Source: Rhodococcus rhodochrous
Lineage (GTDB): Bacteria > Actinomycetota > Actinomycetes > Mycobacteriales > Mycobacteriaceae
Direction of reading: 5' to 3'
Assembly: GCF_014854695.1 (NCBI RefSeq)
Contig: NZ_CP027557.1
Span: forward strand, 3,410,001 to 3,474,000
DNA: 64,000 nucleotides
This document shows, in pieces, positions 1-64,000 of the stretch (its first letter is position 1; each line of letters starts with the position of its first letter). The notes under the pieces were generated by a model. It had not been told where the DNA came from, ran no database searches, and worked only from the letters and a program-made list of their open reading frames with translations. The translations under genes were made by a program, and so were the position numbers.

Positions 1-197
1 TCGGCTTCTCCGACACCCGTGGCGCCGCCCGCCGCGTGTTCAACATCGACGCCGAGTCCACGGTGGTCGCGGTGCTCTCGGCGCTCGGCCGCGAGGGCGC
101 GATCGATCGTGAGAAGGCCGTCGAGGCGGCCCGCACCTACAAGATCGACGACGTGACGGCCGCCCCGGTCTCGATGGCGGATCCGGGCGTCGCCTGA
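1..197 (+). CDS. aceE: Pyruvate dehydrogenase E1 component, C-terminal end (partial)
   Basis: An open frame enters from the left edge and stops at TGA 195-197. The 64 visible residues ([19 protein letters not shown] near the start, then a frame ending in [10 protein letters not shown]) look like the C-terminal tail of the homodimeric E1 subunit of the pyruvate dehydrogenase complex, which decarboxylates pyruvate with thiamine diphosphate. No catalytic motif lies in this fragment. The call therefore rests on the tail sequence and on context: in mycobacteria aceE sits directly before mabR and the FAS-II genes, the order seen here. A GC-rich hairpin follows the stop, so aceE is probably transcribed separately from mabR. 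The bulk of the gene lies outside the window. Confidence 0.85.
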
Positions 198-204
198 TCC
201 CTCC

Positions 205-233
205 GCCGGTCACGTCCGAGTGGCGTGACCGGC
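205..233. terminator. Hairpin after aceE
   Basis: A perfect 10-bp stem (205-214 with 224-233, GCCGGTCACG against its complement) encloses a 9-nt loop, 8 bp after the aceE stop. There is no U-tract, which is common for actinobacterial terminators. It overlaps the most upstream possible mabR start (225), which argues for the later start at 264. Confidence 0.6.
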
Positions 234-263
234 CGGCTCGCGGCCGCCGGGTACTTTCGTCCC

Positions 264-1577
264 ATGGTCGACGAGCCGCAACCCCGCCGGATCGGGCAGG
301 TACCGGGCGTTCACAGGGAGCGCCCGGTACCGCCGTCCCGTCCCGAGCGGGCACCGCTCCCCGACGCGCTGCTCCGTCGGGTCAAACAGTTCTCGGGGCG
401 ACTGTCCACCGAAGCGGTGCACGTCATGCAGGAGCAGTTGCCCTTCTTCGCCGATCTCGACGCGTCGCAACGGTCGACCGTGCAGCTGGTCATCCAGACA
501 TCGGTGGTCGACTTCCTCGAGTGGGTGCGCAATCCCGACAGCGACCTGCGGTTCAGCCTCGACGCCTTCCAGATGATCCCGCAGGATCTCGCCCGGCGGC
601 TGACGCTGCGTCAGACGGTGGACATGGTCCGCGCGGCGATGGAGTTCTTCGAGCAGTGGCTGCCGGCCCTCGCCCGCAACGAGGAACAGCTCGTGGCGCT
701 CACCGAGGCGATCCTGCGCTACGGGCGCGAGCTCGGTTTCGCCGCCGCGGCGGTCTACGCGGGGGCGGCCGAGTCGCGGGGCGCCTGGGACACGCGGCTC
801 GAGGCCCTCGTCGTCGACGCCGTGGTGCGCGGCGACACCGGGCCCGACATGCAGTCGCGGGCCGCGACCCTCAACTGGGACGCGACCGCCCCGGCGACGG
901 TGATCGTCGGAACTCCCCCACCCGACCAGGGCGTCTCGGTGATCACCACCGTGCACACCGTCGCCCAGGAGCACGGTCGCGCCGCCCTCGCGGTGGTGCA
1001 GGGCGAACGCCTGGTGATGGTCGTCAGCGGTGAACTGCACGGGACGGTCGACGCGGCGAACTTCCGCACCGAGTTGATGCGCGCGTTCTCCGACGATCCC
1101 GTGGTGATCGGTCCGACGACACCGACGCTGGCGACCGCACACGTCTCCGCCGTCGAAGCGCTCGCCGGCATGGAGGCGGTCGTGGGGTGGCCGGGGGCTC
1201 CCCGGCCGGTGCACGCCGCCGAGCTGTTGCCCGAGCGCGCGCTGCTCGGTGATCCCGGCGCGATCGCCGCGCTCGAGGACTTCGTCGTCGCCCCGCTCGC
1301 TGCCGCCGGGCCGTCCCTCGCAGACACGCTGGACGCATACCTCGACAGTGGGGGTGCTGTCGAGACTTGCGCCCGGAAGCTGTTTGTTCATCCAAATACC
1401 GTGCGGTATCGATTGAAGCGGATCACAGAAGTCACGGGTCGGGATCCCACAAATCCTCGCGATGCGTACGTGCTCCGAATCGCTGCCACGGTAGGTCGCC
1501 TGGCACGAAGCCATAACGAATTGAGATCGCCTGCACCACCTGCCACTCGATTCACAATTCGCGAATCGGACACGTAA
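264..1577 (+). CDS. mabR: PucR-type regulator of the FAS-II operon (MabR homologue)
   Basis: This 437-residue protein closely resembles mycobacterial MabR, the activator of the fabD-acpM-kasA operon. The N-terminal part reads LPDALLRRVKQFSGRLSTEA and the central region carries RQTVDMVRAAMEFFEQWLP. The C-terminal PucR helix-turn-helix contains the run CARKLFVHPNTVRYRLKRIT. In mycobacteria MabR binds a palindrome before fabD and responds to long-chain acyl-CoA; that is family knowledge. It lies between aceE and fabD on the same strand, the conserved position. ATG 264 was chosen because an upstream in-frame start at 225 falls inside the aceE hairpin. No strong Shine-Dalgarno sequence is visible, so the start is not certain. 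The mycobacterial protein is about 414 residues. Confidence 0.88.
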   Translation: MVDEPQPRRIGQVPGVHRERPVPPSRPERAPLPDALLRRVKQFSGRLSTEAVHVMQEQLPFFADLDASQRSTVQLVIQTSVVDFLEWVRNPDSDLRFSLDAFQMIPQDLARRLTLRQTVDMVRAAMEFFEQWLPALARNEEQLVALTEAILRYGRELGFAAAAVYAGAAESRGAWDTRLEALVVDAVVRGDTGPDMQSRAATLNWDATAPATVIVGTPPPDQGVSVITTVHTVAQEHGRAALAVVQGERLVMVVSGELHGTVDAANFRTELMRAFSDDPVVIGPTTPTLATAHVSAVEALAGMEAVVGWPGAPRPVHAAELLPERALLGDPGAIAALEDFVVAPLAAAGPSLADTLDAYLDSGGAVETCARKLFVHPNTVRYRLKRITEVTGRDPTNPRDAYVLRIAATVGRLARSHNELRSPAPPATRFTIRESDT

Positions 1578-1617
1578 CGTCCCCGGCCTTTCCTCCGATA
1601 GCGAGCACCGACGTGCA

Positions 1618-1640
1618 GATTTGTGGGAACCCTACAAATC
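1618..1640. promoter_or_regulatory. Candidate MabR operator before fabD
   Basis: The sequence ATTTGT-N9-ACAAAT (1619-1639, with matching G/C flanks at 1618 and 1640) is a perfect 7-bp inverted repeat around a 9-bp spacer. It lies about 65-90 bp before the fabD start. The mycobacterial MabR site as I recall it is TTTTGT-N9-ACAAAA, with the same half-site length and spacer. Assignment is by symmetry, spacing and the adjacent mabR gene. Confidence 0.7.
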
Positions 1641-1705
1641 GAGGGGCAACCTTTCATCGCTACCGACATCTCGCAGGCACCCGCTCGCGGTGTTCCCTGG
1701 TGATC

Positions 1706-2623
1706 GTGATTTCGCTGCTTGCCCCCGGCCAGGGGTCTCAGACACCCGGAATGCTCGCCCCGTGGCTCGAGCAGTCCGGAGCGCGCGACCGCATCGACCG
1801 GTGGTCGCAGACGGCGGGACTCGATCTCGCGCGTCTGGGCACCACTGCCGCCGCCGAGGAGATCACCGACACCGCGGTGACCCAGCCGCTCGTGGTGGCC
1901 TCCGCCCTGCTCGCCTTCGAGGATCTCGACCGTCGCGGCCTCGTGCCCGCCGACACGATCGTCGCCGGCCACTCCGTCGGTGAACTCGCCGCGGCCGCCA
2001 TCGCGGGTGTCATCAGCGCCGACGACGCCGTCGCCCTCGCCGCCGTCCGCGGAGCCGAGATGGCCCGCGCCTGCGCGCTCGAACCCACCGGAATGTCCGC
2101 CGTCCTCGGCGGCGCCGAGGACGAGGTGCTCGCGCGCCTCGCGGAGTTGGATCTGACCCCCGCGAATATGAATGCGGCCGGTCAGATCGTCGCAGCCGGG
2201 CGCCTGAGCGCGCTCGAGGAACTCGCTGCGAACCCGCCCGAGAAGGCCCGCGTCCGTGCCCTGCCGGTCGCCGGTGCCTTCCACACCCGATTCATGGCAC
2301 CCGCCCAGGACGCCGTGGCCGCCGCCGCGGCGAAGATCACACCTTCGGATCCGACGCACACGCTGCTGTCGAACTACGACGGCAAGCCCGTCACCTCCGG
2401 AGCCGACGCCCTCGAACGTCTCGCAGCCCAGGTCACCCGGCCCGTCCGGTGGGACCTGTGCACCGCCTCCCTGCGTGAAGCGCAGGTGAGCCGGATCGTC
2501 GAGCTTCCCCCCGCCGGCACGCTGGTGGGCATCGCCAAGCGCGAGATGCGCGGCACGCCCACCGTCGCCCTCAAGACCCCCGCGGAGATCTCCGCTCTGG
2601 CCGAAAGTCTTCAACTCGGTTAG
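1706..2623 (+). CDS. fabD: Malonyl-CoA:ACP transacylase
   Basis: FabD moves malonyl groups from CoA to the acyl carrier protein, supplying extender units to FAS-II in the cytoplasm. The protein opens with ISLLAPGQGSQTPGML, has the nucleophile motif GHSVGE (Ser90), the catalytic His in AFHTRF (His193) and the conserved GMSAVLGG segment. Its 305 residues fit the family. The GTG at 1706 aligns with the mycobacterial start (MIALLAPGQ); a GTG at 1700 is an equal alternative and no good Shine-Dalgarno decides between them. It is the first gene of the fabD-acpM-kasA run, downstream of the putative MabR site, and is followed by a 120-bp gap containing a CCGGCCGG hairpin (2680-2701). Confidence 0.93.
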   Translation: MISLLAPGQGSQTPGMLAPWLEQSGARDRIDRWSQTAGLDLARLGTTAAAEEITDTAVTQPLVVASALLAFEDLDRRGLVPADTIVAGHSVGELAAAAIAGVISADDAVALAAVRGAEMARACALEPTGMSAVLGGAEDEVLARLAELDLTPANMNAAGQIVAAGRLSALEELAANPPEKARVRALPVAGAFHTRFMAPAQDAVAAAAAKITPSDPTHTLLSNYDGKPVTSGADALERLAAQVTRPVRWDLCTASLREAQVSRIVELPPAGTLVGIAKREMRGTPTVALKTPAEISALAESLQLG

Positions 2624-2743
2624 GTTGCTGCGCGCGCCGTCGCACAGCACGGGCACCTCACCGGGAACTCCCCGGACCCCCGGCCGGAAACATCCGGCCG
2701 GTTTCGAACGACATAGTCGACAGATCGAGAAGGGAGCCACATC

Positions 2744-3022
2744 GTGGCCGCCACCCAGGAAGAAATCATCGCCGGTCTCGCGGAGATCATCGAAGAGGTC
2801 ACCGGCATCGAGCCCTCCGAGGTGACCGTCGACAAGTCCTTCGTCGACGACCTCGACATCGACTCGCTGTCCATGGTCGAGATCGCCGTCCAGACCGAGG
2901 ACAAGTACGGCGTGAAGATCCCCGACGAGGATCTCGCCGGTCTGCGCACCGTCGGTGACGCCGTGAACTACATCCAGAAGCTCGAGGCCGCAGGCGTTCA
3001 GGCCACGAACGACAACGAATGA
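2744..3022 (+). CDS. acpM: Meromycolate extension acyl carrier protein
   Basis: This 92-residue acyl carrier protein has the phosphopantetheine attachment motif DIDSL (Ser41) and the acidic helix expected of ACPs. The C-terminal extension beyond about residue 80, ending QATNDNE, is typical of AcpM and longer than in E. coli ACP. The start is GTG 2744, 9 nt after the Shine-Dalgarno GAAGGGAG. It carries growing meromycolate-type chains between FabD, KasA and the reductive enzymes. Its last codons overlap the kasA start by 4 bp (ATGA), implying translational coupling. Confidence 0.95.
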
Positions 3023-4275
3023 GTTCTGCTGTGACCTCCCCTTCTCCTCGGGCACTCCGCAACGTCGTCGTCACCAGCCTCGCGGCTACGACGTCGATCG
3101 CCGGCGACGTGGACGCCACCTGGAAAGCACTGCTGGCCGGTGAGAGCGGGATCGGCACCATCGACGGCGGTTTCGTCGACGAGTTCGACCTCCCGGTGCG
3201 CATCGGCGGAACCCTGAAGGTCAGCCCCGACGAGGGACTGTCCCGCGTGGAACTCCGTCGCATGAGCTTCGTCGAGCGCCTCGCGCTCACCCTCGGGCGC
3301 ACCGTCTGGCAGAACGCCGGCAGCCCCGAGGTCGACCAGGACCGTCTCGGTGTGGTCATCGGTACGGGCCTCGGTGGCGGCGAGTCGCTCATCGACGCCG
3401 TCGACAAGCTCCGTGTCGGCGGCTACCGCAAGGTCTCGCCCTTCGCGGTGCAGATGATCATGCCGAACGGACCGTCGGCCACCGTCGGGCTCGAACTCGG
3501 TGCCCGCGCCGGGGTCATCACCCCGGTCTCGGCGTGCTCGTCCGGATCCGAGGCGATCGCCAACGCGTACCGCATGATCGCCTTCGGCGACGCCGACATC
3601 GTCGTCACCGGTGGTGTCGAGGGTCAGCTGGACGCGGTCGCCACCGCGGGCTTCGCGATGATGCGGGCGCTGAGCACCCGCAACGAGGACCCGAAGGGCG
3701 CCTCGCGTCCGTTCGACAAGGACCGCGACGGTTTCGTCTTCGGCGAGGCCGGCGCACTGATGGTCCTCGAGAGCGAGGAGCACGCCAAGGCACGCGGAGC
3801 GACCATCCACGCTCGTATCCTCGGCGCCGGCATCACCTCCGACGGTTACCACATCGTCGCCCCCGACCCGGAAGGTACGGGAGCGGCTCGGGCCATGCGG
3901 CGGGCGATCGAGACCGCCGGGCTCACCAAGGCCGACATCGGGCACGTCAACGCGCACGCGACGGCCACCCCGATCGGCGACGTGGCCGAAGCCAAGGCCA
4001 TCAACGCGGCCGTGGGCAACCACGCCGCGATCTACGCCCCCAAGTCCGCGCTCGGTCATTCGATCGGTGCGGTGGGTGCACTCGAAGCAGTACTCACGGT
4101 CCTGACTCTGCGTGACGGGGTCATCCCGCCCACGCTGAATCTCGAGAACCAGGATCCAGAGATCGATCTCGACGTGGTCAAGGGCGAACCACGTTCCGGC
4201 CGGATCGATTTCGCGCTGAACAACTCGTTCGGTTTCGGTGGGCACAACGTGGCGCTCGCATTCGGTCGCGCCTGA
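3019..4275 (+). CDS. kasA: Beta-ketoacyl-ACP synthase of FAS-II
   Basis: KasA elongates acyl-ACP with malonyl-ACP in the mycolic-acid pathway. The 418-residue protein has the KAS II catalytic set: Cys173 in SACSSGSEA, His313 in HATATPIGD, and Lys342 and His347 in [10 protein letters not shown]. It starts inside the acpM stop codon. M. tuberculosis has two synthases in tandem (kasA, kasB); here kasA is followed directly by a hairpin and accD6, with no second copy. That fits the shorter mycolates of rhodococci, which is inference. The C-terminal [10 protein letters not shown] glycine-rich loop is intact, so the enzyme should be active. Confidence 0.94.
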
Positions 4276-4298
4276 CCGTCGACGCCGGTCCGCCCCAT

Positions 4299-4330
4299 GC
4301 GGTGGAGGCTCCACCCGGAGCCTCCACCGC
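4299..4330. promoter_or_regulatory. Strong hairpin between kasA and accD6
   Basis: A perfect 14-bp stem (4299-4312 with 4317-4330) with a 4-nt loop (ACCC) begins 23 bp after the kasA stop and ends 36 bp before accD6. No U-tract follows. It could be a partial terminator or an RNA processing and stability element that sets the ratio of carboxylase subunit to FAS-II enzymes. Confidence 0.6.
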
Positions 4331-4366
4331 AGCCCACCACCACCGCGTCTGCCCGAGGAGCACCCG

Positions 4367-5800
4367 ATGACCATCCTGGATCCAGCCACCCCGCGTGAGA
4401 CGACGGTGGACCCGAGAGATCCGTTGGCCCGTCTCGAGAAACTGTTCGACCCGGGCAGCCTGGAACTGCTGCACACCCGCGACAAGTCGGGCGTCCTCGC
4501 CGCCGTCGGCGAGGTCGACGGCATCCGCACCGTCGCATACTGCTCCGATGCCACCGTCATGGGCGGAGCCATGGGCGTCGAGGGATGCAAGCACATCGTC
4601 TCCGCCATCGACCACGCCATCGACCACGAGATCCCCGTGGTCGGCATCTTCCACTCCGGTGGCGCGCGTCTGGCCGAGGGCGTCGAGGCCCTCCACGCCG
4701 TCGGCCTGGTCTTCGAGGCCATGGTCCGCGCGTCCGGTCTGATCCCCCAGATCTCCGTCGTTCTCGGCTTCGCGGCCGGCGGTGCCGCCTACGGCCCGGC
4801 CCTGACCGACATCGTCATCATGGCCCCCGAGGGCCGTGTCTTCGTCACCGGACCGGACGTGGTCCGCAGCGTCACCGGTGAGCAGGTCGACATGGAGTCG
4901 CTCGGCGGCCCCGACACGCACACCAAGAAGTCCGGTGTCGCGCACATCGCCGCGCACGACGAGGCCGACGCCCTGCACCGCGCCCGCCGTCTGGTGTCGA
5001 TGCTGGCCGAACAGGGTGAATTCGATGTCGCCGCAGCCGCGCTCGGCGACACCGACCTGCGGGCGTTGATGCCTGCGTCGCCGCGACGCGCATACGACGT
5101 GCGGCCGATCGTCCACCAGCTGGTCGACAACGTCGACGGCGAGTCCTCCTTCGAGGAACTGCAGGCCGGCTGGGCCCGCAGCATCGTCACCGGATTCGGC
5201 CGTCTCGGCGGCCGCACCGTTGGCGTCATCGCCAACAACCCGCTCCGTCTCGGCGGCTGCCTCAACTCCGAGAGCGCCGAGAAGTCAGCGCGTTTCGTGC
5301 GGATGTGCAATGCCTTCGGTGTTCCGCTCGTCGTCATCGTCGACGTGCCCGGTTACCTTCCCGGCGTGAGCCAGGAGTGGGAGGGCGTCGTGCGACGCGG
5401 CGCCAAGCTGCTCCACGCGTTCGCCGAGGCGAAGGTTCCCCGCGTCACGCTCGTGACGCGCAAGATCTACGGCGGCGCGTACATCGCGATGAACTCCCGG
5501 GCGCTCGGGGCCACCGCCGTCTACGCATGGCCGGAGTCCGAGGTCGCCGTGATGGGCGCGAAAGCCGCTGTGGGCATCCTCCACAAGAAGGCCCTCGCCG
5601 CGGCTCCCGAGGAGGAGCGTGAGGCGCTGCACGATCGTCTCGCCGCCGAACACGAGGCGATCGCCGGTGGCGTCGGGCGCGCGATGGCGATCGGTGTGGT
5701 CGACGAGATGATCGATCCCGCCACCACGCGGAGCACCCTGGCCGCCGCGCTCGCCGCCGCACCCGCGGTTCGCGGACGGCACAAGAACATTCCGCTCTGA
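4367..5800 (+). CDS. accD6: Acyl-CoA carboxylase beta subunit (carboxyltransferase)
   Basis: AccD6 is the carboxyltransferase subunit that makes malonyl-CoA for FAS-I and FAS-II, working with an AccA biotin subunit encoded elsewhere. The 477-residue protein has the crotonase-fold carboxyltransferase signatures: HSGGARLAEGVEALHAVG, the oxyanion region GFAAGGAAYGPALTD, and in the C-terminal half DVPGYLPG and RKIYGGAYIAMNS. ATG 4367 follows the Shine-Dalgarno GAGGAG by 6 bp. The position after kasA matches the mycobacterial locus. It ends before a strong convergent terminator shared with the DUF3145 gene. Confidence 0.93.
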   Translation: MTILDPATPRETTVDPRDPLARLEKLFDPGSLELLHTRDKSGVLAAVGEVDGIRTVAYCSDATVMGGAMGVEGCKHIVSAIDHAIDHEIPVVGIFHSGGARLAEGVEALHAVGLVFEAMVRASGLIPQISVVLGFAAGGAAYGPALTDIVIMAPEGRVFVTGPDVVRSVTGEQVDMESLGGPDTHTKKSGVAHIAAHDEADALHRARRLVSMLAEQGEFDVAAAALGDTDLRALMPASPRRAYDVRPIVHQLVDNVDGESSFEELQAGWARSIVTGFGRLGGRTVGVIANNPLRLGGCLNSESAEKSARFVRMCNAFGVPLVVIVDVPGYLPGVSQEWEGVVRRGAKLLHAFAEAKVPRVTLVTRKIYGGAYIAMNSRALGATAVYAWPESEVAVMGAKAAVGILHKKALAAAPEEEREALHDRLAAEHEAIAGGVGRAMAIGVVDEMIDPATTRSTLAAALAAAPAVRGRHKNIPL

Positions 5801-5816
5801 TCCGGACACAGCACGA

Positions 5817-5854
5817 GAACACCGGCATCGCTCCTCGGAGCGGTGCCGGTGTTC
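5817..5854. terminator. Bidirectional terminator between accD6 and the DUF3145 gene
   Basis: The outer stem GAACACCGGCA (5817-5827) pairs perfectly with 5844-5854, and an inner stem CGCTCC/GGAGCG (5829-5834 with 5837-5842) extends it. It lies between two converging genes and can serve both strands. Confidence 0.85.
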
Positions 5855-5902
5855 CCGTATCAGGAAGATGTGGGGGTGCGTTCCGGTCGTGTCGGACCGC
5901 GG

Positions 5903-6409
5903 TCAGCCGACGTCCCGGCGGAGCCACGTCACCTGCGCGCCTTCGTCGCCGCTGCGGTACGGCTCGAGCTCTTCGTCCCATGCCGTTCCGAGCGCGCGGT
6001 GCAGTTCGCTCGTGACATCGGCGGAGGACAGCATGGCGCGCAGACGCATCTCTCCTACGACGATGTCGCCGTTGGCGCTGGTGCATCCGCGCCACAGACC
6101 CAGTCGGGGGACGTAGCTGAAGCGTTCGCCGTCGACGCCCTCGCTGGGGTTCTCGGTGATCTCGAAGCGGAGCATCGGCCACGACCGCAGCACGTCGGCC
6201 AGTCGCGCGGCCGTGCCCACGGGCCCGACCCAGTCGACGCAGGTGCGCAGCAGCCCCGGTGCGGCGGGCTGGCCCGTCCACGCGAGATCGGGCCGGCAGT
6301 CGAGGATGTCGGCCAGTGCCCACTCGATGTGCGGGCACACCGCCGCCGGTGAGGAGTGGACATAGATCACCCCCGCCGTGGCATCCGCGAATTGGTTGGA
6401 TGCGCGCAT
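5903..6409 (-). CDS. Conserved actinobacterial protein of the DUF3145 family
   Basis: This 168-residue protein resembles a mycobacterial family of unknown function (DUF3145). Recognisable segments are TAGVIYVHSSPAAVCPHIEW near the N-terminus, WVGPVGTAARLADVLRSW, RFEITENPSEGVDGERF and GTAWDEELEPYR near the C-terminus. ATG 6409 follows the strong Shine-Dalgarno GGAGGTG. No catalytic motif, membrane segment or signal peptide is apparent, so it is probably cytoplasmic. It is convergent with accD6. In mycobacteria a DUF3145 gene also lies near this locus as I recall, suggesting a stable neighbourhood, but no function can be assigned. Confidence 0.8.
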   Translation of the reverse strand: MRASNQFADATAGVIYVHSSPAAVCPHIEWALADILDCRPDLAWTGQPAAPGLLRTCVDWVGPVGTAARLADVLRSWPMLRFEITENPSEGVDGERFSYVPRLGLWRGCTSANGDIVVGEMRLRAMLSSADVTSELHRALGTAWDEELEPYRSGDEGAQVTWLRRDVG

Positions 6410-6532
6410 ACATTCACCTCCGGTTCGACCAGGACGTCTTCCCCAACGACCTTCGTCGGCCAAGGCTTCTCCATGCAGGCTGCGTACAAGTGTGCCCGTG
6501 TGGCGTGTGTTTCGCCAGCGAACCAGAGAGGT

Positions 6533-7345
6533 TTATGTGAATTCGGTGATGATCGCGTCTCCGACGGCAGGCCAGAGCGGTTTCGCCCAGTCTCCGAAGG
6601 CACGATCAGTAAGTACCACAGCGGCGACGGAAATTTCGGGATCTACCCAAATGAATGTGCCCGATTGACCGAAATGACCGAAAGTACGCGGTGAATTACC
6701 GGTGGCGGTCCAATGCGGGTTCTTTTCGCCCCGGATCTCGAATCCGAGACCCCAGTCGTTGGGCTTGAACATCCCGTATCCGGGCACGAGTCCGTTCAGA
6801 CCGGGGAACTGCACGCTGGTCGCCTCGGTGAGGGTTTCGTACGAGACCAGAACGGGATCGAGCAGCTCGCGCGCGAACAGTGCGAGATCGGCGACCGACG
6901 ACTGCGCCCCGTGACCGGCCGGCCCCGGCAGGGACGAGGACGGCATGCCCAGCGGCTCGAAGACCGCCTGCCGGAGGTATTCCGGGAACTCGATACCGGT
7001 TTCCGTCTCGACGAGTTCGGCGAGCACTTCGAAGCCCGCACTCGAGTAGATCCGCTTCCGCTCGGGTTCGGTCTGCACCGTGCGCTCACCGAACGCCAGA
7101 CCCGAGGCGTGGGCGAGCAGATGCCGCACCGTCGACCCCTCGGGGCCCGCAGGCTGATCGAGCTCGATCGCGCCCTCCTCGACGGCCACGAGCGCGGCGT
7201 ACGCCACGAGCGGCTTCGTCACGGACGCGAGGGGAAAGACCTCGTCGAGGTCTCCCCTGGACGCGACCGTTCCGCCGTCGCGGGTCACCACCGCGGCGGC
7301 GGAACGGTCGACGGGCCAGTCGCTGAGCAGATCGAGGCTGTGCAC
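6533..7345 (-). CDS. Serine hydrolase of the beta-lactamase/penicillin-binding fold
   Basis: The 270-residue protein has the three active-site elements of class C beta-lactamase-like esterases: SVTK (Ser41-Lys44), the tyrosine motif in RIYSSAGFE, and the H-x-G element HFGQSGT near the C-terminus. There is no signal peptide or membrane segment, so it acts in the cytoplasm, unlike true beta-lactamases. Likely substrates are esters or small amides; none can be named. The start is GTG 7345. The gene is 52 bp downstream of the alcohol dehydrogenase gene on the same strand and may share its transcript. A 123-bp gap then separates it from the DUF3145 gene. Confidence 0.8.
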   Translation of the reverse strand: MHSLDLLSDWPVDRSAAAVVTRDGGTVASRGDLDEVFPLASVTKPLVAYAALVAVEEGAIELDQPAGPEGSTVRHLLAHASGLAFGERTVQTEPERKRIYSSAGFEVLAELVETETGIEFPEYLRQAVFEPLGMPSSSLPGPAGHGAQSSVADLALFARELLDPVLVSYETLTEATSVQFPGLNGLVPGYGMFKPNDWGLGFEIRGEKNPHWTATGNSPRTFGHFGQSGTFIWVDPEISVAAVVLTDRAFGDWAKPLWPAVGDAIITEFT

Positions 7346-7397
7346 GCGATCACCCTACGAGACGGCCCGGCGGGGCGGGGTCACCGGTCGGTACCGG

Positions 7398-8525
7398 TCA
7401 CCAGTCGGCTTCGGTGTAGCGGATGACGCCGCGGATGTTCCTGCCCTCGAGCATGTCCCGGTATCCGTCGTTGATCTGCTCGAGGGTGTAGGTACGCGTG
7501 ACCATGTCGGCCAGGTTCAGCTGACCGGACTTGTACAGGTCGAGCAGGTTCGGGATGTCGACGCGGGCATTGCACCCACCGAAGATGTTGCCCTTGAGGT
7601 CCTTCTGCAGCATCGAGAACAGGAACGAGTTCAGCTTGACGTCCATGTCGGACATGTAGCCCATCGCCGTGACGACGCACCGGCCACCCTTGGCCGTGAG
7701 TGTCAGCGCGGGATCGACCAGCTCCCCCTTCATCTCGCCGACGGTGATGATCGTCGAGTGGCACATGCGGCCCCACGTGATCTCCATGATCGGCACGATG
7801 GCCTCCTCGATGGAGGCGTAGGTGTGCGTGGCACCGAACTTGAGCGCCTGCTCGCGCTTGAACGGTTCCGGGTCGATCGCGAAGACGTGACGCGCACCGG
7901 AGGCCACGGCACCCTGCAGGGCGCTCATGCCGACGCCGCCGACGCCGATGATGGCGACCGAATCGCCGGCCTTGACCTCGGCGATGTTCGTCGCCGAACC
8001 CCAGCCGGTGGGCACGCCGCAGCCGACCAGCGCGGCGAGTTCGAAGGGTACGTCCTTGTCGATCTTGACGACCTGGCTCTGGTTGACCGTCATGTACGGC
8101 GAGAAGGTGCCGAGCAGGCACATCGCGATCACGTTCTGGCCGCGTGCCTGGATGCGGTAGGTGCCGTCGGAGATCGCCTGGCCGCTGAGCAGTCCGGCGC
8201 CGAGATCGCACAGGTTCGAGTGCCCCGAGGCACAGGACGGACACCGCCCGCATGCGGGGATGAAGGACAGCACGACGTGGTCGCCCACCTCGAGGCCCAC
8301 CACTCCCTCACCGACCTTGGTGATCACGCCCGAGCCCTCGTGACCGCCCATGGCGGGGAAGGACGGCATCGGGGTTGCGCCCGTGACGATGTGGTGGTCG
8401 GAATGGCACATGCCGGCGGCTTCCATGCGGATCTGCACTTCGCCCGCGACGGGATCGCCGAGTTCGATCTCCTCGACCGACCACGGTTCGTCGATGCCCC
8501 ACAGCACTGCACCCTTGGTCTTCAT
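7398..8525 (-). CDS. NDMA-type zinc alcohol dehydrogenase with bound NAD(H)
   Basis: This 375-residue medium-chain dehydrogenase has the catalytic zinc ligands in GMCHSDHH and the GGHEGSG motif. The four-cysteine structural zinc loop is CGRCPSCASGHSNLC, and the NAD-binding glycine motif is GVGGVGMSAL. Overall it resembles the actinobacterial nicotinoprotein (NDMA-dependent) alcohol dehydrogenases, which oxidise alcohols with tightly bound NAD and need an external electron acceptor. ATG 8525 follows GGAGGGCGAG. A perfect match to the KstR operator consensus lies 63 bp upstream, which hints at control with sterol or lipid degradation. The natural alcohol is unknown. It diverges from the metallohydrolase gene. 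Confidence 0.85.
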   Translation of the reverse strand: MKTKGAVLWGIDEPWSVEEIELGDPVAGEVQIRMEAAGMCHSDHHIVTGATPMPSFPAMGGHEGSGVITKVGEGVVGLEVGDHVVLSFIPACGRCPSCASGHSNLCDLGAGLLSGQAISDGTYRIQARGQNVIAMCLLGTFSPYMTVNQSQVVKIDKDVPFELAALVGCGVPTGWGSATNIAEVKAGDSVAIIGVGGVGMSALQGAVASGARHVFAIDPEPFKREQALKFGATHTYASIEEAIVPIMEITWGRMCHSTIITVGEMKGELVDPALTLTAKGGRCVVTAMGYMSDMDVKLNSFLFSMLQKDLKGNIFGGCNARVDIPNLLDLYKSGQLNLADMVTRTYTLEQINDGYRDMLEGRNIRGVIRYTEADW

Positions 8526-8587
8526 CTGGCTCGCCCTCCATCGCATTGCCGGTTGTGCACGTGACGATAGACACAATCGCACAGAAT

Positions 8588-8601
8588 TGGAACAGGTTCT
8601 A
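8588..8601. promoter_or_regulatory. KstR-like operator
   Basis: TGGAACAGGTTCTA fits the mycobacterial KstR consensus TnnAACnnGTTnnA at all eight fixed bases and extends the symmetry to GAAC-N2-GTTC on one side. It lies in the intergenic region between the alcohol dehydrogenase and metallohydrolase genes, where a promoter for the dehydrogenase is expected. No kstR gene is in the window, so the assignment is by motif only. Confidence 0.5.
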
Positions 8602-8641
8602 GCCTTCGTCCCGGTCCGGTCGACCTGCGAACGCGGATACC

Positions 8642-8668
8642 GTGGGACCCGAGCACCGCGGGTCCCAC
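8642..8668. repeat. 9-bp inverted repeat in the leader of the metallohydrolase gene
   Basis: GTGGGACCC (8642-8650) is repeated inverted at 8660-8668 with a 9-nt loop. It ends 13 bp before the Shine-Dalgarno GAGGAG of the metallohydrolase gene. It may be an operator or an mRNA hairpin affecting translation. Confidence 0.5.
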
Positions 8669-8692
8669 CGCCCGACCGTCCGAGGAGATGCC

Positions 8693-10345
8693 GTGCCCGA
8701 CAATCCGGAACTCACCTTCCACGGCGCGGCGAGAACCGTCACCGGCTCGTGCGCGATGATCGAACTCGCCGACGCCCGCATCCTGGTCGACTGCGGGATG
8801 TTCCAGGGTTCGCGCAGCCTCGAGAAGCTCAATGTCGCGGAGTTCGCGTTCGCTCCCGAGTCGATCGACGCGGTGATCCTCACCCACGCCCACATCGACC
8901 ACTGCGGACTGCTCCCCAAGCTCGTCGCGCGTGGCTTCGAGGGCCGCATATTCTGCACTGCCCCGACGGCCGAGCTGCTCTCGTTCATGCTCGCCGACTC
9001 GGCGCGGATCCAGGAGTTCGAGGCCCAGCGCCGCAATCGGCGGCGCGACCGCGCGCACCGGGCGAAGTTCCAGCCGATCTACACCGAGGAGGACGCCCGG
9101 CTCGCCGCCGCGCGCGCCCGGCCGGTTCCACTCGAGGAGTGGTTCGAGCCGGCACCCGGTTTCCGGGTCCGCCTGTGGAATGCCGGACACATCCTGGGGT
9201 CGGCGTCGGCGGAGATCGAGGCCGGCGGTGTGCGCATGGTGTTCTCGGGAGATCTCGGCCCGGAGCAGAAGGCGTTCCACGCCGATCCGGAAGGTCCGAC
9301 CGGACTCGACTACGTCGTCTGCGAATCCACCTACGGGGATCGCTCACGCCCTCGGCTCACGATCGCCGAGCGCCGCGACCTCCTCGCGCGGGAGGTGAAC
9401 GAGGCGATGGAGCGCGGCGGCAACCTGATCGTGCCGTCGTTCGCTCTCGAACGCACCCAGGAGTTGTTGCTCGACATCGGATACCTGCTCGACGACGAGC
9501 ACATTCCCGATGTGCCGGTCTTCGTCGACTCCCCGCTCGCGATCCGCGCCACCGACGTCTTCGCCGCACACGCCGGAGAACTCGAGGACCTCGACGGCCG
9601 GAACGTCTTCCGCCATCCGGGCATCCGATACACCGCCGAGGCCGAGGAGTCGATGCGGATCGACACCTACCGACGCGCGATCATCATCGCGGCCTCCGGG
9701 ATGTGCGAGGCGGGACGGGTTCGGCACCACCTGCGGAACAACCTCGCCCGCCCCGACTCGACGGTGCTCTTCGTCGGCTATCAGGCGCAGGGCACGCTCG
9801 GCAGGGTGATCCTCGAGGGTGCGTCGAAGGTCCGGATCTCGGGTGAGGACATCGACGTCCGGGCGCAGATCCGGCGGATCGACAGTTACTCCGCACATGC
9901 CGACCGCGGCGAGCTGGTGCGCTGGGTCGGGCACCGCGCGCCGATCTCCGGCACGGTCTTCCTCGACCACGGCGAGCCCGATGCGCTCGCTGCCTTCACG
10001 GCGTCACTGCACGGACTCGATGCGGACCTGAACGTGGTCGTTCCGGAGATCGGTGCGCGGTACCGGCTCGTGGCAGGTGGCCCGGCCGAGTACGTCGCGA
10101 CCGTCGCACCGCCGGCGCCGGTGCACGTCGGCCGCGACTGGCAGAACGAGTACGCCGAGTTCGCCACCGGCCTGCGCGACCAACTGCTCGAGATCGACGA
10201 CCCGCGCACCCGGGAGCGTGCGATCGCTGCGATGCGGAAGGTGCTCGACGAATACCGCACGGGTGCCCAGAACCCGGAGGAGCACCGACGCCACTCGAGG
10301 CCGGGTCGACGCAAACCTCCACCCCGCCGGAGGCGCCGTTTCTGA
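8693..10345 (+). CDS. Beta-CASP metallo-beta-lactamase-fold hydrolase (RNase-like)
   Basis: The 550-residue protein combines an N-terminal metallo-beta-lactamase domain (metal motif HAHIDHCG, with the upstream strand DARILVDCG) with a beta-CASP insertion and a C-terminal RMMBL part (SYSAHADRGELVRW). This is the arrangement of archaeal CPSF-like and bacterial YSH1-type RNA exonucleases or endonucleases. It lacks the length and C-terminal domain of RNase J. GTG 8693 is preferred because GAGGAG lies 6 bp upstream; an in-frame start at 8642 would place the leader hairpin inside the gene. The basic C-terminal tail (RRKPPPRRRRRF) could help bind nucleic acid. The RNA substrate is unknown. Confidence 0.83.
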   Translation: MPDNPELTFHGAARTVTGSCAMIELADARILVDCGMFQGSRSLEKLNVAEFAFAPESIDAVILTHAHIDHCGLLPKLVARGFEGRIFCTAPTAELLSFMLADSARIQEFEAQRRNRRRDRAHRAKFQPIYTEEDARLAAARARPVPLEEWFEPAPGFRVRLWNAGHILGSASAEIEAGGVRMVFSGDLGPEQKAFHADPEGPTGLDYVVCESTYGDRSRPRLTIAERRDLLAREVNEAMERGGNLIVPSFALERTQELLLDIGYLLDDEHIPDVPVFVDSPLAIRATDVFAAHAGELEDLDGRNVFRHPGIRYTAEAEESMRIDTYRRAIIIAASGMCEAGRVRHHLRNNLARPDSTVLFVGYQAQGTLGRVILEGASKVRISGEDIDVRAQIRRIDSYSAHADRGELVRWVGHRAPISGTVFLDHGEPDALAAFTASLHGLDADLNVVVPEIGARYRLVAGGPAEYVATVAPPAPVHVGRDWQNEYAEFATGLRDQLLEIDDPRTRERAIAAMRKVLDEYRTGAQNPEEHRRHSRPGRRKPPPRRRRRF

Positions 10346-10489
10346 GCCGCTCCTTTCACTTCCCGCGAGAATCGTCTCCCGCGATATCCGTCCTCTCATT
10401 GTAGAGAATGACATTTCCGTCTAACGTGATCCTCATGTTCGACCGCGGCGAGGGCCGCCGTATCGGCATCGGACAACGGAGGACGAACC

Positions 10490-10909
10490 ATGACGACGAA
10501 GGCGCTCGCGCCCGACGTATCCACGTGGCCGGCAGAGAACCCGCAGCTCATCGGCAGCCGCTGCGACGACTGCTCCGCGACCACGTGGCCCACCCAGCCG
10601 CGCTGCCCCCGGTGCAGCGGGGCGAACATCTCGGAACTGTTGCTGCCGCGTCGCGGCACGCTCGTGGCATGGACCACGCAGGGATTCGTGCCGAAGCAGC
10701 CCTACGCGGGCAACGAGACGGCGGCGACCTTCACACCGTTCGCGTTCGGCCTCGTCCAACTCGATGACGTGGTCCGCGTCGAGGCCCGCCTCACCGAGAC
10801 CGACCCCGAGAAACTGCACCCGGGCATGGAGCTCGAGCTCACCTTCGTCCCCTTCTACACCGACGAAGAGGGCACCGACATCGTCACGTGGGCCTTCGCG
10901 CCGATCTGA
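10490..10909 (+). CDS. DUF35 zinc-ribbon/OB-fold protein
   Basis: This 139-residue protein has a rubredoxin-like zinc ribbon (CDDC at Cys25/Cys28 and CPRC at Cys39/Cys42) followed by an OB-fold, the DUF35 (ChsH2-like) architecture. DUF35 proteins pair with thiolase-like or hydratase subunits in acyl-CoA metabolism. The well-studied cases are the Ltp2 and ChsH1 complexes of cholesterol side-chain degradation. The gene is 34 bp upstream of a thiolase-like gene, the usual partner arrangement, so the two proteins probably form one complex. The start ATG 10490 lies about 6 nt after CGGAGGA. Substrate is unknown. Confidence 0.85.
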   Translation: MTTKALAPDVSTWPAENPQLIGSRCDDCSATTWPTQPRCPRCSGANISELLLPRRGTLVAWTTQGFVPKQPYAGNETAATFTPFAFGLVQLDDVVRVEARLTETDPEKLHPGMELELTFVPFYTDEEGTDIVTWAFAPI

Positions 10910-10943
10910 TCCGCACACATCCCATCGAGGAGTTCCCGACATC

Positions 10944-12092
10944 ATGAACGACGTTGCCATCATCGGGGTGGGCCTTCACCCGTTCGGTAGATTCGGCGCC
11001 AAATCGGCCATCGAAATGGCCGCAGACGCAATCCAGCTCGCACTCGAGGACTCAGGTGTCGCCTGGAAGGACATCCAGTTCGGCATCGGCGGCAGCTACG
11101 AGGTCGACAACACCGACGCCGTCACCCGCCTCGTCGGCCTGACCGGCATCCCCTTCACCAACGTATTCAACGCGTGCGCGACGTCCGCCAGCGCGATCGA
11201 ACAGACCGCCGACGGGATCCGTTCCGGCAAGTACGACATCGGCATCGCGGTCGGCACCGACAAGCACCCCCGCGGCGCCTTCACCGCCGATCCCGCCATG
11301 CTCGGTCTGCCCGCCTGGTACGCCGAGAACGGACAGTTCGTCACCACCAAGTTCTTCGGTATGAAGGCGAACCGCTACGCCATCGATCACAACATCTCGC
11401 ACGAGACGCTCGCACGGGTCGCGGCGAAGAACTACCGCAACGGCGGCCTCAATCCGAAGGCGTTCCGCCGCACGGAGTTCAGCATCGACGAGATCCTGTC
11501 GTCGCCCATGCTCAACTACCCGCTCACGGCGAAGATGTTCTGCGCGCCGGACGAGGGTGCCGCAGCGGTGATCATGTGCCGCGGCGACCTGGTGTCGAAG
11601 TACACCACGAACAAGCCGGTCTACCTGCGCTCCACTGCGATTCGTACGCGCACCTACGGCGCGTACGAGGTCCATGCGACGTGGGCGTCGGTCGAGGAGG
11701 ACGTCTCCCCCACCGTCTACGCCGCCAAGGCCGCCTACGAGGCCGCCGGCATCGGCCCCGAGGACGTCGATGTCGCCCAGCTCCAGGACACCGACGCCGG
11801 CGCGGAAGTGATCCACATGGCCGAGACCGGCCTGTGCGCCGACGGCGACCAGGAGAAGCTGATCGCCGAGGGAGCCACGGAGATCGGCGGGTCCCTTCCG
11901 GTGAACACCGACGGTGGTCTCATCGCCAACGGTGAACCCATCGGCGCCTCCGGTATCCGCCAGGTCCACGAACTGGTGCTGCAGCTGCGCGGTCAGGCCG
12001 GCGAGCGGCAGGTTCCGGGCGAACCGAAGGTGGGCCTCGCCCAGGTCTACGGCGCACCCGGCACCGCCGCTGCGTCGATCCTGTCACTCTGA
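10944..12092 (+). CDS. Thiolase-like acyl-CoA enzyme, probable DUF35 partner (lipid-transfer-protein type)
   Basis: This 382-residue protein has a thiolase fold with the N-terminal cysteine in NACATSASA (Cys78). Two other classical thiolase residues are replaced. The GHP histidine motif reads GEPIGASG, with Glu331 in place of His, and the C-terminal CxG cysteine is missing (VYGAPGTAA). True condensing or cleaving thiolases need those residues. Members paired with DUF35 proteins, such as Ltp2, act as retro-aldolases in sterol side-chain degradation, so an aldol-type cleavage of an acyl-CoA is a reasonable inference. ATG 10944 follows GAGGAG. A long terminator hairpin follows the gene. Confidence 0.75.
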   Translation: MNDVAIIGVGLHPFGRFGAKSAIEMAADAIQLALEDSGVAWKDIQFGIGGSYEVDNTDAVTRLVGLTGIPFTNVFNACATSASAIEQTADGIRSGKYDIGIAVGTDKHPRGAFTADPAMLGLPAWYAENGQFVTTKFFGMKANRYAIDHNISHETLARVAAKNYRNGGLNPKAFRRTEFSIDEILSSPMLNYPLTAKMFCAPDEGAAAVIMCRGDLVSKYTTNKPVYLRSTAIRTRTYGAYEVHATWASVEEDVSPTVYAAKAAYEAAGIGPEDVDVAQLQDTDAGAEVIHMAETGLCADGDQEKLIAEGATEIGGSLPVNTDGGLIANGEPIGASGIRQVHELVLQLRGQAGERQVPGEPKVGLAQVYGAPGTAAASILSL

Positions 12093-12113
12093 GTACCACG
12101 TAATCGTCCGAAA

Positions 12114-12153
12114 GTTCGGCCGCCGCACGAGATCCCGAGTGCGGTGGCCGAAC
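12114..12153 (+). terminator. Terminator hairpin after the thiolase-like gene
   Basis: A 15-bp stem with one mismatch (12114-12128 with 12139-12153) encloses a 10-nt loop, 21 bp after the stop codon. It separates the DUF35/thiolase-like unit from the mycolyltransferase gene. Confidence 0.8.
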
Positions 12154-12292
12154 TCGTCCCGGCGCCATCGCGAGTCCGGAATCACAACACCCCGGGGCGT
12201 TTTTCGCAACCGGAGGAAGGTACTGTCCAGCTCAGCGGGTCGAGTGTGGGGGAACGACTCATCAGCATCAATTCGAGTCGAGGAGTTCATCC

Positions 12293-13330
12293 GTGCGTCG
12301 ATCCGTCGTGTCCCGTCGTGGCTTCCGCAGCCTTGCGATCGGTCTCGCAGGCCTCTCGGCGCTCGCGTTCGGCACCGCCACCGCGCACGCCGATCCCGAG
12401 CAACCCGACGCCGAGCCCGCTTCCGCCTACGTCGACGGCGTCGACGAGGTGACCGACCAGCACTGGACGGTCCGCGTCTACTCCCCGGCCATGGACACCG
12501 TCGTCCCTCTCGACGTCCTGCGTCCGGCCGATCCGAGCGAACCCCGGCCGGTCGTCTACGCCCTCGGCGGCGCGGGTGTCGGCGTGATCGACGGCACCGG
12601 ATGGATGGAGAGCAGCGACATCGCCGAGTTCTTCTCGGACAAGAACGTCAACGTCGTCATCCCCGCCACCGGCAACTTCAGCTACTTCACCGACTGGGAT
12701 CTCGACGATCCGGTTCTCGGTCGCAACCAGTGGCAGACCTTCCTCCTCGAGGAACTGCCGCCCGTCGTCGACGAACTGCTCGACACCGACGGCAAGCAGT
12801 CGATCATCGGGATGTCCATGAGCGCCGGCTCCGCGCTGGACCTCGCGATCCAGAGCGGCGACCTGTACTCCGGCGTCGCCTCTCTCAGCGGATGCGTGCG
12901 CACCAGCGACCCGGTCGGTCAGCTGTACGTGAGGCTCGTCGTCGAGCGCCGCGGCAAGGGCGACGTCGAGAACATGTGGGGTCCGGCCGACGGTCCGCGC
13001 TGGGCCGAGCACGACGTCTACCTCAACGCGGAAGGCTTGCGCGGCAAGGCCTTGTACCTGTCGAGCCGCAACGGCCTGCCCGGCCCGTACGACGTCCCCG
13101 GCCAGGAACGGGCGGCCGGCGAATCGTTCGCCACGCAGATCGTCGCAGGCGGAGCGATCGAGGCCGCCACGAATGCTTGCACGCACCAGCTGGTGGACCG
13201 CCTCGAAGCGCTCGACATCCCGGTCACGGCCGAACTCGATGCCGACGGAACGCATTCGTGGGGTTACTGGGAGGACGACCTGCGCAAGGCATGGCCGATC
13301 CTCGCCGAGTCGATGGGCGTCGAGGCCTGA
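12293..13330 (+). CDS. Secreted esterase of the antigen 85/mycolyltransferase family
   Basis: The 345-residue protein begins with a basic N-terminus, a hydrophobic stretch and an AHA cleavage site near residue 33, a secretion signal. The N-terminus contains RRGF, but a full twin-arginine motif is not clear. The alpha/beta-hydrolase nucleophile elbow is GMSMSAG (Ser175) and the catalytic His is in DGTHSWGYW (His321), matching the layout of antigen 85 proteins. These transfer mycolic acids to trehalose or arabinogalactan in the cell envelope. GTG 12293 follows GAGGAG. Whether this paralogue is a true mycolyltransferase or an MPT51-like non-catalytic relative is not certain, but the catalytic residues appear present. 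Confidence 0.8.
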   Translation: MRRSVVSRRGFRSLAIGLAGLSALAFGTATAHADPEQPDAEPASAYVDGVDEVTDQHWTVRVYSPAMDTVVPLDVLRPADPSEPRPVVYALGGAGVGVIDGTGWMESSDIAEFFSDKNVNVVIPATGNFSYFTDWDLDDPVLGRNQWQTFLLEELPPVVDELLDTDGKQSIIGMSMSAGSALDLAIQSGDLYSGVASLSGCVRTSDPVGQLYVRLVVERRGKGDVENMWGPADGPRWAEHDVYLNAEGLRGKALYLSSRNGLPGPYDVPGQERAAGESFATQIVAGGAIEAATNACTHQLVDRLEALDIPVTAELDADGTHSWGYWEDDLRKAWPILAESMGVEA

Positions 13331-13340
13331 TCCCGAGGCG

Positions 13341-14306
13341 TCACTCGCCGGAGTCCAACCGGATCCGGGCGACCACCGAACGATGATCCGCCCCGGGAAG
13401 GTCGTCGGACTCGAACGCGACGGCCGTCCCGTTCCCGACGAGGATGTGATCGATCGCGACCAGCGGTGGGCCGGGTTTGTCGGTGGGGTAGGTACGCACC
13501 GTCCCCGCTCCCGCCTGCTCCGCGGCATCGGCGAAACGCCCCGAGAGCAACGCGCGGAACTGCGCATGGTCGTAGGTCGCGTTGAAATCGCCGCCCACGA
13601 CTGCGGGGACGTCGGCCGGAGATCGATCGAGGATGTCCTGCAACCGTGACAGTTCGGCAGCCCAGTCCTGCGCGTCGAACACCGGTGGGACCGGATGGAA
13701 CGCGTGGACCGCGACCGGTCCAGCTCCCGGTATGTCCGCGACCGCCGAGAGTTGGCGGAAGACGAATCCGTCGTGTTCGACGGTGTCCGACAGCGGAAAT
13801 CGGCTCCAGATCCCCGTTCCCGACGCCAACTCTCCGGGGACGAGATACCGATGGGGCAACAGCGCGTCGAGACCGGCGCGGGTGAGTCCGTCGACCCCCG
13901 CAGAGGTGAGTTCGTTCACCGTGAGCAGGTCGACCTCGCGGTCCCGGACCCGGGACACCACGACCTCGGGATCGGCACCCCCGTCGAACAGGATATTCGC
14001 GTGCATCACCGTGAGGTCGGGACCGTCACCGGCCGCGGACGTCGCGACGTGGAGAGGCGCCTGGGTCCAGACCGCTGCCGCAGCAACCGCAAGCGCCAGG
14101 AGGGCCCCGAGTGGGCGTCGACGGACGGCGAAGACGATCAGCCCGATCACCGCACCGGCCATCAGATACGACGCGCCGGACGCTGCGAGCACCAGGGGCT
14201 GAGCCGACCACGTACCGAAGTGGAGCGCGAGACCGACCGCGCCTGTCGCGGTTGCCGTCCACCCGAGAACGTCCGATCCGAGTCGAAGCCACTTCGCTGT
14301 CACCAC
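13341..14306 (-). CDS. Membrane-anchored endonuclease/exonuclease/phosphatase-family protein
   Basis: About 320 residues. Three hydrophobic segments (roughly residues 10-90) anchor the protein. The remaining part is an EEP-fold hydrolase with VMHANILFD at its start, the acidic NE in LTVNELTS, the central GGDFNATYDH and the C-terminal DHILV and GADHRSV motifs. Members cleave phosphodiesters in nucleic acids, lipids or sugars; the substrate here is unknown, with the catalytic domain likely outside. The start is unclear: GTG 14306 is used, with GTG 14303 or TTG 14315 as alternatives and no convincing Shine-Dalgarno. It is convergent with the mycolyltransferase gene, 10 bp away. Confidence 0.75.
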   Translation of the reverse strand: MVTAKWLRLGSDVLGWTATATGAVGLALHFGTWSAQPLVLAASGASYLMAGAVIGLIVFAVRRRPLGALLALAVAAAAVWTQAPLHVATSAAGDGPDLTVMHANILFDGGADPEVVVSRVRDREVDLLTVNELTSAGVDGLTRAGLDALLPHRYLVPGELASGTGIWSRFPLSDTVEHDGFVFRQLSAVADIPGAGPVAVHAFHPVPPVFDAQDWAAELSRLQDILDRSPADVPAVVGGDFNATYDHAQFRALLSGRFADAAEQAGAGTVRTYPTDKPGPPLVAIDHILVGNGTAVAFESDDLPGADHRSVVARIRLDSGE

Positions 14307-14345
14307 GCCACACAACCATGCCGTAGGTCCGTGCGCGAGGACCCG

Positions 14346-15311
14346 TCACCGATCGGAGCGGGAGACGATCGCGACGAGGCGCGCCGCGAGCCGATCCGCG
14401 GCCTCCCGAAGTTCGGGAGGCTCGAGGACGACCGCCTCGAAACCCATTCGCGCGACGTGCATCACGATCCAGTCCGGGTCGTCCGCGCCGACGACGAGTA
14501 CGCACCACCCGTCCTCGTCGTCCTCGACCCGCCCGACCTGCGGTGGCACCATGTCGCGCACCTGGTCGGCGTCCGCCCGCAGGCGGATCCGCGCGATGTA
14601 CCGGTAGGGCGACTCCGCCACGGACCGCTGGACGTACGACACCGGATCGGGATGCTGCCGCGGCCGGAACCTCCACGTCATGGGCGTCACGTCGCGCATC
14701 CGGTCGAGCCGGAAGGTGCGCCAGTCGTCGCGATCGACGTCCCATGCCATGAGGTACCAGCGCTGTCCGGCAGCGACCATCCGCACCGGTTCGACCGTGC
14801 GCTCGTCGTCCGCCTCCTGCCGGGTGGTGTACCGGAAGCGCACACGGGTCGCGTCGCGGCACGCGCGGGCCAACGCCAGCAGCGTATCGGCATCGATCTC
14901 GGTGCCCGCGCCGACGACGGTCTCGGTGGCACCGTAGATCGCCCGCACCTCCTCGCGCAGACGGGGCGGCATCACCTGGTCGAGCTTGGCCAGTGCACGC
15001 AGGGCCGCCTCGGCGGCACCGGCGATGGTGCTGCCCGACGCCAGTCGCAGCGACACCGCCGTCGCGATCGCTTCGTCGTCGTGCAGGAGCAGCGGCGGCA
15101 GTCTCGTGCCGGCACCGAGCTGATAACCACCGCCGACACCGGGGGTCGCGCGGACGGGATAGCCGAGAGCACGCAGACGATCGACGTCGCGGCGCACCGA
15201 GCGATCGGTCACGCCGAGTTCCGCAGCCAGTTCGTGAGCGGTCCACGACGGGCGGCTCTGCAACAGCGCCAGCACCCGCAGGACCCGTTCGGTGGTCGAC
15301 TCGACGGTCAC
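14346..15311 (-). CDS. WYL-domain transcriptional regulator (YafY type)
   Basis: The 321-residue protein has an N-terminal winged helix (HELAAELGVTDRSVRRDVDR) and a central WYL domain (VEPVRMVAAGQRWYLMAWD) followed by a WCX-like C-terminal region. WYL regulators sense nucleic acids or small ligands and often act as activators or repressors of neighbouring genes. The start is GTG 15311. The gene diverges from the DinB-VOC pair, with only about 60 bp between the starts, so control of that pair is likely. Confidence 0.85.
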   Translation of the reverse strand: MTVESTTERVLRVLALLQSRPSWTAHELAAELGVTDRSVRRDVDRLRALGYPVRATPGVGGGYQLGAGTRLPPLLLHDDEAIATAVSLRLASGSTIAGAAEAALRALAKLDQVMPPRLREEVRAIYGATETVVGAGTEIDADTLLALARACRDATRVRFRYTTRQEADDERTVEPVRMVAAGQRWYLMAWDVDRDDWRTFRLDRMRDVTPMTWRFRPRQHPDPVSYVQRSVAESPYRYIARIRLRADADQVRDMVPPQVGRVEDDEDGWCVLVVGADDPDWIVMHVARMGFEAVVLEPPELREAADRLAARLVAIVSRSDR

Positions 15312-15372
15312 ACGACGATCCTCGCATGGATCACGGACCGAATCTGTCCGGAATATGCGTCAGCCTGGTGCC

Positions 15373-15945
15373 ATGACAGAACTCGACTGGAATCACCTAC
15401 TGCGACAGCAACTCGACCATCCGGTACGCCGCCGCCTGGACGGCCTCACCGACGACGAATACTTCTTCGAACCCGCACCCGACTGCTGGAGTGTTCGGCC
15501 GCGCGGGACGGGCACCGCTCCCGTGCAGGGAGGCGCCGGGTCGATGACCATCGATTTCGCGTTCCCCGAACCCGATCCGCCGCCCTTCACGACCATCTCG
15601 TGGCGGCTCGGTCATGTGATCGTCGGCGTGCTGGCGATGCGCAACGCGAGCCATTTCGGACGCACCCCCACCGACTACATGTCGTTCGAGTACGCAGCGA
15701 CCGCGGACGAGGCCCTCGCCCAGCTCGATGCCGAACTCGCCACGTGGATCGCGGGCGTCGAGTCCCTCGGGGAAGACGGACTCGCCCGGCCGTGCGGTGA
15801 AGCGGAAGGACCGTACGCGCAGTATCCGATGGGCGCGCTGGTCCTGCACATCAACCGCGAACTCATCCACCATCTGTCCGAGGTCTGCCTCCTGCGGGAC
15901 CTCTACCTGCACACCCGTGCCCGAACCCGACAGGAGACGAGCTGA
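15373..15945 (+). CDS. DinB-family (YfiT-like) protein
   Basis: The 190-residue protein has the four-helix DinB/YfiT layout. An N-terminal helix (TELDWNHLLRQQLDHPVRRR) contains the usual first metal-ligand region, the middle segment is SWRLGHVIVGVLAMRN, and the C-terminal helix HINRELIHHLSEVCLLRDLY carries histidines. In actinobacteria such proteins include mycothiol-dependent S-transferases and detoxification enzymes; that is only a possibility here. ATG 15373 was chosen by homology-like content, since the upstream part overlaps the promoter region. The stop is 1 bp before the following VOC gene, and the gene end supplies that gene's Shine-Dalgarno (CAGGAGACG). Confidence 0.75.
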   Translation: MTELDWNHLLRQQLDHPVRRRLDGLTDDEYFFEPAPDCWSVRPRGTGTAPVQGGAGSMTIDFAFPEPDPPPFTTISWRLGHVIVGVLAMRNASHFGRTPTDYMSFEYAATADEALAQLDAELATWIAGVESLGEDGLARPCGEAEGPYAQYPMGALVLHINRELIHHLSEVCLLRDLYLHTRARTRQETS

Positions 15946-15946
15946 C

Positions 15947-16384
15947 ATGGCACGCGACATCCAGATCACGTTCGACTGCGCCGATCCCGCGGCTCTCGCG
16001 GATTTCTGGGCCGACGCCCTCGGCTACGAACTCCAGAAGCCGCCCGGCAATTTCGTCTCGTGGGACGACGCACTCGACGCGATGGGGGTGCCACTCGAAC
16101 GACGCAACGACGCCTCCGGCATCGTCGACCCGGACGAGGCAGGGCCCCGGTTGTTCTTCCAGAAGGTGCCCGAGGGCAAGCAGGCCAAGAACCGGGTGCA
16201 CCTGGACGTGCGTGCCGCCCCCGGACTCGACGGCGCCGAGCGCATGGCCGCTCTGGAAGCCGAGGCCGAACGGCTCGTCGCGCGCGGCGCCACGCGCCTG
16301 GAACGCCACGACCCGGCGCCGCCGTTCGGGGCCGGCCACATCGTCATGGCCGACCCCGAGGGCAACGAATTCTGCCTCGACTGA
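15947..16384 (+). CDS. VOC-superfamily (glyoxalase-like) protein
   Basis: The 145-residue protein has the paired beta-alpha-beta-beta-beta modules of the vicinal-oxygen-chelate fold, with DIQITFDCADPAALADFW at the N-terminus and HIVMADPEGNEFCLD at the C-terminus. The last motif contains the usual metal-binding glutamate region. Members include glyoxalases, dioxygenases and antibiotic-binding proteins; no specific reaction can be assigned. The start lies 1 bp after the DinB-like stop, so the two are translated together, which suggests a joint role in detoxification. Confidence 0.8.
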   Translation: MARDIQITFDCADPAALADFWADALGYELQKPPGNFVSWDDALDAMGVPLERRNDASGIVDPDEAGPRLFFQKVPEGKQAKNRVHLDVRAAPGLDGAERMAALEAEAERLVARGATRLERHDPAPPFGAGHIVMADPEGNEFCLD

Positions 16385-16396
16385 AACGTCGCGTGG

Positions 16397-16786
16397 TCAG
16401 GCCGGTTCCGAGACCCAGTGGACGAGCTGCCAGATGATCCCGTTGGGATCGGCGAACTGGCAGTACCGCTCGCCCCACGGCTCGGTCTCCGGCTTGGTCA
16501 CCACCGTCGCACCGGCTTCCGCGATGCGCGCGAACTCGGTGTCGACGTCGTCGACGACGAAGGCGATGAGCATGCCCTGACCGGCTGGTCCGGCGACGGA
16601 TTCCGGCTTGAAGGTCGACAGCCCGGTACGCAGGAACACGATGTTGAATCCTGCATCCGGGTGAGTCAACGAGACGAATCCGTCCGCCGACATCTCCTCG
16701 GTGAAACCGAAGTGCCGGATCGCGAAATCGGCCGATGCGGCCGTGTCGGCGACGTTGAGCGACAGTGCTGTGGACGTGATTTTCAT
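16397..16786 (-). CDS. VOC-superfamily protein divergent from a TetR regulator
   Basis: A 129-residue single-domain VOC protein, starting MKITSTALSLNVADTAASAD and ending with the typical FADPNGIIWQLVHW. ATG 16786 follows the Shine-Dalgarno GGGGAGG. It is convergent with the other VOC gene but is not close to it in sequence, so it does not look like a recent duplication. It shares a 72-bp divergent promoter region with a TetR gene, implying TetR control. Bleomycin-resistance-like binding or an isomerase or dioxygenase role are possible. Confidence 0.78.
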   Translation of the reverse strand: MKITSTALSLNVADTAASADFAIRHFGFTEEMSADGFVSLTHPDAGFNIVFLRTGLSTFKPESVAGPAGQGMLIAFVVDDVDTEFARIAEAGATVVTKPETEPWGERYCQFADPNGIIWQLVHWVSEPA

Positions 16787-16858
16787 AGGACCTCCCCGGG
16801 GCAGAAACATTGTACGAAGTATAGAGTAATCCCGAGAACGAGTTTTCGGGAGGCATTT

Positions 16859-17605
16859 ATGGCGCGCGACCTGATCGACCTGCTGTGGCGCGAGCATCCC
16901 GACGCGCCGACCGGAGGTTCCCGCGGCCCGAAAGCCAAGGTCACCACCACATCCGCGGTGGACGCGGCCGTCACCGTCGCCGACGCGGAGGGCCTCGACG
17001 CGGTGACGATCCGTCGCCTCGCGACCGATCTGGGTGTCTCCGCCATGGCCCTCTACACCCACGTCGGGTCGCGCGACGACCTCCTCGTCCTCATGGTCGA
17101 CCGGGTCCACGCCCGGCAACCCCGGCCGCCCTACGAGTCCCCGTCGTGGCGGGATCGGGTACGGCAGGTCGCCGAATCCGAACTCGAGCACTACGCCGCA
17201 CACTGGTGGCTGCTGGACGTCAACGATCAGCGCACAGCCCTCGGCCCCGGCACGATCGCGAAGTACGACCACGAACTCCACGCTTTCGACGGGACATCCC
17301 TCGGCGACATCGATCGCGATGCTGCACTCACATTCGTCGCGGACTTCGTGCGCGGTGCGGCGCGAGCGCGACGTCCCGATCCGCACGCCGCCGACATCGC
17401 CGAGGCCTGGGTCAGGTGGAACGAGCGATTGGCGCACTATCTCGGTGACACCCACCCGCTCGCGCAGCGGGTGGGTGCGGTGGCCGGCGAAGCGATGAAT
17501 GCCGCCTACAGCCCGGAGCACGCCTGGGAGTTCGGGCTGCGGCGCGTCCTCGACGGGCTCGAACCGCTCGTCTCGAATGGCGGGGTGCGACCCACGGGGG
17601 AATGA
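16859..17605 (+). CDS. TetR-family regulator
   Basis: The 248-residue protein has an N-terminal TetR helix-turn-helix (TIRRLATDLGVSAMALYTHV, about residues 50-70) and a C-terminal ligand domain of the class found in tetracycline-repressor-like proteins of actinobacteria. The ATG at 16859 follows CGGGAGGC. The gene diverges from the VOC gene, and the intervening region contains an imperfect repeat (TTGTACGAAGTATAG, 16810-16824) that could be its operator. The ligand is unknown. Confidence 0.83.
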   Translation: MARDLIDLLWREHPDAPTGGSRGPKAKVTTTSAVDAAVTVADAEGLDAVTIRRLATDLGVSAMALYTHVGSRDDLLVLMVDRVHARQPRPPYESPSWRDRVRQVAESELEHYAAHWWLLDVNDQRTALGPGTIAKYDHELHAFDGTSLGDIDRDAALTFVADFVRGAARARRPDPHAADIAEAWVRWNERLAHYLGDTHPLAQRVGAVAGEAMNAAYSPEHAWEFGLRRVLDGLEPLVSNGGVRPTGE

Positions 17606-17642
17606 TTTCCCCGAAGGTTCGTACGAGAGATTCGAGGTCTTC

Positions 17643-17864
17643 ATGAAGCGATTCGCCGCGGGCGTGCTCGGTTGTGCCGCAATCGCCCTCGCAATGCCGG
17701 CCACGGCGTACGCAGATCCCGGCAGACCTACGCTCCCCACGGAGGACTACTCCGGGTGCCGTTTCGCGTCGATCTCCGCGGAATGCCGCTGGGAAACGCT
17801 CCTCGCCAGCTTGGCCGGCCTGTTACCGACCGGATCCGCGGAGGCCGGACCCGCCATCCGGTAA
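17643..17864 (+). CDS. Small secreted protein of unknown function
   Basis: The 73-residue product starts MKRFAAGVLGCAAIALAMPA, a clear signal peptide with probable cleavage after ATAYA (about residue 24). The mature part is about 49 residues with two cysteines (SGCRFASI and AECRWET) that could form a disulfide outside the cell. ATG 17643 lies 37 bp after the TetR stop; a weak GAGGT Shine-Dalgarno precedes it. A strong terminator follows directly. I do not recognise a family. Similar tiny secreted proteins with two cysteines are common in mycobacteria and relatives. Confidence 0.65.
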   Translation: MKRFAAGVLGCAAIALAMPATAYADPGRPTLPTEDYSGCRFASISAECRWETLLASLAGLLPTGSAEAGPAIR

Positions 17865-17881
17865 GAGCCGCCACGATTTCA

Positions 17882-17916
17882 GTGGATCCAACCCCGCTTT
17901 CCGGGGTCGGATCCAC
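17882..17916. terminator. Bidirectional terminator between the small secreted protein and nhaA
   Basis: A 15-bp stem with one mismatch (17882-17896 with 17902-17916) closes a 5-nt loop CTTTC. It sits between converging genes, 17 bp after one stop and 10 bp before the other. Confidence 0.88.
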
Positions 17917-17926
17917 CCGAATCGCG

Positions 17927-19780
17927 TCACCCCTCGCGCACCTCTTCGAGCCTGCGGATCAGCGTCCCCGCGTCGAAAGGGCCGATGTGCCGGGTCAGAT
18001 CCGAGCCGGTGACGCCGAGATAGAAGGTCGGCGTTCCGAACACCTCGCTGGTCTCGGCGTCGAGGTCATCGTCCTCGACACGGTGCCGGTGCCGTCCGAG
18101 GCGCAGGTCCTCGTCGAACCGGTCGATATCGAGACCCAACTGCTGTGCGTGTTCGTAGATCTCGTCGCGGGACAGGGCGTCGCTGTTGGCGAACAGATGG
18201 TCGTGCATGTCCCAGAACCGCCCCTGCGCCGCGGCGGCCTCGGCCGCTTCGGCGGCGAAACGCGCGTGCGGATGCGGCTCGTCGAGAGGCAGGTGCCGGA
18301 AGACGTACCGTAGGTCGTCGCCGAAGTGTTTGTGCACGTCGCGGATGCTGCCGGTGGCCTTGCTGCAGAACGGGCACTCGAAGTCGCCGTACTCGACGAG
18401 TGTGAGCGGAGCGTCGACCGGTCCCCGCACGTGGTCGCGGTCCGGGTCCACCGGACGCAGCAGCACGAGCCCGGCCGGTCCTTGCGGCGGATGCAGGCGG
18501 TCGGACAGCCGGAACAACGCCCAGCCCACTGCGGTGGCGAGAACCGCCGCGAGGAGTACGCCTATCCGGGCGTCGTTGGCTGCTTCGGGAGATTCGATTG
18601 CCAGATCCACGATGAACAGGGAGATCGTGAATCCGATGCCGGCGAGCGCGGCACCCCCACCGACACGCGAGAGGGTGAGTCCCGGCGGCAGGCTGCCCGG
18701 CCGCAGACTCGAGAAGACGGCGGTGGCCGCGGTGATGCCTACGAGTTTGCCGACGACCAGACCGAGGACGACCCCCCACGTGATCGGCGATCGGATGGCA
18801 ATGCCGACGGTCTCGGCGGAGATCACCACACCCGCGTTGGCGAGGGCGAAGATCGGCACGACGAGGAACGCCGTGTACGGCTGGTAGAGCCGCAACAGCC
18901 GCTCGTTGACGGACACCGCGCGGAGCACCCCGAGTTGCGCGGCGCGCGCGTAGTCGGAGTTGGGCGATTGACGGAACGCCCGCGTGAGTTCGCCGGCGCG
19001 CTCCACTTCGCTGCGGCGCGGCGGATAGACGGGAAGGATCAACGCGATCAGCACACCGGCGAGGGTGGGGTGCACACCGGATTCGTAGAACGCCACCCAT
19101 GTCCCTGCTGCGACCACGAAGTAGACGACGCCCCGCCACACCTCGAGTCGGCGGAACTGCAGGATCAGCAGTAGTCCGATCGCCGCGGGTATGAGGTAGA
19201 CCGGCTGCAAGTTGTCGGTGTAGACGAAGGCGATGATGGCGAGGGCGCCGATGTCGTCGGCCACGGCCAGCGTGAGGATGAACACGCGCAATCGGGCCGG
19301 GCACCGAGGCCCGACCAACGCGAGCGCACCGAGCACGAAGGCGGTGTCGGTGGACACGACCACACCCCACGCTCCCGCGGCCTCCCCGCTGGGATTGAGC
19401 AGCAGGAACAGTGCTGCGGGCAGCGCCAGACCCGCGATCGCGGCCACGAGCGGGACCGCGGCGCGCGTCCGGTCGGTGAGCTCCCCCATGGTGAGCTCGC
19501 GTTTGACCTCGAGGCCGACGACGAAGAAGAACAGCGTCATGACGGCGTCGTTGACCCAGTGTTTGAGATCGAGGTCGATGCCGTAGTCGCCGATGCTGAT
19601 GCTGAGCGGCGTGTGCCAGAACGCCTCGTACGAGTCGCCGAGGTTGGCCCAGACCAGAGCGATCAGGGTCGCCGCGAGTACGACGCCTGCCGCGAGCGTG
19701 TCGTCGTCCGTGCCGTCACGAACCCCTGCCAGCAGATCGGACGCCCGGCGGAGCGTCGTCGGTTTCTCGTCGACCGTCAT
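17927..19780 (-). CDS. nhaA: Na+/H+ antiporter NhaA fused to a DsbA-like thioredoxin domain
   Basis: The 617-residue protein has two parts. Residues 1 to about 440 form a complete NhaA antiporter with about 12 membrane segments and the ion-binding aspartate pair in [10 protein letters not shown] (Asp175-Asp176). Residues about 455-617 form a DsbA/thioredoxin-fold domain with the redox motif CPFC (Cys469, Cys472) and the cis-proline loop [11 protein letters not shown] 19780 follows GAGGGAG. The antiporter exchanges protons and sodium for pH and salt homeostasis. The redox domain could sense or change the thiol state. Fusions of this type are known in actinobacteria, but their function is not established as far as I know. 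Confidence 0.87.
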
Positions 19781-20181
19781 GTGCTCCCTCGTTCCGCAGT
19801 CCGCTTCGAGCAACTCGGTGCCGGTGAGTACGCCGACGAAACCGCACAACGCCCGGCCCCGGGGCGATTATTTCCGGAACCGACCGTTCGGAACCGCATT
19901 GTCCGAACACAACAGTGCAACCGGATCTGCCGTCCAGGAGGCGGAATGCACCCCTCCGACTACCGTCCTCGTCCGAAACTAGACCGAATCGTTGTGCCAA
20001 CAACCGACTTCGGCGGTTCGACAACCCGACCGTTACATTCCGCCGCTTCGTGTCACCTCCACGGACGATAGCCCTGCGCGTCCCCGCCGGGTATCGTCAC
20101 GATCCACCGAAGCATCGGTTCCGAATAACCCTCGGCGAGAACAACTTTCCTAAGTTCTCTTACGGAGAGGAGGTGGATCCG
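19781..20181. other. 401-bp divergent intergenic region
   Basis: This holds the promoters of nhaA and of the signal-anchored protein at 20182. Two direct copies of CGGAACCG (19875-19882, 19889-19896) are 14 bp apart, and a small inverted repeat TAAG-N4-CTTA (20151-20162) lies just before the GGAGAGGAGG ribosome binding site. No convincing small gene or RNA gene was found. Confidence 0.5.
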
Positions 20182-20664
20182 TTGCTGCACAGGGGAACGA
20201 TCCGAAGAACCCGATGGATGTTGATCACCGCAGCGGGAGCAGGGGTACTCGTCGCGGCGACGACACATCAGCCCGTCTCCGTGGACGGGACCGACCCGAC
20301 GGTCGCGCATGCCCGGTCGTCGCACTCCTCGGTCCCGGCGTGTGCGCCGCCGGACGGCGCGCCCGCCTGGCGTCCGGACGAACTCGGCGACCACCCGGAT
20401 CCACCGGCTGCGATCGGATCGGTGGCGAACGGGCGGATCGGAGGCGCCTTCCATCCGTCCACCACGGTTCGACTGATCGGCCTGGACGTGTGCGAGCAGT
20501 ACATCGACCGCAGCATCGTCACCACGAACGAGGGTTGGTTCCTGTTCACCGGTCTCATGCCGGGTCGCTACACGCTGTTGGAAGACGACGGAACGGTGCT
20601 CACCGAGGTCGAGGTCTCCGTCGAGTCACCGGATCACTCCGGACTGGTGCTGGCTCCCGGCTAG
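20182..20664 (+). CDS. Signal-anchored protein with a carboxypeptidase-regulatory-like beta-sandwich
   Basis: The 160-residue product starts with a basic segment and one hydrophobic stretch (MLITAAGAGVLVAATT), so it is secreted or anchored. The C-terminal part (GGAFHPSTTVRLIGLDVCEQ, then GWFLFTGLMPGRYTLLEDDG) looks like the Cna-B/carboxypeptidase-regulatory fold found in surface proteins. The TTG at 20182 is chosen because the very strong Shine-Dalgarno GGAGAGGAGG lies 8 bp upstream; a GTG at 20173 is too close to it. The function is unknown. The stop codon overlaps the stop of the opposing gene in the shared tetranucleotide CTAG. Confidence 0.65.
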   Translation: MLHRGTIRRTRWMLITAAGAGVLVAATTHQPVSVDGTDPTVAHARSSHSSVPACAPPDGAPAWRPDELGDHPDPPAAIGSVANGRIGGAFHPSTTVRLIGLDVCEQYIDRSIVTTNEGWFLFTGLMPGRYTLLEDDGTVLTEVEVSVESPDHSGLVLAPG

Positions 20665-21104
20665 GCCGTCAGCACGAGGAGGTAGCCGCCGCCGGCCGGC
20701 TCGATCCTGGTGTCGAACCGTACTCCCGGCTCGAGGCGCGACAAGCGGTCGAGGAGCCACTCGGAGGCTTCCTCCGCGTCCGACTTCTCGGGACACCGAG
20801 CGACGGCGACGCGACCACCCTTGCGCATGAGCTGCTCGACGACGCCGATGATGGGCGCCGGGTCGACGACGAACAGCCGGTCGGGCCACGGCACGACGGG
20901 TTTGACGGCACCCTTCTTGGTGTTGCAGGCGCGGTGCGCGAGCCGCTCGACTCCGCCCTTTCCCTTGCCACCCTTCTTGGCGGTGTTGATGCTGTCGATG
21001 CTGGGACCTCGCGGGTCGTTGACCGACATGTCGGGGTCCACGGGCTCGTCGCACAACCAGCAACGCCACGCCTCGCGCTCGCCGACTTCTCGAAGGGTGC
21101 TCAT
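20661..21104 (-). CDS. Small protein with an HNH-like zinc-binding N-terminus
   Basis: The 147-residue protein begins with a probable zinc site: CWLCDEPVDP, then after a lysine-rich loop HRACNTKKG. This is the CxxC...HxxC spacing of HNH-type nuclease folds. The rest (VVDPAPIIGVVEQLMRKGG) is an unassigned domain. The full HNH catalytic set (paired His plus Asn) is not evident, so nuclease activity is doubtful. ATG 21104 was taken from the start of the conserved part; no clear Shine-Dalgarno is present. It ends by sharing CTAG (20661-20664) with the convergent gene. Confidence 0.6.
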   Translation of the reverse strand: MSTLREVGEREAWRCWLCDEPVDPDMSVNDPRGPSIDSINTAKKGGKGKGGVERLAHRACNTKKGAVKPVVPWPDRLFVVDPAPIIGVVEQLMRKGGRVAVARCPEKSDAEEASEWLLDRLSRLEPGVRFDTRIEPAGGGYLLVLTA

Positions 21105-21163
21105 GGGGTCGAACGCTACCGTTCCGAGAAGGAGGAACATCTCGCGGCCACGAGCGGAGGATG

Positions 21164-21237
21164 TGGGGCGGGCGGGGCTCGAACCCGCGACCAGCGGATT
21201 ATGAGTCCGCGGCTCTAACCGACTGAGCTACCGCCCC
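21164..21237 (-). tRNA. tRNA with CAU anticodon, probably elongator tRNA-Met
   Basis: The 74-nt cloverleaf on the minus strand has a 7-bp acceptor stem GGGGCGG/CCGCCCC, an anticodon stem GCGGA/TCCGC with loop CTCATAA, and a T arm GCGGG-TTCGAGC-CCCGC. CCA is not encoded. The CAU anticodon fits elongator tRNA-Met. A tRNA-Ile2, whose C34 is converted to lysidine by TilS, would look the same at this level and is the main alternative. Initiator tRNA is excluded because the G1-C72 pair is normal and the anticodon stem lacks the three G-C pairs typical of initiators. Confidence 0.9.
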
Positions 21238-21383
21238 GTCGCGACGACACGCGTCGCACAGTGCCGCACTGCTCGCACGGCGCGATCGAATGCTACCCGG
21301 ACACAGCGTGCAACACTCTGCCGGGTGCGGAGTAACAGAGATCACATCGGTGGATGTTCTGCCGCATAGGCGCCCCGGAAGCA

Positions 21384-21420
21384 CAGAATCCTCCCACCCG
21401 TGACGGGTGGGAGGATTCTG
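21384..21420 (-). terminator. Terminator after tRNA-Asn
   Basis: A perfect 18-bp inverted repeat (21384-21401 with 21403-21420) with a minimal 1-nt centre begins 6 bp downstream of the tRNA-Asn 3' end. In RNA the central few bases would form the loop. No U-tract follows. Confidence 0.8.
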
Positions 21421-21426
21421 TAGGCG

Positions 21427-21499
21427 CTCCCCCGGCTGGACTCGAACCAGCAACCGTTCGATTAACAGTCGAATGCTCTGCCAATTGAGCTACAGGGGA
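21427..21499 (-). tRNA. asnT: tRNA-Asn (anticodon GUU)
   Basis: The 73-nt cloverleaf on the minus strand has an acceptor stem TCCCCTG/CGGGGGA with a U-G pair, the D arm GTAGCTCAATTGGCAGAGC, the anticodon stem TTCGA/TCGAA with loop CTGTTAA, and the T arm GCTGG-TTCGAGT-CCAGC. The discriminator is G, which suits asparagine. CCA is not encoded. In mycobacteria an asparagine tRNA gene also lies near dnaG, in line with the synteny here. Confidence 0.96.
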
Positions 21500-21650
21500 T
21501 TGTCCTGCGGCGCTCCGCGGTTTCCCCCGGTGCGTGAAAAACCATAGCGTCCCACCCACCGCAGCACCAAATCGCCTGCTTGTGGGCATGCTGCGGGGTC
21601 ATCGGGCAGGATGGGGACGACGCAGTCACGGGTGGAAGGACAACACATTG

Positions 21651-21893
21651 ATGGGTTTGCTGGTCGGGGTCGCTGCGGGATACGTACTCGGCACCCGAGC
21701 GGGTCGCGCGAGGTACGAACAGATCAGCAAGACGGCCAAGGCGGTGGCCGCGAGCCCCGTCACGAAGAAGGCGATCGAGGTGGGCCGGCAGAAGCTCGCC
21801 GATTCGCTCAGTCCTCAGCCCAAGCTCGAGCCGATGAAGCCCATCGACGAGACGACGACAATCATGATCCCGCGGGACCAGTTGAAGAAGTAG
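21651..21893 (+). CDS. Small single-pass membrane protein next to dnaG
   Basis: The 80-residue product starts with a hydrophobic segment MGLLVGVAAGYVLGTRAGR, followed by a basic amphipathic stretch (ARYEQISKTAKAVAASPVTK) and an acidic tail ending RDQLKK. It resembles YtxH-like small proteins and, by position, the small protein Rv2342 beside dnaG in M. tuberculosis. ATG 21651 follows GGAAGGA by about 12 bp. Its function is unknown; a stress or envelope role is a guess. It converges on dnaG with a 4-bp gap. Confidence 0.72.
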   Translation: MGLLVGVAAGYVLGTRAGRARYEQISKTAKAVAASPVTKKAIEVGRQKLADSLSPQPKLEPMKPIDETTTIMIPRDQLKK

Positions 21894-21897
21894 ACGG

Positions 21898-23793
21898 TCA
21901 GCCGGCCACGCCGTCACCGATGGCCTGGTCGAGCAGGCTCCGCCGGTACTGTTCGAGCGCCATGAGGTCGCCGAGCAAGGCGTGGAACTCCTCGGACTCG
22001 GTGGCCGGGGAGATCCGCTGCAGTTTGGACTTCAGTTCGGCCACCTGCTCGCCGACCCAGACCTCCTGCAGTCGGGCCAGCACGCCACCGATGTAGCGCG
22101 GCAGCCGGTCCTCTTCGGCGGGGACCGGTTCGACGGCGAGTTCCATCACGAGCGAATGCGCGACGGGGTCGGTCGCGGCCCTGCCGACGGCATCGACCCA
22201 TTCGGCTCCCCCGAGCCCCGCTGCGGTTCCACCGGCGTCGGCGACGGCCTGCCGTACGGCCGCGTAGGCGGGGTCGGTGAAGGTTTCCGGCGGCAGGGAG
22301 TCGAAGACGGTCCCGGCGATGCCGGGATACTGCAGCGCGGCCTTCAGCGCGTCGCGCTGTGGCCACAGCGTCGGATCGTTGGGGCGGGGGCGTCGCAGGG
22401 CCGACACGGGCTCCGCCGTGGCCGTTGCAGGCCGCGTCCTAGCTTCCGGTGCACGGACTCCCCGTCGCGCTTCCTCCTGCACGCGCCGGCGCACGGTGGG
22501 GATGTCGTCCCATCCCGTCCAGTGCGCGAGTTGCACCGCATAGTTGTCGCGGATCGTGCGGTCCTTGATCCGGCCCACGACGGGGACACATCGGCGCAGG
22601 GCCTCGACGCGACCTTCGACGGTGTCGAGGTCGTGTTCGGCGAGAATCGATTTCACGACGAACTCGAACATCGGGGTGCGGCGGGCCACGAGGTCGCGCA
22701 CCGCGCCGTCGCCCGACTGCTGCCGCAGCTCGCACGGGTCCATGCCCTTGGGGGCGATCGCGACGTAGGTCTTCGCGGCGGTCTTCTGGTCGCCCTCGAA
22801 CGCCTTCATCGCCGCCGCGCGACCGGCGTCGTCGCCGTCGAAGGTGTAGATGACCTCACCGCGGAAGAAGCTGTCGTCCATGAGCAGGCGACGCAACAGC
22901 GCGAGATGTTCGTCACCGAAGGCCGTGCCGCACGCGGCGACCGCGGTCTTCACGCCGGCCAGATGCATGGCCATGACGTCGGTGTAGCCCTCGACGATCA
23001 CGGCCTGGTGAGACTTGGCGATCTCGCGCTTGGCGAGATCGAGACCGAACAACACCTGAGATTTCTTGTACAGCACCGTTTCCGGTGTGTTCATGTACTT
23101 GGCGGTGATCTGGTCGTCGTCGTACAGACGGCGGGCACCGAAGCCGATGACGTCGCCCGCGAGATTGCGGATGGGCCACAGCAGCCGCCGGTGGAAACGG
23201 TCGATCGGGCCGCGCCGTCCCTGCCGGGACAGTCCCGCGGCCTCGAGTTCGGAGAAGTCGAAGCCCCGGCCGAGGAGGTGCTTGGTGAGCGCGTCCCAGC
23301 CGGCGGGTGCGTAGCCGCAGCCGAACGTCTCGGCGGCCGCCTGGTCGAAGTTGCGCTCGGTCAGGTAGTCGCGGGCGGCCTGGGCGTCGGGCGTGCGCAG
23401 TTGCTCGGCATAGAACTGCTGAGCGGCCGCGTTCGCCGCGACCAGCCGGGCACGCGTGCCCCGGTCGCGCTGGACGGATGGACCGCCACCCTCGTAGTTC
23501 AGTGTGTAGCCGACACGCTCGGCGAGCTGCTCGACGGCCTCGACGAAGCTGACGTGTTCGATCTTCTGCAGGAACGAGTAGACGTCGCCGCCCTCACCGC
23601 AGCCGAAGCAGTGGTAGTGCCCGTGATTGGGCCGCACGTGGAAGGACGGGGACTTCTCGTCGTGGAAAGGGCACAGGCCCTTGAGCGAGTCGGCGCCCCC
23701 GCGCTTGAGTGCGACGTACTCGCCGACGATGTCCTCGATGCGCACGCGGTCGCGAATGGCCGCGATGTCTCTGTCTGAAATACGGCCGGCCAC
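21898..23793 (-). CDS. dnaG: DNA primase
   Basis: DnaG makes RNA primers for lagging-strand replication. The 631-residue protein has the CHC2 zinc finger (Cys41, His44 in CPFHDEK; Cys62, Cys65 in CFGCGEGGD) and the RNA polymerase domain. The Toprim core has EGYTDVMAMH and TFDGDDAGRAA. A C-terminal helicase-binding domain is recognisable but divergent. The GTG at 23793 gives the start MAGRISDRDIAAIRDRV, typical for actinobacterial DnaG. It is downstream of dgt on the same strand, with a 143-bp gap, the same order as in mycobacteria. Confidence 0.96.
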   Translation of the reverse strand: MAGRISDRDIAAIRDRVRIEDIVGEYVALKRGGADSLKGLCPFHDEKSPSFHVRPNHGHYHCFGCGEGGDVYSFLQKIEHVSFVEAVEQLAERVGYTLNYEGGGPSVQRDRGTRARLVAANAAAQQFYAEQLRTPDAQAARDYLTERNFDQAAAETFGCGYAPAGWDALTKHLLGRGFDFSELEAAGLSRQGRRGPIDRFHRRLLWPIRNLAGDVIGFGARRLYDDDQITAKYMNTPETVLYKKSQVLFGLDLAKREIAKSHQAVIVEGYTDVMAMHLAGVKTAVAACGTAFGDEHLALLRRLLMDDSFFRGEVIYTFDGDDAGRAAAMKAFEGDQKTAAKTYVAIAPKGMDPCELRQQSGDGAVRDLVARRTPMFEFVVKSILAEHDLDTVEGRVEALRRCVPVVGRIKDRTIRDNYAVQLAHWTGWDDIPTVRRRVQEEARRGVRAPEARTRPATATAEPVSALRRPRPNDPTLWPQRDALKAALQYPGIAGTVFDSLPPETFTDPAYAAVRQAVADAGGTAAGLGGAEWVDAVGRAATDPVAHSLVMELAVEPVPAEEDRLPRYIGGVLARLQEVWVGEQVAELKSKLQRISPATESEEFHALLGDLMALEQYRRSLLDQAIGDGVAG

Positions 23794-23936
23794 GAGACGA
23801 GTCTAAGCCGCGCGGCAGACTGCCCGGCACGACGGTCCGGCGCAACCCACACCGGCGAGTGCGTCAGCGCGTCCCGCGGACAGATGCACCGCGCCGACCT
23901 CGTGCTTGTGTCCGTGAAGGGGTGCAAACGTCGGTG

Positions 23937-25208
23937 TCAGCCCCAGCTCGCCTGCGCGGCGAGGCTGTCGCGGTCGATCCGTTCGAGGCGCGATTCGGTG
24001 CACGAGGCGATCTGATCGACCACGACCCGCACCTTCGCAGCATCGTCGGGCGCAGCCTTCCAGGCGGCGACGAAGAACGGGTCGAGGCCGACCGGCGCGG
24101 TGCGCAGCAGCCACTCGGCGACGCGATGGATGCGTTCGCGTTGCGATTCCTGGCGGGTGCGGTGGGCGCGGTCGGACATGACGAACTGCAACGCCATCGT
24201 CTTGAGCAACGCGACCTCCGAGACCACGATCGGCGGGACGACGAGGTCGGCGTCGTACCGGGTGACGCGCCGGCCCTCCGTCGCCTCCCGAGTCCCGAGG
24301 ATCGCTGCGTTGGCGAAGCGGCCCACCAGCTCGCTGGTCAGCTTCTTGAGCGCGACGGAGCAGGCGAGTGTGCCGTCGAAGGTGCCGACAGCCCGGACCA
24401 CCGGCATGGAGGACAACCGCTTGGCCGCCTCGGTCAGCTCGGCCGGGTCGAGACCCGAGAACTCGCGCATACCCACCTCGATGAGCCCGGCGACATCGTC
24501 GGGTTCGTCGAGCATCCGCAGGTCGATGCGACCGTCGATCACGCCGTCCTCGAGGTCGTGCACCGAGTACGCGACGTCGTCGGACCAGTCCATGATCTGC
24601 GCCTCGAGGCACTTGCGGCGCTCGGGTGCACCTTCGCGGATCCAGTGGAGGACCTCGGCGTCGTCGTCGTACGAGCCGAACTTCGCGCCCGGGCGCGGAC
24701 GCGTCCACGGGTACTTGAGCGTCGCGTCGAGGGAGGCCCGGGTGAGGTTGAGACCGGCGCTCGAGCCGTCCGGATAAAGGATCTTCGGTTCGAGGCAGGT
24801 GAGGATGCGCAGGTTCTGCGCGTTGCCCTCGAATCCGCCGCAGGACTCCGCGACCGCGTCGAGTGCCCGCTCGCCGTTGTGCCCGTAGGGCGGGTGCCCG
24901 ATGTCGTGGGCGAGTCCGGCGAGGTCGACGAGATCGGGGTCGGCGCCGAGTCCTTCGGCGATGCTGCGGCCGATCTGTGCGACCTCCATCGAGTGTGTCA
25001 GACGGGTGCGCGGGGTGTCGCCGTCGCGGGGGCCGACGACCTGTGTCTTGTCGGCCAGGCGGCGCAGGGCCGCGCAGTGCTGCACGCGCGCACGGTCGCG
25101 TGCGAAGGCGGTCCGCTCGGATGCCGCTCCCTCGGACCCAGCGAGCGCTGAGGTCTTGCGCGACTCGGCGACGCGCCGTTCGAGATCGTGTTCGCTGTAG
25201 CCCTGCAT
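23937..25208 (-). CDS. dgt: Deoxyguanosinetriphosphate triphosphohydrolase-like HD protein
   Basis: The 423-residue protein has HD-domain metal motifs: [12 protein letters not shown] and [16 protein letters not shown], with the later [13 protein letters not shown]. These match dGTPase-type triphosphohydrolases, which cleave dNTPs to nucleoside and triphosphate and help balance dNTP pools. ATG 25208 follows GGAAGGCAGTG. It lies 38 bp downstream of the DUF218 gene and upstream of dnaG, linking dNTP supply with replication, as in mycobacteria. Substrate preference cannot be read from the sequence. Confidence 0.92.
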
Positions 25209-25246
25209 CACACTGCCTTCCGTCACCGAAGACCCTACGTTCCGCC

Positions 25247-25939
25247 TCACTGCTGCGCCGTGTAGGGGAAATCGGCGGAGAAGTGGGTGATCTGGTACCA
25301 GATCAACGCGCCGGTCTCGCGGGCGATGCCGTGCAGCTGCGACTCGCGGGTGAACACCGCCGGACCCTGGCGGGTGGGAGCGGTCCAGGCGTCGAGACCG
25401 GCGTCGCGTGCCATGGTCCGGGTGCGCAGCGAATGCCACGGGTCGCTGACGAGCACGACCGACGACAGACCCAGATCCGACATCTCGCGGCTGACGGCCT
25501 CGACGCTGAGCAGTGTGTCCGAACCCTCCTCGACGGCGACGATCGACTCGGCGGGCACCCCGCGCGAGACGAGATAGTTCTTGCCCGCCGCGGCTTCGGT
25601 GAACAGGTCGCCCTCCTGCTTGCCGCCGACGGTGACGATCCGCGGCGACACTCCCGCTTCGTAGAGCTTGAGGGCCTGCTCGAGGCGTGCCTCGAAGACC
25701 GACGACGGTGTGCCCGAATACTGCGCGGCACCGAGCACGACGATGGCGTCGGCGGGGGTGCGGTCGTCGATCCGCGCGACCTGCCACACCCGCAGCGCCG
25801 TGCCGCCGACGACGAGGACGGCGGCGAGCAGCACCCCGACGATCAGTCGCCGGAGCCAGCGCGCGATGCGCGCGCCGACCCCGAGGTCGTCCCTGGTGTA
25901 CGTCGCGGTGGTGCCGGTGCGGCGGGATGCGGTGCTCAC
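25247..25939 (-). CDS. Membrane-anchored DUF218 (YdcF/SanA-like) protein
   Basis: The 230-residue protein has one N-terminal membrane helix (about residues 30-50) and a DUF218 domain with [23 protein letters not shown] and [10 protein letters not shown], the last containing the conserved histidine. The domain is external. Relatives act in envelope integrity (SanA, vancomycin sensitivity), but the reaction is unknown. GTG 25939 gives the best fit. It precedes dgt closely on the same strand and diverges from the TPM-domain gene. Confidence 0.82.
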
Positions 25940-26025
25940 CCCCTGATTCTGCCAGCGAACGAGAACGCGTCGACCGGACGACGCGCCGACCCCGTCCTCA
26001 CCCCGCAGCCACTAGATTCGATTCC

Positions 26026-28077
26026 ATGGCACACGTATCGGCCGCACCGCTCCGGCGACCTGCAGCACCGCTCCGGCGACCTGCAGCACAGTTCCGGCGA
26101 CCTGCACGGTCCGCGCTCGCATTCGTCCCCGCCCTGCTGGCAGTGGCCGCGTGGTTGCTCCTTCCCGCGGCGGCCTCCGCGGAGCCACCTTCGCGGCTCC
26201 CCCAGCCGATCACCGACACCGCGGGCGTGCTCGACGATGCCGACGTCGCACGGATCCAGGAAGCGACGAACACCCTCTACGACGAGCACGGTCTGCAGCT
26301 GTGGGTGACCTACGTGTCGAGCTTCGACGGGCGCGACTACGACAGTTGGGCGCAGGCCACCGCGCAGGCGAGCAACTTCGGTCCCGACACCGCGCTGCTG
26401 GCCGTCGCGACCGACGACCGCGAGTTCGCGCTGTGGACACCGACGGGATCGGAGATCTCCGAGAGCGAACGCGACCGGATCAGCTCGTCCGACGTCGTGC
26501 CGGCCCTGCGCAACAGCGATTGGGCGGGCGCCGCCGTGGGCGCGGCCGACGGGTTGAGCAACGCCCTCACGCCGTCGGCTGCTCCGGTGACGACGCTGCT
26601 CGTCGGCGGCGGTGTCATAGCGGCCGGCGGTGCCGGTGTCTACGCCTACAACCGGCGGTCGAAGAAGAAGCGCGCCGAGGCCGGTGCCGCACAGGCCGCG
26701 CAGATCGATCCGGCCGACACCACGGCCCTGCGCGGTCTGCCGATCGAGGGTCTCGACCAGTACGCGCAGACCCTGCTGGTGGACACCGACAACGCGGTGC
26801 GGTCCAGCGCCGAGGCGCTCGAGCTCGCCCGGGGCGAGTTCGGGGATTCGGCGGTGGCTCCCTTCGACCGCGCACACCGGCAGGCACAGGTCGCGTTGGC
26901 GAACGCCTTCGAGATCCGTCAGCGCCTCGACGACGACATCCCCGAGACGCCCGAACAGCAGCGCGACATGCTCGTGCAGCTCGTCTCCTCGTGCGGGCAG
27001 GCGAACCGCGAACTCGACGCGCAGGTCGAGGCATTCGACAAGATGCGCAACCTGCTGCTCGACGCCCCGGCCCGGCTGGACGGACTCACGCAGCGCGCGA
27101 TCGCGCTGCAGGCCCGCATTCCGGAGGCCGAGCGAATCCTCGGACAGCTGCACTCGGAGTTCCCCGCGGGCGCCCTGACCCCGGTGGTGGACAACGTCTC
27201 GCTGGCGCGGGAGGAGATCTCGTTCGCGGAGAACGCGATCGACCAGGGCCGCACCGCGGTGGCGCGACCGGTCGGTGAGCAGGGCGACGCCGTGCGCGCG
27301 ATCCGCGAGGCCGAACGCGCGCTGGGGCACGCCGCGACGCTGCTCGACGCGCTCGACCATGCGGCGGAGGACATCCGGCGCGCGATCGCGACGCTCCCCG
27401 CCGCGGTGGAGGACGCCGAACAGGGCGTCGCCGACGCGAAGCAACTGCTCGACGCGGGCGGCCCCGAACTCGTCGACGCCCTGAAGGCCGTGCAGGAAGC
27501 CCTCGACCACGCTCGGGCCGAGCAGCACACCGACCCGCTGGGCAGTTTCACGCGGGTCGTCGAGGCCGATGCGCGTCTCGACGAGTTGCGTGCCCGGACG
27601 CGCCAGGCCAAGCAGCAGGCCGAGGAGATGCGTCGCCGCCTCCAGCAGGATCTGAGTGCGGCGCAAGCGCAGGTCACTGCCGCGGCCGACTTCATCGGGA
27701 CGCGCCGGGGCGTCGTGGGTGCCCAGGCGCGCACCCGCCTGTCGGAGGCGCAGCGGCACCTGCAGGCCGCGCAGCAGGCAGCCGAGTCCGATCCGGCGGC
27801 CGCCATCCAGTACGCGCGGTCCGCCGCGTCGCTGGCCGCGCAGGCACTGCGCAGCGCGCAGAACGACGTGCAGCGCTGGAACAACCAGCACCGTCCGCCC
27901 CGCGGCGGTTCGGGCGGCAACGTCGCGGGCGCCGTGCTCGGCGGCATCCTCATCAACAGCGTGCTCAACAGCGGCCGCGGCGGTGGCTTCGGCGGGGGCG
28001 GTTTCGGTGGCGGCGGCTTCGGCGGCGGTGGTTTCGGGGGCGGCGGCTTCGGCGGATCGAGCGGAGGACGCTTCTAG
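26026..28077 (+). CDS. TPM-domain membrane protein with a long coiled-coil and a glycine-rich tail
   Basis: The 683-residue protein has an N-terminal signal segment (about residues 28-51), a TPM domain on the outer side (PITDTAGVLDDADVARIQEA to about residue 175), a membrane helix (TLLVGGGVIAAGGAGVYAY) and a long alanine/glutamate-rich helical region. The tail is glycine/phenylalanine-rich (GGGFG repeats). This is the layout of the mycobacterial protein next to dgt (Rv2345). TPM domains include phosphatases and photosystem-assembly factors; here a membrane-assembly or stress role is only inferred. Three 21-bp repeats encode RRPAA-type motifs at residues 7-27, before the signal core. Confidence 0.83.
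   Translation: MAHVSAAPLRRPAAPLRRPAAQFRRPARSALAFVPALLAVAAWLLLPAAASAEPPSRLPQPITDTAGVLDDADVARIQEATNTLYDEHGLQLWVTYVSSFDGRDYDSWAQATAQASNFGPDTALLAVATDDREFALWTPTGSEISESERDRISSSDVVPALRNSDWAGAAVGAADGLSNALTPSAAPVTTLLVGGGVIAAGGAGVYAYNRRSKKKRAEAGAAQAAQIDPADTTALRGLPIEGLDQYAQTLLVDTDNAVRSSAEALELARGEFGDSAVAPFDRAHRQAQVALANAFEIRQRLDDDIPETPEQQRDMLVQLVSSCGQANRELDAQVEAFDKMRNLLLDAPARLDGLTQRAIALQARIPEAERILGQLHSEFPAGALTPVVDNVSLAREEISFAENAIDQGRTAVARPVGEQGDAVRAIREAERALGHAATLLDALDHAAEDIRRAIATLPAAVEDAEQGVADAKQLLDAGGPELVDALKAVQEALDHARAEQHTDPLGSFTRVVEADARLDELRARTRQAKQQAEEMRRRLQQDLSAAQAQVTAAADFIGTRRGVVGAQARTRLSEAQRHLQAAQQAAESDPAAAIQYARSAASLAAQALRSAQNDVQRWNNQHRPPRGGSGGNVAGAVLGGILINSVLNSGRGGGFGGGGFGGGGFGGGGFGGGGFGGSSGGRF
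26044..26106 (+). repeat. Three tandem 21-bp repeats at the start of the TPM gene
   Basis: The units at 26044-26064, 26065-26085 and 26086-26106 share the core TCCGGCGACCTGCA. The first two are identical and the third differs at 3 bases. They encode three copies of a seven-residue motif of the type L/F-RRPA-A/R-x in the basic part of the signal peptide. Copy number may vary between strains by slippage. Confidence 0.9.
27979..28050 (+). repeat. Glycine-rich 15-bp tandem repeats in the TPM gene tail
   Basis: Four 15-bp units (27991-28050) each encode GGGGF and follow one GGGF unit (27979-27990). The bases differ mainly at third positions, so the repeat is kept at the protein level. Such Gly-Phe tails are usually flexible or self-associating. 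Confidence 0.85.
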
Positions 28078-28080
28078 ACC

Positions 28081-29151
28081 ATGCGCCCGATCGCAGCACG
28101 CGCACTGGGTGCCGGTCTCGGATCGACCGTCCGACTGTTGGATTCCGCCGCGTCGTCCGACGGAAAACCGTTCTCCGAACCCGACATCCTGCGCCCGCAC
28201 GTCGACTCGCGCCGGTTCGGCTGGGTCCACTACGGCGTCATGATCCCGGATCTGCCGGAGCCGCACCGGTTCTTCTCGATGATGTCGCTGATCGGCGCGA
28301 CCGGGTCGCTCGCCTTCGACAACGACCACGCGCTCGTGGCGCCGCCGCGCCGCAACGCCGCCGTGGTGACCGGCACGGCGGCGTCGCATCCCGCGCACTT
28401 CGGGAACTACGCCGCGGGCTACGATTTCGTGTCCTCCCCGGACGGGTCGCTCGTGAAATTCGGGGACGATCTGACCCTGACCGGACGCTACCCCCACTAC
28501 GAACTCGTGGGCCGGCTCGGAACGGTCGATGTCGCGCTGACACTGACCAACACGGACACGGTCTCGTGGTTCTTCCGCAACCCGCTCTACAAGCACTTCG
28601 GGTTGCTCACCGAATACGAGGGCACCTTCACCCACGAGGGTCGCAGCGTCACGGCCGAGGGTCTGTGCTCGTTCGAGTACGGCGCGATGCCGAGCCCGTA
28701 TCTGATGCGGTCCACTCCCCTGCCGCCCGCGGCGAAGGCTCCGCTCGACCATTTCGTCTACCAGATCGTCGATCTCGACGCCGACACGCAGATCCTGTTG
28801 AGCCGCTACGCGATCGGTGCCCGACCCTTCATGACGACGGCGATCCTGCGCACCCGCAGCGGCTACGGAACCCGTTTCCGGGACGTGGACTTCGAGATAC
28901 TCGAACTGCGCGACGAACCCGAGCCGACTCCCTACGGCCTCCCGATGCCGGTGCCGAGCCGGACCCGGTTCCTGGTGAAGGACACCGCCGGTCGTCCCTG
29001 GCTGGATCTCGAAGGGATCATGGACACCCCGTTCACCTACGGACTGGGCACCGGATTCGTCACCGGTTTCGCGTGGTCGGCGACCTGGCGGGGTGAGGAG
29101 ATCTCCGGCCGCGGGTATCTCGAGTACATCGATCGGCGCTCGGCGACCTGA
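28081..29151 (+). CDS. Conserved protein of unknown function, beta-rich
   Basis: The 356-residue protein has no signal peptide or membrane segment. It is rich in aromatic beta-strand-like segments (VSWFFRNPLYKHFGLLTEYE, then SRYAIGARPFMTTAILRTRS). The pattern suggests a lipocalin-like or hydroxyneurosporene-dehydrogenase-like (CrtC/AttH) beta-barrel, but I cannot confirm it. The conserved-looking stretch GLGTGFVTGFAWSATWRGE is near the C-terminus. It starts at ATG 28081, 3 bp after the TPM gene stop, so it is cotranscribed with it. A long perfect terminator follows. Confidence 0.6.
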   Translation: MRPIAARALGAGLGSTVRLLDSAASSDGKPFSEPDILRPHVDSRRFGWVHYGVMIPDLPEPHRFFSMMSLIGATGSLAFDNDHALVAPPRRNAAVVTGTAASHPAHFGNYAAGYDFVSSPDGSLVKFGDDLTLTGRYPHYELVGRLGTVDVALTLTNTDTVSWFFRNPLYKHFGLLTEYEGTFTHEGRSVTAEGLCSFEYGAMPSPYLMRSTPLPPAAKAPLDHFVYQIVDLDADTQILLSRYAIGARPFMTTAILRTRSGYGTRFRDVDFEILELRDEPEPTPYGLPMPVPSRTRFLVKDTAGRPWLDLEGIMDTPFTYGLGTGFVTGFAWSATWRGEEISGRGYLEYIDRRSAT

Positions 29152-29180
29152 CCGTTACGGAACACCCGGCTACGAAGCGA

Positions 29181-29218
29181 CAGATGCCCTCCGGTCCCGA
29201 TGGACCGGAGGGCATCTG
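29181..29218. terminator. Bidirectional terminator before glyS end
   Basis: A perfect 17-bp stem (29181-29197 with 29202-29218) closes a CGAT loop, between two converging genes. It is the strongest such element in the window. Confidence 0.92.
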
Positions 29219-29233
29219 CGTCGATCGGATCGG

Positions 29234-30625
29234 TCAGCAGCCGATCAGGCGCTGCGCGAGGTAACCCTCGACCTGGTCGAGGCTCACGCGCTCCTGCGCC
29301 ATGGTGTCGCGCTCACGGATCGTGACGGCCTGGTCCTCGAGGGTGTCGAAGTCGACCGTGATGCAGAACGGGGTACCGATCTCGTCCTGGCGACGGTAGC
29401 GGCGGCCGATGGCGCCGGCGTCGTCGAACTCGATGTTCCAGTTCTGACGCAGCTTCGCGGCGAGGTCCTTGGCCTTCGGGCTCAGGTCGGCGTTGCGGCT
29501 GAGCGGCAGCACGGCGGCCTTGACCGGCGCGAGACGGCGATCGAGGCGCAGCACGGTGCGCTTGTCGACACCGCCCTTGGCGTTGGGTGCCTCGTCCTCG
29601 GTGTAGGCGTCGACGAGGAAGGCCATGAGCGAACGGGTCAGGCCGGCCGCCGGCTCGATGACGTACGGCGTGTAGCGCTCGTTGGTGGCCTGATCGAAGA
29701 AGCTCAGGTCGGTGCCGGAATGCTTCGAGTGCGTCGACAGGTCGAAGTCGGTGCGGTTCGCGACGCCCTCGAGCTCACCCCACTCGCTGCCCTGGAAGTG
29801 GAAGCGGTACTCGATGTCGACGGTGCGCTTCGAGTAGTGCGACAGCTTCTCGAGCGGGTGCTCGTACAGGCGCAGGTTGTCCTTGTTGATGCCCAGATCG
29901 GTGTACCAGTTCATCCGGTAGTCGATCCAGTACTGGTGCCACTGCTCGTCTTCGCCCGGCTTGACGAAGAACTCCATCTCCATCTGCTCGAACTCGCGGG
30001 TGCGGAAGATGAAGTTGCCGGGCGTGATCTCGTTGCGGAAGCTCTTGCCGATCTGGCCGATGCCGAAGGGCGGCTTCTTGCGCGAGGTGGTGAGCACGTT
30101 CGCGAAGTTCACGAAGATGCCCTGCGCCGTCTCGGGGCGCAGGTAGTGCAGGCCTTCCTCGCTCTCGATCGGGCCGAGAAAGGTCTTGAGCATCATGTTG
30201 AAGTCGCGGGGCTCGGTCCACTGGCCCTTGGTGCCGCAGTCCGGGCAGACGATCTCGGTCATCGGCACGGCATCGGGGTCGTCGAGCTTGTTCTTCTCGG
30301 CATAGGCCTCCTGCAGGTGGTCCTGCCGGTGGCGCTTGTGACAGCTCAGGCATTCGACGAGCGGGTCGTTGAAGACACCGACGTGGCCGGAGGCGACCCA
30401 GACCTGACGCGGCAGGATCACCGACGAGTCGAGGCCGACGACGTCCTCGCGGCTGGTGACCATGTTGCGCCACCACTGCTTCTTGATGTTGTCCTTGAGC
30501 TCCACGCCGAGCGGCCCGTAATCCCACGCGGACCTGGTGCCGCCGTAGATCTCACCGCAGGGATAGACCAGGCCCCGGCGCTTGGCGAGGTTGGCGACGG
30601 TATCGATCTTGGATTTGGGTGCCAC
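29234..30625 (-). CDS. glyS: Glycine-tRNA ligase (alpha2 type)
   Basis: This class II synthetase of 463 residues attaches glycine to tRNA-Gly. It has the N-terminal [16 protein letters not shown], class II motif 2 with [14 protein letters not shown], and the motif 3 region [14 protein letters not shown] zinc-binding CxxC pair (CLSCHKRH) followed later by CPDCG is typical of this family. The start GTG at 30625 follows GGAG and gives the length expected from mycobacteria. It diverges from smtB, as in M. tuberculosis. Confidence 0.95.
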
Positions 30626-30714
30626 TCGGTTTCTCCATCTTCGATGCGGGTTTTCGCAGCATGCGTCGATCTGTAAGCCTATCGCTCCTCGTTCGCAGCT
30701 CGAATTCGCGCCGG

Positions 30715-30740
30715 TTGACATGCACAACTGTGCATATCAA
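30715..30740 (+). promoter_or_regulatory. 12-2-12 inverted repeat over the smtB promoter
   Basis: TTGACATGCACA (30715-30726) pairs with TGTGCATATCAA (30729-30740), one mismatch, across a 2-bp centre. This is the 12-2-12 operator geometry of ArsR/SmtB repressors. The first six bases, TTGACA, are a perfect -35 hexamer, and CAAAAT (30738-30743) is a usable -10 with a 17-bp spacer. Binding would cover the promoter. Confidence 0.78.
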
Positions 30741-30801
30741 AATGGAATCGATTTGCAATAAGGCCCGCCGACCGGCGGCCGTCCCCGCCCCGAGGAGCCC
30801 C

Positions 30802-31185
30802 GTGAGCATCGACGCCGATCCACGCGAGTGCAGCACGGGCGAGCGCGCCCGCGGCCCGATCGGCAGCGACGCCCTGCCGTCCCCGGTCGATGCCTCCCCC
30901 GCCGCCCTGATCGCGGCCGGTGAGCTGCTGCGCGCACTGTCGGCACCCGTCCGCATCTCGATCGTGCTCGAACTGCGCGAGTCGGCCCGCTGCGTGCACG
31001 AGCTCGTCGGCGCCCTCGGCGTCACCCAGCCGCTCATCAGCCAGCATCTCCGCGTGCTCAAGACCGCCGGCGTCGTGCGCGGCGAACGCTCGGGACGCGA
31101 AGTGCTCTACCACCTGGCCGACGACCATCTCGCCCGCATCGTCGTCGACGCCGTCGCTCACGCCCAGGAAGGACGATCGCAGTGA
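30802..31185 (+). CDS. smtB: ArsR/SmtB-type metal-responsive repressor
   Basis: The 127-residue protein is an ArsR-family winged helix: LRALSAPVRISIVLELRES, the recognition helix VTQPLISQHLRVLKTAGVV, and the wing RSGREVLYHL. The C-terminal helix has the metal-binding pattern DDHLARIVVDAVAHAQE, with Asp, His and His placed like the alpha-5 zinc site of SmtB/CzrA. A cysteine in ESARCVHEL may form a second site. GTG 30802 follows CGAGGAG. The 12-2-12 repeat upstream is the probable self-operator. The stop overlaps the zur start by 4 bp, so both metal sensors are translated together, as in mycobacteria. Confidence 0.9.
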   Translation: MSIDADPRECSTGERARGPIGSDALPSPVDASPAALIAAGELLRALSAPVRISIVLELRESARCVHELVGALGVTQPLISQHLRVLKTAGVVRGERSGREVLYHLADDHLARIVVDAVAHAQEGRSQ

Positions 31186-31598
31186 CCTCCACCCGCAAAC
31201 CTCTCGTGGGGGTCCGCTCGACCCGTCAACGCAGCGCCATCGTCGACCTGCTCGACAACACCGAGGAATTCCGGTCCGCCCAGGACCTTCACGACGAGCT
31301 GCGCAAGCGCGGCGAGGGCATCGGCCTGACGACCGTCTACCGCACCCTGCAGTCGCTCGCCGAGGTCGGCAGCGTCGACGTGCTGCGCACCGACAGCGGC
31401 GAGTCGCTGTTCCGGCGGTGCTCCTCCGGGCACCACCACCATCTCGTGTGCCGTCACTGCGGCTTCACGGTCGAGGTGGACGGCCCGGAGGTCGAACGCT
31501 GGTCGCACGAGGTGGCCGAGTCGAACGGCTTCGTCGACGTCAGCCACACCGTCGAGATCTTCGGCAACTGCCGCGATTGCGCCCTCGCTCAGGGCTGA
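31182..31598 (+). CDS. zur: Zinc uptake regulator of the Fur family
   Basis: The 138-residue Fur-family protein has a DNA-binding helix (IGLTTVYRTLQSLAEVGSVD). The His-rich metal region HHHHLVCRHC follows, and a second CxxC is in GNCRDC; the two pairs form the structural zinc site. In mycobacteria Zur (FurB), encoded with SmtB, represses zinc-uptake and alternative ribosomal protein genes when zinc is ample. SmtB represses the pair when zinc is low. The GTG start lies inside the smtB stop. No obvious Zur box is in the window, so its targets are elsewhere. Confidence 0.92.
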   Translation: MTSTRKPLVGVRSTRQRSAIVDLLDNTEEFRSAQDLHDELRKRGEGIGLTTVYRTLQSLAEVGSVDVLRTDSGESLFRRCSSGHHHHLVCRHCGFTVEVDGPEVERWSHEVAESNGFVDVSHTVEIFGNCRDCALAQG

Positions 31599-31616
31599 AC
31601 CGACCGCCCGCGGCCG

Positions 31617-32174
31617 TCAGCCGCAATCGCAGTCATCACAGCCGCAACCGTCGGCGAGCAGGTTCTCCTCGTCGTCCTCGGCCTCACCGTCGAAGACCGA
31701 CGCTTCGCCACCGAGACGCTGCGCGAGCGCGCGTGCCTGCTCGACGACCGGCACGAGCGACGCGACGGCCCGCACGAGATGGATCGGGACGAGCGGCGAC
31801 GCTGCGACCCGCAGTTCGACGGTGACCCGGTCCTTGTCGAGGACGAACTTCACCTCGGGGAACTCGACCTGCAGGTCGCCGAGGACCTCGGCGGCCCGGG
31901 TGCGACCCGTGATGCCCTCGACCAGGTAGGTGGTGAGCAGCACGAAGCCGCCCTCGGCGTCGACGGTCGCGTAGGTGAGCACATCGTCGATCCAGATCGG
32001 GATCTCGCCGTCCTCGTCGGGCTCGGGAGCTTCCTCGAGAATCTCCGACAGCGTCTCCACCACGGCAGCGCGCAGCGCGTCGTCGTCCTCGGTCGGGATC
32101 GCGACGGCGTGCGCCCCGTCTGCGGCGACGACCTCCTCGGTGGTGGTCTCGACGTCGATGTCGGTGGTGGTCAC
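31617..32174 (-). CDS. YbjN-like protein with a cysteine-rich C-terminus
   Basis: The 185-residue acidic protein has a YbjN/type III chaperone-like core (IPIWIDDVLTYATVDAEGGF, then VRAVASLVPVVEQARALAQR). It ends in a short metal-ligand-like tail CGCDDCDCG with four cysteines. GTG 32174 follows AAGGAG. It overlaps the second YbjN-like gene by 4 bp and converges on zur with a 19-bp gap. The tail and the neighbouring zinc regulators suggest metal binding, which is an inference. No enzyme motif is visible. Confidence 0.7.
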   Translation of the reverse strand: MTTTDIDVETTTEEVVAADGAHAVAIPTEDDDALRAAVVETLSEILEEAPEPDEDGEIPIWIDDVLTYATVDAEGGFVLLTTYLVEGITGRTRAAEVLGDLQVEFPEVKFVLDKDRVTVELRVAASPLVPIHLVRAVASLVPVVEQARALAQRLGGEASVFDGEAEDDEENLLADGCGCDDCDCG

Positions 32175-32596
32175 GAATTCTCCTTGGGGTCGGGGGTGCC
32201 GGCGACGGCGCCGCGCGCGTCGGCGGCACCGTCGAGCACGAGCAGCAGCATGGTGGTCAGCGCCGTGTCGTCGAGACCGGTCGCGGGGAACGAGTACCGC
32301 AGCACGACGTCGGCGTCGGTCTCGCGTTCGATGAGGTGGACCGAGCCGAACTGCAGGGCGTCGGCGGCGGCCGCGACCCGACCGCGCACGGCGTCGTCGA
32401 GCGGAAGATCCCACGCGAGCACTCCGGTGATGGAGACCACGTCGAGTCCTTCGGTGAGCGTGACGACCTGCAGGGCGAACGGCACAGCGCCGTAGTCGAA
32501 TCCGAACGAGCCGTCGCCGTCGGTGGCAGACGACGGGGTGCGGACGTCGACGAAGGGCGTCAGCGCGCCCGCGATCCGCTCGCGCAGCGACGTCAC
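32171..32596 (-). CDS. Second YbjN-like protein
   Basis: The 141-residue protein matches in length and position the mycobacterial protein between uppS and the smtB-zur pair (Rv2360c). Its core ([20 protein letters not shown], then [18 protein letters not shown]) is of the YbjN/chaperone-like type. It has no cysteine tail. The start is GTG 32596, overlapping the uppS stop by 4 bp; the end overlaps the next YbjN-like gene by 4 bp. The run uppS, YbjN-2, YbjN-1 is thus translationally coupled. Confidence 0.72.
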
Positions 32597-33399
32597 TTCA
32601 CACCACCGAACCGCCGGTCGCGCGAGGCGTATTCGACGCACGCCGCCCACAGATCGCGTCGGTCGAAGTCGGGGAACATCGTGTCCTGGAAGACGAGTTC
32701 GGCGTAGGCCGACTGCCACAGCAGGAAGTTCGAGGTGCGCTGCTCGCCCGAGGGCCGCAGGAACAGATCGACGTCGGGCATGTCGGGCTCGTCGAGGTAC
32801 CGCGCAATGGTCGACTCGGTGATGCGTTCGGGATCGAGTTCTCCTGCCGCGACCCGGCGGGCGATCTCCCGTGCGGCGTCGGCGATCTCGGCGCGACCGC
32901 CGTAGTTGACGCACATCGTGAGGGTCATGACGTCGTTGTCCTTCGTCAGTTCCTCGGCGATCTCGAGTTCCTTGATCACGCTGCGCCACAGGCGGGGACG
33001 GCGACCGGCCCACCGGACCCGCACCCCCATCTCGTGCATCTCGTCGCGACGGCGGCGGATCACGTCGCGGTTGAAGCCCATGAGGAAGCGGACCTCGTCG
33101 GGGCTGCGCTTCCAGTTCTCGGTGGAGAAGGCGTAGGCCGAGAGCCACTTGACGCCCATCTCGATGCATCCGCACACCGTGTCCATCAGCACGGCCTCGC
33201 CGCGTTCGTGGCCGGCGGTGCGCGGCAGACCGCGCTCCTGCGCCCATCGACCGTTGCCGTCCATCACGAGCGCCACGTGCTGTGGGATCAGCTCGGGTTG
33301 CAGCACGGGAGGTCGCGCGCCCGACGGATGCGGGTCGGGCGGCCGGATCACCCGCTCAGGCGATGGGGGCGTGGTACGTCGTCGAATCACGGTCCCCAT
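32593..33399 (-). CDS. uppS: Decaprenyl diphosphate synthase (cis-prenyltransferase)
   Basis: The 268-residue protein makes the polyprenyl diphosphate lipid carrier used for peptidoglycan and arabinogalactan. It has [13 protein letters not shown] with the catalytic Asp47, the isopentenyl-binding region [12 protein letters not shown], and [19 protein letters not shown] near the C-terminus, all classic cis-prenyltransferase motifs. ATG 33399 follows AGGATGGG and lies inside the end of recO, a 44-bp overlap. The neighbours recO and era match the mycobacterial order. It is essential in relatives. Confidence 0.95.
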
Positions 33400-34186
33400 C
33401 CTGCCGGACACCCCGGGCGACGTCATCAACCCGGTTCCCCGTCGCAGGTTCGGTGCGACCGCGCTCGACGAGGGGCAGCGAGCGCAGTTGCCGTTCGAGA
33501 TGCCACTGCAGGTGCGCGGCGACGAGGCCGCTGGCCTGGCGGCGCACCGCCGCGTCGGCGGCCTCGGTGTCGGCCCAGCGTCCGTGGTTGAGCGCGTCGA
33601 GCAACGCCAACACACCCGGGGCGGGGGTGGCCGCTCCCGGCGGACGGCAGTGCACGCACACCGCACCACCGGCGGCGACATGGAAGGCGGTGTGCGGGCC
33701 GGGACGGTCGCAGCGCGCGCAGTGGGTGATCGCCGGCGCCCATCCCGCGTAGGCCATGGCCCGCAGAAGATAGGCGTCGAGCACGAGTTCGGGCGGCCGG
33801 GTGCGGTCGCACACCGCGCGCAGCGCACCGACGGTGAGTGCGTGCAGGCGCGGCACGGGCGCGCGTTCCTCACCGGCGAGGCGTTCGGCGGTCTCGAGGA
33901 TCGCGCACGCGGTGGTGTAGCGGGGGTAGTCGTCGACGATGCCCACCGCGAAGGCGTCGAGGGTCTGCACCTGGGTGATGACGTCGAGACTGCGGCCCGG
34001 GTGGAGCTGGACGTCGATGTGGGCGAACGGTTCGAGCCGTGCGCCGAACTTCGAGCGTGTCCGGCGCACGCCCTTCGCGACGGCCCGCACGAGTCCGTGC
34101 CGGCGCGTCAGCAGGGTGACGATGCGGTCGGCCTCGCCCAGCTTGTGCTGGCGCAGTACCACCGCGTTGTCCCGATAAAGCCTCAC
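33356..34186 (-). CDS. recO: DNA repair protein RecO
   Basis: The 276-residue protein has the N-terminal OB fold ([20 protein letters not shown]) and a four-cysteine zinc site (CARC, then CVHC after a gap of about 17 residues), typical of RecO. It loads RecA on SSB-coated DNA in recombinational repair. The GTG at 34186 gives the usual start. The last 44 bp overlap the uppS gene. It diverges from the amidase gene. Confidence 0.92.
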
Positions 34187-34263
34187 TCCCCGAGTCTGTC
34201 ATGTCGCGGTGACAGGGGACGACCCGCGAAGGGACTCGACACCCAGAACTGGAACGCGTTATT

Positions 34264-34279
34264 GTTCGTTCGAACGAAC
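34264..34279. promoter_or_regulatory. Perfect 16-bp palindrome before the amidase gene
   Basis: GTTCGTTCGAACGAAC is completely symmetric and lies 11 bp before the amidase ATG, next to a likely -10 (TTATTG) at 34259-34264. TetR-family repressors often bind such GAAC/GTTC palindromes, and a TetR gene overlaps the end of the amidase gene, so autoregulation is likely. Confidence 0.7.
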
Positions 34280-34289
34280 GGGGGAACGA

Positions 34290-35699
34290 ATGGACGCTCG
34301 AACCGACCTGCGCGACCTGAAGGCGACCGTCGAGGCACTCGACCGCGGCGAGACCACCTCCACGGATCTCGTCCGTGCGAGCCTCGGCCGGATCGACGAG
34401 TCGCAACCGCACCTGAACGCCTTCCGCGTCGTGCGCCGCACGGCCGCACTCGACGAGGCCCGCGAGGCCGACCGGCGCCGCGCGAACGGCGAGCGTCTCC
34501 CCCTGCTGGGCGTCCCCATCGCGATCAAGGACGACACCGACATCGTCGGTGAGACGACGATGTTCGGCTGCGCCGGCACCTTCAACCCGAAGGACACCGA
34601 CGCCGAGGTCGTGCGCCGCCTGCGGGCCGCCGGCGCGGTGATCGTCGGCAAGACCCACTCCCCCGAACTCGGCCAGTGGCCGCTCACCGGCGGCGACGCC
34701 TTCGGGCACACCCGCAGCGCGTGGTCGCGCGACCATACCCCCGGCGGTTCGTCGGGTGGCAGCGCCGCGGCCGTCGCGGCGGGACTCGTGCCGGCCGCCC
34801 TGGGATCCGACGGCGCCGGATCGGTCCGCATCCCCGCCTCGTGGTCCAATCTCGTCGGCATCAAGCCGCAACGCGGCCGGATCTCCATGTGGCCCGACGC
34901 CGAATCCTTCAACGGACTCACCACGCACGGCCCACTCGCCCGCACGGTCGCCGACGCGGCCCTGCTCCTCGACGTCGTGTCCGGAAACCACCCCGGCGAC
35001 CGGCACAGGTGCGCGCCGCTGACCGTCTCCGACGCCGTGGGACGAGATCCCGGCAGACTGAACATCGCTCTGTCGCTGAAGATCCCGTTCACCGCGACAC
35101 CCACCCGCCTCGACGCCCGCGTCCGCACCCGCATCGCCGCACTCGCCGCGGTACTGCGTGATCTCGGCCACGAGGTGACCCTCGCCGATCCCGACTACGG
35201 AATGTCGTTCGGCCTCGCCTTCCTCCCGCGATCCATGGCCGGTATCGAGGACTGGCTGTACCGCCTGCCCGACCCGTCCCTCGCCGACGTACGCACCCGC
35301 GCCAATGCCCGCACCGGCCGATTCCTGCACGGTTATCCGCTGCGGGCGGCGCGCGCGATCGAACCGCGACTGCACCGTCGGGTCGGCCGCATCTTCGACC
35401 GGTTCGACGTCGTGCTCGCCCCCACCACCGCCACACCGCCGCTGCCGGTGACGGCGATCGACGGCATCGGCGGCTGGGCGACCGACAAGGTCATCACCGG
35501 GGCATGCCCCTATGCGTGGCCGTGGAACGTGCTGGGCTGGCCCGCGATCAACGTCCCCGCGGGTTTCACCGAGGAGCGACTGCCGGTGGGTGCCCAGCTG
35601 CTCGGCCCGGCGAACTCCGAACCGCTGCTGGTGTCCCTCGCCTCCCAACTCGAATCGGTGCTGCGCTGGCACGAACACACCCCGGAGCACTGGTGGTGA
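34290..35699 (+). CDS. Amidase-signature-family amidase
   Basis: The 469-residue protein has the Ser-cisSer-Lys triad of the amidase signature: Lys80 in GVPIAIKDD, Ser154 in TPGGSSGGSAA and the nucleophile Ser178 in GSDGAGSVRIP. The middle of the last motif (GAG rather than TGG) is slightly unusual. The product is cytoplasmic. In mycobacteria an amidase (AmiA2) sits at the same place between recO and era. The substrate is unknown; linkage with a TetR gene and, downstream, a permease and cysteine hydrolase suggests use of an exogenous amide. ATG 34290 has a weak Shine-Dalgarno. Confidence 0.87.
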   Translation: MDARTDLRDLKATVEALDRGETTSTDLVRASLGRIDESQPHLNAFRVVRRTAALDEAREADRRRANGERLPLLGVPIAIKDDTDIVGETTMFGCAGTFNPKDTDAEVVRRLRAAGAVIVGKTHSPELGQWPLTGGDAFGHTRSAWSRDHTPGGSSGGSAAAVAAGLVPAALGSDGAGSVRIPASWSNLVGIKPQRGRISMWPDAESFNGLTTHGPLARTVADAALLLDVVSGNHPGDRHRCAPLTVSDAVGRDPGRLNIALSLKIPFTATPTRLDARVRTRIAALAAVLRDLGHEVTLADPDYGMSFGLAFLPRSMAGIEDWLYRLPDPSLADVRTRANARTGRFLHGYPLRAARAIEPRLHRRVGRIFDRFDVVLAPTTATPPLPVTAIDGIGGWATDKVITGACPYAWPWNVLGWPAINVPAGFTEERLPVGAQLLGPANSEPLLVSLASQLESVLRWHEHTPEHWW

Positions 35700-36265
35700 C
35701 CACACGCGACGACACCCGCTCGCGGATCGTCCACGCCACCCTGTATCTCGTCGGCACCGACGGGGTCGCCGGGGTGACGAACCGGCGCATCGCGGCGCGC
35801 GCCGAGGTCTCGCTCGGTTCGATCACCTACCACTTCCCCACCCAGGCCGACCTGCTGCGCGCCGCGCTCGAGTTCTTCGTCGACGAGGAGACCCAGCGGC
35901 TGCGAGAGCTCGCCGAGCAGTATCGATCCCGGGTCCTGTCGCTGACGGAGGCCGCCGAACTCACCGAACGCGTCGCCCACGACCTGACCTTCACGGCCGA
36001 ACGCATCGCCCCCTTCGAGCTCTACGTGCAGGCGGGGCGCGACGAGGAACTGCGGCGGGTCGCCGAACGCTGCTGGCGTGCCTACGACGCGTTGACCGTC
36101 TCCGTCCTTTCGGCGTTGGGAGTGCCGGATCCGGAGACGATCGCCCCGACGGTCGTCGCGACCATCACCGGGCTACAACTGCGCCGCCTGTCGACGGGTA
36201 CGGAGCCGGATCTGTCGGAGGCCGTCCTGCTGTTGCTGCACGGCGCGACAGCCACCCGTCGCTGA
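35696..36265 (+). CDS. TetR-family regulator coupled to the amidase
   Basis: The 189-residue protein has a TetR DNA-binding domain (RRIAARAEVSLGSITYHFPT, about residues 30-50) and an all-helical ligand domain. It starts at GTG 35696, inside the amidase stop (TGGTGA), with CCGGAG as Shine-Dalgarno. It is translationally coupled to the amidase and probably represses it through the palindrome before that gene. The next promoter region, before the permease, has other inverted repeats that could also be targets. Confidence 0.83.
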   Translation: MTTRDDTRSRIVHATLYLVGTDGVAGVTNRRIAARAEVSLGSITYHFPTQADLLRAALEFFVDEETQRLRELAEQYRSRVLSLTEAAELTERVAHDLTFTAERIAPFELYVQAGRDEELRRVAERCWRAYDALTVSVLSALGVPDPETIAPTVVATITGLQLRRLSTGTEPDLSEAVLLLLHGATATRR

Positions 36266-36316
36266 GTTCCCCTCGGTCACCGGCCCCGGCGTGACGACGC
36301 GTTCACATCCGCCTCC

Positions 36317-36356
36317 GTGACGAAACACCCCCGTCACGAATTGTGCAGTGTGCACA
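36317..36356. promoter_or_regulatory. Two inverted repeats before the permease gene
   Basis: GTGACG-N9-CGTCAC (36317-36337) and TGTGCA-GTG-TGCACA (36342-36356) are both perfect. They lie 170-210 bp upstream of the permease start, inside a 260-bp intergenic region that otherwise has no gene. They are candidate operators for two different regulators. Confidence 0.5.
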
Positions 36357-36525
36357 GTTCTTTCCCGTCGCGAGTGGTCTGTCGGCCGATTGCCGAGTCC
36401 TGTCCGACTCTTCAAGATCGACATGTTCCGGCCGACGACGGCGGTGCCGCCCATCGATGTCGCGGCGCCCTTCGATCCGTCCACGGTCGTCGCCCGCCGC
36501 ATGTTCACACGTCGAGGAGTCTCCC

Positions 36526-38052
36526 GTGACCGTCGCGCACATCGTCTTCCTGCTCGGACTGGTCGGCCTGATCGTCGCCATGGCACTACGCAAGAACGTC
36601 CTGATCCCGGCGGTCGTCGCCACTTTCGCCACCGCCCTCGCCTACGACGGCAACGTCGCCTCCGCCGTCATGGCGGTCTTCCGCGCCACCCTCACCGCCG
36701 GCGGAGCCCTCTTCGAGATTTTCGTCGTCATCGCCGCCGTGACATCGATGCTCGCGGCGATGCGCACCATCGGCGCCGACGAACCCATGGTGCGTCCCTT
36801 CGGACGCTGGATGATCAACGGCCGCGTCGCCTACATCGTGCTGTTCGTCGTCACCTACCTGCTGTCGCTGTTCTTCTGGCCCACACCCGCCCTCGCACTC
36901 ATCGGTGCCGTGCTGCTCCCGGCGGCCATCAAGGCCGGGCTGCCGCCGCTCGGCGCCGCACTCGCCCTTGCGATCTCCGGGCAGGGCATGGCACTCGCCT
37001 CCGACTACGTCATCGGTCTCGCACCGTCGATCTCGGCGAGCGGCGCAGGTGTGCCGGCCGACGACATCGCCGACCGCGCGCTGGTCCTGTCCCTCATCGT
37101 GGGTCTGACCGCGGCCGTACTCGCCTGGTTCCTCACCATCCGCAAGGAGATCGTGCGCCACTCCGCGAATCTCGTGTCTGCGACGGACGATCCGGGCACC
37201 GGTGGCTCCGTTTCCGGAGGTCCGGCACCGCACCCGAACGGGGACCTCCCGACCCCCGAGAACGATCACACCGGGACCGACCACACCGCACCGGTGAGCA
37301 CCGTGGCCGCCATCGACCTGCCCGGAACTCTCACCCCGGTCCTCACCCGCCCCACCCCGGCACGCGCCTGGGCTATCGGGGTTCCCGCGACCTTCGGTCT
37401 GGTGCTCGTCTACATGATGCTGGGGCGCTTCACCGATCTCGTGCCGTGGTCGGACGGCGCCGGTGCCTCGCTCGTCGGCGGCACCGCGCTCGTCCTCATG
37501 GCCGCCGTGACCCTGACGACGCGCCCGGCCGACACCCTCGAACACTGCGCCACCCATTTCGTCGACGGCCTGGTCTACGCGTTCAAGGCCATGGGAATCA
37601 TCCTGCCGGTGGCCGGATTCGTGTACCTCGGCATCCCCGACTACTCCGGTTCGATCCTGGGACTCGAGGACGGCACCGGACCGGCCTTCCTGTTCGACAC
37701 CGTCGAGAGCATCCAGACCTACATTCCCGACAACGGTCTCTTCGCCGCGTTCAGCATGCTCCTGATCGGCCTGCTCATCGGCCTGGACGGCTCCGGCTGG
37801 GCCGGTCTGCCGCTCACCGGTGGTATCGCCGCCGCCCTCGCCCCGCAGGCCGGCATGGACACCGCGACGCTCGCCGCCCTCGCGCAGAACGCCGCGACCT
37901 GGACCGGCGGCGGCACCCTCGTCATCTGGTCGTCGCTGATCGTGGTCGCGGGCTTCTGCCGCGTTCCGGTCGGGGATCTCGTGCGACGACTCGCGATCCC
38001 GGTGGTGAGCGGACTGCTCGTCGCCACCGTCGCCGCGGTGGTGATCTGGTGA
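36526..38052 (+). CDS. Multi-pass permease, substrate unknown
   Basis: The 508-residue protein has about 11-12 membrane segments, with a hydrophilic loop of about 70 residues in the middle (residues about 210-280, rich in Pro, Asp and Thr). Glycine-rich re-entrant-like loops (LLIGLDGSGWAGLPLTGG and NAATWTGGGTLVIW) resemble ion-coupled organic anion transporters of the ion-transporter superfamily. I cannot assign the exact family. GTG 36526 follows GAGGAG. It is probably cotranscribed with the downstream cysteine hydrolase, so it may import that enzyme's substrate. Confidence 0.72.
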   Translation: MTVAHIVFLLGLVGLIVAMALRKNVLIPAVVATFATALAYDGNVASAVMAVFRATLTAGGALFEIFVVIAAVTSMLAAMRTIGADEPMVRPFGRWMINGRVAYIVLFVVTYLLSLFFWPTPALALIGAVLLPAAIKAGLPPLGAALALAISGQGMALASDYVIGLAPSISASGAGVPADDIADRALVLSLIVGLTAAVLAWFLTIRKEIVRHSANLVSATDDPGTGGSVSGGPAPHPNGDLPTPENDHTGTDHTAPVSTVAAIDLPGTLTPVLTRPTPARAWAIGVPATFGLVLVYMMLGRFTDLVPWSDGAGASLVGGTALVLMAAVTLTTRPADTLEHCATHFVDGLVYAFKAMGIILPVAGFVYLGIPDYSGSILGLEDGTGPAFLFDTVESIQTYIPDNGLFAAFSMLLIGLLIGLDGSGWAGLPLTGGIAAALAPQAGMDTATLAALAQNAATWTGGGTLVIWSSLIVVAGFCRVPVGDLVRRLAIPVVSGLLVATVAAVVIW

Positions 38053-38093
38053 TCACCGCATCCGCACCGAACACCTTCGAGGAGAGGACCCCC

Positions 38094-38741
38094 GTGGACG
38101 AATCCGGTTTCCGCTACGACCCCCAACGCTGCGCCCTGGTCGTCGTCGACATGCAGAACGACTTCTGTTCCACCGACGGCGCTCTCGCCGGCTGCGGCTT
38201 CGACGTCTCCGCCGCGGTCGCCATGACACCGCGGCTGGCGGAACTGATCGACCGCGCCCGCCGCAGGGACGTGCCCGTCGTCTGGATCCGTACGGAGCAC
38301 GACGAGACCACGGACACGCCCCAGTGGCTGGGCCGCGTCGGTACCGGTCCCGGCACGGCGCGGACCGCTCTGACCTGCCGGCCCGGTACTGCCGGAGCGG
38401 ACTTCTACGGTGTCCGTCCGGAGCCGGGAGAACCGGTGATCGTCAAACATCGCTTCAGCGCGTTCGTCGGCACCGATCTCGACAGCGTCCTGCGGTCACG
38501 GGGCATCGAATCGTTGTTGTTCACCGGCGTCGCCACCGAGATCTGCGTCGAATCGAGCCTGCGCAGCGGCCTGTTCCACGAGTACTGGGTCTCGCTCGTC
38601 GAGGACTGCGCCGCGTCCTACAGTCCCGCCGCGCACGCCGCCTCGGTCGCGGTGGTCGCACAGAACTTCGGGACCGTGGTGACCGCAGACGACCTCGCGT
38701 CGATGTGGGTCGCCCGGCCGATCACCGCGTCCACCCCGTAG
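38094..38741 (+). CDS. Isochorismatase-family cysteine hydrolase
   Basis: The 215-residue protein has the catalytic triad Asp19 (VVVDMQNDF), Lys118 (VIVKHRFSAF) and Cys151 (GVATEICVES) of this family, preceded by the cis-peptide GVAT. Such enzymes cleave amides: nicotinamide, N-carbamoyl compounds, biuret or ureidoacrylate. The motif Asp-Met-Gln-Asn-Asp-Phe-Cys is compatible with several of these. GTG 38094 follows GAGGAGAGG; an earlier GTG at 38049 overlaps the permease stop and is less likely. With the permease it forms an uptake-and-hydrolysis unit beside the amidase/TetR unit. Confidence 0.82.
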   Translation: MDESGFRYDPQRCALVVVDMQNDFCSTDGALAGCGFDVSAAVAMTPRLAELIDRARRRDVPVVWIRTEHDETTDTPQWLGRVGTGPGTARTALTCRPGTAGADFYGVRPEPGEPVIVKHRFSAFVGTDLDSVLRSRGIESLLFTGVATEICVESSLRSGLFHEYWVSLVEDCAASYSPAAHAASVAVVAQNFGTVVTADDLASMWVARPITASTP

Positions 38742-38751
38742 GGGCTCGACG

Positions 38752-39669
38752 TCAGAATCCCAGACGGCCCAGCTGTTTGGGATCTCGCTGCCAGTCCTTC
38801 GCGACCTTCACGTGCAGGTCGAGGTAGATCTTCACGCCGAGGAGCTTCTCGATCTGGGTGCGTGCGGCGGTGCCCACCTCGCGCAGCCGCGCACCCCCCT
38901 TGCCGATGACGATGCCCTTCTGGCTCGGCCGCTCGACGTAGAGCAGGGCGTGCACGTCGAGCATTTCGCCCTGCTTCTCGGTGCGACCCTCACGTTCGGT
39001 GATCTCCTCGATCACAACGGCGAGCGAGTGGGGCAGCTCGTCGCCGAGACCTTCGAGGGCGGCCTCGCGGATGAGCTCGGCCATCAGGGTCTCCTCCGGC
39101 TCGTCGGTGAGCTCGCCGTCGGGATAGAAGGCCGGTCCGGGCTCCATGTGCGAGACGAGGACGTCGACGAGGACCTCGACCTGCTCACCCGAGGCCGCGG
39201 AGACCGGCACGACCTCGCAGTTCTCGCCGAGGAGTTTCGACACGGCGAGCAACTGCGCGGCGACCTGCTGTTTGCCCACCTTGTCGATCTTCGTGACGAT
39301 GCCGATAACCGGGGTCTTCGGCGCCATGTGGCGCACCTGCTCGAGGATCCAGCGGTCGCCGGGGCCGATCTTCTCGTCGGCGGGGAAGCACATGCCGATC
39401 GCGTCGACCTCGGAGTAGGTGTCCTGCACCAGATCGTTCAGCCGCTGGCCGAGCAGGGTGCGCGGGCGGTGCAGTCCCGGGGTGTCCACCAGGATGAGCT
39501 GGGCGTTGTCGCGGTGGACGATGCCGCGGATGGTGTGGCGGGTGGTCTGCGGGCGCGACGAGGTGATCGCGATCTTGCTGCCGACGAGTGCATTCGTGAG
39601 CGTCGACTTCCCGGTGTTGGGCCGGCCGACGAAACAGATGAAGCCGGAACGGAAGTCGGTGTCGGTCAT
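38752..39669 (-). CDS. era: GTPase Era
   Basis: The 305-residue protein has the Ras-like GTPase motifs ([19 protein letters not shown]) and the C-terminal KH domain with [16 protein letters not shown]. Era binds 16S rRNA and helps mature the small ribosomal subunit. The start ATG 39669 overlaps the stop of the upstream CBS gene (ATGA). The C-terminus is convergent with the cysteine hydrolase gene, with a gap of 10 bp. Confidence 0.96.
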
Positions 39670-40982
39670 GCATGCTCCTCGGTGGTGGCCGTATCGGTAT
39701 CGGTGGGTTCTTCTTCGGGTGTCGCGCGCTGCACGAAGACGGTGCTCACACGCACCCGCCCGCGGACGTCCGGTCCGCCCTCGCCGCGGAGCAACAGGCC
39801 GTGGGTCCGTACCTCCGCACCCGGCAGAGGAACTCGGCCGAGTTCGTAGCCGAGGAGTCCGCCGACGGTGTCGACCTCGTCGTCCTCGATGTCGATGTCG
39901 AACAGTTCGCCGAGGTCCTCGACGGGAAGTCGCGCGGAGACGCGGTAGGTGTCGTCGCCGAGTTCCTCGACGTCGGGGATCTCCCCGGTGTCGTACTCGT
40001 CGGCGATCTCTCCGACGATCTCCTCGATGACGTCCTCGATCGTCACGAGACCGGCGATGCCGCCGTATTCGTCGACGAGGACCGCCATGTGGTTGCGGTC
40101 GCGCTGCATGTCGGCGAGCAGGTCGTCGAGGCGCTTCGAATCCGGCACGAAGACCGCCGGCCGCATGACGTCGGCAACGGAGACGCTGCGCCCGCCGTCG
40201 CGGTGGTAGTAGGTCTGCTGGACGAGATCCTTGAGGTAGACGACACCGCGGATGTCGTCGACGTTCTCGCCGATCACCGGGATCCGCGAGTGCCCGCTGC
40301 GGACGGCGAGCGAGGTGGCCTGACCGGCCGTCTTGGTCTCCTCGATCCACACCATCTCGGGGCGCGGAACCATGATCTCGCGGGCGGTGGTGTCGCCGAA
40401 GTCGAACACCGACTGGATCATCCGGCGTTCCTCGTCGGCCACGACCCCGCTCTCCTGAGCGAGATCGACCAGTTCGCGCAGCTCGATCTCGTTGGAGAAC
40501 GGGCCGTTCCGGAAACCGCGACCGGGCGTGACCGCATTGCCGACGCTGATGAGGATCCGGCTGATCGGACCGAGCAGGACACCGAGGATCCGCAACGGTC
40601 CGGTGGCGGCGAGCGCGATCGGGTACGCGTGCTGGCGTCCGAGCGTGCGCGGACTGACACCGATGACGACGTAGTCGACGATGACCATCACCGCGGCGCC
40701 CACGACGAGCGCCCATGTGCGGTCGAGCACGGCGAGCAACGCGCCGACGAGCACGACGGTGGCGGTGATCTCGCAGAGGATGCGCAGCAGCACCGTCAGA
40801 TTGACGTAGCGGGGCCGATCGTCGAGCAGACCGAGCAGGCGGCGCGCACTGGGGCGGCCCTCTTTCGCGAGTTCCTCGGCGCGCGCCGCGGATACGGTGT
40901 TGAGCGCGGAATCGACGGCGGCGAACAGGCCTCCGAGCACCACCAGGACGACCGCCAGGACGACGAGGGGCACGGTACTCAC
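39666..40982 (-). CDS. CNNM/CorC-type membrane protein with CBS domains
   Basis: The 438-residue protein has an N-terminal DUF21 (CNNM) domain with several membrane helices, a CBS pair ([20 protein letters not shown], then [20 protein letters not shown]) and a C-terminal CorC/HlyC domain ending in an acidic tail. CNNM proteins act in magnesium or cobalt transport; some relatives are called hemolysins. In M. tuberculosis Rv2366c lies in this position. The start is GTG 40982. It is followed by era with a 4-bp overlap. Confidence 0.9.
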
Positions 40983-41040
40983 GCGATCGTCACTCCCTCG
41001 ATCGGTGCCGTCCGATCACGATGGCTCGTACTGTCGCCGC

Positions 41041-41583
41041 TCATGATTCGGGGGTGTCGACGAAACCGGCCTTGCCCAGCAACTTCCGGTCGCGGGCGGC
41101 GAGCCGCGCCTCGTGCTCGGCGCGGCGGATCTCCTCGTACCACTCGGCGAGGAGCTGGTTCTGCAGGCCGAACATCTCCTTCTCCTCCTCCGGTTCGGCG
41201 TGGTCGTAGCCGAGGAGGTGGAGCATGCCGTGCACGGTGAGCAGGGCGAGTTCGTGGGCCACCGGGTGACCGGCCTTCGCGGCCTGGTCGGCGGCGAACT
41301 GCGGACACAGCACGATGTCGCCGAGCATCGACGGTCCCGGTTCGGGAGCGTCGGGGCGGCCGCCGGGTTCGAGTTCGTCCATGGGGAACGACATCACGTC
41401 GGTGGGGCCGGGCAGGTCCATCCACCGCACGTGCAGATCGGCCATGGTGTCGAGATCCACGAGCACCATCGACAACTCCGCCGCCGGATGCACATCCATC
41501 CGGGCGATCACGAAGCGGGCGACGTCGAGGAGTTCCTTCTCCGAGACGTCCATTCCCGATTCGTTCGAGATCTCGATGCTCAT
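41041..41583 (-). CDS. ybeY: Endoribonuclease YbeY
   Basis: The 180-residue protein has the UPF0054 zinc motif in [16 protein letters not shown] (three histidines), and the segment [10 protein letters not shown]. YbeY processes 16S rRNA and takes part in ribosome quality control. ATG 41583 follows GAAGGAA. The C-terminal extension of about 30 residues ([20 protein letters not shown]) is longer than in E. coli. It sits between phoH and the CNNM gene, in the usual mycobacterial order. Confidence 0.93.
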
Positions 41584-41632
41584 GACTGGAGTTCCTTCTG
41601 CACGACGGTATTCGGTTGATCTGCAAGGGTGT

Positions 41633-42694
41633 TCATCGACGCTGCACCCGCTGCGCGCGACGCTGGGCGCGGTTGCCGGGGATCCCGTCGCCGTCGCGGG
41701 TGGTGGCCTCGAAACGGCTGTAGGCGTCGACGATGTCGGAGACGAGCCGGTGCCGCACGACGTCGCTGCTGTCGAGGCGCGCGATGTGGATGTCGTCGAT
41801 GCCGTCGAGGATCTCGGTGGCGGCGGCGAGACCCGAGCGGGCACCGCCGGGCAGGTCGATCTGCGTGATGTCGCCCGTCACGACGATCTTGGAGCCGAAG
41901 CCCAGGCGCGTGAGGAACATCTTCATCTGCTCGGCGGTGGTGTTCTGCGCCTCGTCGAGGATGATGAAGGCATCGTTCAGGGTGCGGCCACGCATATATG
42001 CGAGGGGCGCGACCTCGATGACACCCGCCTGCATGAGCTTCGGGATGGCCTCGGGATCCATCATGTCGTGCAGCGCGTCGTGCAGCGGACGCAGATACGG
42101 GTCGATCTTCTCGTGCAGGGTGCCCGGCAGGAAGCCGAGCCGCTCCCCTGCCTCGACGGCGGGACGCGTGAGGATGATGCGGTTGACCTGCTTGGTCTGC
42201 AGGGCCTGCACGGCCTTCGCCATGGCGAGATAGGTCTTGCCCGTACCGGCCGGTCCGACACCGAAGACGATGGTGTGGGCGTCGATGGCGTCGACGTACC
42301 GCTTCTGGTTCAGGGTCTTGGGCCGGATCGTCTTCCCGCGCCGCGACAGGATGTCGAGGCTGAGCACGTCGGCCGGCGACTCGGAGAGCCCCTGGGTGAG
42401 CATGCCCACGGTGCGACGCACGGCGTCGGGCGCGAGCGATTGTCCGCGACGGACGATGGTGACGAGCTCGGCGAGCGCACGTTCCGCGAGGGCGACGTCG
42501 GCGGGCGCTCCGGTCAGCGTGACGGTGTTGCCCCGCACGTGGATGTCCGCCGCCAGGAGGGCTTCGAGGGCGATCAGATTCTCGTCCGCGGCTCCGAGCA
42601 GGGGCGCTGCGGCCTCCGAGGGGAGGTCGAGGCTCGATTTGACCGTGGTCGGTTCGAATTCGGCGGGCTCGTGGGGTCGGTCTGGTTCACTCAC
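41633..42694 (-). CDS. phoH: PhoH-family ATPase
   Basis: The 353-residue protein has the Walker A motif [12 protein letters not shown], the Walker B region [12 protein letters not shown] and the conserved GDITQIDLP. The N-terminal part carries a KH-like segment. PhoH proteins are RNA-linked ATPases, often next to ybeY, which suggests shared work in RNA metabolism. GTG 42694 was taken to match the mycobacterial length (about 352). The basic C-terminus ends [12 protein letters not shown]. Confidence 0.93.
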
Positions 42695-42796
42695 GTGGAC
42701 GGTACGTCCTGCTTTCGGTTCGGCTCCTGCACGACGGTCGTCGTGTTCGTGCCAGTCTAGCGCCGGACGAGGCGCACCCTCCCGCAACAGCGAGTT

Positions 42797-43447
42797 TCAG
42801 CGAGGTTCGGTTCCGCCTTCGCCTGAGGTGGCCTCCGCGAGCCACCGCCGTGCCTCGGCGAGGATCCCGGGTGCCCGGTCGGGTGAGACCCCGGCGAGCA
42901 CGAGGTTGCCCAGGACGATCGTGTCGCCCGAGTCGTCCACCAGCCCGAGATTGGCCTGCTCGAGTGTGGCCATCGTCAGGCCTTCCATCATCCCCACGAG
43001 GACGGGCGCCGGCAGATAGTCGGAGAACTGGCTCTGCGCGAGGCCGCGTTCGACGTGTCCGAGGACACGCGAGCGCACCGGGGAGACGAGTTCGGCGATG
43101 CGCTGCTCTCCCATCTCCTTGCGCGCGAACGAGAGCAGCACGCGGTAGCGGTCGCCGATGGGCCAGGTCCGCAGCGCCACGACCGCGAGTGCGACCGCGG
43201 GATCGTCCGGTTCAGGATGGTCGAGAGCCTCGGCGAGTGCGGTCGAGGCGTCGTCGACGATCCCCTCGACGAGGGCTTCCCGGTTGGGGAAGTGCGCATA
43301 GACGGTGCGGCGGACGACACCTGCGGCCTTGGCGACATCGTCCATGCTCGCGTCGGAGTCGGCGGCGAAGCACATCACCGCAGCGTCGAGTATGCGCATG
43401 CGGTTCGCATTGAATCGGGTTCGCGGTCGTGTGACCGAGTTCTCCAC
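42797..43447 (-). CDS. TetR-family regulator divergent from an MFS exporter
   Basis: The 216-residue protein has a TetR DNA-binding domain (MDDVAKAAGVVRRTVYAHFP) followed by a helical ligand-binding domain. GTG 43447 is chosen because AAGAGGA lies 8 bp upstream; a longer ATG start at 43486 has no Shine-Dalgarno and would sit very close to the promoter. It diverges from the MFS gene, and the 130-bp region between them contains repeated TGCACA sequences. The layout is that of a drug-responsive repressor and its efflux pump. Confidence 0.83.
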   Translation of the reverse strand: MENSVTRPRTRFNANRMRILDAAVMCFAADSDASMDDVAKAAGVVRRTVYAHFPNREALVEGIVDDASTALAEALDHPEPDDPAVALAVVALRTWPIGDRYRVLLSFARKEMGEQRIAELVSPVRSRVLGHVERGLAQSQFSDYLPAPVLVGMMEGLTMATLEQANLGLVDDSGDTIVLGNLVLAGVSPDRAPGILAEARRWLAEATSGEGGTEPR

Positions 43448-43492
43448 GTTCTCGTCCTCTTCCGCCGACTGTGATCTGTCTTTCATTTTAGT

Positions 43493-43508
43493 TGCACACA
43501 GATGTGCA
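43493..43508. promoter_or_regulatory. Candidate TetR operator before the MFS gene
   Basis: TGCACA-CAGA-TGTGCA is a perfect 6-4-6 inverted repeat between the divergent TetR and MFS genes. A third TGCACA half-site lies at 43520-43525. Spacing from the MFS start is about 75 bp. Confidence 0.65.
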
Positions 43509-43580
43509 GCTGCGTAACTTGCACACCACCGTGTAGATCGGGGCTCCGGTCCCGGCCCGTGTCGCACCCGAGGAGAACCC

Positions 43581-45194
43581 ATGACCACTGCCGTCACCCC
43601 CGCAGGAGGGACCGCAGCGAAGGAACCCTACCGGCTGCGCTGGGCCGGACTGGCAGTGCTGTGCCTGAGCCTGCTCATCGTCGTGATGGCCAACACCTCG
43701 CTCATCGTCGCCGCACCCGGCATGCTGCGCGACCTGCAGCTCACCAGCGCCGACATGCAGTGGATCATCGACGGCTACACCGTCCCCTACGCCGCGCTGA
43801 TGCTACTGTTCGGCGTGCTCGGCGACCGGTACGGGCGACGCCGCGCGTTGCTGGCCGGCCTGGTCGCCTTCGCCGCCGGCGCGGTCTACGGATCGTTCGC
43901 CGACAGCGCCGGCGACGTGATCGTCGCGCGCATCGTCATGGGTGTGGGCGCAGCCGTGATCATGCCCGCAACGCTGTCGCTGCTCGTCGCGATGTTCCCC
44001 GTGCACGAGCGTGCCCGTGCGATCGCGGCCTGGGCGGCTACGTCCGGACTCGCCATCGCGCTCGGTCCCCTGCTCGCCGGATGGCTCCTCGAATCGAACT
44101 CGTGGGGTTCGACCTTCCTCATCAACGTGCCGATCGCGGCGTTCGCCGCGATCGCGGCCCTGATCCTCGTGCCGGCCTCGAAGGCGGACGATCTCACCCG
44201 CACCGACTGGGTCGGCGGCGCCCTGTCGGTCGCGGCTCTCGGCGGAATCGTCTACGCGATCATCGAGGGGTTCCACTTCGGTTGGGGCACCGGCGTGATC
44301 GCCACCTCGATCGGGTCGGTGATCGCCGCGGTGCTCTTCGTGGTGTGGGAACTTCGTCACCCCCGGCCGCTGCTGGACGTGCGCCGGGTCGCGGACCGGA
44401 CCGTCGGCGGAGCCTGCGTGTCGGTGCTGTTGCTGTTCCTCGTCGCCTTCGGCGCCATCTACTTCGTCGCGCAGCAGTTCCAGTTCGTGCTCGGTTACGG
44501 CCCGCTCGAGACCGGCCTGCGTCTGCTTCCCCTCGCGGTGACGGTCTCGCTGGGTGCGGCGCTGAGCGGCCGGCTCGCACCCCGCCTCGGCGCGCGGATC
44601 CTCGTGGGCGCGGGCATGGTCGCTGCCGCGGCGGGCATCCTTACACTGACCGTCACGGACGCCGCGTCCGGTTTCACGCCCTTCCTGATCTCGTTGCTGC
44701 TGCTGGGGTTGGGCATCGGTCTGGCCACACCCCCGTCCACCGACCTGATCATGGGCGGTTTCCCCGACTCGGATCTCGGAGCTGCGGGCGGATTGAACGA
44801 CACCGCAGTGGAATTCGGAGGTTCACTGGGCATCGCCGTGCTCGGTTCGATCCTCGCGACCACCTATCACCGCGAGATCTCCGGCTTCCTCGACGGATTG
44901 CCGCTCGCGGATCTGACGGGCCCGATGGCCGATCAGGCCGCGATGGCGATCGAGGCGGCCGGCGATTCGGTGGGCGGGGCGGCGATCGTCGCGGAAGAAC
45001 TCGCGGCGAACCCGTTCGCGGCGTCGTACGCACAACCGCTGCTCGACGCGTCGTCCGCAGCGTTCGCCGAGGCGATCTCGTCCGCGAGCCTCGTCGCCGG
45101 CATCGTCCTGCTCGTCGGCGCCGCGGCGGTCACCGCGCTACTCCCCCGCGGACTCCGCACCCGCGCCGGCAGCGAGGCCGAGATCGGCAACTGA
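43581..45194 (+). CDS. MFS multidrug exporter, DHA2 family
   Basis: The 537-residue protein has about 14 membrane segments. The MFS motif A region (LLFGVLGDRYGRRRALLAG) is intact, and the segment MQWIIDGYTVPYAALM is typical of DHA2 exporters. Motif C (GLAIALGPLLAGW) marks an antiporter. It probably expels toxic hydrophobic or cationic compounds with the proton gradient. ATG 43581 follows GAGGAG. The final 57 bp overlap the end of the convergent esterase gene, an unusually long tail-to-tail overlap. Confidence 0.88.
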   Translation: MTTAVTPAGGTAAKEPYRLRWAGLAVLCLSLLIVVMANTSLIVAAPGMLRDLQLTSADMQWIIDGYTVPYAALMLLFGVLGDRYGRRRALLAGLVAFAAGAVYGSFADSAGDVIVARIVMGVGAAVIMPATLSLLVAMFPVHERARAIAAWAATSGLAIALGPLLAGWLLESNSWGSTFLINVPIAAFAAIAALILVPASKADDLTRTDWVGGALSVAALGGIVYAIIEGFHFGWGTGVIATSIGSVIAAVLFVVWELRHPRPLLDVRRVADRTVGGACVSVLLLFLVAFGAIYFVAQQFQFVLGYGPLETGLRLLPLAVTVSLGAALSGRLAPRLGARILVGAGMVAAAAGILTLTVTDAASGFTPFLISLLLLGLGIGLATPPSTDLIMGGFPDSDLGAAGGLNDTAVEFGGSLGIAVLGSILATTYHREISGFLDGLPLADLTGPMADQAAMAIEAAGDSVGGAAIVAEELAANPFAASYAQPLLDASSAAFAEAISSASLVAGIVLLVGAAAVTALLPRGLRTRAGSEAEIGN

Positions 45195-45950
45195 CCGGAC
45201 GGTGAGCAGGTCGAGCGATCGCGCCCAGGCACGGGTGGTCCGGTTCAGGAAGGCGACGTGATCCTCGCCGTCGAACAGTTCCAGCGACACCGGGTCGCCC
45301 GCCGCGTCGGCCGCGTCGACGTAACGGTGCGCGACACTCACCGGCACCTGCTCGTCGGCGGTGCCGTGCAGCACCGCGACCGGCACACCGATCGGCGGCC
45401 GGTGCGTCGGTGAGGCAGACCGGTAACGCTCGGGTGCATCCGCGTAGGACGCACCGAAGAGCGCCTCGAACGCCTCCACGCGACGACCACGTTCCCCGGC
45501 GGTGACGAGATCGAGCGCACCCGCCTGCGAGACCACGAATTCCGGTCGCACCGATGTACTCTCACCCGCGAGCCACACCGCCAGCTGACCTCCCGCCGAG
45601 TGACCGACGAGCCTCACACGGTCGAGATCGACCTCGACACCGCCGCGCTGCGCGTGCGGAACGACCTCGCTGAAGATCGTGTAGTACGCCGCGACCACAT
45701 CGGCGGACATCTCGTCCCACGCGCCACCGGCCTCGAGACGGCGGTACTCGACGTTCCACGCCACCACACCGCGACGCGCGAGTTCCACGGACAGCGCGGT
45801 ACCGAGGGTGAGCTGGTAGCGGCCGTGCCACGAACCGCCGTGAACGACCATGACGACGGGAACGGGCCCCGTCACCGTCGCGGGGTCGGGCAGGAAGACG
45901 TGCCCGAACTGCTGCGAGTGGGTGCCGTAGGCGATCTTCGTACGAGCCAA
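45138..45950 (-). CDS. Alpha/beta hydrolase of the esterase/kynurenine-formamidase type
   Basis: The 270-residue protein has the oxyanion motif HGGSWHGRY near residue 37 and the nucleophile elbow GHSAGGQLA; the aspartate and histidine follow in HGTADEQVP and DGEDHVAF. The HGG-W pattern is shared by kynurenine formamidases and hormone-sensitive-lipase-like esterases. Start TTG 45950 is the best available, with AAGGAA about 14 nt upstream; this is uncertain. It is 48 bp downstream of rsmE and converges on the MFS gene with overlap. Confidence 0.76.
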   Translation of the reverse strand: MARTKIAYGTHSQQFGHVFLPDPATVTGPVPVVMVVHGGSWHGRYQLTLGTALSVELARRGVVAWNVEYRRLEAGGAWDEMSADVVAAYYTIFSEVVPHAQRGGVEVDLDRVRLVGHSAGGQLAVWLAGESTSVRPEFVVSQAGALDLVTAGERGRRVEAFEALFGASYADAPERYRSASPTHRPPIGVPVAVLHGTADEQVPVSVAHRYVDAADAAGDPVSLELFDGEDHVAFLNRTTRAWARSLDLLTVRSVADLGLAAGAGAESAGE

Positions 45951-45998
45951 GAGAGGAAATTCCTTCGCTACAGAGAATCGGGACCCGCAAGCGATCCC

Positions 45999-46757
45999 TC
46001 AGTGCAAGGGCCTGGTCCGCCACCGGTCGGTCATCACACCGATCGCGCCGAGGGCGACGGCCGCGGCGGTCGAGGTGCGCAGCACCGTGGGGCCGAGACC
46101 GACCGCCACCGCTCCCGCGTCGACGAGGGTCTCGACCTCCGCGTCGTCGAGTCCCCCTTCGGGACCGACGATCAGCGTCAGCGAATCGGCGTCGCGCACC
46201 GGCAGATCGGCAAAGGGGATCGTGGCGGATTCGTGGAGCACCGCGACGACGTCGCCGCGCTCGACGGCCGAGCGGACCCGGGCGACGACCTCGGGTGTGC
46301 GGTGCAAGCCGACGACCGTCGGCACGTGCGCGCGCCGCGACTGCTTCGCCGCGGACGTCGCGACCGCCTGCCACTTGGCAACACCCTTGTCCGCCTTGGC
46401 ATCCCACCGTGCGACGCAGCGCGCCGACTGCCACGGCACGAACTCGTCGGCGCCGGCCTCGGTGGCCAGTTCGACGGCGAGTTCGGACCGGTCGGATTTC
46501 GGCAGCGCCTGCACGACGGTCACGCTCGGACGGGGCGGATCGACGACGCGACGATCGAGCACGAGCGCTTCGAGCCGGTCCTTCGCGACCGCCGTGACCT
46601 CGACGTCGGCGACCTCACCGGCACCGTCGGACAACACGAGCCGCTCGCCGACCGCGATACGGCGCACCGTCGCGGCGTGCCGGCCCTCCTTGCCGTCGAG
46701 AACGGCCGTCTGCCCCTCGTCGGGCAGCGGGTCGAGGTAGAACAGTGTCGCGGCCAC
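45999..46757 (-). CDS. rsmE: 16S rRNA (uracil-1498-N3)-methyltransferase
   Basis: The 252-residue protein has the PUA-like N-terminal domain and the C-terminal SPOUT knot with [15 protein letters not shown] and [13 protein letters not shown], the signature of RsmE. It methylates U1498 in the ribosomal decoding centre. GTG 46757 is the start. It lies 9 bp downstream of dnaJ on the same strand, the mycobacterial order hrcA-dnaJ2-rsmE. Confidence 0.94.
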
Positions 46758-46766
46758 CCGAGCGAC

Positions 46767-47918
46767 CTAGCGGGCGCTGAACGCGTCGCGCAGGCGCGAG
46801 AACAGGCCGCCGGTGTTCTGCGAACCCGTGGTCACGACCTCGACGTGCTCCCGGTCGCTGTGCCGGCGCAGGTCCTCGAGCAGCTTCGTCTGCTTGTGAT
46901 CGAGCTTGCTCGGCACCACGACCTCGAGATGCGCGTGCAGGTCGCCGCGCGTACCCGAGCGCAGCTTCGGCATGCCGTGGCCGCGCAGCACCGAGACCGA
47001 ACCGGGCTGGGTGCCGGGATCGATGGTGATCTCGGTGGGGCCGTCGAGGATGGTCTCGACCGTCACCTTGGTGCCGAGCGCAGCGTCGACCATGGGCACG
47101 CGGATGGTGCAGTGCAGGTCGTCGCCGTCGCGCACGAAGACCTCGTGCTGCTGTTCGAGCACCTCGACGTAGAGATCGCCGGCGGGTCCGCCGCCGGGGC
47201 CGACCTCGCCCTGGGCTGCGAGTCGGATGCGCATCCCGTTGCCGACACCGGCGGGCACCTTGACGGTGATCTCGCGGCGGGCACGCACGCGGCCGTCGCC
47301 GCCGCACTTGCGGCAGGGATCCGGGATCGTCTCGCCGACACCGCGACAGGTGGGGCACGGTCGGGAGGTCATGACCTGGCCGAGGAAGGAACGCTGGACG
47401 GACTGGACCTCGCCGGCACCGCCGCAGGTCTCGCAGCGCACGGGCTTCGAGTCGCCGTGGGTGCCGGAACCGGTGCACGCGTCGCACAGGATCGCGGTGT
47501 CGACCGTGACCGTCTTGGTGACGCCGCGAGCGCATTCCTCGAGGGTCAGGCGGGTGCGGAGCAGCGAGTCGGCGCCGGGCTGGACGCGGCCGCGCGGCCC
47601 GCGGGAACCGCCGGCGCCGCCACCGAAGAACGCCTCGAAGACGTCGCCGAGGCCACCACCGAAGCCGGCGCCGCCGAAGCCGCCCGCACCGCCGCCACCG
47701 GGTTCGAGCGGGTCGCCGCCGAGGTCGACGATGCGTCGCTTCTCGGGATCCGACAGCACCTCGTAGGCGGCCGAGATCTCCTGGAAACGCTTCTGCGCCG
47801 ACTCGTCGGGGTTCACATCCGGGTGGTGCTCGCGCGCCAACTTGCGGTACGCCCGTTTGATCTCCTGGTCGGTCGCGTTCTTGGACACGCCGAGCGTCCC
47901 GTAGTAGTCCCGTGCCAC
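46767..47918 (-). CDS. dnaJ: Chaperone DnaJ (DnaJ2 type)
   Basis: The 383-residue protein has a J domain with HPD (residues 32-34), a glycine-rich region and a cysteine-rich zinc domain with four CxxCxG-type repeats ([32 protein letters not shown]), plus two C-terminal substrate-binding domains. It stimulates DnaK. The GTG start 47918 gives [11 protein letters not shown]. It is 48 bp downstream of hrcA, probably cotranscribed. Confidence 0.96.
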
Positions 47919-47966
47919 GTTTGGTTCTCGTCCTTACGTCGTTCTACAGAGCAAAATGGACGGTGC

Positions 47967-49010
47967 TCAGCGTTCGCCGAGCACCTCACCGATATATCTC
48001 GCAACGGTGGCGACCGATGCGATGGTTCCCGGATAGTCCATCCGGGTGGGGCCGAGCACCCCCAGACCACCGAAGACCGTACCCGCGGCCCCGTAACCGG
48101 TGGACACGACCGAGGTGGTGCGCATCTCCTCGAACTGGGTCTCCTCACCGATGCGGACGGTGACCCGGCCGGCGTCCTGGCTGGACGCGAGCAGTTTGAG
48201 CACCACGACCTGCTCCTCGAGGGCTTCGAGGACCGTGCGCAACGAACCCGGCACTATCCCGTGGCCGTCGAAGTCGGCGGCGTTACGGGTGAGATTGGCG
48301 GTGCCTCCGAGCACGAGACGCTCCTCGGGGTGCTCGACGAGGGTCTCCACCAGCACGGTGGTGCACCGGATGAGCGCGTCGCGCAGATCGTCCGGTGCGT
48401 TGTCGGCGAGCTCGGTGACCGCGACGGAAGCCGCGGCGAGCCGCTTGCCCGTCAATGCCCCACCGAGCAGCTCACGCAGCCGCGACAGGCCGTCCTCGTC
48501 GATCACGTCGCCGAGTTCGACGATGCGCTGATCGACGCGGCCCGAGTCGGTGATGAGCACGAGCAGCAGCCGCGCCGGTGTCAGCCCGACCACCTCGAGA
48601 TGTCGCACGGACGACGCCGAGAGCGTCGGGTACTGCACGACCGCGACCTGGCGGGTGAGCTGCGCGAGCAACCGCACCGCGCGGCGCAGCACGTCGTCCA
48701 GGTCGACGCCCGATTCGAGGAACTGCAGGATCGCGCGGCGCTCGGCCGACGAGAGCGGTTTGACCTCCGCGATCCTGTCGACGAACTGGCGGTAGCCCTT
48801 GTCGGTGGGCACGCGTCCCGAGCTCGTGTGGGTCTGTGTGATGTATCCCTCTGCTTCGAGCACAGCCATGTCGTTACGGACCGTGGCGCTGGACACACCG
48901 AGGTTGTGCCGGTCGACGAGAGTCTTGGAGCCGATCGGCTCCTTGGTGGACACGTAATCCGCCACGATGGCGCGCAAGACCTTGAATCTCCGCTCCTCGG
49001 TACTCGACAA
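47967..49010 (-). CDS. hrcA: Heat-inducible transcription repressor HrcA
   Basis: The 347-residue protein has the N-terminal winged helix ([20 protein letters not shown] and [16 protein letters not shown]) and the GAF-like HrcA domain. HrcA represses groE-type heat-shock genes at CIRCE elements. TTG 49010 is chosen because GGAGGTG lies 6-8 bp upstream and the product begins like other HrcA proteins. No CIRCE inverted repeat is present before the gene, so its own control is not obvious. Confidence 0.93.
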
Positions 49011-49167
49011 CCCGCCACCTCCGTTTCCGCCGCCTGCAGGACTGCACCTCTCGGGGCCGTACCCTGCCAGTCTAATCGCGCGACGACCTCGAAGGTGTCG
49101 GGCACGTGTGCGACACCACCCCGAACCGGAGGCGACGCCGTCGGCGCGTCCCCCGTAATGTGTCCGC

Positions 49168-49521
49168 ATGATCTTCAAGGGCGTCCGGGACGGCAAACCG
49201 TATCCCGATCACGGACTGTCTCTGCGCGACTGGTCGAGGATTCCGCCCCGCCAGGTGCGCCTCGACGAGATCGTCACGACGACGAAGGTGCTCGAACTCG
49301 ACCGGCTGTTGTCGGAGGACTCGACCTTCTACGGCGATCTGTTCCCACACGCCGTCCAGTGGCAGGGCGTGCTGTACCTCGAGGACGGGCTCCACCGTGC
49401 CGTGCAGTCCGCGCTGCGGAACCGGCCGGTGCTGCACGTGCGTGTCTTCGAGTACGACGTGCTGATTCCCGGTGGCGTGCCCGACCCGGGCGCCGAGGTT
49501 CGGGGCCCGTCTCCCGCATAG
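49168..49521 (+). CDS. Small conserved actinobacterial protein of unknown function
   Basis: The 117-residue protein ([20 protein letters not shown] at the start, then [20 protein letters not shown]) matches in size and location the mycobacterial protein beside hrcA (Rv2375). The segment [19 protein letters not shown] is reminiscent of ParB-like folds, but no nuclease or binding motif is certain. ATG 49168 is preferred. It diverges from hrcA across 157 bp that hold both promoters. Confidence 0.7.
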
Positions 49522-49605
49522 CCCGATCAGGGGTGGATTCGCCCCGTTTCGACCGACGTCCGACGGACCGCCCGAGCTCTCGGACACCGACCGGGAAGGA
49601 ATGGC

Positions 49606-51102
49606 ATGGGCGAGACGTTCGGCCGCTACGAACTGCAGACCCGGCTCGGCCAGGGCGGGATGGGTCAGGTGTGGTGCGCATTCGACTCGGTCACCGATCG
49701 TCAGGTCGCGGTCAAGGTCCTGCCGCCGGAACTCGCCGACGACGCCGGATACCGCGCGCGTTTCGATCGTGAGGCCCGGGCCGTCTCCAAGCTCCGCCAT
49801 CCGAACATCGTCCCGATCCACAATTTCGGTGAGATCGACGGACGGCTGTACATCGACATGGCCCTGCTCGAGGGCGAGGATCTCGGCACCGTCCTACGAC
49901 GTGAAGGTTCCCTGCCGCTCGACCGCACCGTGCGCGTGATCGGCCAGGTCGCTGCGGCTCTCGACGCCGCACACGATGCGGGACTGGTGCACCGGGACGT
50001 CAAACCGGCCAACATCGTGCTGCACCCCAGCGGCCATACCTATCTGATCGACTTCGGGATCGCACATGCCGACGGTCAGACCGCGCTCACCCGCGAGGCC
50101 GGGGCGATCGGCACTCTCGCCTACATGGCCCCGGAACGCTTCGACGGCCGATCCGGGCCGGGTTCCGACATTTACGCGCTGACCTGCGTGTTGTTCCAGT
50201 GCCTCACCGGACGAGCACCGTTCGCCACCGACAGCACCGCCCAGCACGTCGCCTCCCATCTGACGAAACCGCCGCCGCGTCCGACCGACCTCGTGCCCGG
50301 CCTCCCCGCCGCGCTGGACGGCGTCGTCGCACGTGGGATGGCCAAGCGGGTCGAGGATCGGTATCGCCGGGCCGGTGAACTCGCCGAGGACCTGGCTCGG
50401 AGCACGATGGACCGACGGCCGCCGCGCGGGGCACCGGTCCCGCTCCGGAAGGTCGAGCCCGGACCGCCGCCCACGGCGGTGATCCCGCCGACCGCGGTGA
50501 ACCCGTCGAGCTGGACGGGCCCGCCGACCTTCCCGAACCGACCCCCGATGGGGCCTCCTCCCCCACCTTCGGCGCGTGCACCGCGCCGCGGTGCGGTCGT
50601 GGCACTCGCGGTCGCCGCCGCGGTGATCGCAGTGGGGGCGGTGCTCGCCTTCGTCCTCGGGCGGGACACCGGCGACTCGCCGTCCGCCGGTGCCACGAGT
50701 CCACTCCCGGCGGAGACCTCGACACCCTCCACCGTTCCGTCCTCACCCGGATCGACGTCACCCGAACCGACCTCGTCGGAGTCACCGCCGAGTTTCGAGC
50801 GCATGGCGACCTTCGTGCGGGACTACTACGCGTTGCTCCCGGACGACACCGAACAGGCCTGGGCGTTGTTCGATCCCCACTACGCGGGAAAGGTCGGCCG
50901 GGCCGGCTTCGAGGAGTTCTGGCCGACGATCCGGTCCGTCTCGGTGGATGCCGTGGAGCCCCGCGATGCGTCGAGTGTGATCGTCACCCTGACGTTCGTC
51001 ACCGTCGACGGCCGGACCGAGTCGGAGAAGCGCTGGGTGTCGGTGGTCGAGAACCGTGGGCGGCTGTCGGTCTACGACTCGGAGCGCATCGGAGCGGCAT
51101 GA
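49606..51102 (+). CDS. Transmembrane Ser/Thr protein kinase with an extracellular NTF2-like domain
   Basis: The 498-residue protein has an N-terminal PknB-type kinase domain: glycine loop GQGGMGQVW, Lys37 in AVKVLP, catalytic Asp131 in HRDVKPAN (an RD kinase), DFG at 149-151 and APE in MAPERF. A proline-rich linker (residues 270-325) leads to one membrane helix (about 329-352). The C-terminal domain outside (about 405-498) has an NTF2/SnoaL-like pattern (FVRDYYALLPDDTEQAWALF). Such kinases sense external signals and phosphorylate cytoplasmic proteins. ATG 49606 follows GGAAGGA. Confidence 0.9.
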   Translation: MGETFGRYELQTRLGQGGMGQVWCAFDSVTDRQVAVKVLPPELADDAGYRARFDREARAVSKLRHPNIVPIHNFGEIDGRLYIDMALLEGEDLGTVLRREGSLPLDRTVRVIGQVAAALDAAHDAGLVHRDVKPANIVLHPSGHTYLIDFGIAHADGQTALTREAGAIGTLAYMAPERFDGRSGPGSDIYALTCVLFQCLTGRAPFATDSTAQHVASHLTKPPPRPTDLVPGLPAALDGVVARGMAKRVEDRYRRAGELAEDLARSTMDRRPPRGAPVPLRKVEPGPPPTAVIPPTAVNPSSWTGPPTFPNRPPMGPPPPPSARAPRRGAVVALAVAAAVIAVGAVLAFVLGRDTGDSPSAGATSPLPAETSTPSTVPSSPGSTSPEPTSSESPPSFERMATFVRDYYALLPDDTEQAWALFDPHYAGKVGRAGFEEFWPTIRSVSVDAVEPRDASSVIVTLTFVTVDGRTESEKRWVSVVENRGRLSVYDSERIGAA

Positions 51103-51144
51103 CGCGACCGGTCGGTCGGAGCGGCGTGACGCGACCGGACGGTC
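51091..51144. repeat. 27-bp tandem duplication across the kinase stop codon
   Basis: The units at 51091-51117 and 51118-51144 differ at 2 of 27 bases. Each contains GGAGCGGC-TGACGCGACCGG. The first copy includes the kinase stop and the second runs to the hemW stop. This looks like a recent local duplication that lengthened the gap between the two convergent genes. Confidence 0.88.
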
Positions 51145-52405
51145 AGTCGTCCGCGCCGAGCAGGATGGTGCGGACCACCGCGTCGGCGAGCAGCCTGCCC
51201 CGGTCGGTCAGCACGAGATGATCGTCGCGCTCCACAGCGAGCCCGTCGGCGACCACCGTCTCCGCCGCGACGCGCTCACCGTCGTCGAGCTCCGACAACG
51301 GCAGGCCCGTGCGCAGCCGCACGGTGAGCATGACGAGTTCGGTGTGCCGGTCCTCGGCCGTGAGATGTTCGCTTCCCGCAACGGGCAGGGCTCCGTCGGC
51401 GAGGGTCGACGCGTAGCGGGCCGGATGCTTGACGTTCCACCAGCGCACGCCGCCGACATGGCTGTGCGCGCCCGGCCCGGCGCCCCACCAGTCGCCGCCG
51501 TCCCAGTAACCGAGGTTGTGGGCGCAGCGCGCCGACGGATCGTCGGCCTTCGCCCAGTTGGACACCTCGTACCAGGTCATCCCGGCGTCGGCGAGTCGCG
51601 CGTCGATCCGCTCGTACCGCGATGCGAGCACGTCGTCGTCCGGGGCCGGCAGCTCGCCGCGACGGACACGGCGGGCGAGGGCGGTGCCGTCCTCGACGAT
51701 GAGCGCGTACGCCGAGACATGGTCGACCCCCGCTTCGAGCACGGCATCGAGGGAGGCGTCGAGGTCGGCGTCGCGCTCGCCCGGAGTGCCGTAGATCAGA
51801 TCGAGGTTGACGTGGCCGAAACCGGCCGCGCGCGCTTCCTTCGCCGCCGCGACGGGACGCCCGGGTGTGTGGGTGCGGTCGAGGACCGCCAGCACGTGGG
51901 GCGCCGCGGACTGCATGCCGAGCGACACGCGGGTGTATCCGGCCTCGCGGATCGACGAGAAGAACTCCGTGGAGGTCGACTCCGGGTTCGATTCGGTCGT
52001 CACCTCGGCGCCGGGGGCGAGCCCGAACGAGTCGCGGATCGCGTCGAGTACCTGCGCGAGACCGTCCGCGCCGAGCAGCGAGGGCGTTCCGCCGCCGACG
52101 AAGACCGTCTCGGCGGCGGGAGTCCGTCGTCCGGATTCGGACAGCAGCCGGGCACCGGCGTCGAGTTCGCGGCGCAGACCCTCGAGCCAGGACTGCGGCG
52201 AGGCCGCGCTGCCGAGTTCCCCGGCCGTGTAGGTGTTGAAGTCGCAGTAGCCGCAGCGGGTCGCGCAGAAGGGCACGTGCACGTACACGCCGAACGGTCG
52301 CGTCCCCACGCCGGCGAGTGCCGAAGCGGGAAGTTCGAGACCGGCCGGACGACCCGCGATACCGATTTCCGTGCCGGTGCGTCGACCGATCTCAGTGCTG
52401 TTCAC
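51143..52405 (-). CDS. hemW: Radical-SAM heme chaperone HemW (HemN-like)
   Basis: The 420-residue protein has the radical-SAM cluster motif CATRCGYC followed by DFNTY and the conserved GGGTPSLL and SLGMQS segments. The CxxxCxxC spacing without an extra cysteine near the N-terminus fits HemW, a heme-trafficking protein, rather than coproporphyrinogen dehydrogenase HemN. GTG 52405 follows TGGAGGG. It diverges from the sulfite reductase operon. Confidence 0.88.
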   Translation of the reverse strand: MNSTEIGRRTGTEIGIAGRPAGLELPASALAGVGTRPFGVYVHVPFCATRCGYCDFNTYTAGELGSAASPQSWLEGLRRELDAGARLLSESGRRTPAAETVFVGGGTPSLLGADGLAQVLDAIRDSFGLAPGAEVTTESNPESTSTEFFSSIREAGYTRVSLGMQSAAPHVLAVLDRTHTPGRPVAAAKEARAAGFGHVNLDLIYGTPGERDADLDASLDAVLEAGVDHVSAYALIVEDGTALARRVRRGELPAPDDDVLASRYERIDARLADAGMTWYEVSNWAKADDPSARCAHNLGYWDGGDWWGAGPGAHSHVGGVRWWNVKHPARYASTLADGALPVAGSEHLTAEDRHTELVMLTVRLRTGLPLSELDDGERVAAETVVADGLAVERDDHLVLTDRGRLLADAVVRTILLGADD

Positions 52406-52523
52406 GCCCTCCAGTGTTCCAGAGACCCGAAGGGCGGTTCCGCGCGCGACGCCCCTACCTCGACATTTCCCGAAAATTGGGTGGAAATACCGCCCGCAAT
52501 TCGGAATCGCCCCGGTGACATGG

Positions 52524-52529
52524 CACAAT
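52524..52529 (+). promoter_or_regulatory. Candidate -10 element for a leaderless transcript
   Basis: CACAAT (52524-52529) lies 7 bp before ATG 52537, so transcription would start at or next to the A of the start codon. No Shine-Dalgarno precedes either possible start. A weak -35 lies near 52501-52506. An imperfect inverted repeat around 52475-52501 could bind a regulator. Confidence 0.5.
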
Positions 52530-52536
52530 GGTCCGC

Positions 52537-52647
52537 ATGACAGGACACGGAGTGCGACTCGTGGCGCGACGCCACGTCGACTTCAAGCGCGTCTGCGCAT
52601 CCTGTTGTCTGCCTTGCGCCGCTTGTCTCTGCGCCGACTGTCTCTAG
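52537..52647 (+). CDS. Cysteine-rich leader peptide (attenuator ORF) of the sulfur operon
   Basis: This 36-codon ORF has seven cysteine codons among its last 17 codons (the run C-A-S-C-C-L-P-C-A-A-C-L-C-A-D-C-L). Four are TGT, a codon that is uncommon in this GC-rich sequence, which would make translation sensitive to charged tRNA-Cys. An earlier in-frame ATG at 52528 adds three codons. The ORF is probably leaderless. It ends 111 bp before sirA, and its stop lies inside a hairpin. Polycysteine leaders upstream of the same operon are established cysteine-responsive attenuators in mycobacteria. It is the only such gene in the window and should be annotated. Confidence 0.85.
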   Translation: MTGHGVRLVARRHVDFKRVCASCCLPCAACLCADCL

Positions 52648-52751
52648 TCGGCACTCCCCGGCACATCCCAGATCCCGCCGGGTCGAAGCATGCGTGCACG
52701 AGGTCAGCCCCCTCCTGCGCTCGTCGATCCGGTTCCAGCGAATATCAGGAG
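52633..52751 (+). promoter_or_regulatory. Attenuator RNA: two hairpins and an anti-Shine-Dalgarno
   Basis: Hairpin 1 pairs GCCGACT (52633-52639) with 52646-52652 and includes the last Cys codon and the stop of the leader ORF. Hairpin 2 pairs CCCGGC (52657-52662) with 52677-52682. CTCCTG (52712-52717) is complementary to CAGGAG (52746-52751), the sirA ribosome binding site. Ribosome position on the leader could select which forms. Confidence 0.68.
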
Positions 52752-52758
52752 ACCCTGT

Positions 52759-54474
52759 ATGTCGTCGACCACCGACGTCACGCCCGCCGACGAGTCGGCC
52801 ACTCCCGCCCGCCGCGCGCGTCCCGCCAAGCGTCGCGCCGAGGGCCAGTGGGCCCTCGGTTACCGGGAGCCGCTCAACGCCAACGAGCAGACGAAGAAGG
52901 ACGACAACCCGCTCAACGTCCGCAAGCGCATCGAGAACATCTACGCGCAAACCGGTTTCGACGGAATCGACAAGAGCGATCTGCGTGGCCGCTTCCGCTG
53001 GTGGGGTCTGTACACCCAGCGCGAGCAGGGCTACGACGGCACCTACACCGGTGACGAGAACATCGACCTGCTCGAGGCGAAGTACTTCATGATGCGGGTG
53101 CGCTGCGACGCCGGCGCCCTGAATCTCGCGCAGCTGCGGACGATCGCCGGTATCTCCACCGAGTTCGGTCGCGACACCGCCGACCTGTCCGACCGCGAGA
53201 ACGTCCAGTACCACTGGATCGAGGTCGAGAACGTCCCCGAGATCTGGCGTCGCCTCGAATCGGTCGGCCTGAAGACCACCGAGGCGTGCGGCGACTGCCC
53301 CCGCGTCGTGCTCGGTTCGCCGCTCGCCGGTGAGTCCCTCGACGAGATCATCGACGGCACCCCGGCGATCGACGAGATCGTGCGCCGCTACATCGGCAAC
53401 CCCGAGTACTCGAACCTGCCGCGCAAATTCAAGACCGCGATCTCCGGCCAGCAGGACGTCGTGCACGAGATCAACGACGTCGCCTTCATCGGCGTCGAGC
53501 ACCCCGAGCACGGCCCCGGCTTCGACCTGTGGGTCGGCGGCGGCCTGTCCACGAACCCGATGCTCGCGCAGCGGGTCGGCGCGTGGGTGCCGCTCGAGGA
53601 GGTCGCCGATGTGTGGGAAGGCGTCGTCGCGATCTTCCGCGACTACGGCTACCGCCGGCTGCGGTCCAAGGCACGCCTGAAGTTCCTCATCAAGGACTGG
53701 GGCATCGAGAAGTTCCGCGAGGTGCTCGAGACCGAGTACCTGAAGCGTCCGCTGATCGACGGCCCGGCCCCGGCCGCACCGGAGCGTCCGATCGATCACG
53801 TCGGTGTCCAGAAGCTGCGCAACGGCCTCAACGCCGTGGGTGTCGCGCCGATCGCCGGTCGTGTCTCGGGCACGATCCTGTCGAAGGTCGCCGACGCCGC
53901 CGAACGTGCGGGTTCGGACCGGATCCGGTTCACGCCGTACCAGAAGCTGATCGTGCTCGACGTGGCCGACGACAAGGTCGAGCAGCTCGTCACCGAGCTC
54001 GAGGCGCTGGGTCTGCCGGCCTCGCCGTCGCCGTGGCGCAAGAACCTCATGGCGTGCACGGGAATCGAGTTCTGCAAGCTGTCCTTCGTCGAGACGCGCA
54101 AGCGTTCGCAGGCCCTCGTGCCCGAGCTCGAGGAGCGTCTCGCCGACATCAACGCGCAGCTCGACGTCCCGGTGACGATCAACATCAACGGCTGCCCGAA
54201 CTCGTGCGCGCGCTCCCAGATCGCCGACATCGGCTTCAAGGGGCAGCTCGTCGACGACGGTGAGGGCAACCAGGTCGAGGGTTTCCAGGTGCACCTCGGC
54301 GGTGCGCTGGGCTTCGACGCGAAGTTCGGACGCAAGCTGCGCCAGCACAAGGTCACCAGCGCCGAGCTCGGCGACTACATCGAGCGGGTGGTGCGCACCT
54401 TCGTCAAGGAGCGCACGCCCGGCGAGCGCTTCGGCGAATGGGTCGTCCGCGCCGAGGAGGCAGACCTGCGATGA
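52759..54474 (+). CDS. sirA: Ferredoxin-dependent sulfite reductase
   Basis: The 571-residue siroheme enzyme reduces sulfite to sulfide. The four cysteines that bind the 4Fe-4S cluster and siroheme are Cys433 and Cys439 (CTGIEFC) and Cys479 and Cys483 (NGCPNSC). Tyr85 and Cys177 match the mycobacterial residues that form a covalent crosslink next to the siroheme and distinguish sulfite from nitrite reductase. The 92-residue spacing is the same as in M. tuberculosis SirA. ATG 52759 follows CAGGAG, the site that may be masked by the attenuator. The N-terminus is about 16 residues longer than in M. tuberculosis. Confidence 0.94.
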   Translation: MSSTTDVTPADESATPARRARPAKRRAEGQWALGYREPLNANEQTKKDDNPLNVRKRIENIYAQTGFDGIDKSDLRGRFRWWGLYTQREQGYDGTYTGDENIDLLEAKYFMMRVRCDAGALNLAQLRTIAGISTEFGRDTADLSDRENVQYHWIEVENVPEIWRRLESVGLKTTEACGDCPRVVLGSPLAGESLDEIIDGTPAIDEIVRRYIGNPEYSNLPRKFKTAISGQQDVVHEINDVAFIGVEHPEHGPGFDLWVGGGLSTNPMLAQRVGAWVPLEEVADVWEGVVAIFRDYGYRRLRSKARLKFLIKDWGIEKFREVLETEYLKRPLIDGPAPAAPERPIDHVGVQKLRNGLNAVGVAPIAGRVSGTILSKVADAAERAGSDRIRFTPYQKLIVLDVADDKVEQLVTELEALGLPASPSPWRKNLMACTGIEFCKLSFVETRKRSQALVPELEERLADINAQLDVPVTININGCPNSCARSQIADIGFKGQLVDDGEGNQVEGFQVHLGGALGFDAKFGRKLRQHKVTSAELGDYIERVVRTFVKERTPGERFGEWVVRAEEADLR

Positions 54475-54527
54475 CGGGCACTGCTGCAGCGGTCGACACG
54501 AAGACGGATCGGGAAGGGACGCGATGA
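54471..54527 (+). CDS. 18-codon coupling ORF between sirA and cysH
   Basis: ATG 54471 overlaps the sirA stop (ATGA) and the ORF's own stop 54525-54527 overlaps the cysH start (ATGA again). The product would be 18 residues (MTGTAAAVDTKTDREGTR), hydrophilic with no recognisable feature. It carries the cysH Shine-Dalgarno (GGGAAGGGA) near its end. Its likely role is to keep ribosomes moving from sirA to cysH, rather than to make a functional peptide. It could also be a chance ORF, though both junctions are exact. Confidence 0.55.
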   Translation: MTGTAAAVDTKTDREGTR

Positions 54528-55252
54528 CGATCGATACGAACATCGACGAGCTCCGGAGTATTGCCGCGCAGGGGGCGGCAGAACTCGAGGGTGCGTCGGC
54601 GCAGGAACTCCTGCGGTGGACGGACGAGACCTTCGGTACCCCCACCACCGACGGTGGACGTAGCGGGTACATCGTCGCGTCCAACATGCAGGACGGTGTC
54701 CTGGTCCATCTGGCCGCGCAGCAGCGCCCCGGCGTGGACGTGCTGTTCCTCGACACCGGCTACCACTTCGCCGAGACGCTCGGCACGCGCGATGCGGTGG
54801 AGCAGGTGTACGGCGTGAACATCGTCGACGCCCGGGCGCAGCAGTCCGTCGCGGAGCAGGACGCCCTGCTCGGCAAGGATCTGTTCGCTCGCGACCCGAA
54901 CGAGTGCTGCCGTCTGCGCAAGGTGGTGCCGCTGAAGGAGAGCCTGAAGGGCTACCGCGCCTGGGTGACCGGCATCCGCCGTGTCGAGGCGCCCACCCGC
55001 GCGAACGCACCGCTGATCTCGTTCGACGACGCGTTCGGACTGGTGAAGATCAATCCGATCGCGGCATGGTCCGACGAGGACATGCAGAACTACATCGACG
55101 AACACGGGATCCTCGTCAATCCCCTCGTCGACGAGGGCTACCCGTCCATCGGGTGCGCCCCGTGCACCACCAAACCACTTCCCGGAGCCGATCCGCGCAG
55201 CGGGCGCTGGGCCGGCCGAGCCAAGACCGAATGCGGGTTGCACGCCTCATGA
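54524..55252 (+). CDS. cysH: Adenylyl-sulfate (APS) reductase
   Basis: The 242-residue protein has a PP-loop-like fold with LFLDTGYHFAET and the two cysteine pairs that bind a 4Fe-4S cluster: NECCRLRK and GCAPC. This marks an APS rather than a PAPS reductase. The catalytic cysteine lies in the C-terminal ECGLH. It reduces APS to sulfite with thioredoxin. ATG 54524 overlaps the small coupling ORF. It ends by overlapping cysD by 4 bp. Confidence 0.95.
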   Translation: MTIDTNIDELRSIAAQGAAELEGASAQELLRWTDETFGTPTTDGGRSGYIVASNMQDGVLVHLAAQQRPGVDVLFLDTGYHFAETLGTRDAVEQVYGVNIVDARAQQSVAEQDALLGKDLFARDPNECCRLRKVVPLKESLKGYRAWVTGIRRVEAPTRANAPLISFDDAFGLVKINPIAAWSDEDMQNYIDEHGILVNPLVDEGYPSIGCAPCTTKPLPGADPRSGRWAGRAKTECGLHAS

Positions 55253-56193
55253 CACTCACCGATACGAATCCCACCGAGACCCGGACGCTGCTGGACGGCA
55301 ACCGGTTCGACACCCTCGACGCCCTCGAGTCGGAAGCGATCCACGTCTTCCGCGAGGTCGCGGGCGAGTTCGAGCGCCCCGTCATCCTGTTCTCGGGAGG
55401 CAAGGACTCCACCGTCCTGCTGCACCTCGCGATCAAGGCGTTCTGGCCCGCGCCGCTGCCCTTCGCGCTGTTGCACGTCGACACCGGCCACAACCTCCCC
55501 GAGGTCCTCGAGTTCCGCGACCACGTCGTCGAGAAGTACAACCTGCGACTGCACGTCGCGAGCGTCGAGGACTACCTCGCCGACGGCCGGCTCACCGAGC
55601 GTCCCGACGGCATCCGCAACCCGCTGCAGACCGTGCCGCTGCTCGACGCGATCTCGGAGAACCGGTTCGACGCCGTCTTCGGCGGCGGCCGCCGCGACGA
55701 GGAGCGTTCGCGCGCCAAGGAGCGGATCTTCTCGCTGCGCAACGCATTCGGCCAGTGGGATCCGAAGCGTCAGCGTCCGGAGCTGTGGAATCTGTACAAC
55801 GGGAAGCACGCACCGGGTGAGCACGTGCGGGTCTTCCCGCTGAGCAACTTCACCGAGCTCGACATCTGGCGCTACATCGCCCGCGAGAACGTCGAACTGG
55901 CGAGCATCTACTACGCGCACGAGCGTCCCGTCTACCGCCGCGACGGCATGTGGATGACCCCGGGTGTCTGGGGTGGTCCGGCCGAAGGCGAAGAGCTTGA
56001 GACGCGTTCGGTGCGCTACCGCACCGTCGGCGACGGATCGACCACCGGCGCGATCCTGTCCGAGGCCTCCACGAACGAGGAAATCCTCGCCGAGGTCGCG
56101 GCATCACGACTGACCGAGCGCGGCGCCACCCGCGGCGACGACCGGGTTTCCGAAGCGGCGATGGAAGACCGCAAGCGAGAGGGCTATTTCTGA
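55249..56193 (+). CDS. cysD: Sulfate adenylyltransferase subunit 2
   Basis: The 314-residue protein is the ATP-pyrophosphatase-type catalytic subunit of ATP sulfurylase. It has the PP loop FSGGKDSTVLLHL (near residue 50), HVDTGHNLPEVLEFRD, and FGGGRRDEERSRAKER. It forms APS from sulfate and ATP together with the GTPase CysN. The start ATG 55249 overlaps the cysH stop. The C-terminal end DRKREGYF is typical of CysD. Confidence 0.96.
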   Translation: MTLTDTNPTETRTLLDGNRFDTLDALESEAIHVFREVAGEFERPVILFSGGKDSTVLLHLAIKAFWPAPLPFALLHVDTGHNLPEVLEFRDHVVEKYNLRLHVASVEDYLADGRLTERPDGIRNPLQTVPLLDAISENRFDAVFGGGRRDEERSRAKERIFSLRNAFGQWDPKRQRPELWNLYNGKHAPGEHVRVFPLSNFTELDIWRYIARENVELASIYYAHERPVYRRDGMWMTPGVWGGPAEGEELETRSVRYRTVGDGSTTGAILSEASTNEEILAEVAASRLTERGATRGDDRVSEAAMEDRKREGYF

Positions 56194-56195
56194 TC

Positions 56196-57530
56196 ATGAG
56201 CGACCTTCACGAGCGGAGCGTGCAGAGCGACACGCAGCTGCTGCGCCTCGCCACCGCCGGTTCGGTCGACGACGGCAAGTCCACCCTGGTGGGCCGGCTG
56301 CTCTACGACACCAAGTCCGTGCTCGCCGACCAGATCGACGCCGTCACCCGCGCGTCGGTCGACCGCGGCCTCGACACCCCCGACCTGTCGCTGCTCGTCG
56401 ACGGCCTGCGCGCCGAGCGTGAGCAGGGCATCACCATCGACGTGGCCTACCGCTACTTCGCGACGCCGAAGCGCAGCTTCGTCCTGGCCGACACGCCGGG
56501 TCACGTCCAGTACACCCGCAACACGGTGTCGGGTGCGTCCACCGCACAGCTCGTCGTCCTGCTGGTCGACGCGCGCAAGGGTGTCGTCTCGCAGACCCGT
56601 AAGCACGCCGCCGTGCTGGCCCTGCTCGGTGTGCCGAAGCTCGTCCTCGCGGTCAACAAGATCGACCTCGTCGAGGATCCGGCCTCGGTGTTCGCGCAGA
56701 TCTCCGCCGAGTTCGGCGAACTGACGAGCTCGCTCGGCTGGGCCCCCGAGGACGTGCAGGAGATCCCGGTCTCCGCGCTGCACGGCGACAACGTGGCGGT
56801 GCGCAGCGAGAACACCCCCTACTACGACGGCCCGACCCTCATCGAGTACCTCGAGTCGGTCCCCGTCGACGCCGACGTGCACGGCCGGCACGAGACCGGT
56901 CTGCGCTTCCCGGTGCAGTACGTGATCCGTCCCCGCACCGCCGAGTTCCCCGACTACCGCGGCTACGCCGGTCAGGTCGCGGCAGGCTCCGTGCGCCCCG
57001 GCGACGAGGTCGTCGTGCTGCCGTCCGGTGTCCGCACCACCGTCGAGCGCATCGACAGTGCCGACGGCGCATTCGATGTCGCGCACGCCGGCCGGTCGGT
57101 GACCCTGGTGCTCGCCGACGACGTCGACGTCTCCCGCGGCGACATCATCGCCACCCCGGAGGCGGCACCCGAGCCGCTGTCGGAGTTCGAGGCCACCGTG
57201 TGCTGGCTCGCCGAGAAGCCGCTGCGTCCCGGCGCCCGGCTGCTGCTCAAGCACGGCACCCGCACCACGCAGGCCATCGTCGGCACGATCGACGAGCGGT
57301 TCGACGAGCAGAACCTCTCCTCCGTCCCGAGCCCGGACAGCATCGAGCTCAACGAGATCGCGCGCATCACGGTGCGTGTGGCCGAGCCGATCGCCGCGGA
57401 CGACTACCGCGTCAACCGCCGTAGCGGCAGCTTCCTGCTCATCGATCCGGCCGGGGGCAACACCCTGGCTGCGGGTCTCGTGGGCGACGGACTCGCCGAC
57501 ATCGAGCTCGGGGACCGCGTCCCGGCATGA
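56196..57530 (+). CDS. cysN: Sulfate adenylyltransferase subunit 1 (GTPase)
   Basis: The 444-residue protein has elongation-factor-like GTPase motifs (GSVDDGKSTLVGRLL, DTPGHVQY, NKIDLV). It uses GTP hydrolysis to drive APS formation with CysD. Unlike the mycobacterial CysNC fusion, it has no APS-kinase (CysC) domain at the C-terminus, which ends IELGDRVPA. PAPS synthesis would therefore need a separate gene outside this window. ATG 56196 lies 2 bp after cysD. The stop overlaps the next gene by 4 bp. Confidence 0.95.
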   Translation: MSDLHERSVQSDTQLLRLATAGSVDDGKSTLVGRLLYDTKSVLADQIDAVTRASVDRGLDTPDLSLLVDGLRAEREQGITIDVAYRYFATPKRSFVLADTPGHVQYTRNTVSGASTAQLVVLLVDARKGVVSQTRKHAAVLALLGVPKLVLAVNKIDLVEDPASVFAQISAEFGELTSSLGWAPEDVQEIPVSALHGDNVAVRSENTPYYDGPTLIEYLESVPVDADVHGRHETGLRFPVQYVIRPRTAEFPDYRGYAGQVAAGSVRPGDEVVVLPSGVRTTVERIDSADGAFDVAHAGRSVTLVLADDVDVSRGDIIATPEAAPEPLSEFEATVCWLAEKPLRPGARLLLKHGTRTTQAIVGTIDERFDEQNLSSVPSPDSIELNEIARITVRVAEPIAADDYRVNRRSGSFLLIDPAGGNTLAAGLVGDGLADIELGDRVPA

Positions 57531-58270
57531 TGCCGCTCGTCGCCGTCGCGCACGGCAGCCGCGACCCGCGTTCGGCGCGGGCCGTGGCTGCCGCGCTCGA
57601 CACCGTCCGGGCCGAGAACCCCGGTCTGGACGTGCGACTCGCGTTCCTGGACCTGAACACCCCCTCGGTCGGGCAGGTCCTCGACGCGCTCGCCGCGGAC
57701 GGGCATCGGCAGGTCGCGGTGGTGCCACTGCTGCTCGGCAGCGCCTTCCACGCGCGGGTCGATCTGCCGGCCCTGTTGCACGAGGCGCAGCAACGTCATC
57801 CGTTGCTCGAGGTGCTGTGCTCGCCGATCCTCGGCGACGATGATCTCCTCGTCGACGCGGCTCGCGACCTGATCACGGCCACGGGGGTGTCGGTCGATGA
57901 TCCGTCCGTCGGTGTCGCGGTGTGCGCGGTGGGATCGCGGCGCCCCGAAGCGAACCGGGCGACAGAACTCGTCGTGCCCCGCATCCTCGCCGGGACGGCG
58001 TGGACGCAGGCCGCGGCGTGCTTCGCCACCACCGGCCCGTCGGTCGGAACGACCCTCGCCGATCTCACCTCCCGCGGCGCACGCACCGTCGTGCTGACGC
58101 CGTGGATCCTCGCCCCCGGACTGCTGTGGGACCGCGCCTGCGCCGAGGCCGAGAGTCTCGGGCACGTGCGGGTCGCGGAGACCCTCACCCGGCACGATGC
58201 CGTCGCGCGGGTGATCACCCAGCGCTACACCGAGGCCGTGCACCGCCGGCGCGGACTGCGCGTCGCCTGA
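57527..58270 (+). CDS. Sirohydrochlorin chelatase-type protein (CbiX/SirB)
   Basis: The 247-residue protein has two CbiX-like halves, each starting like AVAHGSRDPRSA (metal-binding His in the first) and containing VVPLLLGSAFHAR. The family inserts iron or cobalt into sirohydrochlorin. In this operon an iron chelatase that supplies siroheme to SirA is the most likely role. The same kind of gene follows cysH in mycobacteria. It starts ATG 57527, overlapping the cysN stop. The second-half histidine is not evident, which is usual for the long form. Confidence 0.88.
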   Translation: MMPLVAVAHGSRDPRSARAVAAALDTVRAENPGLDVRLAFLDLNTPSVGQVLDALAADGHRQVAVVPLLLGSAFHARVDLPALLHEAQQRHPLLEVLCSPILGDDDLLVDAARDLITATGVSVDDPSVGVAVCAVGSRRPEANRATELVVPRILAGTAWTQAAACFATTGPSVGTTLADLTSRGARTVVLTPWILAPGLLWDRACAEAESLGHVRVAETLTRHDAVARVITQRYTEAVHRRRGLRVA

Positions 58271-58375
58271 GTCGCGTCCGACTCTCCGCCCGAGTTCACG
58301 CACGATTCGCATTCCTCCGCTACAACGGAGTCACAGTCGTCGTTCGACGACATCGGTGATCCGGGAGGACCTCGC

Positions 58376-59266
58376 GTGCAGAACGAACTCCGTCGCTACA
58401 TCGACCGGCTCCGCACGGAGGGCTATTCGGTGCGCGACGACCACGGTGAGGACCCCGATCTGATCGACATCGAGGGCCGGGCCGTCGACACCTGGCGGGA
58501 GAACTATCCGTACGACACCCGGATGGACCGCGCCACCTACGAGGTCGAGAAGTACCTCCTGCAGATCGAACTGCTGAAGTTCCAGTCGTGGGCCAAGGAC
58601 AACGGGTCCAAGCACATCATCGTGTTCGAAGGTCGCGACGCCGCCGGCAAGGGCGGCACCATCAAGCGGTTCCAGGAGTACATCAACGTCCGGCACGCCC
58701 GGACCGTCGCGCTCAACAAGCCGTCCGACCGCGAGCAGGGCCAGTGGTACATGCAGCGCTACATCCAGCACTTCCCCACCGCCGGTGAGCTCGTGCTGTT
58801 CGACCGCTCCTGGTACAACCGTGCCGGGGTCGAACGCGTCATGGGGTTCTGCAGCGACGACGAGTACGAACGCTTCATCACTCAGATCCCGATGTTCGAG
58901 CAGCTCATCGTCGACGCCGGGATCTCGCTGACCAAATTCTGGTTCTCGGTCACGCAGAACGAACAGCGCACGCGGTTCGCGATTCGCCAGCTCGACCCCG
59001 TCCGCCGCTGGAAGCTGTCGGAGATGGACCTCGAATCGCTCGACAAGTGGGACCAGTACACCGAGGCGAAGGAAGAGATGTTCCGTCGCACCGACACCGA
59101 TCACGCCCCGTGGACGACGATCAAGTCGAACGACAAGAAGCGGGCCCGGATCAACGCGATGCGGTTCTTCCTGAACCAGTTCGAGTACGACGACAAGGAC
59201 CGTCAGATCGTCTTCCCGGCCGACCCGAAGATCGTCCAGCGCGGCAAGGACGCCGTCGGCGACTAA
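58376..59266 (+). CDS. ppk2: Polyphosphate kinase 2
   Basis: The 296-residue protein has the PPK2 motifs: Walker A GRDAAGKGGTIKRF, the lid region KPSDREQGQWYMQRYIQHFP and Walker B ELVLFDRSWYNRAGVERVMG. Class I PPK2 enzymes make GTP or ATP from polyphosphate and nucleoside diphosphate. GTG 58376 follows GGGAGG. The gene is about 105 bp after the sulfur operon and probably has its own promoter. Confidence 0.93.
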   Translation: MQNELRRYIDRLRTEGYSVRDDHGEDPDLIDIEGRAVDTWRENYPYDTRMDRATYEVEKYLLQIELLKFQSWAKDNGSKHIIVFEGRDAAGKGGTIKRFQEYINVRHARTVALNKPSDREQGQWYMQRYIQHFPTAGELVLFDRSWYNRAGVERVMGFCSDDEYERFITQIPMFEQLIVDAGISLTKFWFSVTQNEQRTRFAIRQLDPVRRWKLSEMDLESLDKWDQYTEAKEEMFRRTDTDHAPWTTIKSNDKKRARINAMRFFLNQFEYDDKDRQIVFPADPKIVQRGKDAVGD

Positions 59267-59361
59267 CTGCCGGGAGGTCGTGCTCCGGCGTGCCGAGGCG
59301 CGCAGGGCTGGCGCGCAGACTGTGATCCGTACCACACTGGACGGTGACGCGAGGAGGCAGC

Positions 59362-60234
59362 ATGGGCACAGCCAATGTCGGTCACGGAATCGTCGTCGGC
59401 ATCGACGGATCGGACAGCGCACTCGATGCGGCCCGGTGGGCCGCGTGCGTCGCCCGACGTCTCGGCGAACCGATCGACCTGGTGCACGTTCATCCCCCCA
59501 CCTCCGACAACGGGACCGACCCGTCGGAGGCCGTTCTCACCGCCGCGGAAGCAGCCGTTCGTGGCGCAGTCGACCGGGTGGAGGTCCGGCGGTCCACCCC
59601 GTCGGGCAAGCCGGATCGCGTGCTCACCGACCTGTCGCGCGAGGCACGGATGATCGTCCTCGGTCACACCACCACCACCGAATGGCAGTCGATGGTGCGG
59701 CGCTCCGACGTCGTGTCGGTCGCCAACCACGCCGAATGCCCGGTGGTGACGTGGCGCAGCCGCGAGGGATTCCAGCCACCCGACGGCCGTCCGGTCGTCG
59801 TCGGCGTGGACGGCACCGAGGTCAGTGCGGAGGCCGTCGAGCACGCGTTCGCGACCGCAGCGGCGCTCGAGGCACCGCTCGTCGCGATCCACACGTGGAC
59901 AGAGCAGTCCACGCTCACCTACGGCGAGGGATCACGGTTCACGGACTGGACTGCCTACGTCGAGCACCGGAGGGAGGAGATGAAGTCGCATACCTCCGGG
60001 CACACCGAGCGGTTCCCCGACGTCGAGGTCTCCTACCGGGTCGAGCGGGGCAAGCCCGACATCGTCCTGCTCGAGGAATCCAAGAGCGCCCAGCTCGTGG
60101 TGGTGGGCAGCCACGGCCGGAGTCCGCTGGCCGCTGCGGTGGTCGGCTCGAGCAGCCAGGGACTCATCCACCACAGTTGCTGTCCGGTCATGATCTGCCG
60201 GGCCCACCACCGGTCGGAGACCGAGGCCCACTGA
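59362..60234 (+). CDS. Tandem universal stress protein
   Basis: The 290-residue protein has two Usp domains. The first starts GIVVGIDGSDSALDAARWA, and its ATP-binding glycine motif is degenerate. The second starts VVVGVDGTEVSAEAVEHAF and ends with VVVGSHGRSPLAAAVVGSSS, the intact ATP-binding G-2x-G-9x-GS pattern. This is the usual double-domain form in actinobacteria, where such genes are often induced by hypoxia or starvation. ATG 59362 follows GAGGAGG. It converges on cysA. Confidence 0.9.
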   Translation: MGTANVGHGIVVGIDGSDSALDAARWAACVARRLGEPIDLVHVHPPTSDNGTDPSEAVLTAAEAAVRGAVDRVEVRRSTPSGKPDRVLTDLSREARMIVLGHTTTTEWQSMVRRSDVVSVANHAECPVVTWRSREGFQPPDGRPVVVGVDGTEVSAEAVEHAFATAAALEAPLVAIHTWTEQSTLTYGEGSRFTDWTAYVEHRREEMKSHTSGHTERFPDVEVSYRVERGKPDIVLLEESKSAQLVVVGSHGRSPLAAAVVGSSSQGLIHHSCCPVMICRAHHRSETEAH

Positions 60235-60258
60235 GCCGACCCGCGTGACCCTCGAGTC

Positions 60259-60294
60259 CCCCGCTCGGTTACTGCGCGGCGGTACCGAGCGGGG
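60259..60294. terminator. Terminator at the end of cysA
   Basis: A perfect 11-bp stem (60259-60269 with 60284-60294) overlaps the cysA stop codon region (60269-60271) and its last codons. It lies between the converging usp and cysA genes and can serve both. Confidence 0.75.
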
Positions 60295-61267
60295 CGGTCT
60301 CCGACGCGGCGGGAGCGTGCGCGTAGACCGTGTCGCCCGCGACGAGACCCAGGTCGTGGGCTTCGCCGCGGGTGATCTGCGTCGTGAACTGCTCACCGGT
60401 CGCGTCGTTGCGTAGTTCGACACGGACCTCGAAGCCCAGCCGGACCACACGCTCGACGGTCGCCCGCGTGACACCGACCGAACCGCCGGAGGTGTCGGAG
60501 AGCGCGGGTCGCCGGGCGAGCCGGATGTCGTGCGGCCGCACCAGCACGCCGTTGAGCTTGGACACCGTCCCGAGGAACGACATCACGAAGCTGTTCGCCG
60601 GGCGATCGTAGAGTTCCTCCGGCGTTCCGACCTGTTCGATGCGTCCGGCGTTCATCACCGCGATGCGGTCGGCGACGTCGAGCGCCTCTTCCTGGTCGTG
60701 CGTGACGAGCACGGTGGTCACGTGCACCTCGTCGTGCAGGCGGCGCAGCCAGGTCCGCAGGTCGGCGCGGACCTTCGCGTCCAGGGCGCCGAACGGTTCG
60801 TCGAGCAGCAGCACCTGCGGGTCGACGGCGAGGGCACGGGCGAGGGCCATGCGCTGACGCTGGCCGCCGGACAACTGCGCCGGATAGCGTCGCTGGAACC
60901 CCCCGAGCCCGACGATCTCGAGCAGGTCGTCGACCCGCTTCGTGATCTCGTCCTTGGGTCGCTTGCGGATCTTGAGTCCGAAGGCGACGTTCTCGCGCAC
61001 CGTCATGTGCTTGAACGCGGCATAGTGCTGGAACACGAAACCGATGTCGCGCTTCTGCGGGGTGACGCCGGTGACGTCCTTGCCGGCGATGTGGACGGTG
61101 CCCGCGTCGAGGGTCTCGAGGCCGGCGATCGAACGCAGCAGTGTCGACTTCCCCGAACCGGACGGTCCGAGCAGGGCGGTGAGCGAGCCGGACGGGATGT
61201 CGATGCCGACGTCGTCGAGTGCGGCGAAGTCTCCGTAGTTCTTGCGCGCCCCGGTGACGGTGATCAT
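60269..61267 (-). CDS. cysA: Sulfate/thiosulfate ABC transporter ATPase
   Basis: The 332-residue ATPase has Walker [10 protein letters not shown], the signature [15 protein letters not shown], Walker [13 protein letters not shown] and the H-loop [13 protein letters not shown]-terminal regulatory TOBE-like region follows. It powers sulfate import through CysT and CysW. ATG 61267 overlaps the cysW stop by 4 bp. It is the last gene of subI-cysTWA. Confidence 0.95.
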
Positions 61268-62070
61268 TCGGTGCTCCTCTTCCGGTCGAGCAGGGTCATC
61301 AGCAGCAGGACGATCACCGCGATGGCCATGAGCAGGGTCGCGGCGCTGTAGGCGCCGAAGGTGTTGTGGTCGTCGATGTACCGGGCGTGCACGAGCAACG
61401 TCAGGGTCTGGGAGACGCCGGGGAAGCCGGACGAGACCATGATGACGGCGCCGAACTCGCCGAGGGCCCGGGCGACGGTGAGGACGATGCCGTAGGTCAG
61501 GCCCCAGCGGATCGCCGGCAGCGTGATCCGCCAGAAGGTCTGCCAGGTGTTCGCACCGAGGGTCGCGGCGGCCTGCTCCTGCTCCTCCCCGATCTCGCGC
61601 AGCACCGGTTCGACCTCGCGCACGACGAACGGCAGCGTCACGAAGATCGTCGCGAGCACCATGCCCGGCAGCCCGAAGATCACCTTGAAGCCGAGATCCT
61701 CGACGGCACCGAACCAGCCGTTGGCGCCCCACAGCATGATCAGGGCGACACCCACGACGATGGGCGAGACCGCGAAGGGCAGGTCGACGACGGCCTGCAG
61801 CAGTCCTCTCCCCGGGAATCTGCCGCGGACGAGGGCCAGCGCGACGACGATGCCGAAGATCACGTTCACGGGAACGACGATCGCGACGATCAGCAGCGAC
61901 AGGTTCAGCGCCGAGATCGCGGCGGGAGTGCTGATCGACTCGGCGAACGCCACGATGCCGTTCTCGAAGGTGCGGTAGAGGATCACCCCGATCGGGACGA
62001 GCAGCAGCACGAACAGATAGGCGAGCGCGACGAAGCGCAGCGACAGTCGGGATGCGACGGACGGTTTCAC
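61264..62070 (-). CDS. cysW: Sulfate ABC transporter permease CysW
   Basis: The 268-residue membrane protein has six hydrophobic segments and the cytoplasmic coupling motif [21 protein letters not shown], which contacts CysA. The sequence [18 protein letters not shown] is typical of CysW. GTG 62070 overlaps the cysT stop by 4 bp. With CysT it forms the transmembrane channel. Confidence 0.95.
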
Positions 62071-62969
62071 CGGTCGTCCTCCTCTCGGCGCAGCCCCCGG
62101 TTCGCGACCAGGCGCAGGACGAACAGCACGACGAAGGCGATCACCAGCAGCGCGACGGAGACCGCGGCGGCGTTGACCGGCCGGTCGATCTCGATCTGCT
62201 GTTGGATGTACTGCGACGCGACCTGGGTCTTGTACGGGATGTTGCCGCCGATGAGCACGATCGAGCCGTACTCACCGATGGCACGGGCGAACGCCAGGCC
62301 GGTGCCGCCGAGGACGGCCGGTGCGAGCACGGGCAGCACGACCGTGCGGAAGATCGTGAAGTTGCCGGCTCCGAGCGAGGCGGCGGCCTCCTCGACCTCA
62401 CGGTCGGCCTCGATGAGCACCGGCTGCACCGAGCGCACCACGAACGGCAGCGTGACGAATGCCAGCGCCACCACCAGTCCCGGCTCGGTCGCGTTGAGCT
62501 GCACACCGATCGGGCTCTGCGGCCCGTACAGCGAGAGCAGCACGATGCTCGCGACGATCGTCGGCAGGGCGAAGGGGAGATCGATGAGGGCGTTGACGAA
62601 CTTCTTCCCCGGGAACTCGTCGCGGACGAGCACCCAGGCGATCACCGTGCCCATCACCGCGTTGATCGCCGCGACGACCAGCGAGACGACGACGGTGATC
62701 CGCAGGGTCGCCAGGGCGGCCGGAGCGGTGATCGCATCGACGAAGGTCCCGAGACCGTCCGAGACGGAGTGGAAGGCCAGGGCCGCGAGGGGAAGCAGGA
62801 CGATCAGGCTCAACCACAGGGTGGCGATGCCGATACCGAGGGGCCCGACGGCGCCGGTGAACATCCGGCGACGCCGTCGGGCGGGGGCCGCGGCGGACGG
62901 CCCGCGACGCGAACCCGCCGGGGCGGGAGACGAATCTCCCGACCCGGCGGTGTGTTCCGAGATGGTCAC
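62067..62969 (-). CDS. cysT: Sulfate ABC transporter permease CysT
   Basis: The 300-residue protein has a basic, proline-rich N-terminal tail (residues 1-37) and six membrane segments. The coupling segment [18 protein letters not shown] and [19 protein letters not shown] identify it as CysT (CysU). GTG 62969 is the start; it lies 9 bp after the subI stop. Its end overlaps cysW. Confidence 0.95.
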
Positions 62970-62978
62970 GCGCGCGCT

Positions 62979-64000
62979 CTACTTCGTCGCGTTGTCGTAG
63001 ATCACCGCGATGGTGCCGGTGCTGTCGGCGAACAGCTCCTCGTTCACGGTCTCCCAGCCACCGAGATCGGCGACGGTCCACAGCTTCTCCGGCTGCGGGA
63101 ACTCGTCGGCGAACTCCTCGGCGACGGTCGGATCGACGGGCCGGAAGCCGGCCTCGGCCCACAGGCGCTGCGCCTCGGGGGTGTACAGGAAGTCGTTGAA
63201 CGCCTGCGCGACCTCGACGTCCTTCGCGTTCTTCAGTACCGCTGCGGGATTCTCGATCTTGAAGGTGACGGGCGGGGTGACGTGCTCGACGGGGTCGCCG
63301 TTGCGCTCGATGAACAGTGCCTCGTTCTCGTAGCTCAGCAGCACGTCGCCGGTGCCCTGCAGGAAGGTCTCGGTGGCCTCGCGACCGGACTTCGGCTGCA
63401 CCTTCACGTGGTCGGTGACCAATGCGGTGACGTAGTCGATGCCGGCCTGCGGGTCGGCGCCGCCGTTGCTCTTCGCGGCATAGGGCGCGAGCAGGTTCCA
63501 CTTCGCCGAACCCGAGCTGAACGGGTTGGGGGTGACGACCTCGACGTCCGGACGGAGCAGGTCGTCCCAGTCGCGGATGTTCTTCGGGTTGCCCTCACGG
63601 ACGACGATGGTGACGACCGATCCGAACGGAATCCCGTTGTAGGCGTTGTCGTTCCAGTTCTCGTCGACGAGACCGGCCTCGACGAGGCGGGTGATGTCGG
63701 GCTCGACGGAGAAGTTCACGAAGTTGGCCTCGGCGCCGTCGCGCACCTTGCGGGACTGGTCTCCGGAGGCGCCGTAGGACTGCTGGAAGACGACACCCTC
63801 GCCCTCTTCGGTCGCCTCGAATGCGGGGATCAGCGAATCGAATCCGACCTTGGGCACGGCGTAGGCGTAGAGGTTGATCGTGCCGCCGGACCCGTCGCCA
63901 CCACTCTCGGCTCCGACGGTGTCGCTCGAACCGCCGGCGCAGGCGGTGAGGGAGAGGGCGGTGACCGCGGCGAACGCCGCGACGACGAACCTGGAACGTT
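62979..64000 (-). CDS. subI: Sulfate-binding lipoprotein, 5' end outside the window
   Basis: The open frame runs to the right edge, so the start codon is missing. At least 340 codons are visible. Near the edge lies a signal peptide with the lipobox LTAC, so the protein is a lipoprotein. The mature part has the periplasmic-binding motifs YGASGDQSRKV, VIVV-like hinge strands, NPFSSGSAKWNL and LLSYENEALF. It captures sulfate outside the cell for CysTWA. The operon promoter lies beyond the window. Confidence 0.93.
   Translation of the reverse strand, partial: RSRFVVAAFAAVTALSLTACAGGSSDTVGAESGGDGSGGTINLYAYAVPKVGFDSLIPAFEATEEGEGVVFQQSYGASGDQSRKVRDGAEANFVNFSVEPDITRLVEAGLVDENWNDNAYNGIPFGSVVTIVVREGNPKNIRDWDDLLRPDVEVVTPNPFSSGSAKWNLLAPYAAKSNGGADPQAGIDYVTALVTDHVKVQPKSGREATETFLQGTGDVLLSYENEALFIERNGDPVEHVTPPVTFKIENPAAVLKNAKDVEVAQAFNDFLYTPEAQRLWAEAGFRPVDPTVAEEFADEFPQPEKLWTVADLGGWETVNEELFADSTGTIAVIYDNATK

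Follow-up and report, generated by a model that had tools for sequence, protein, structure and literature searches.

A probable leaderless cysteine leader peptide upstream of sirA in Rhodococcus rhodochrous, and a UGU codon at a set distance behind its conserved core

The sirA locus and its leader ORF

The window, i.e. the whole stretch of 64,000 nucleotides that was analysed, contains a sulfite reductase operon preceded by a short cysteine-rich ORF. The genes and main features of the locus are the following:

52537..52647, forward strand: leader ORF, 36 codons with the TAG stop included; matched by NF042936 with 44.4 bits (cut-off 45)
52747..52751, forward strand: Shine-Dalgarno sequence AGGAG of sirA, 12 nt before the ATG
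52759..54474, forward strand: sirA/nirA-type sulfite reductase (Pfam NIR_SIR and NIR_SIR_ferr)
54446..55252 (start approximate), forward strand: cysH, APS/PAPS reductase; three models above their cut-offs
55246..56193 (start approximate), forward strand: cysD; TIGR02039 above cut-off
56196..57530, forward strand: cysN; TIGR02034 above cut-off
57527..58270, forward strand: CbiX-type chelatase; PF01903 above cut-off, NCBIfam matches under cut-off

The name sirA is taken from the mycobacterial gene, and no NCBIfam model scores above its cut-off for the SirA protein. Its closest counterpart among the best 80 of 556 relatives, a set in which the records of the genome itself or of a very near one are possibly not included, is that of Rhodococcus gordoniae DSM 44689 (97% identical). 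The CbiX-type chelatase would serve the sirohaem of SirA, and the divergent neighbour on the other strand is a HemN-like radical-SAM gene. At gathering thresholds, Rfam detects only two tRNAs in the window.

The leader ORF runs from the ATG at 52537 to the TAG at 52645-52647 and its translation is MTGHGVRLVARRHVDFKRVCASCCLPCAACLCADCL. Cysteine occupies 7 of the last 17 codons (three TGC and four TGT), and 111 nt separate the stop codon from the ATG of sirA (52759). The coordinates, the cysteine count, the four TGT codons and the distance to sirA that the original prediction had given were all confirmed on the sequence, and so was its remark that TGT is rare in the surrounding DNA: the seven neighbouring genes contain 27 TGC and no TGT, and the 22 coding-like frames of the window contain 81 TGC and 16 TGT.

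Such a composition is by itself no proof of a leader, because three frames of the window carry 6 or more Cys among the 20 codons that precede the stop, against a mean of 0.033 per shuffled window (60 dinucleotide shuffles, both strands, start codon not required); the two other frames lie near 49171-49500 on the forward strand and on the reverse strand (start 1934 of the reverse complement). The proof comes from conservation, since a match is present in 18/18 genomes of the genus. The existence of these two frames could be taken to mean that the leader ORF is itself a Cys-rich frame generated by chance. We regard this explanation as negligible, the place, frame, start and core of the ORF being kept across the genus and a leader preceding sirA in 79 of the 80 loci picked by the SirA protein alone (the best 80 of 556 relatives). 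The sole locus of these 80 devoid of a leader, L276, has just 43 nt before the SirA match.

Family, start and promoter of the leader

With the NCBIfam model NF042936 (Ms4527A family Cys-rich leader peptide), the leader scores 44.1-44.4 bits (E = 8.5e-12), under the curated cut-off of 45. The same model matches all 18 genomes of the genus with 33.1-44 bits, none of them above the cut-off, and 165 of the 201 genomes of the family at E <= 0.001, 48 of which are above it. The ORF lies just upstream of sirA/nirA and possesses the conserved core and the Cys-rich end, so that by place and sequence it is the counterpart of Ms4527A, as distinct from a formal hit of the model. It shares with this family the downstream gene, the core RRH[VI]D[LFY]KRVC (as found in the members above cut-off) and the Cys-rich end, and it differs by a Cys tail (CASCCLPCAACLCADCL) longer than that of the high-scoring members (e.g. 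CSCCCLP) and by its score. The NF042936 match, the gene order and the conservation thus support the presence of a leader of the cysteine-responsive kind upstream of sirA-cysH-cysD-cysN, as had been predicted. The accompanying idea that this would be the first extension of the mechanism to the Rhodococcus lineage is not supported: judged by its sequence, the leader belongs to an already known kind, for which NCBIfam has a model matching the whole genus, albeit below cut-off.

Across the genus (18 leaders), residues 4 and 16 are the only ones of the first 22 that vary, and the Cys tail, with a total Cys count ranging from 4 to 7, is the variable part. The expectation that the Cys codons, rather than the residues surrounding them, would be conserved is therefore mostly reversed in this alignment.

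A second in-frame ATG is located at 52528, nine bases upstream of the first. Within the genus it is lost from 3/18 genomes (L056, L060 and L065), which makes the ATG at 52537 the most likely start. Upstream of it lies the following element:

52524..52529, forward strand: -10-like hexamer CACAAT, 7 nt before the start codon of the predicted leaderless transcript

A hexamer of the form xAxxxT occurs at exactly this spacing in 73 of the 77 SirA-anchored relatives with a recognisable start, the choice of the start in this set being guided in part by the hexamer itself. At shifts of -4 to +4 bases, the counts are 0, 0, 0, 0, 73, 4, 2, 19 and 0 of 77, i.e. none one base upstream, 4 one base downstream and 19 three bases downstream. 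This spacing fits leaderless transcripts, and the sirA leader transcript is most likely leaderless on these sequence grounds. The distance from the start to the conserved Asp is 14 codons in 67/67 distinct sirA leaders. A scan for sigma-70 consensus promoters gave no match.

A more general NCBIfam model, NF042934 (cis_reg_atten putative leader peptide), gives the sirA leader 15.6-15.8 bits, under its curated cut-off of 27. In the class, it matches 144 of 197 genomes at E <= 0.001, with some match above cut-off in 128/197 and up to 14 matches in one genome. In the genome studied here it reveals five further short leader frames, three above the cut-off, one reaching 27.3 only with its neighbours, and L015 below it (20.8):

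C1:854184, reverse strand: L011, leader before DUF4395 and rhodanese genes
C1:4731917, forward strand: L012, leader before an SCO4226-like protein and, by eye, an acyl-CoA dehydrogenase-like protein
C1:533414, reverse strand: L013, leader before a winged-helix regulator
C1:531951, forward strand: L014, leader before a luciferase-like protein scoring below cut-offs
C1:4291257, forward strand: L015, leader before a Pyr_redox_2 protein

The Pyr_redox_2 protein is, in our view, a reductase of the FprA type, which could donate electrons to SirA. The hexamers TAAACT, TACGGT, TACACT, TAGGGT and TAGGAA are found before the five starts that we chose, at the same distance as in the sirA leader. Leaders built in this way are also found elsewhere, upstream of rhodanese, DUF4395, PAPS-reductase and SirA genes.

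The cysteine register, the UGU codon and the peptide core

The six leaders of the genome share the pattern R-x-[HA]-V-D-[LF]-x-R, and in an alignment made by eye the only Cys position common to 6/6 is the ninth residue after the Asp (hereafter D+9, counted from the Asp of R-x-[HA]-V-D-x-x-R); in the five further leaders, its codon is TGT in 5/5. The corresponding elements of the sirA leader are:

52567..52590, forward strand: core peptide R-R-H-V-D-F-K-R (R11-R18)
52606..52608, forward strand: proposed sensor codon, UGU of C24, the ninth residue after D15 (TGT 118/118 at this register)
52561..52575, forward strand: possible intra-ORF hairpin GUGGCG-CGA-CGCCAC, spanning codons V9 to H13, present in the MFE structure of one folding and in the centroid structure of a second, and absent from the MFE structure of the second

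The register was examined by means of a DNA pattern encoding only R-x-H-V-D-[LF]-x-R, devoid of any Cys. It was run against 118 genomes of the class, and among the matches listed 112 distinct hits (110 loci) were read, G251:C426 and those after G209:C673 being left out. In 46 of these 112 hits a stop follows within 30 codons, and 38 of the 46 short frames (38 of the 44 that reach D+9) carry a Cys at D+9, no other single offset having a Cys in more than 6 of them. In the longer frames, D+9 is a Cys in 1/66. Six of the eight short frames devoid of the D+9 Cys are not leader-like by eye, and two have a Cys at D+10. L200 and L202 are leader-like frames with Cys at D+10 (RLHVDLMRIGGTGRC), one residue beyond the rule. 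A first motif, written with a wrong spacing, had recovered only 3 leaders; it was replaced by R..VD, with which 85 were found and 5 loci missed.

The codon used at D+9 was then counted in 118 non-identical actinobacterial leaders with a Cys at this position, and it is TGT in 118/118, a raw count that is not corrected for the relatedness of the leaders. At the other Cys positions of the same leaders TGT is found in 127/276, and in the coding-like flanking frames in 94 of 766 Cys codons, these frames being coding-like by base composition, as opposed to annotated genes, with possible repeats among related loci. The set comprises 16 leaders of the genus, the 5 others of this genome, 29 of the family and 30 + 38 of the class, the 68 class leaders spanning 16 families by hand count. 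L016 (a chance match) and L018 (the same place as L001) were removed, and identical 70-nt stretches were counted once. The motif-found leaders were restricted to those with a D+9 Cys before the count, the codon itself not being selected; the profile-found sets stem from models that contain the D+9 Cys. Because the comparison is made within the same leaders, ancestry or genome codon bias is less likely to be the whole reason for TGT at D+9. The choice of TGT, which had been pointed out as a property of the leader, thus stands as a fixed feature of one position (D+9); at most other Cys positions the codons are mixed, and a preference throughout the tail is not borne out.

The SirA-anchored leaders show a D+9 TGT in 60 of 66 distinct sequences (66, 67 or 70 are distinct depending on the window used to drop identical rows, and in the set of 70 the D+9 TGT is found in 64). 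The remaining 6/66, which represent 8 loci from Rhodococcoides species, two further Rhodococcus, R. maanshanensis and R. oryzae, have no Cys at D+9; in 8/8 of these loci a TGT followed by CTG stands at D+7. The Cys register can therefore shift by two residues. The UGU codon has no constant RNA pairing partner. In the 118-leader set, the base after UGU is C in 99/118 leaders and the base before it is A in 0/118.

The conservation around the register points mainly to a constraint on the peptide, as judged from residues and codons. Four positions that the search left free (Leu at D-7, Val at D-6, Val at D+4 and Ala at D+7) each hold an identical residue in 32-36 of the 38 motif-found leaders, with third-base entropies of 1.2-1.7 bits. 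Ser at D+6 is an exception, written AGC in 29/38 motif-found leaders; lying three codons ahead of the UGU, it would be a second site possibly constrained at the codon level. In the SirA-anchored set, Val at D-6 is GTG in 70/70 and Arg at D-3 is CGC in 67/70 (the Fisher p-values for this codon fixity ignore relatedness). These fixed codons fit the GUGGCG/CGCCAC hairpin and count against a pure peptide reading; a portion of the N-terminal codons may be constrained at the RNA level. Since other codons such as this GTG are fixed too, a fixed codon alone is no proof of a sensor. Taken together, the fixity of TGT and the spacing recovered by the Cys-free search favour one UGU sensor that would be read with the conserved nascent peptide in the tunnel, and suggest that cysteine would be sensed by one particular Cys codon, placed at a fixed spacing from the conserved peptide that precedes it, as opposed to the number of Cys. 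As expected for an arrest peptide, nascent residues are conserved at a set distance from this codon (38/46) and are kept with varied third bases, the exceptions being the D+7 and D+10 registers.

Downstream RNA, proposed mechanism and alternatives

Four elements lie at or after the end of the leader, and their pairing was tested across the 18 genomes of the genus:

52633..52652, forward strand: hairpin GCCGACU/AGUCGGC spanning the stop codon of the leader; in the genus, 97.3% of its cells are paired and 0/7 pairs changed on both sides
52657..52662, forward strand: segment 1 (CCCGGC), can pair with segment 2; 97.2% of cells paired, 1/6 pairs changed on both sides
52677..52686, forward strand: segment 2 (GCCGGGUCGA), can pair with segment 1 or segment 3
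52724..52732, forward strand: segment 3 (UCGAUCCGG), can pair with segment 2; 95.7% of cells paired

The paired share and covariation score of the segment 1:2 pairing together with the stop-codon hairpin are reached by 2/500 shuffles, with 1/13 pairs changed on both sides, and the covariation score of the segment 2:3 pairing by 169/500. Both pairings are thus preserved in the genus, with a scarcity of double-sided changes that counts against the model given below. As predicted from these sequences, segment 2 can make an exclusive choice of partner, by analogy with attenuators. Most of the 5' arm of the stop-codon hairpin is absent in the short leaders L063, L066 and L067. No intrinsic terminator was found between 52380 and 52900, where a classical trp-type attenuator would have one. 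When a ribosome was placed at each Cys codon in a fold model of the 18 leaders, the access to the sirA Shine-Dalgarno sequence did not change consistently: a clear rise over the ribosome-free state was seen in L055 and L060, and a fall of the opening cost in L064. The fold model thus gave no consistent sign of RBS masking by the leader, and a CUCCUG/CAGGAG pairing over the Shine-Dalgarno sequence was rejected; perfect in the window, it has its last pair broken in 6/18 relatives and another pair broken or gapped in 9.

The model that we propose builds on the ORF, its conservation, the -10 spacing, the gene order, the usual register and the UGU codon, all of which are read directly in the DNA. 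Transcription would start at the A of the ATG at 52537, and the ribosome would translate R-R-H-V-D-F-K-R before reaching the UGU at codon 24, a codon read through wobble by the Cys-tRNA with anticodon GCA. When this Cys-tRNA is scarce, or slow to react while the exit tunnel holds the conserved peptide, the ribosome would pause at codon 24. If UGU 24 occupies the A site, Asp15 would be nine residues away from the active site and the Arg pair about 12-13 residues away, which is roughly where the known arrest peptides contact the narrow part of the tunnel. The pause site would precede the stop-codon hairpin and segments 1-3, leaving them free to fold, and a ribosome running on to the stop would cover the stop-codon hairpin. 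In the paused state, the untranslated 111 nt would fold or be bound differently, resulting in more sirA expression. That the ribosome pauses, that the peptide takes part, in which direction sirA responds and through which output step, be it RBS access or Rho-dependent termination, are inferences.

On the basis of the features of the locus and its relatives, we estimate at about 0.77 the probability that a leaderless, cysteine-responsive leader peptide sets the expression of sirA-cysH-cysD-cysN. A wider proposal, which we put forward tentatively and whose chances fall slightly short of even, is that an Actinomycetes-wide group of leaders senses cysteine by one UGU nine residues after the Asp of R-x-[HA]-V-D-x-x-R. 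These leaders would act as a nascent-chain-assisted wobble-codon sensor, a cysteine arrest peptide as distinct from a codon counter, and the extra Cys codons would only tune the response.

A plain codon-count attenuator, in which only the number of Cys codons would matter and the rest of the peptide would be neutral or kept for RNA structure, agrees with the 7 Cys of the sirA leader, with the RNA constraint apparent on part of the 5' codons (GTG at D-6) and with the polycysteine ORFs of M. smegmatis, for which a response to cysteine was reported (Canestrari 2020, cited by PMC9031893 and PMC9094748). It is nevertheless unlikely in view of the 26 of 38 motif-found leaders that have one Cys from the motif to the stop, of the 1-3-Cys leaders preceding SirA-like genes of other families (SirA being confirmed by profile for L095 and L128 only, and by eye for the rest), of the genus residues before the Cys tail, which are more conserved than the tail, and of the four residues kept at D-7, D-6, D+4 and D+7 with varied third bases. 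The conserved His, Asp and Cys residues could also evoke a small protein acting in trans, e.g. by binding a metal or an Fe-S cluster. The RRAVDLCR leaders have an Ala in place of the His, a single genus shows Cys counts of 4 to 7, and at D+9 the codon is fixed and not just the residue, all of which makes a function in trans very improbable.

For the output step, the alternative to the masking of the sirA RBS is Rho-dependent termination, the position of the leader ribosome deciding the access of Rho to the C-rich gap. The lack of an intrinsic terminator around the leader and of a consistent change of RBS access in the fold model speaks for Rho, which was suggested for mycobacterial cys leaders in PMC1262725, where the prediction is itself called weak. 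The termination step is consequently a serious contender, although we would bet somewhat against it: Canestrari 2020 reportedly concluded in favour of RBS sequestration in M. smegmatis, paused ribosomes freeing the masked RBS.

In TnaC and other arrest peptides, conserved residues lie roughly 9-13 residues from the active site and one amino acid is sensed; the sirA leader, as judged from its sequence, has a similar residue spacing, and it would respond to Cys-tRNA or to the reactivity of this tRNA. Small ORFs that are conserved, rich in Cys and carried by leaderless mRNAs were described in 2015 before genes including nirA/Msmeg_4527, with a suggestion of attenuation (PMC4633059, Fig. 7C), and the cysteine-dependent control by such ORFs in M. 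smegmatis is attributed to Canestrari 2020 in the passages of PMC9031893 and PMC9094748 that cite it. With these polycysteine leaderless attenuators the sirA leader has in common a short, leaderless-looking ORF, Cys codons near its end and a sulfur operon downstream, the Rhodococcus case being a prediction from sequence. Cys leaders lacking terminators were predicted in 2005 before cys operons of Mycobacterium and Propionibacterium and cbs of Bifidobacterium (PMC1262725); they resemble the sirA leader as short ORFs with Cys codons near the stop and differ in being described, in the available part of that paper, as runs of Cys codons with no conserved core or codon named. The uORFC-8-2 found before cysS in Rhodobacterales (PMC8632094) is another uORF with conserved Cys codons for which ribosome-mediated attenuation is proposed, and it differs by two tandem Cys codons, a dominance of UGC and an intrinsic terminator. 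Nothing about a fixed UGU or about the core of the peptide turned up in the passages retrieved from open-licence PMC articles.

The cis_reg_atten leaders share with the sirA leader the R-x-[HA]-V-D-[LF]-x-R core and the D+9 Cys written UGU, and they range from one Cys after the motif start to eight (L070), the sirA leader itself staying well under the NF042934 cut-off. The comparison turns loosely described Cys-rich leaders into a testable rule, which also covers the single-Cys leaders of many actinobacterial genomes, and, judging from the sirA leader, Rhodococcus would have its sulfite reduction wired as in mycobacteria. If the peptide is needed, it would be part of a single-amino-acid sensor that relies on the exit tunnel in addition to tRNA supply.

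Among the further leaders of the genome, L013 and L014 point towards each other across a distance of about 1.4 kb. The gene after L014 (L014:1636-2265) has its best stretch at positions 350-411 of the 422 of the NtaA/DmoA monooxygenase model, below cut-off, as if it were a shortened flavin monooxygenase.
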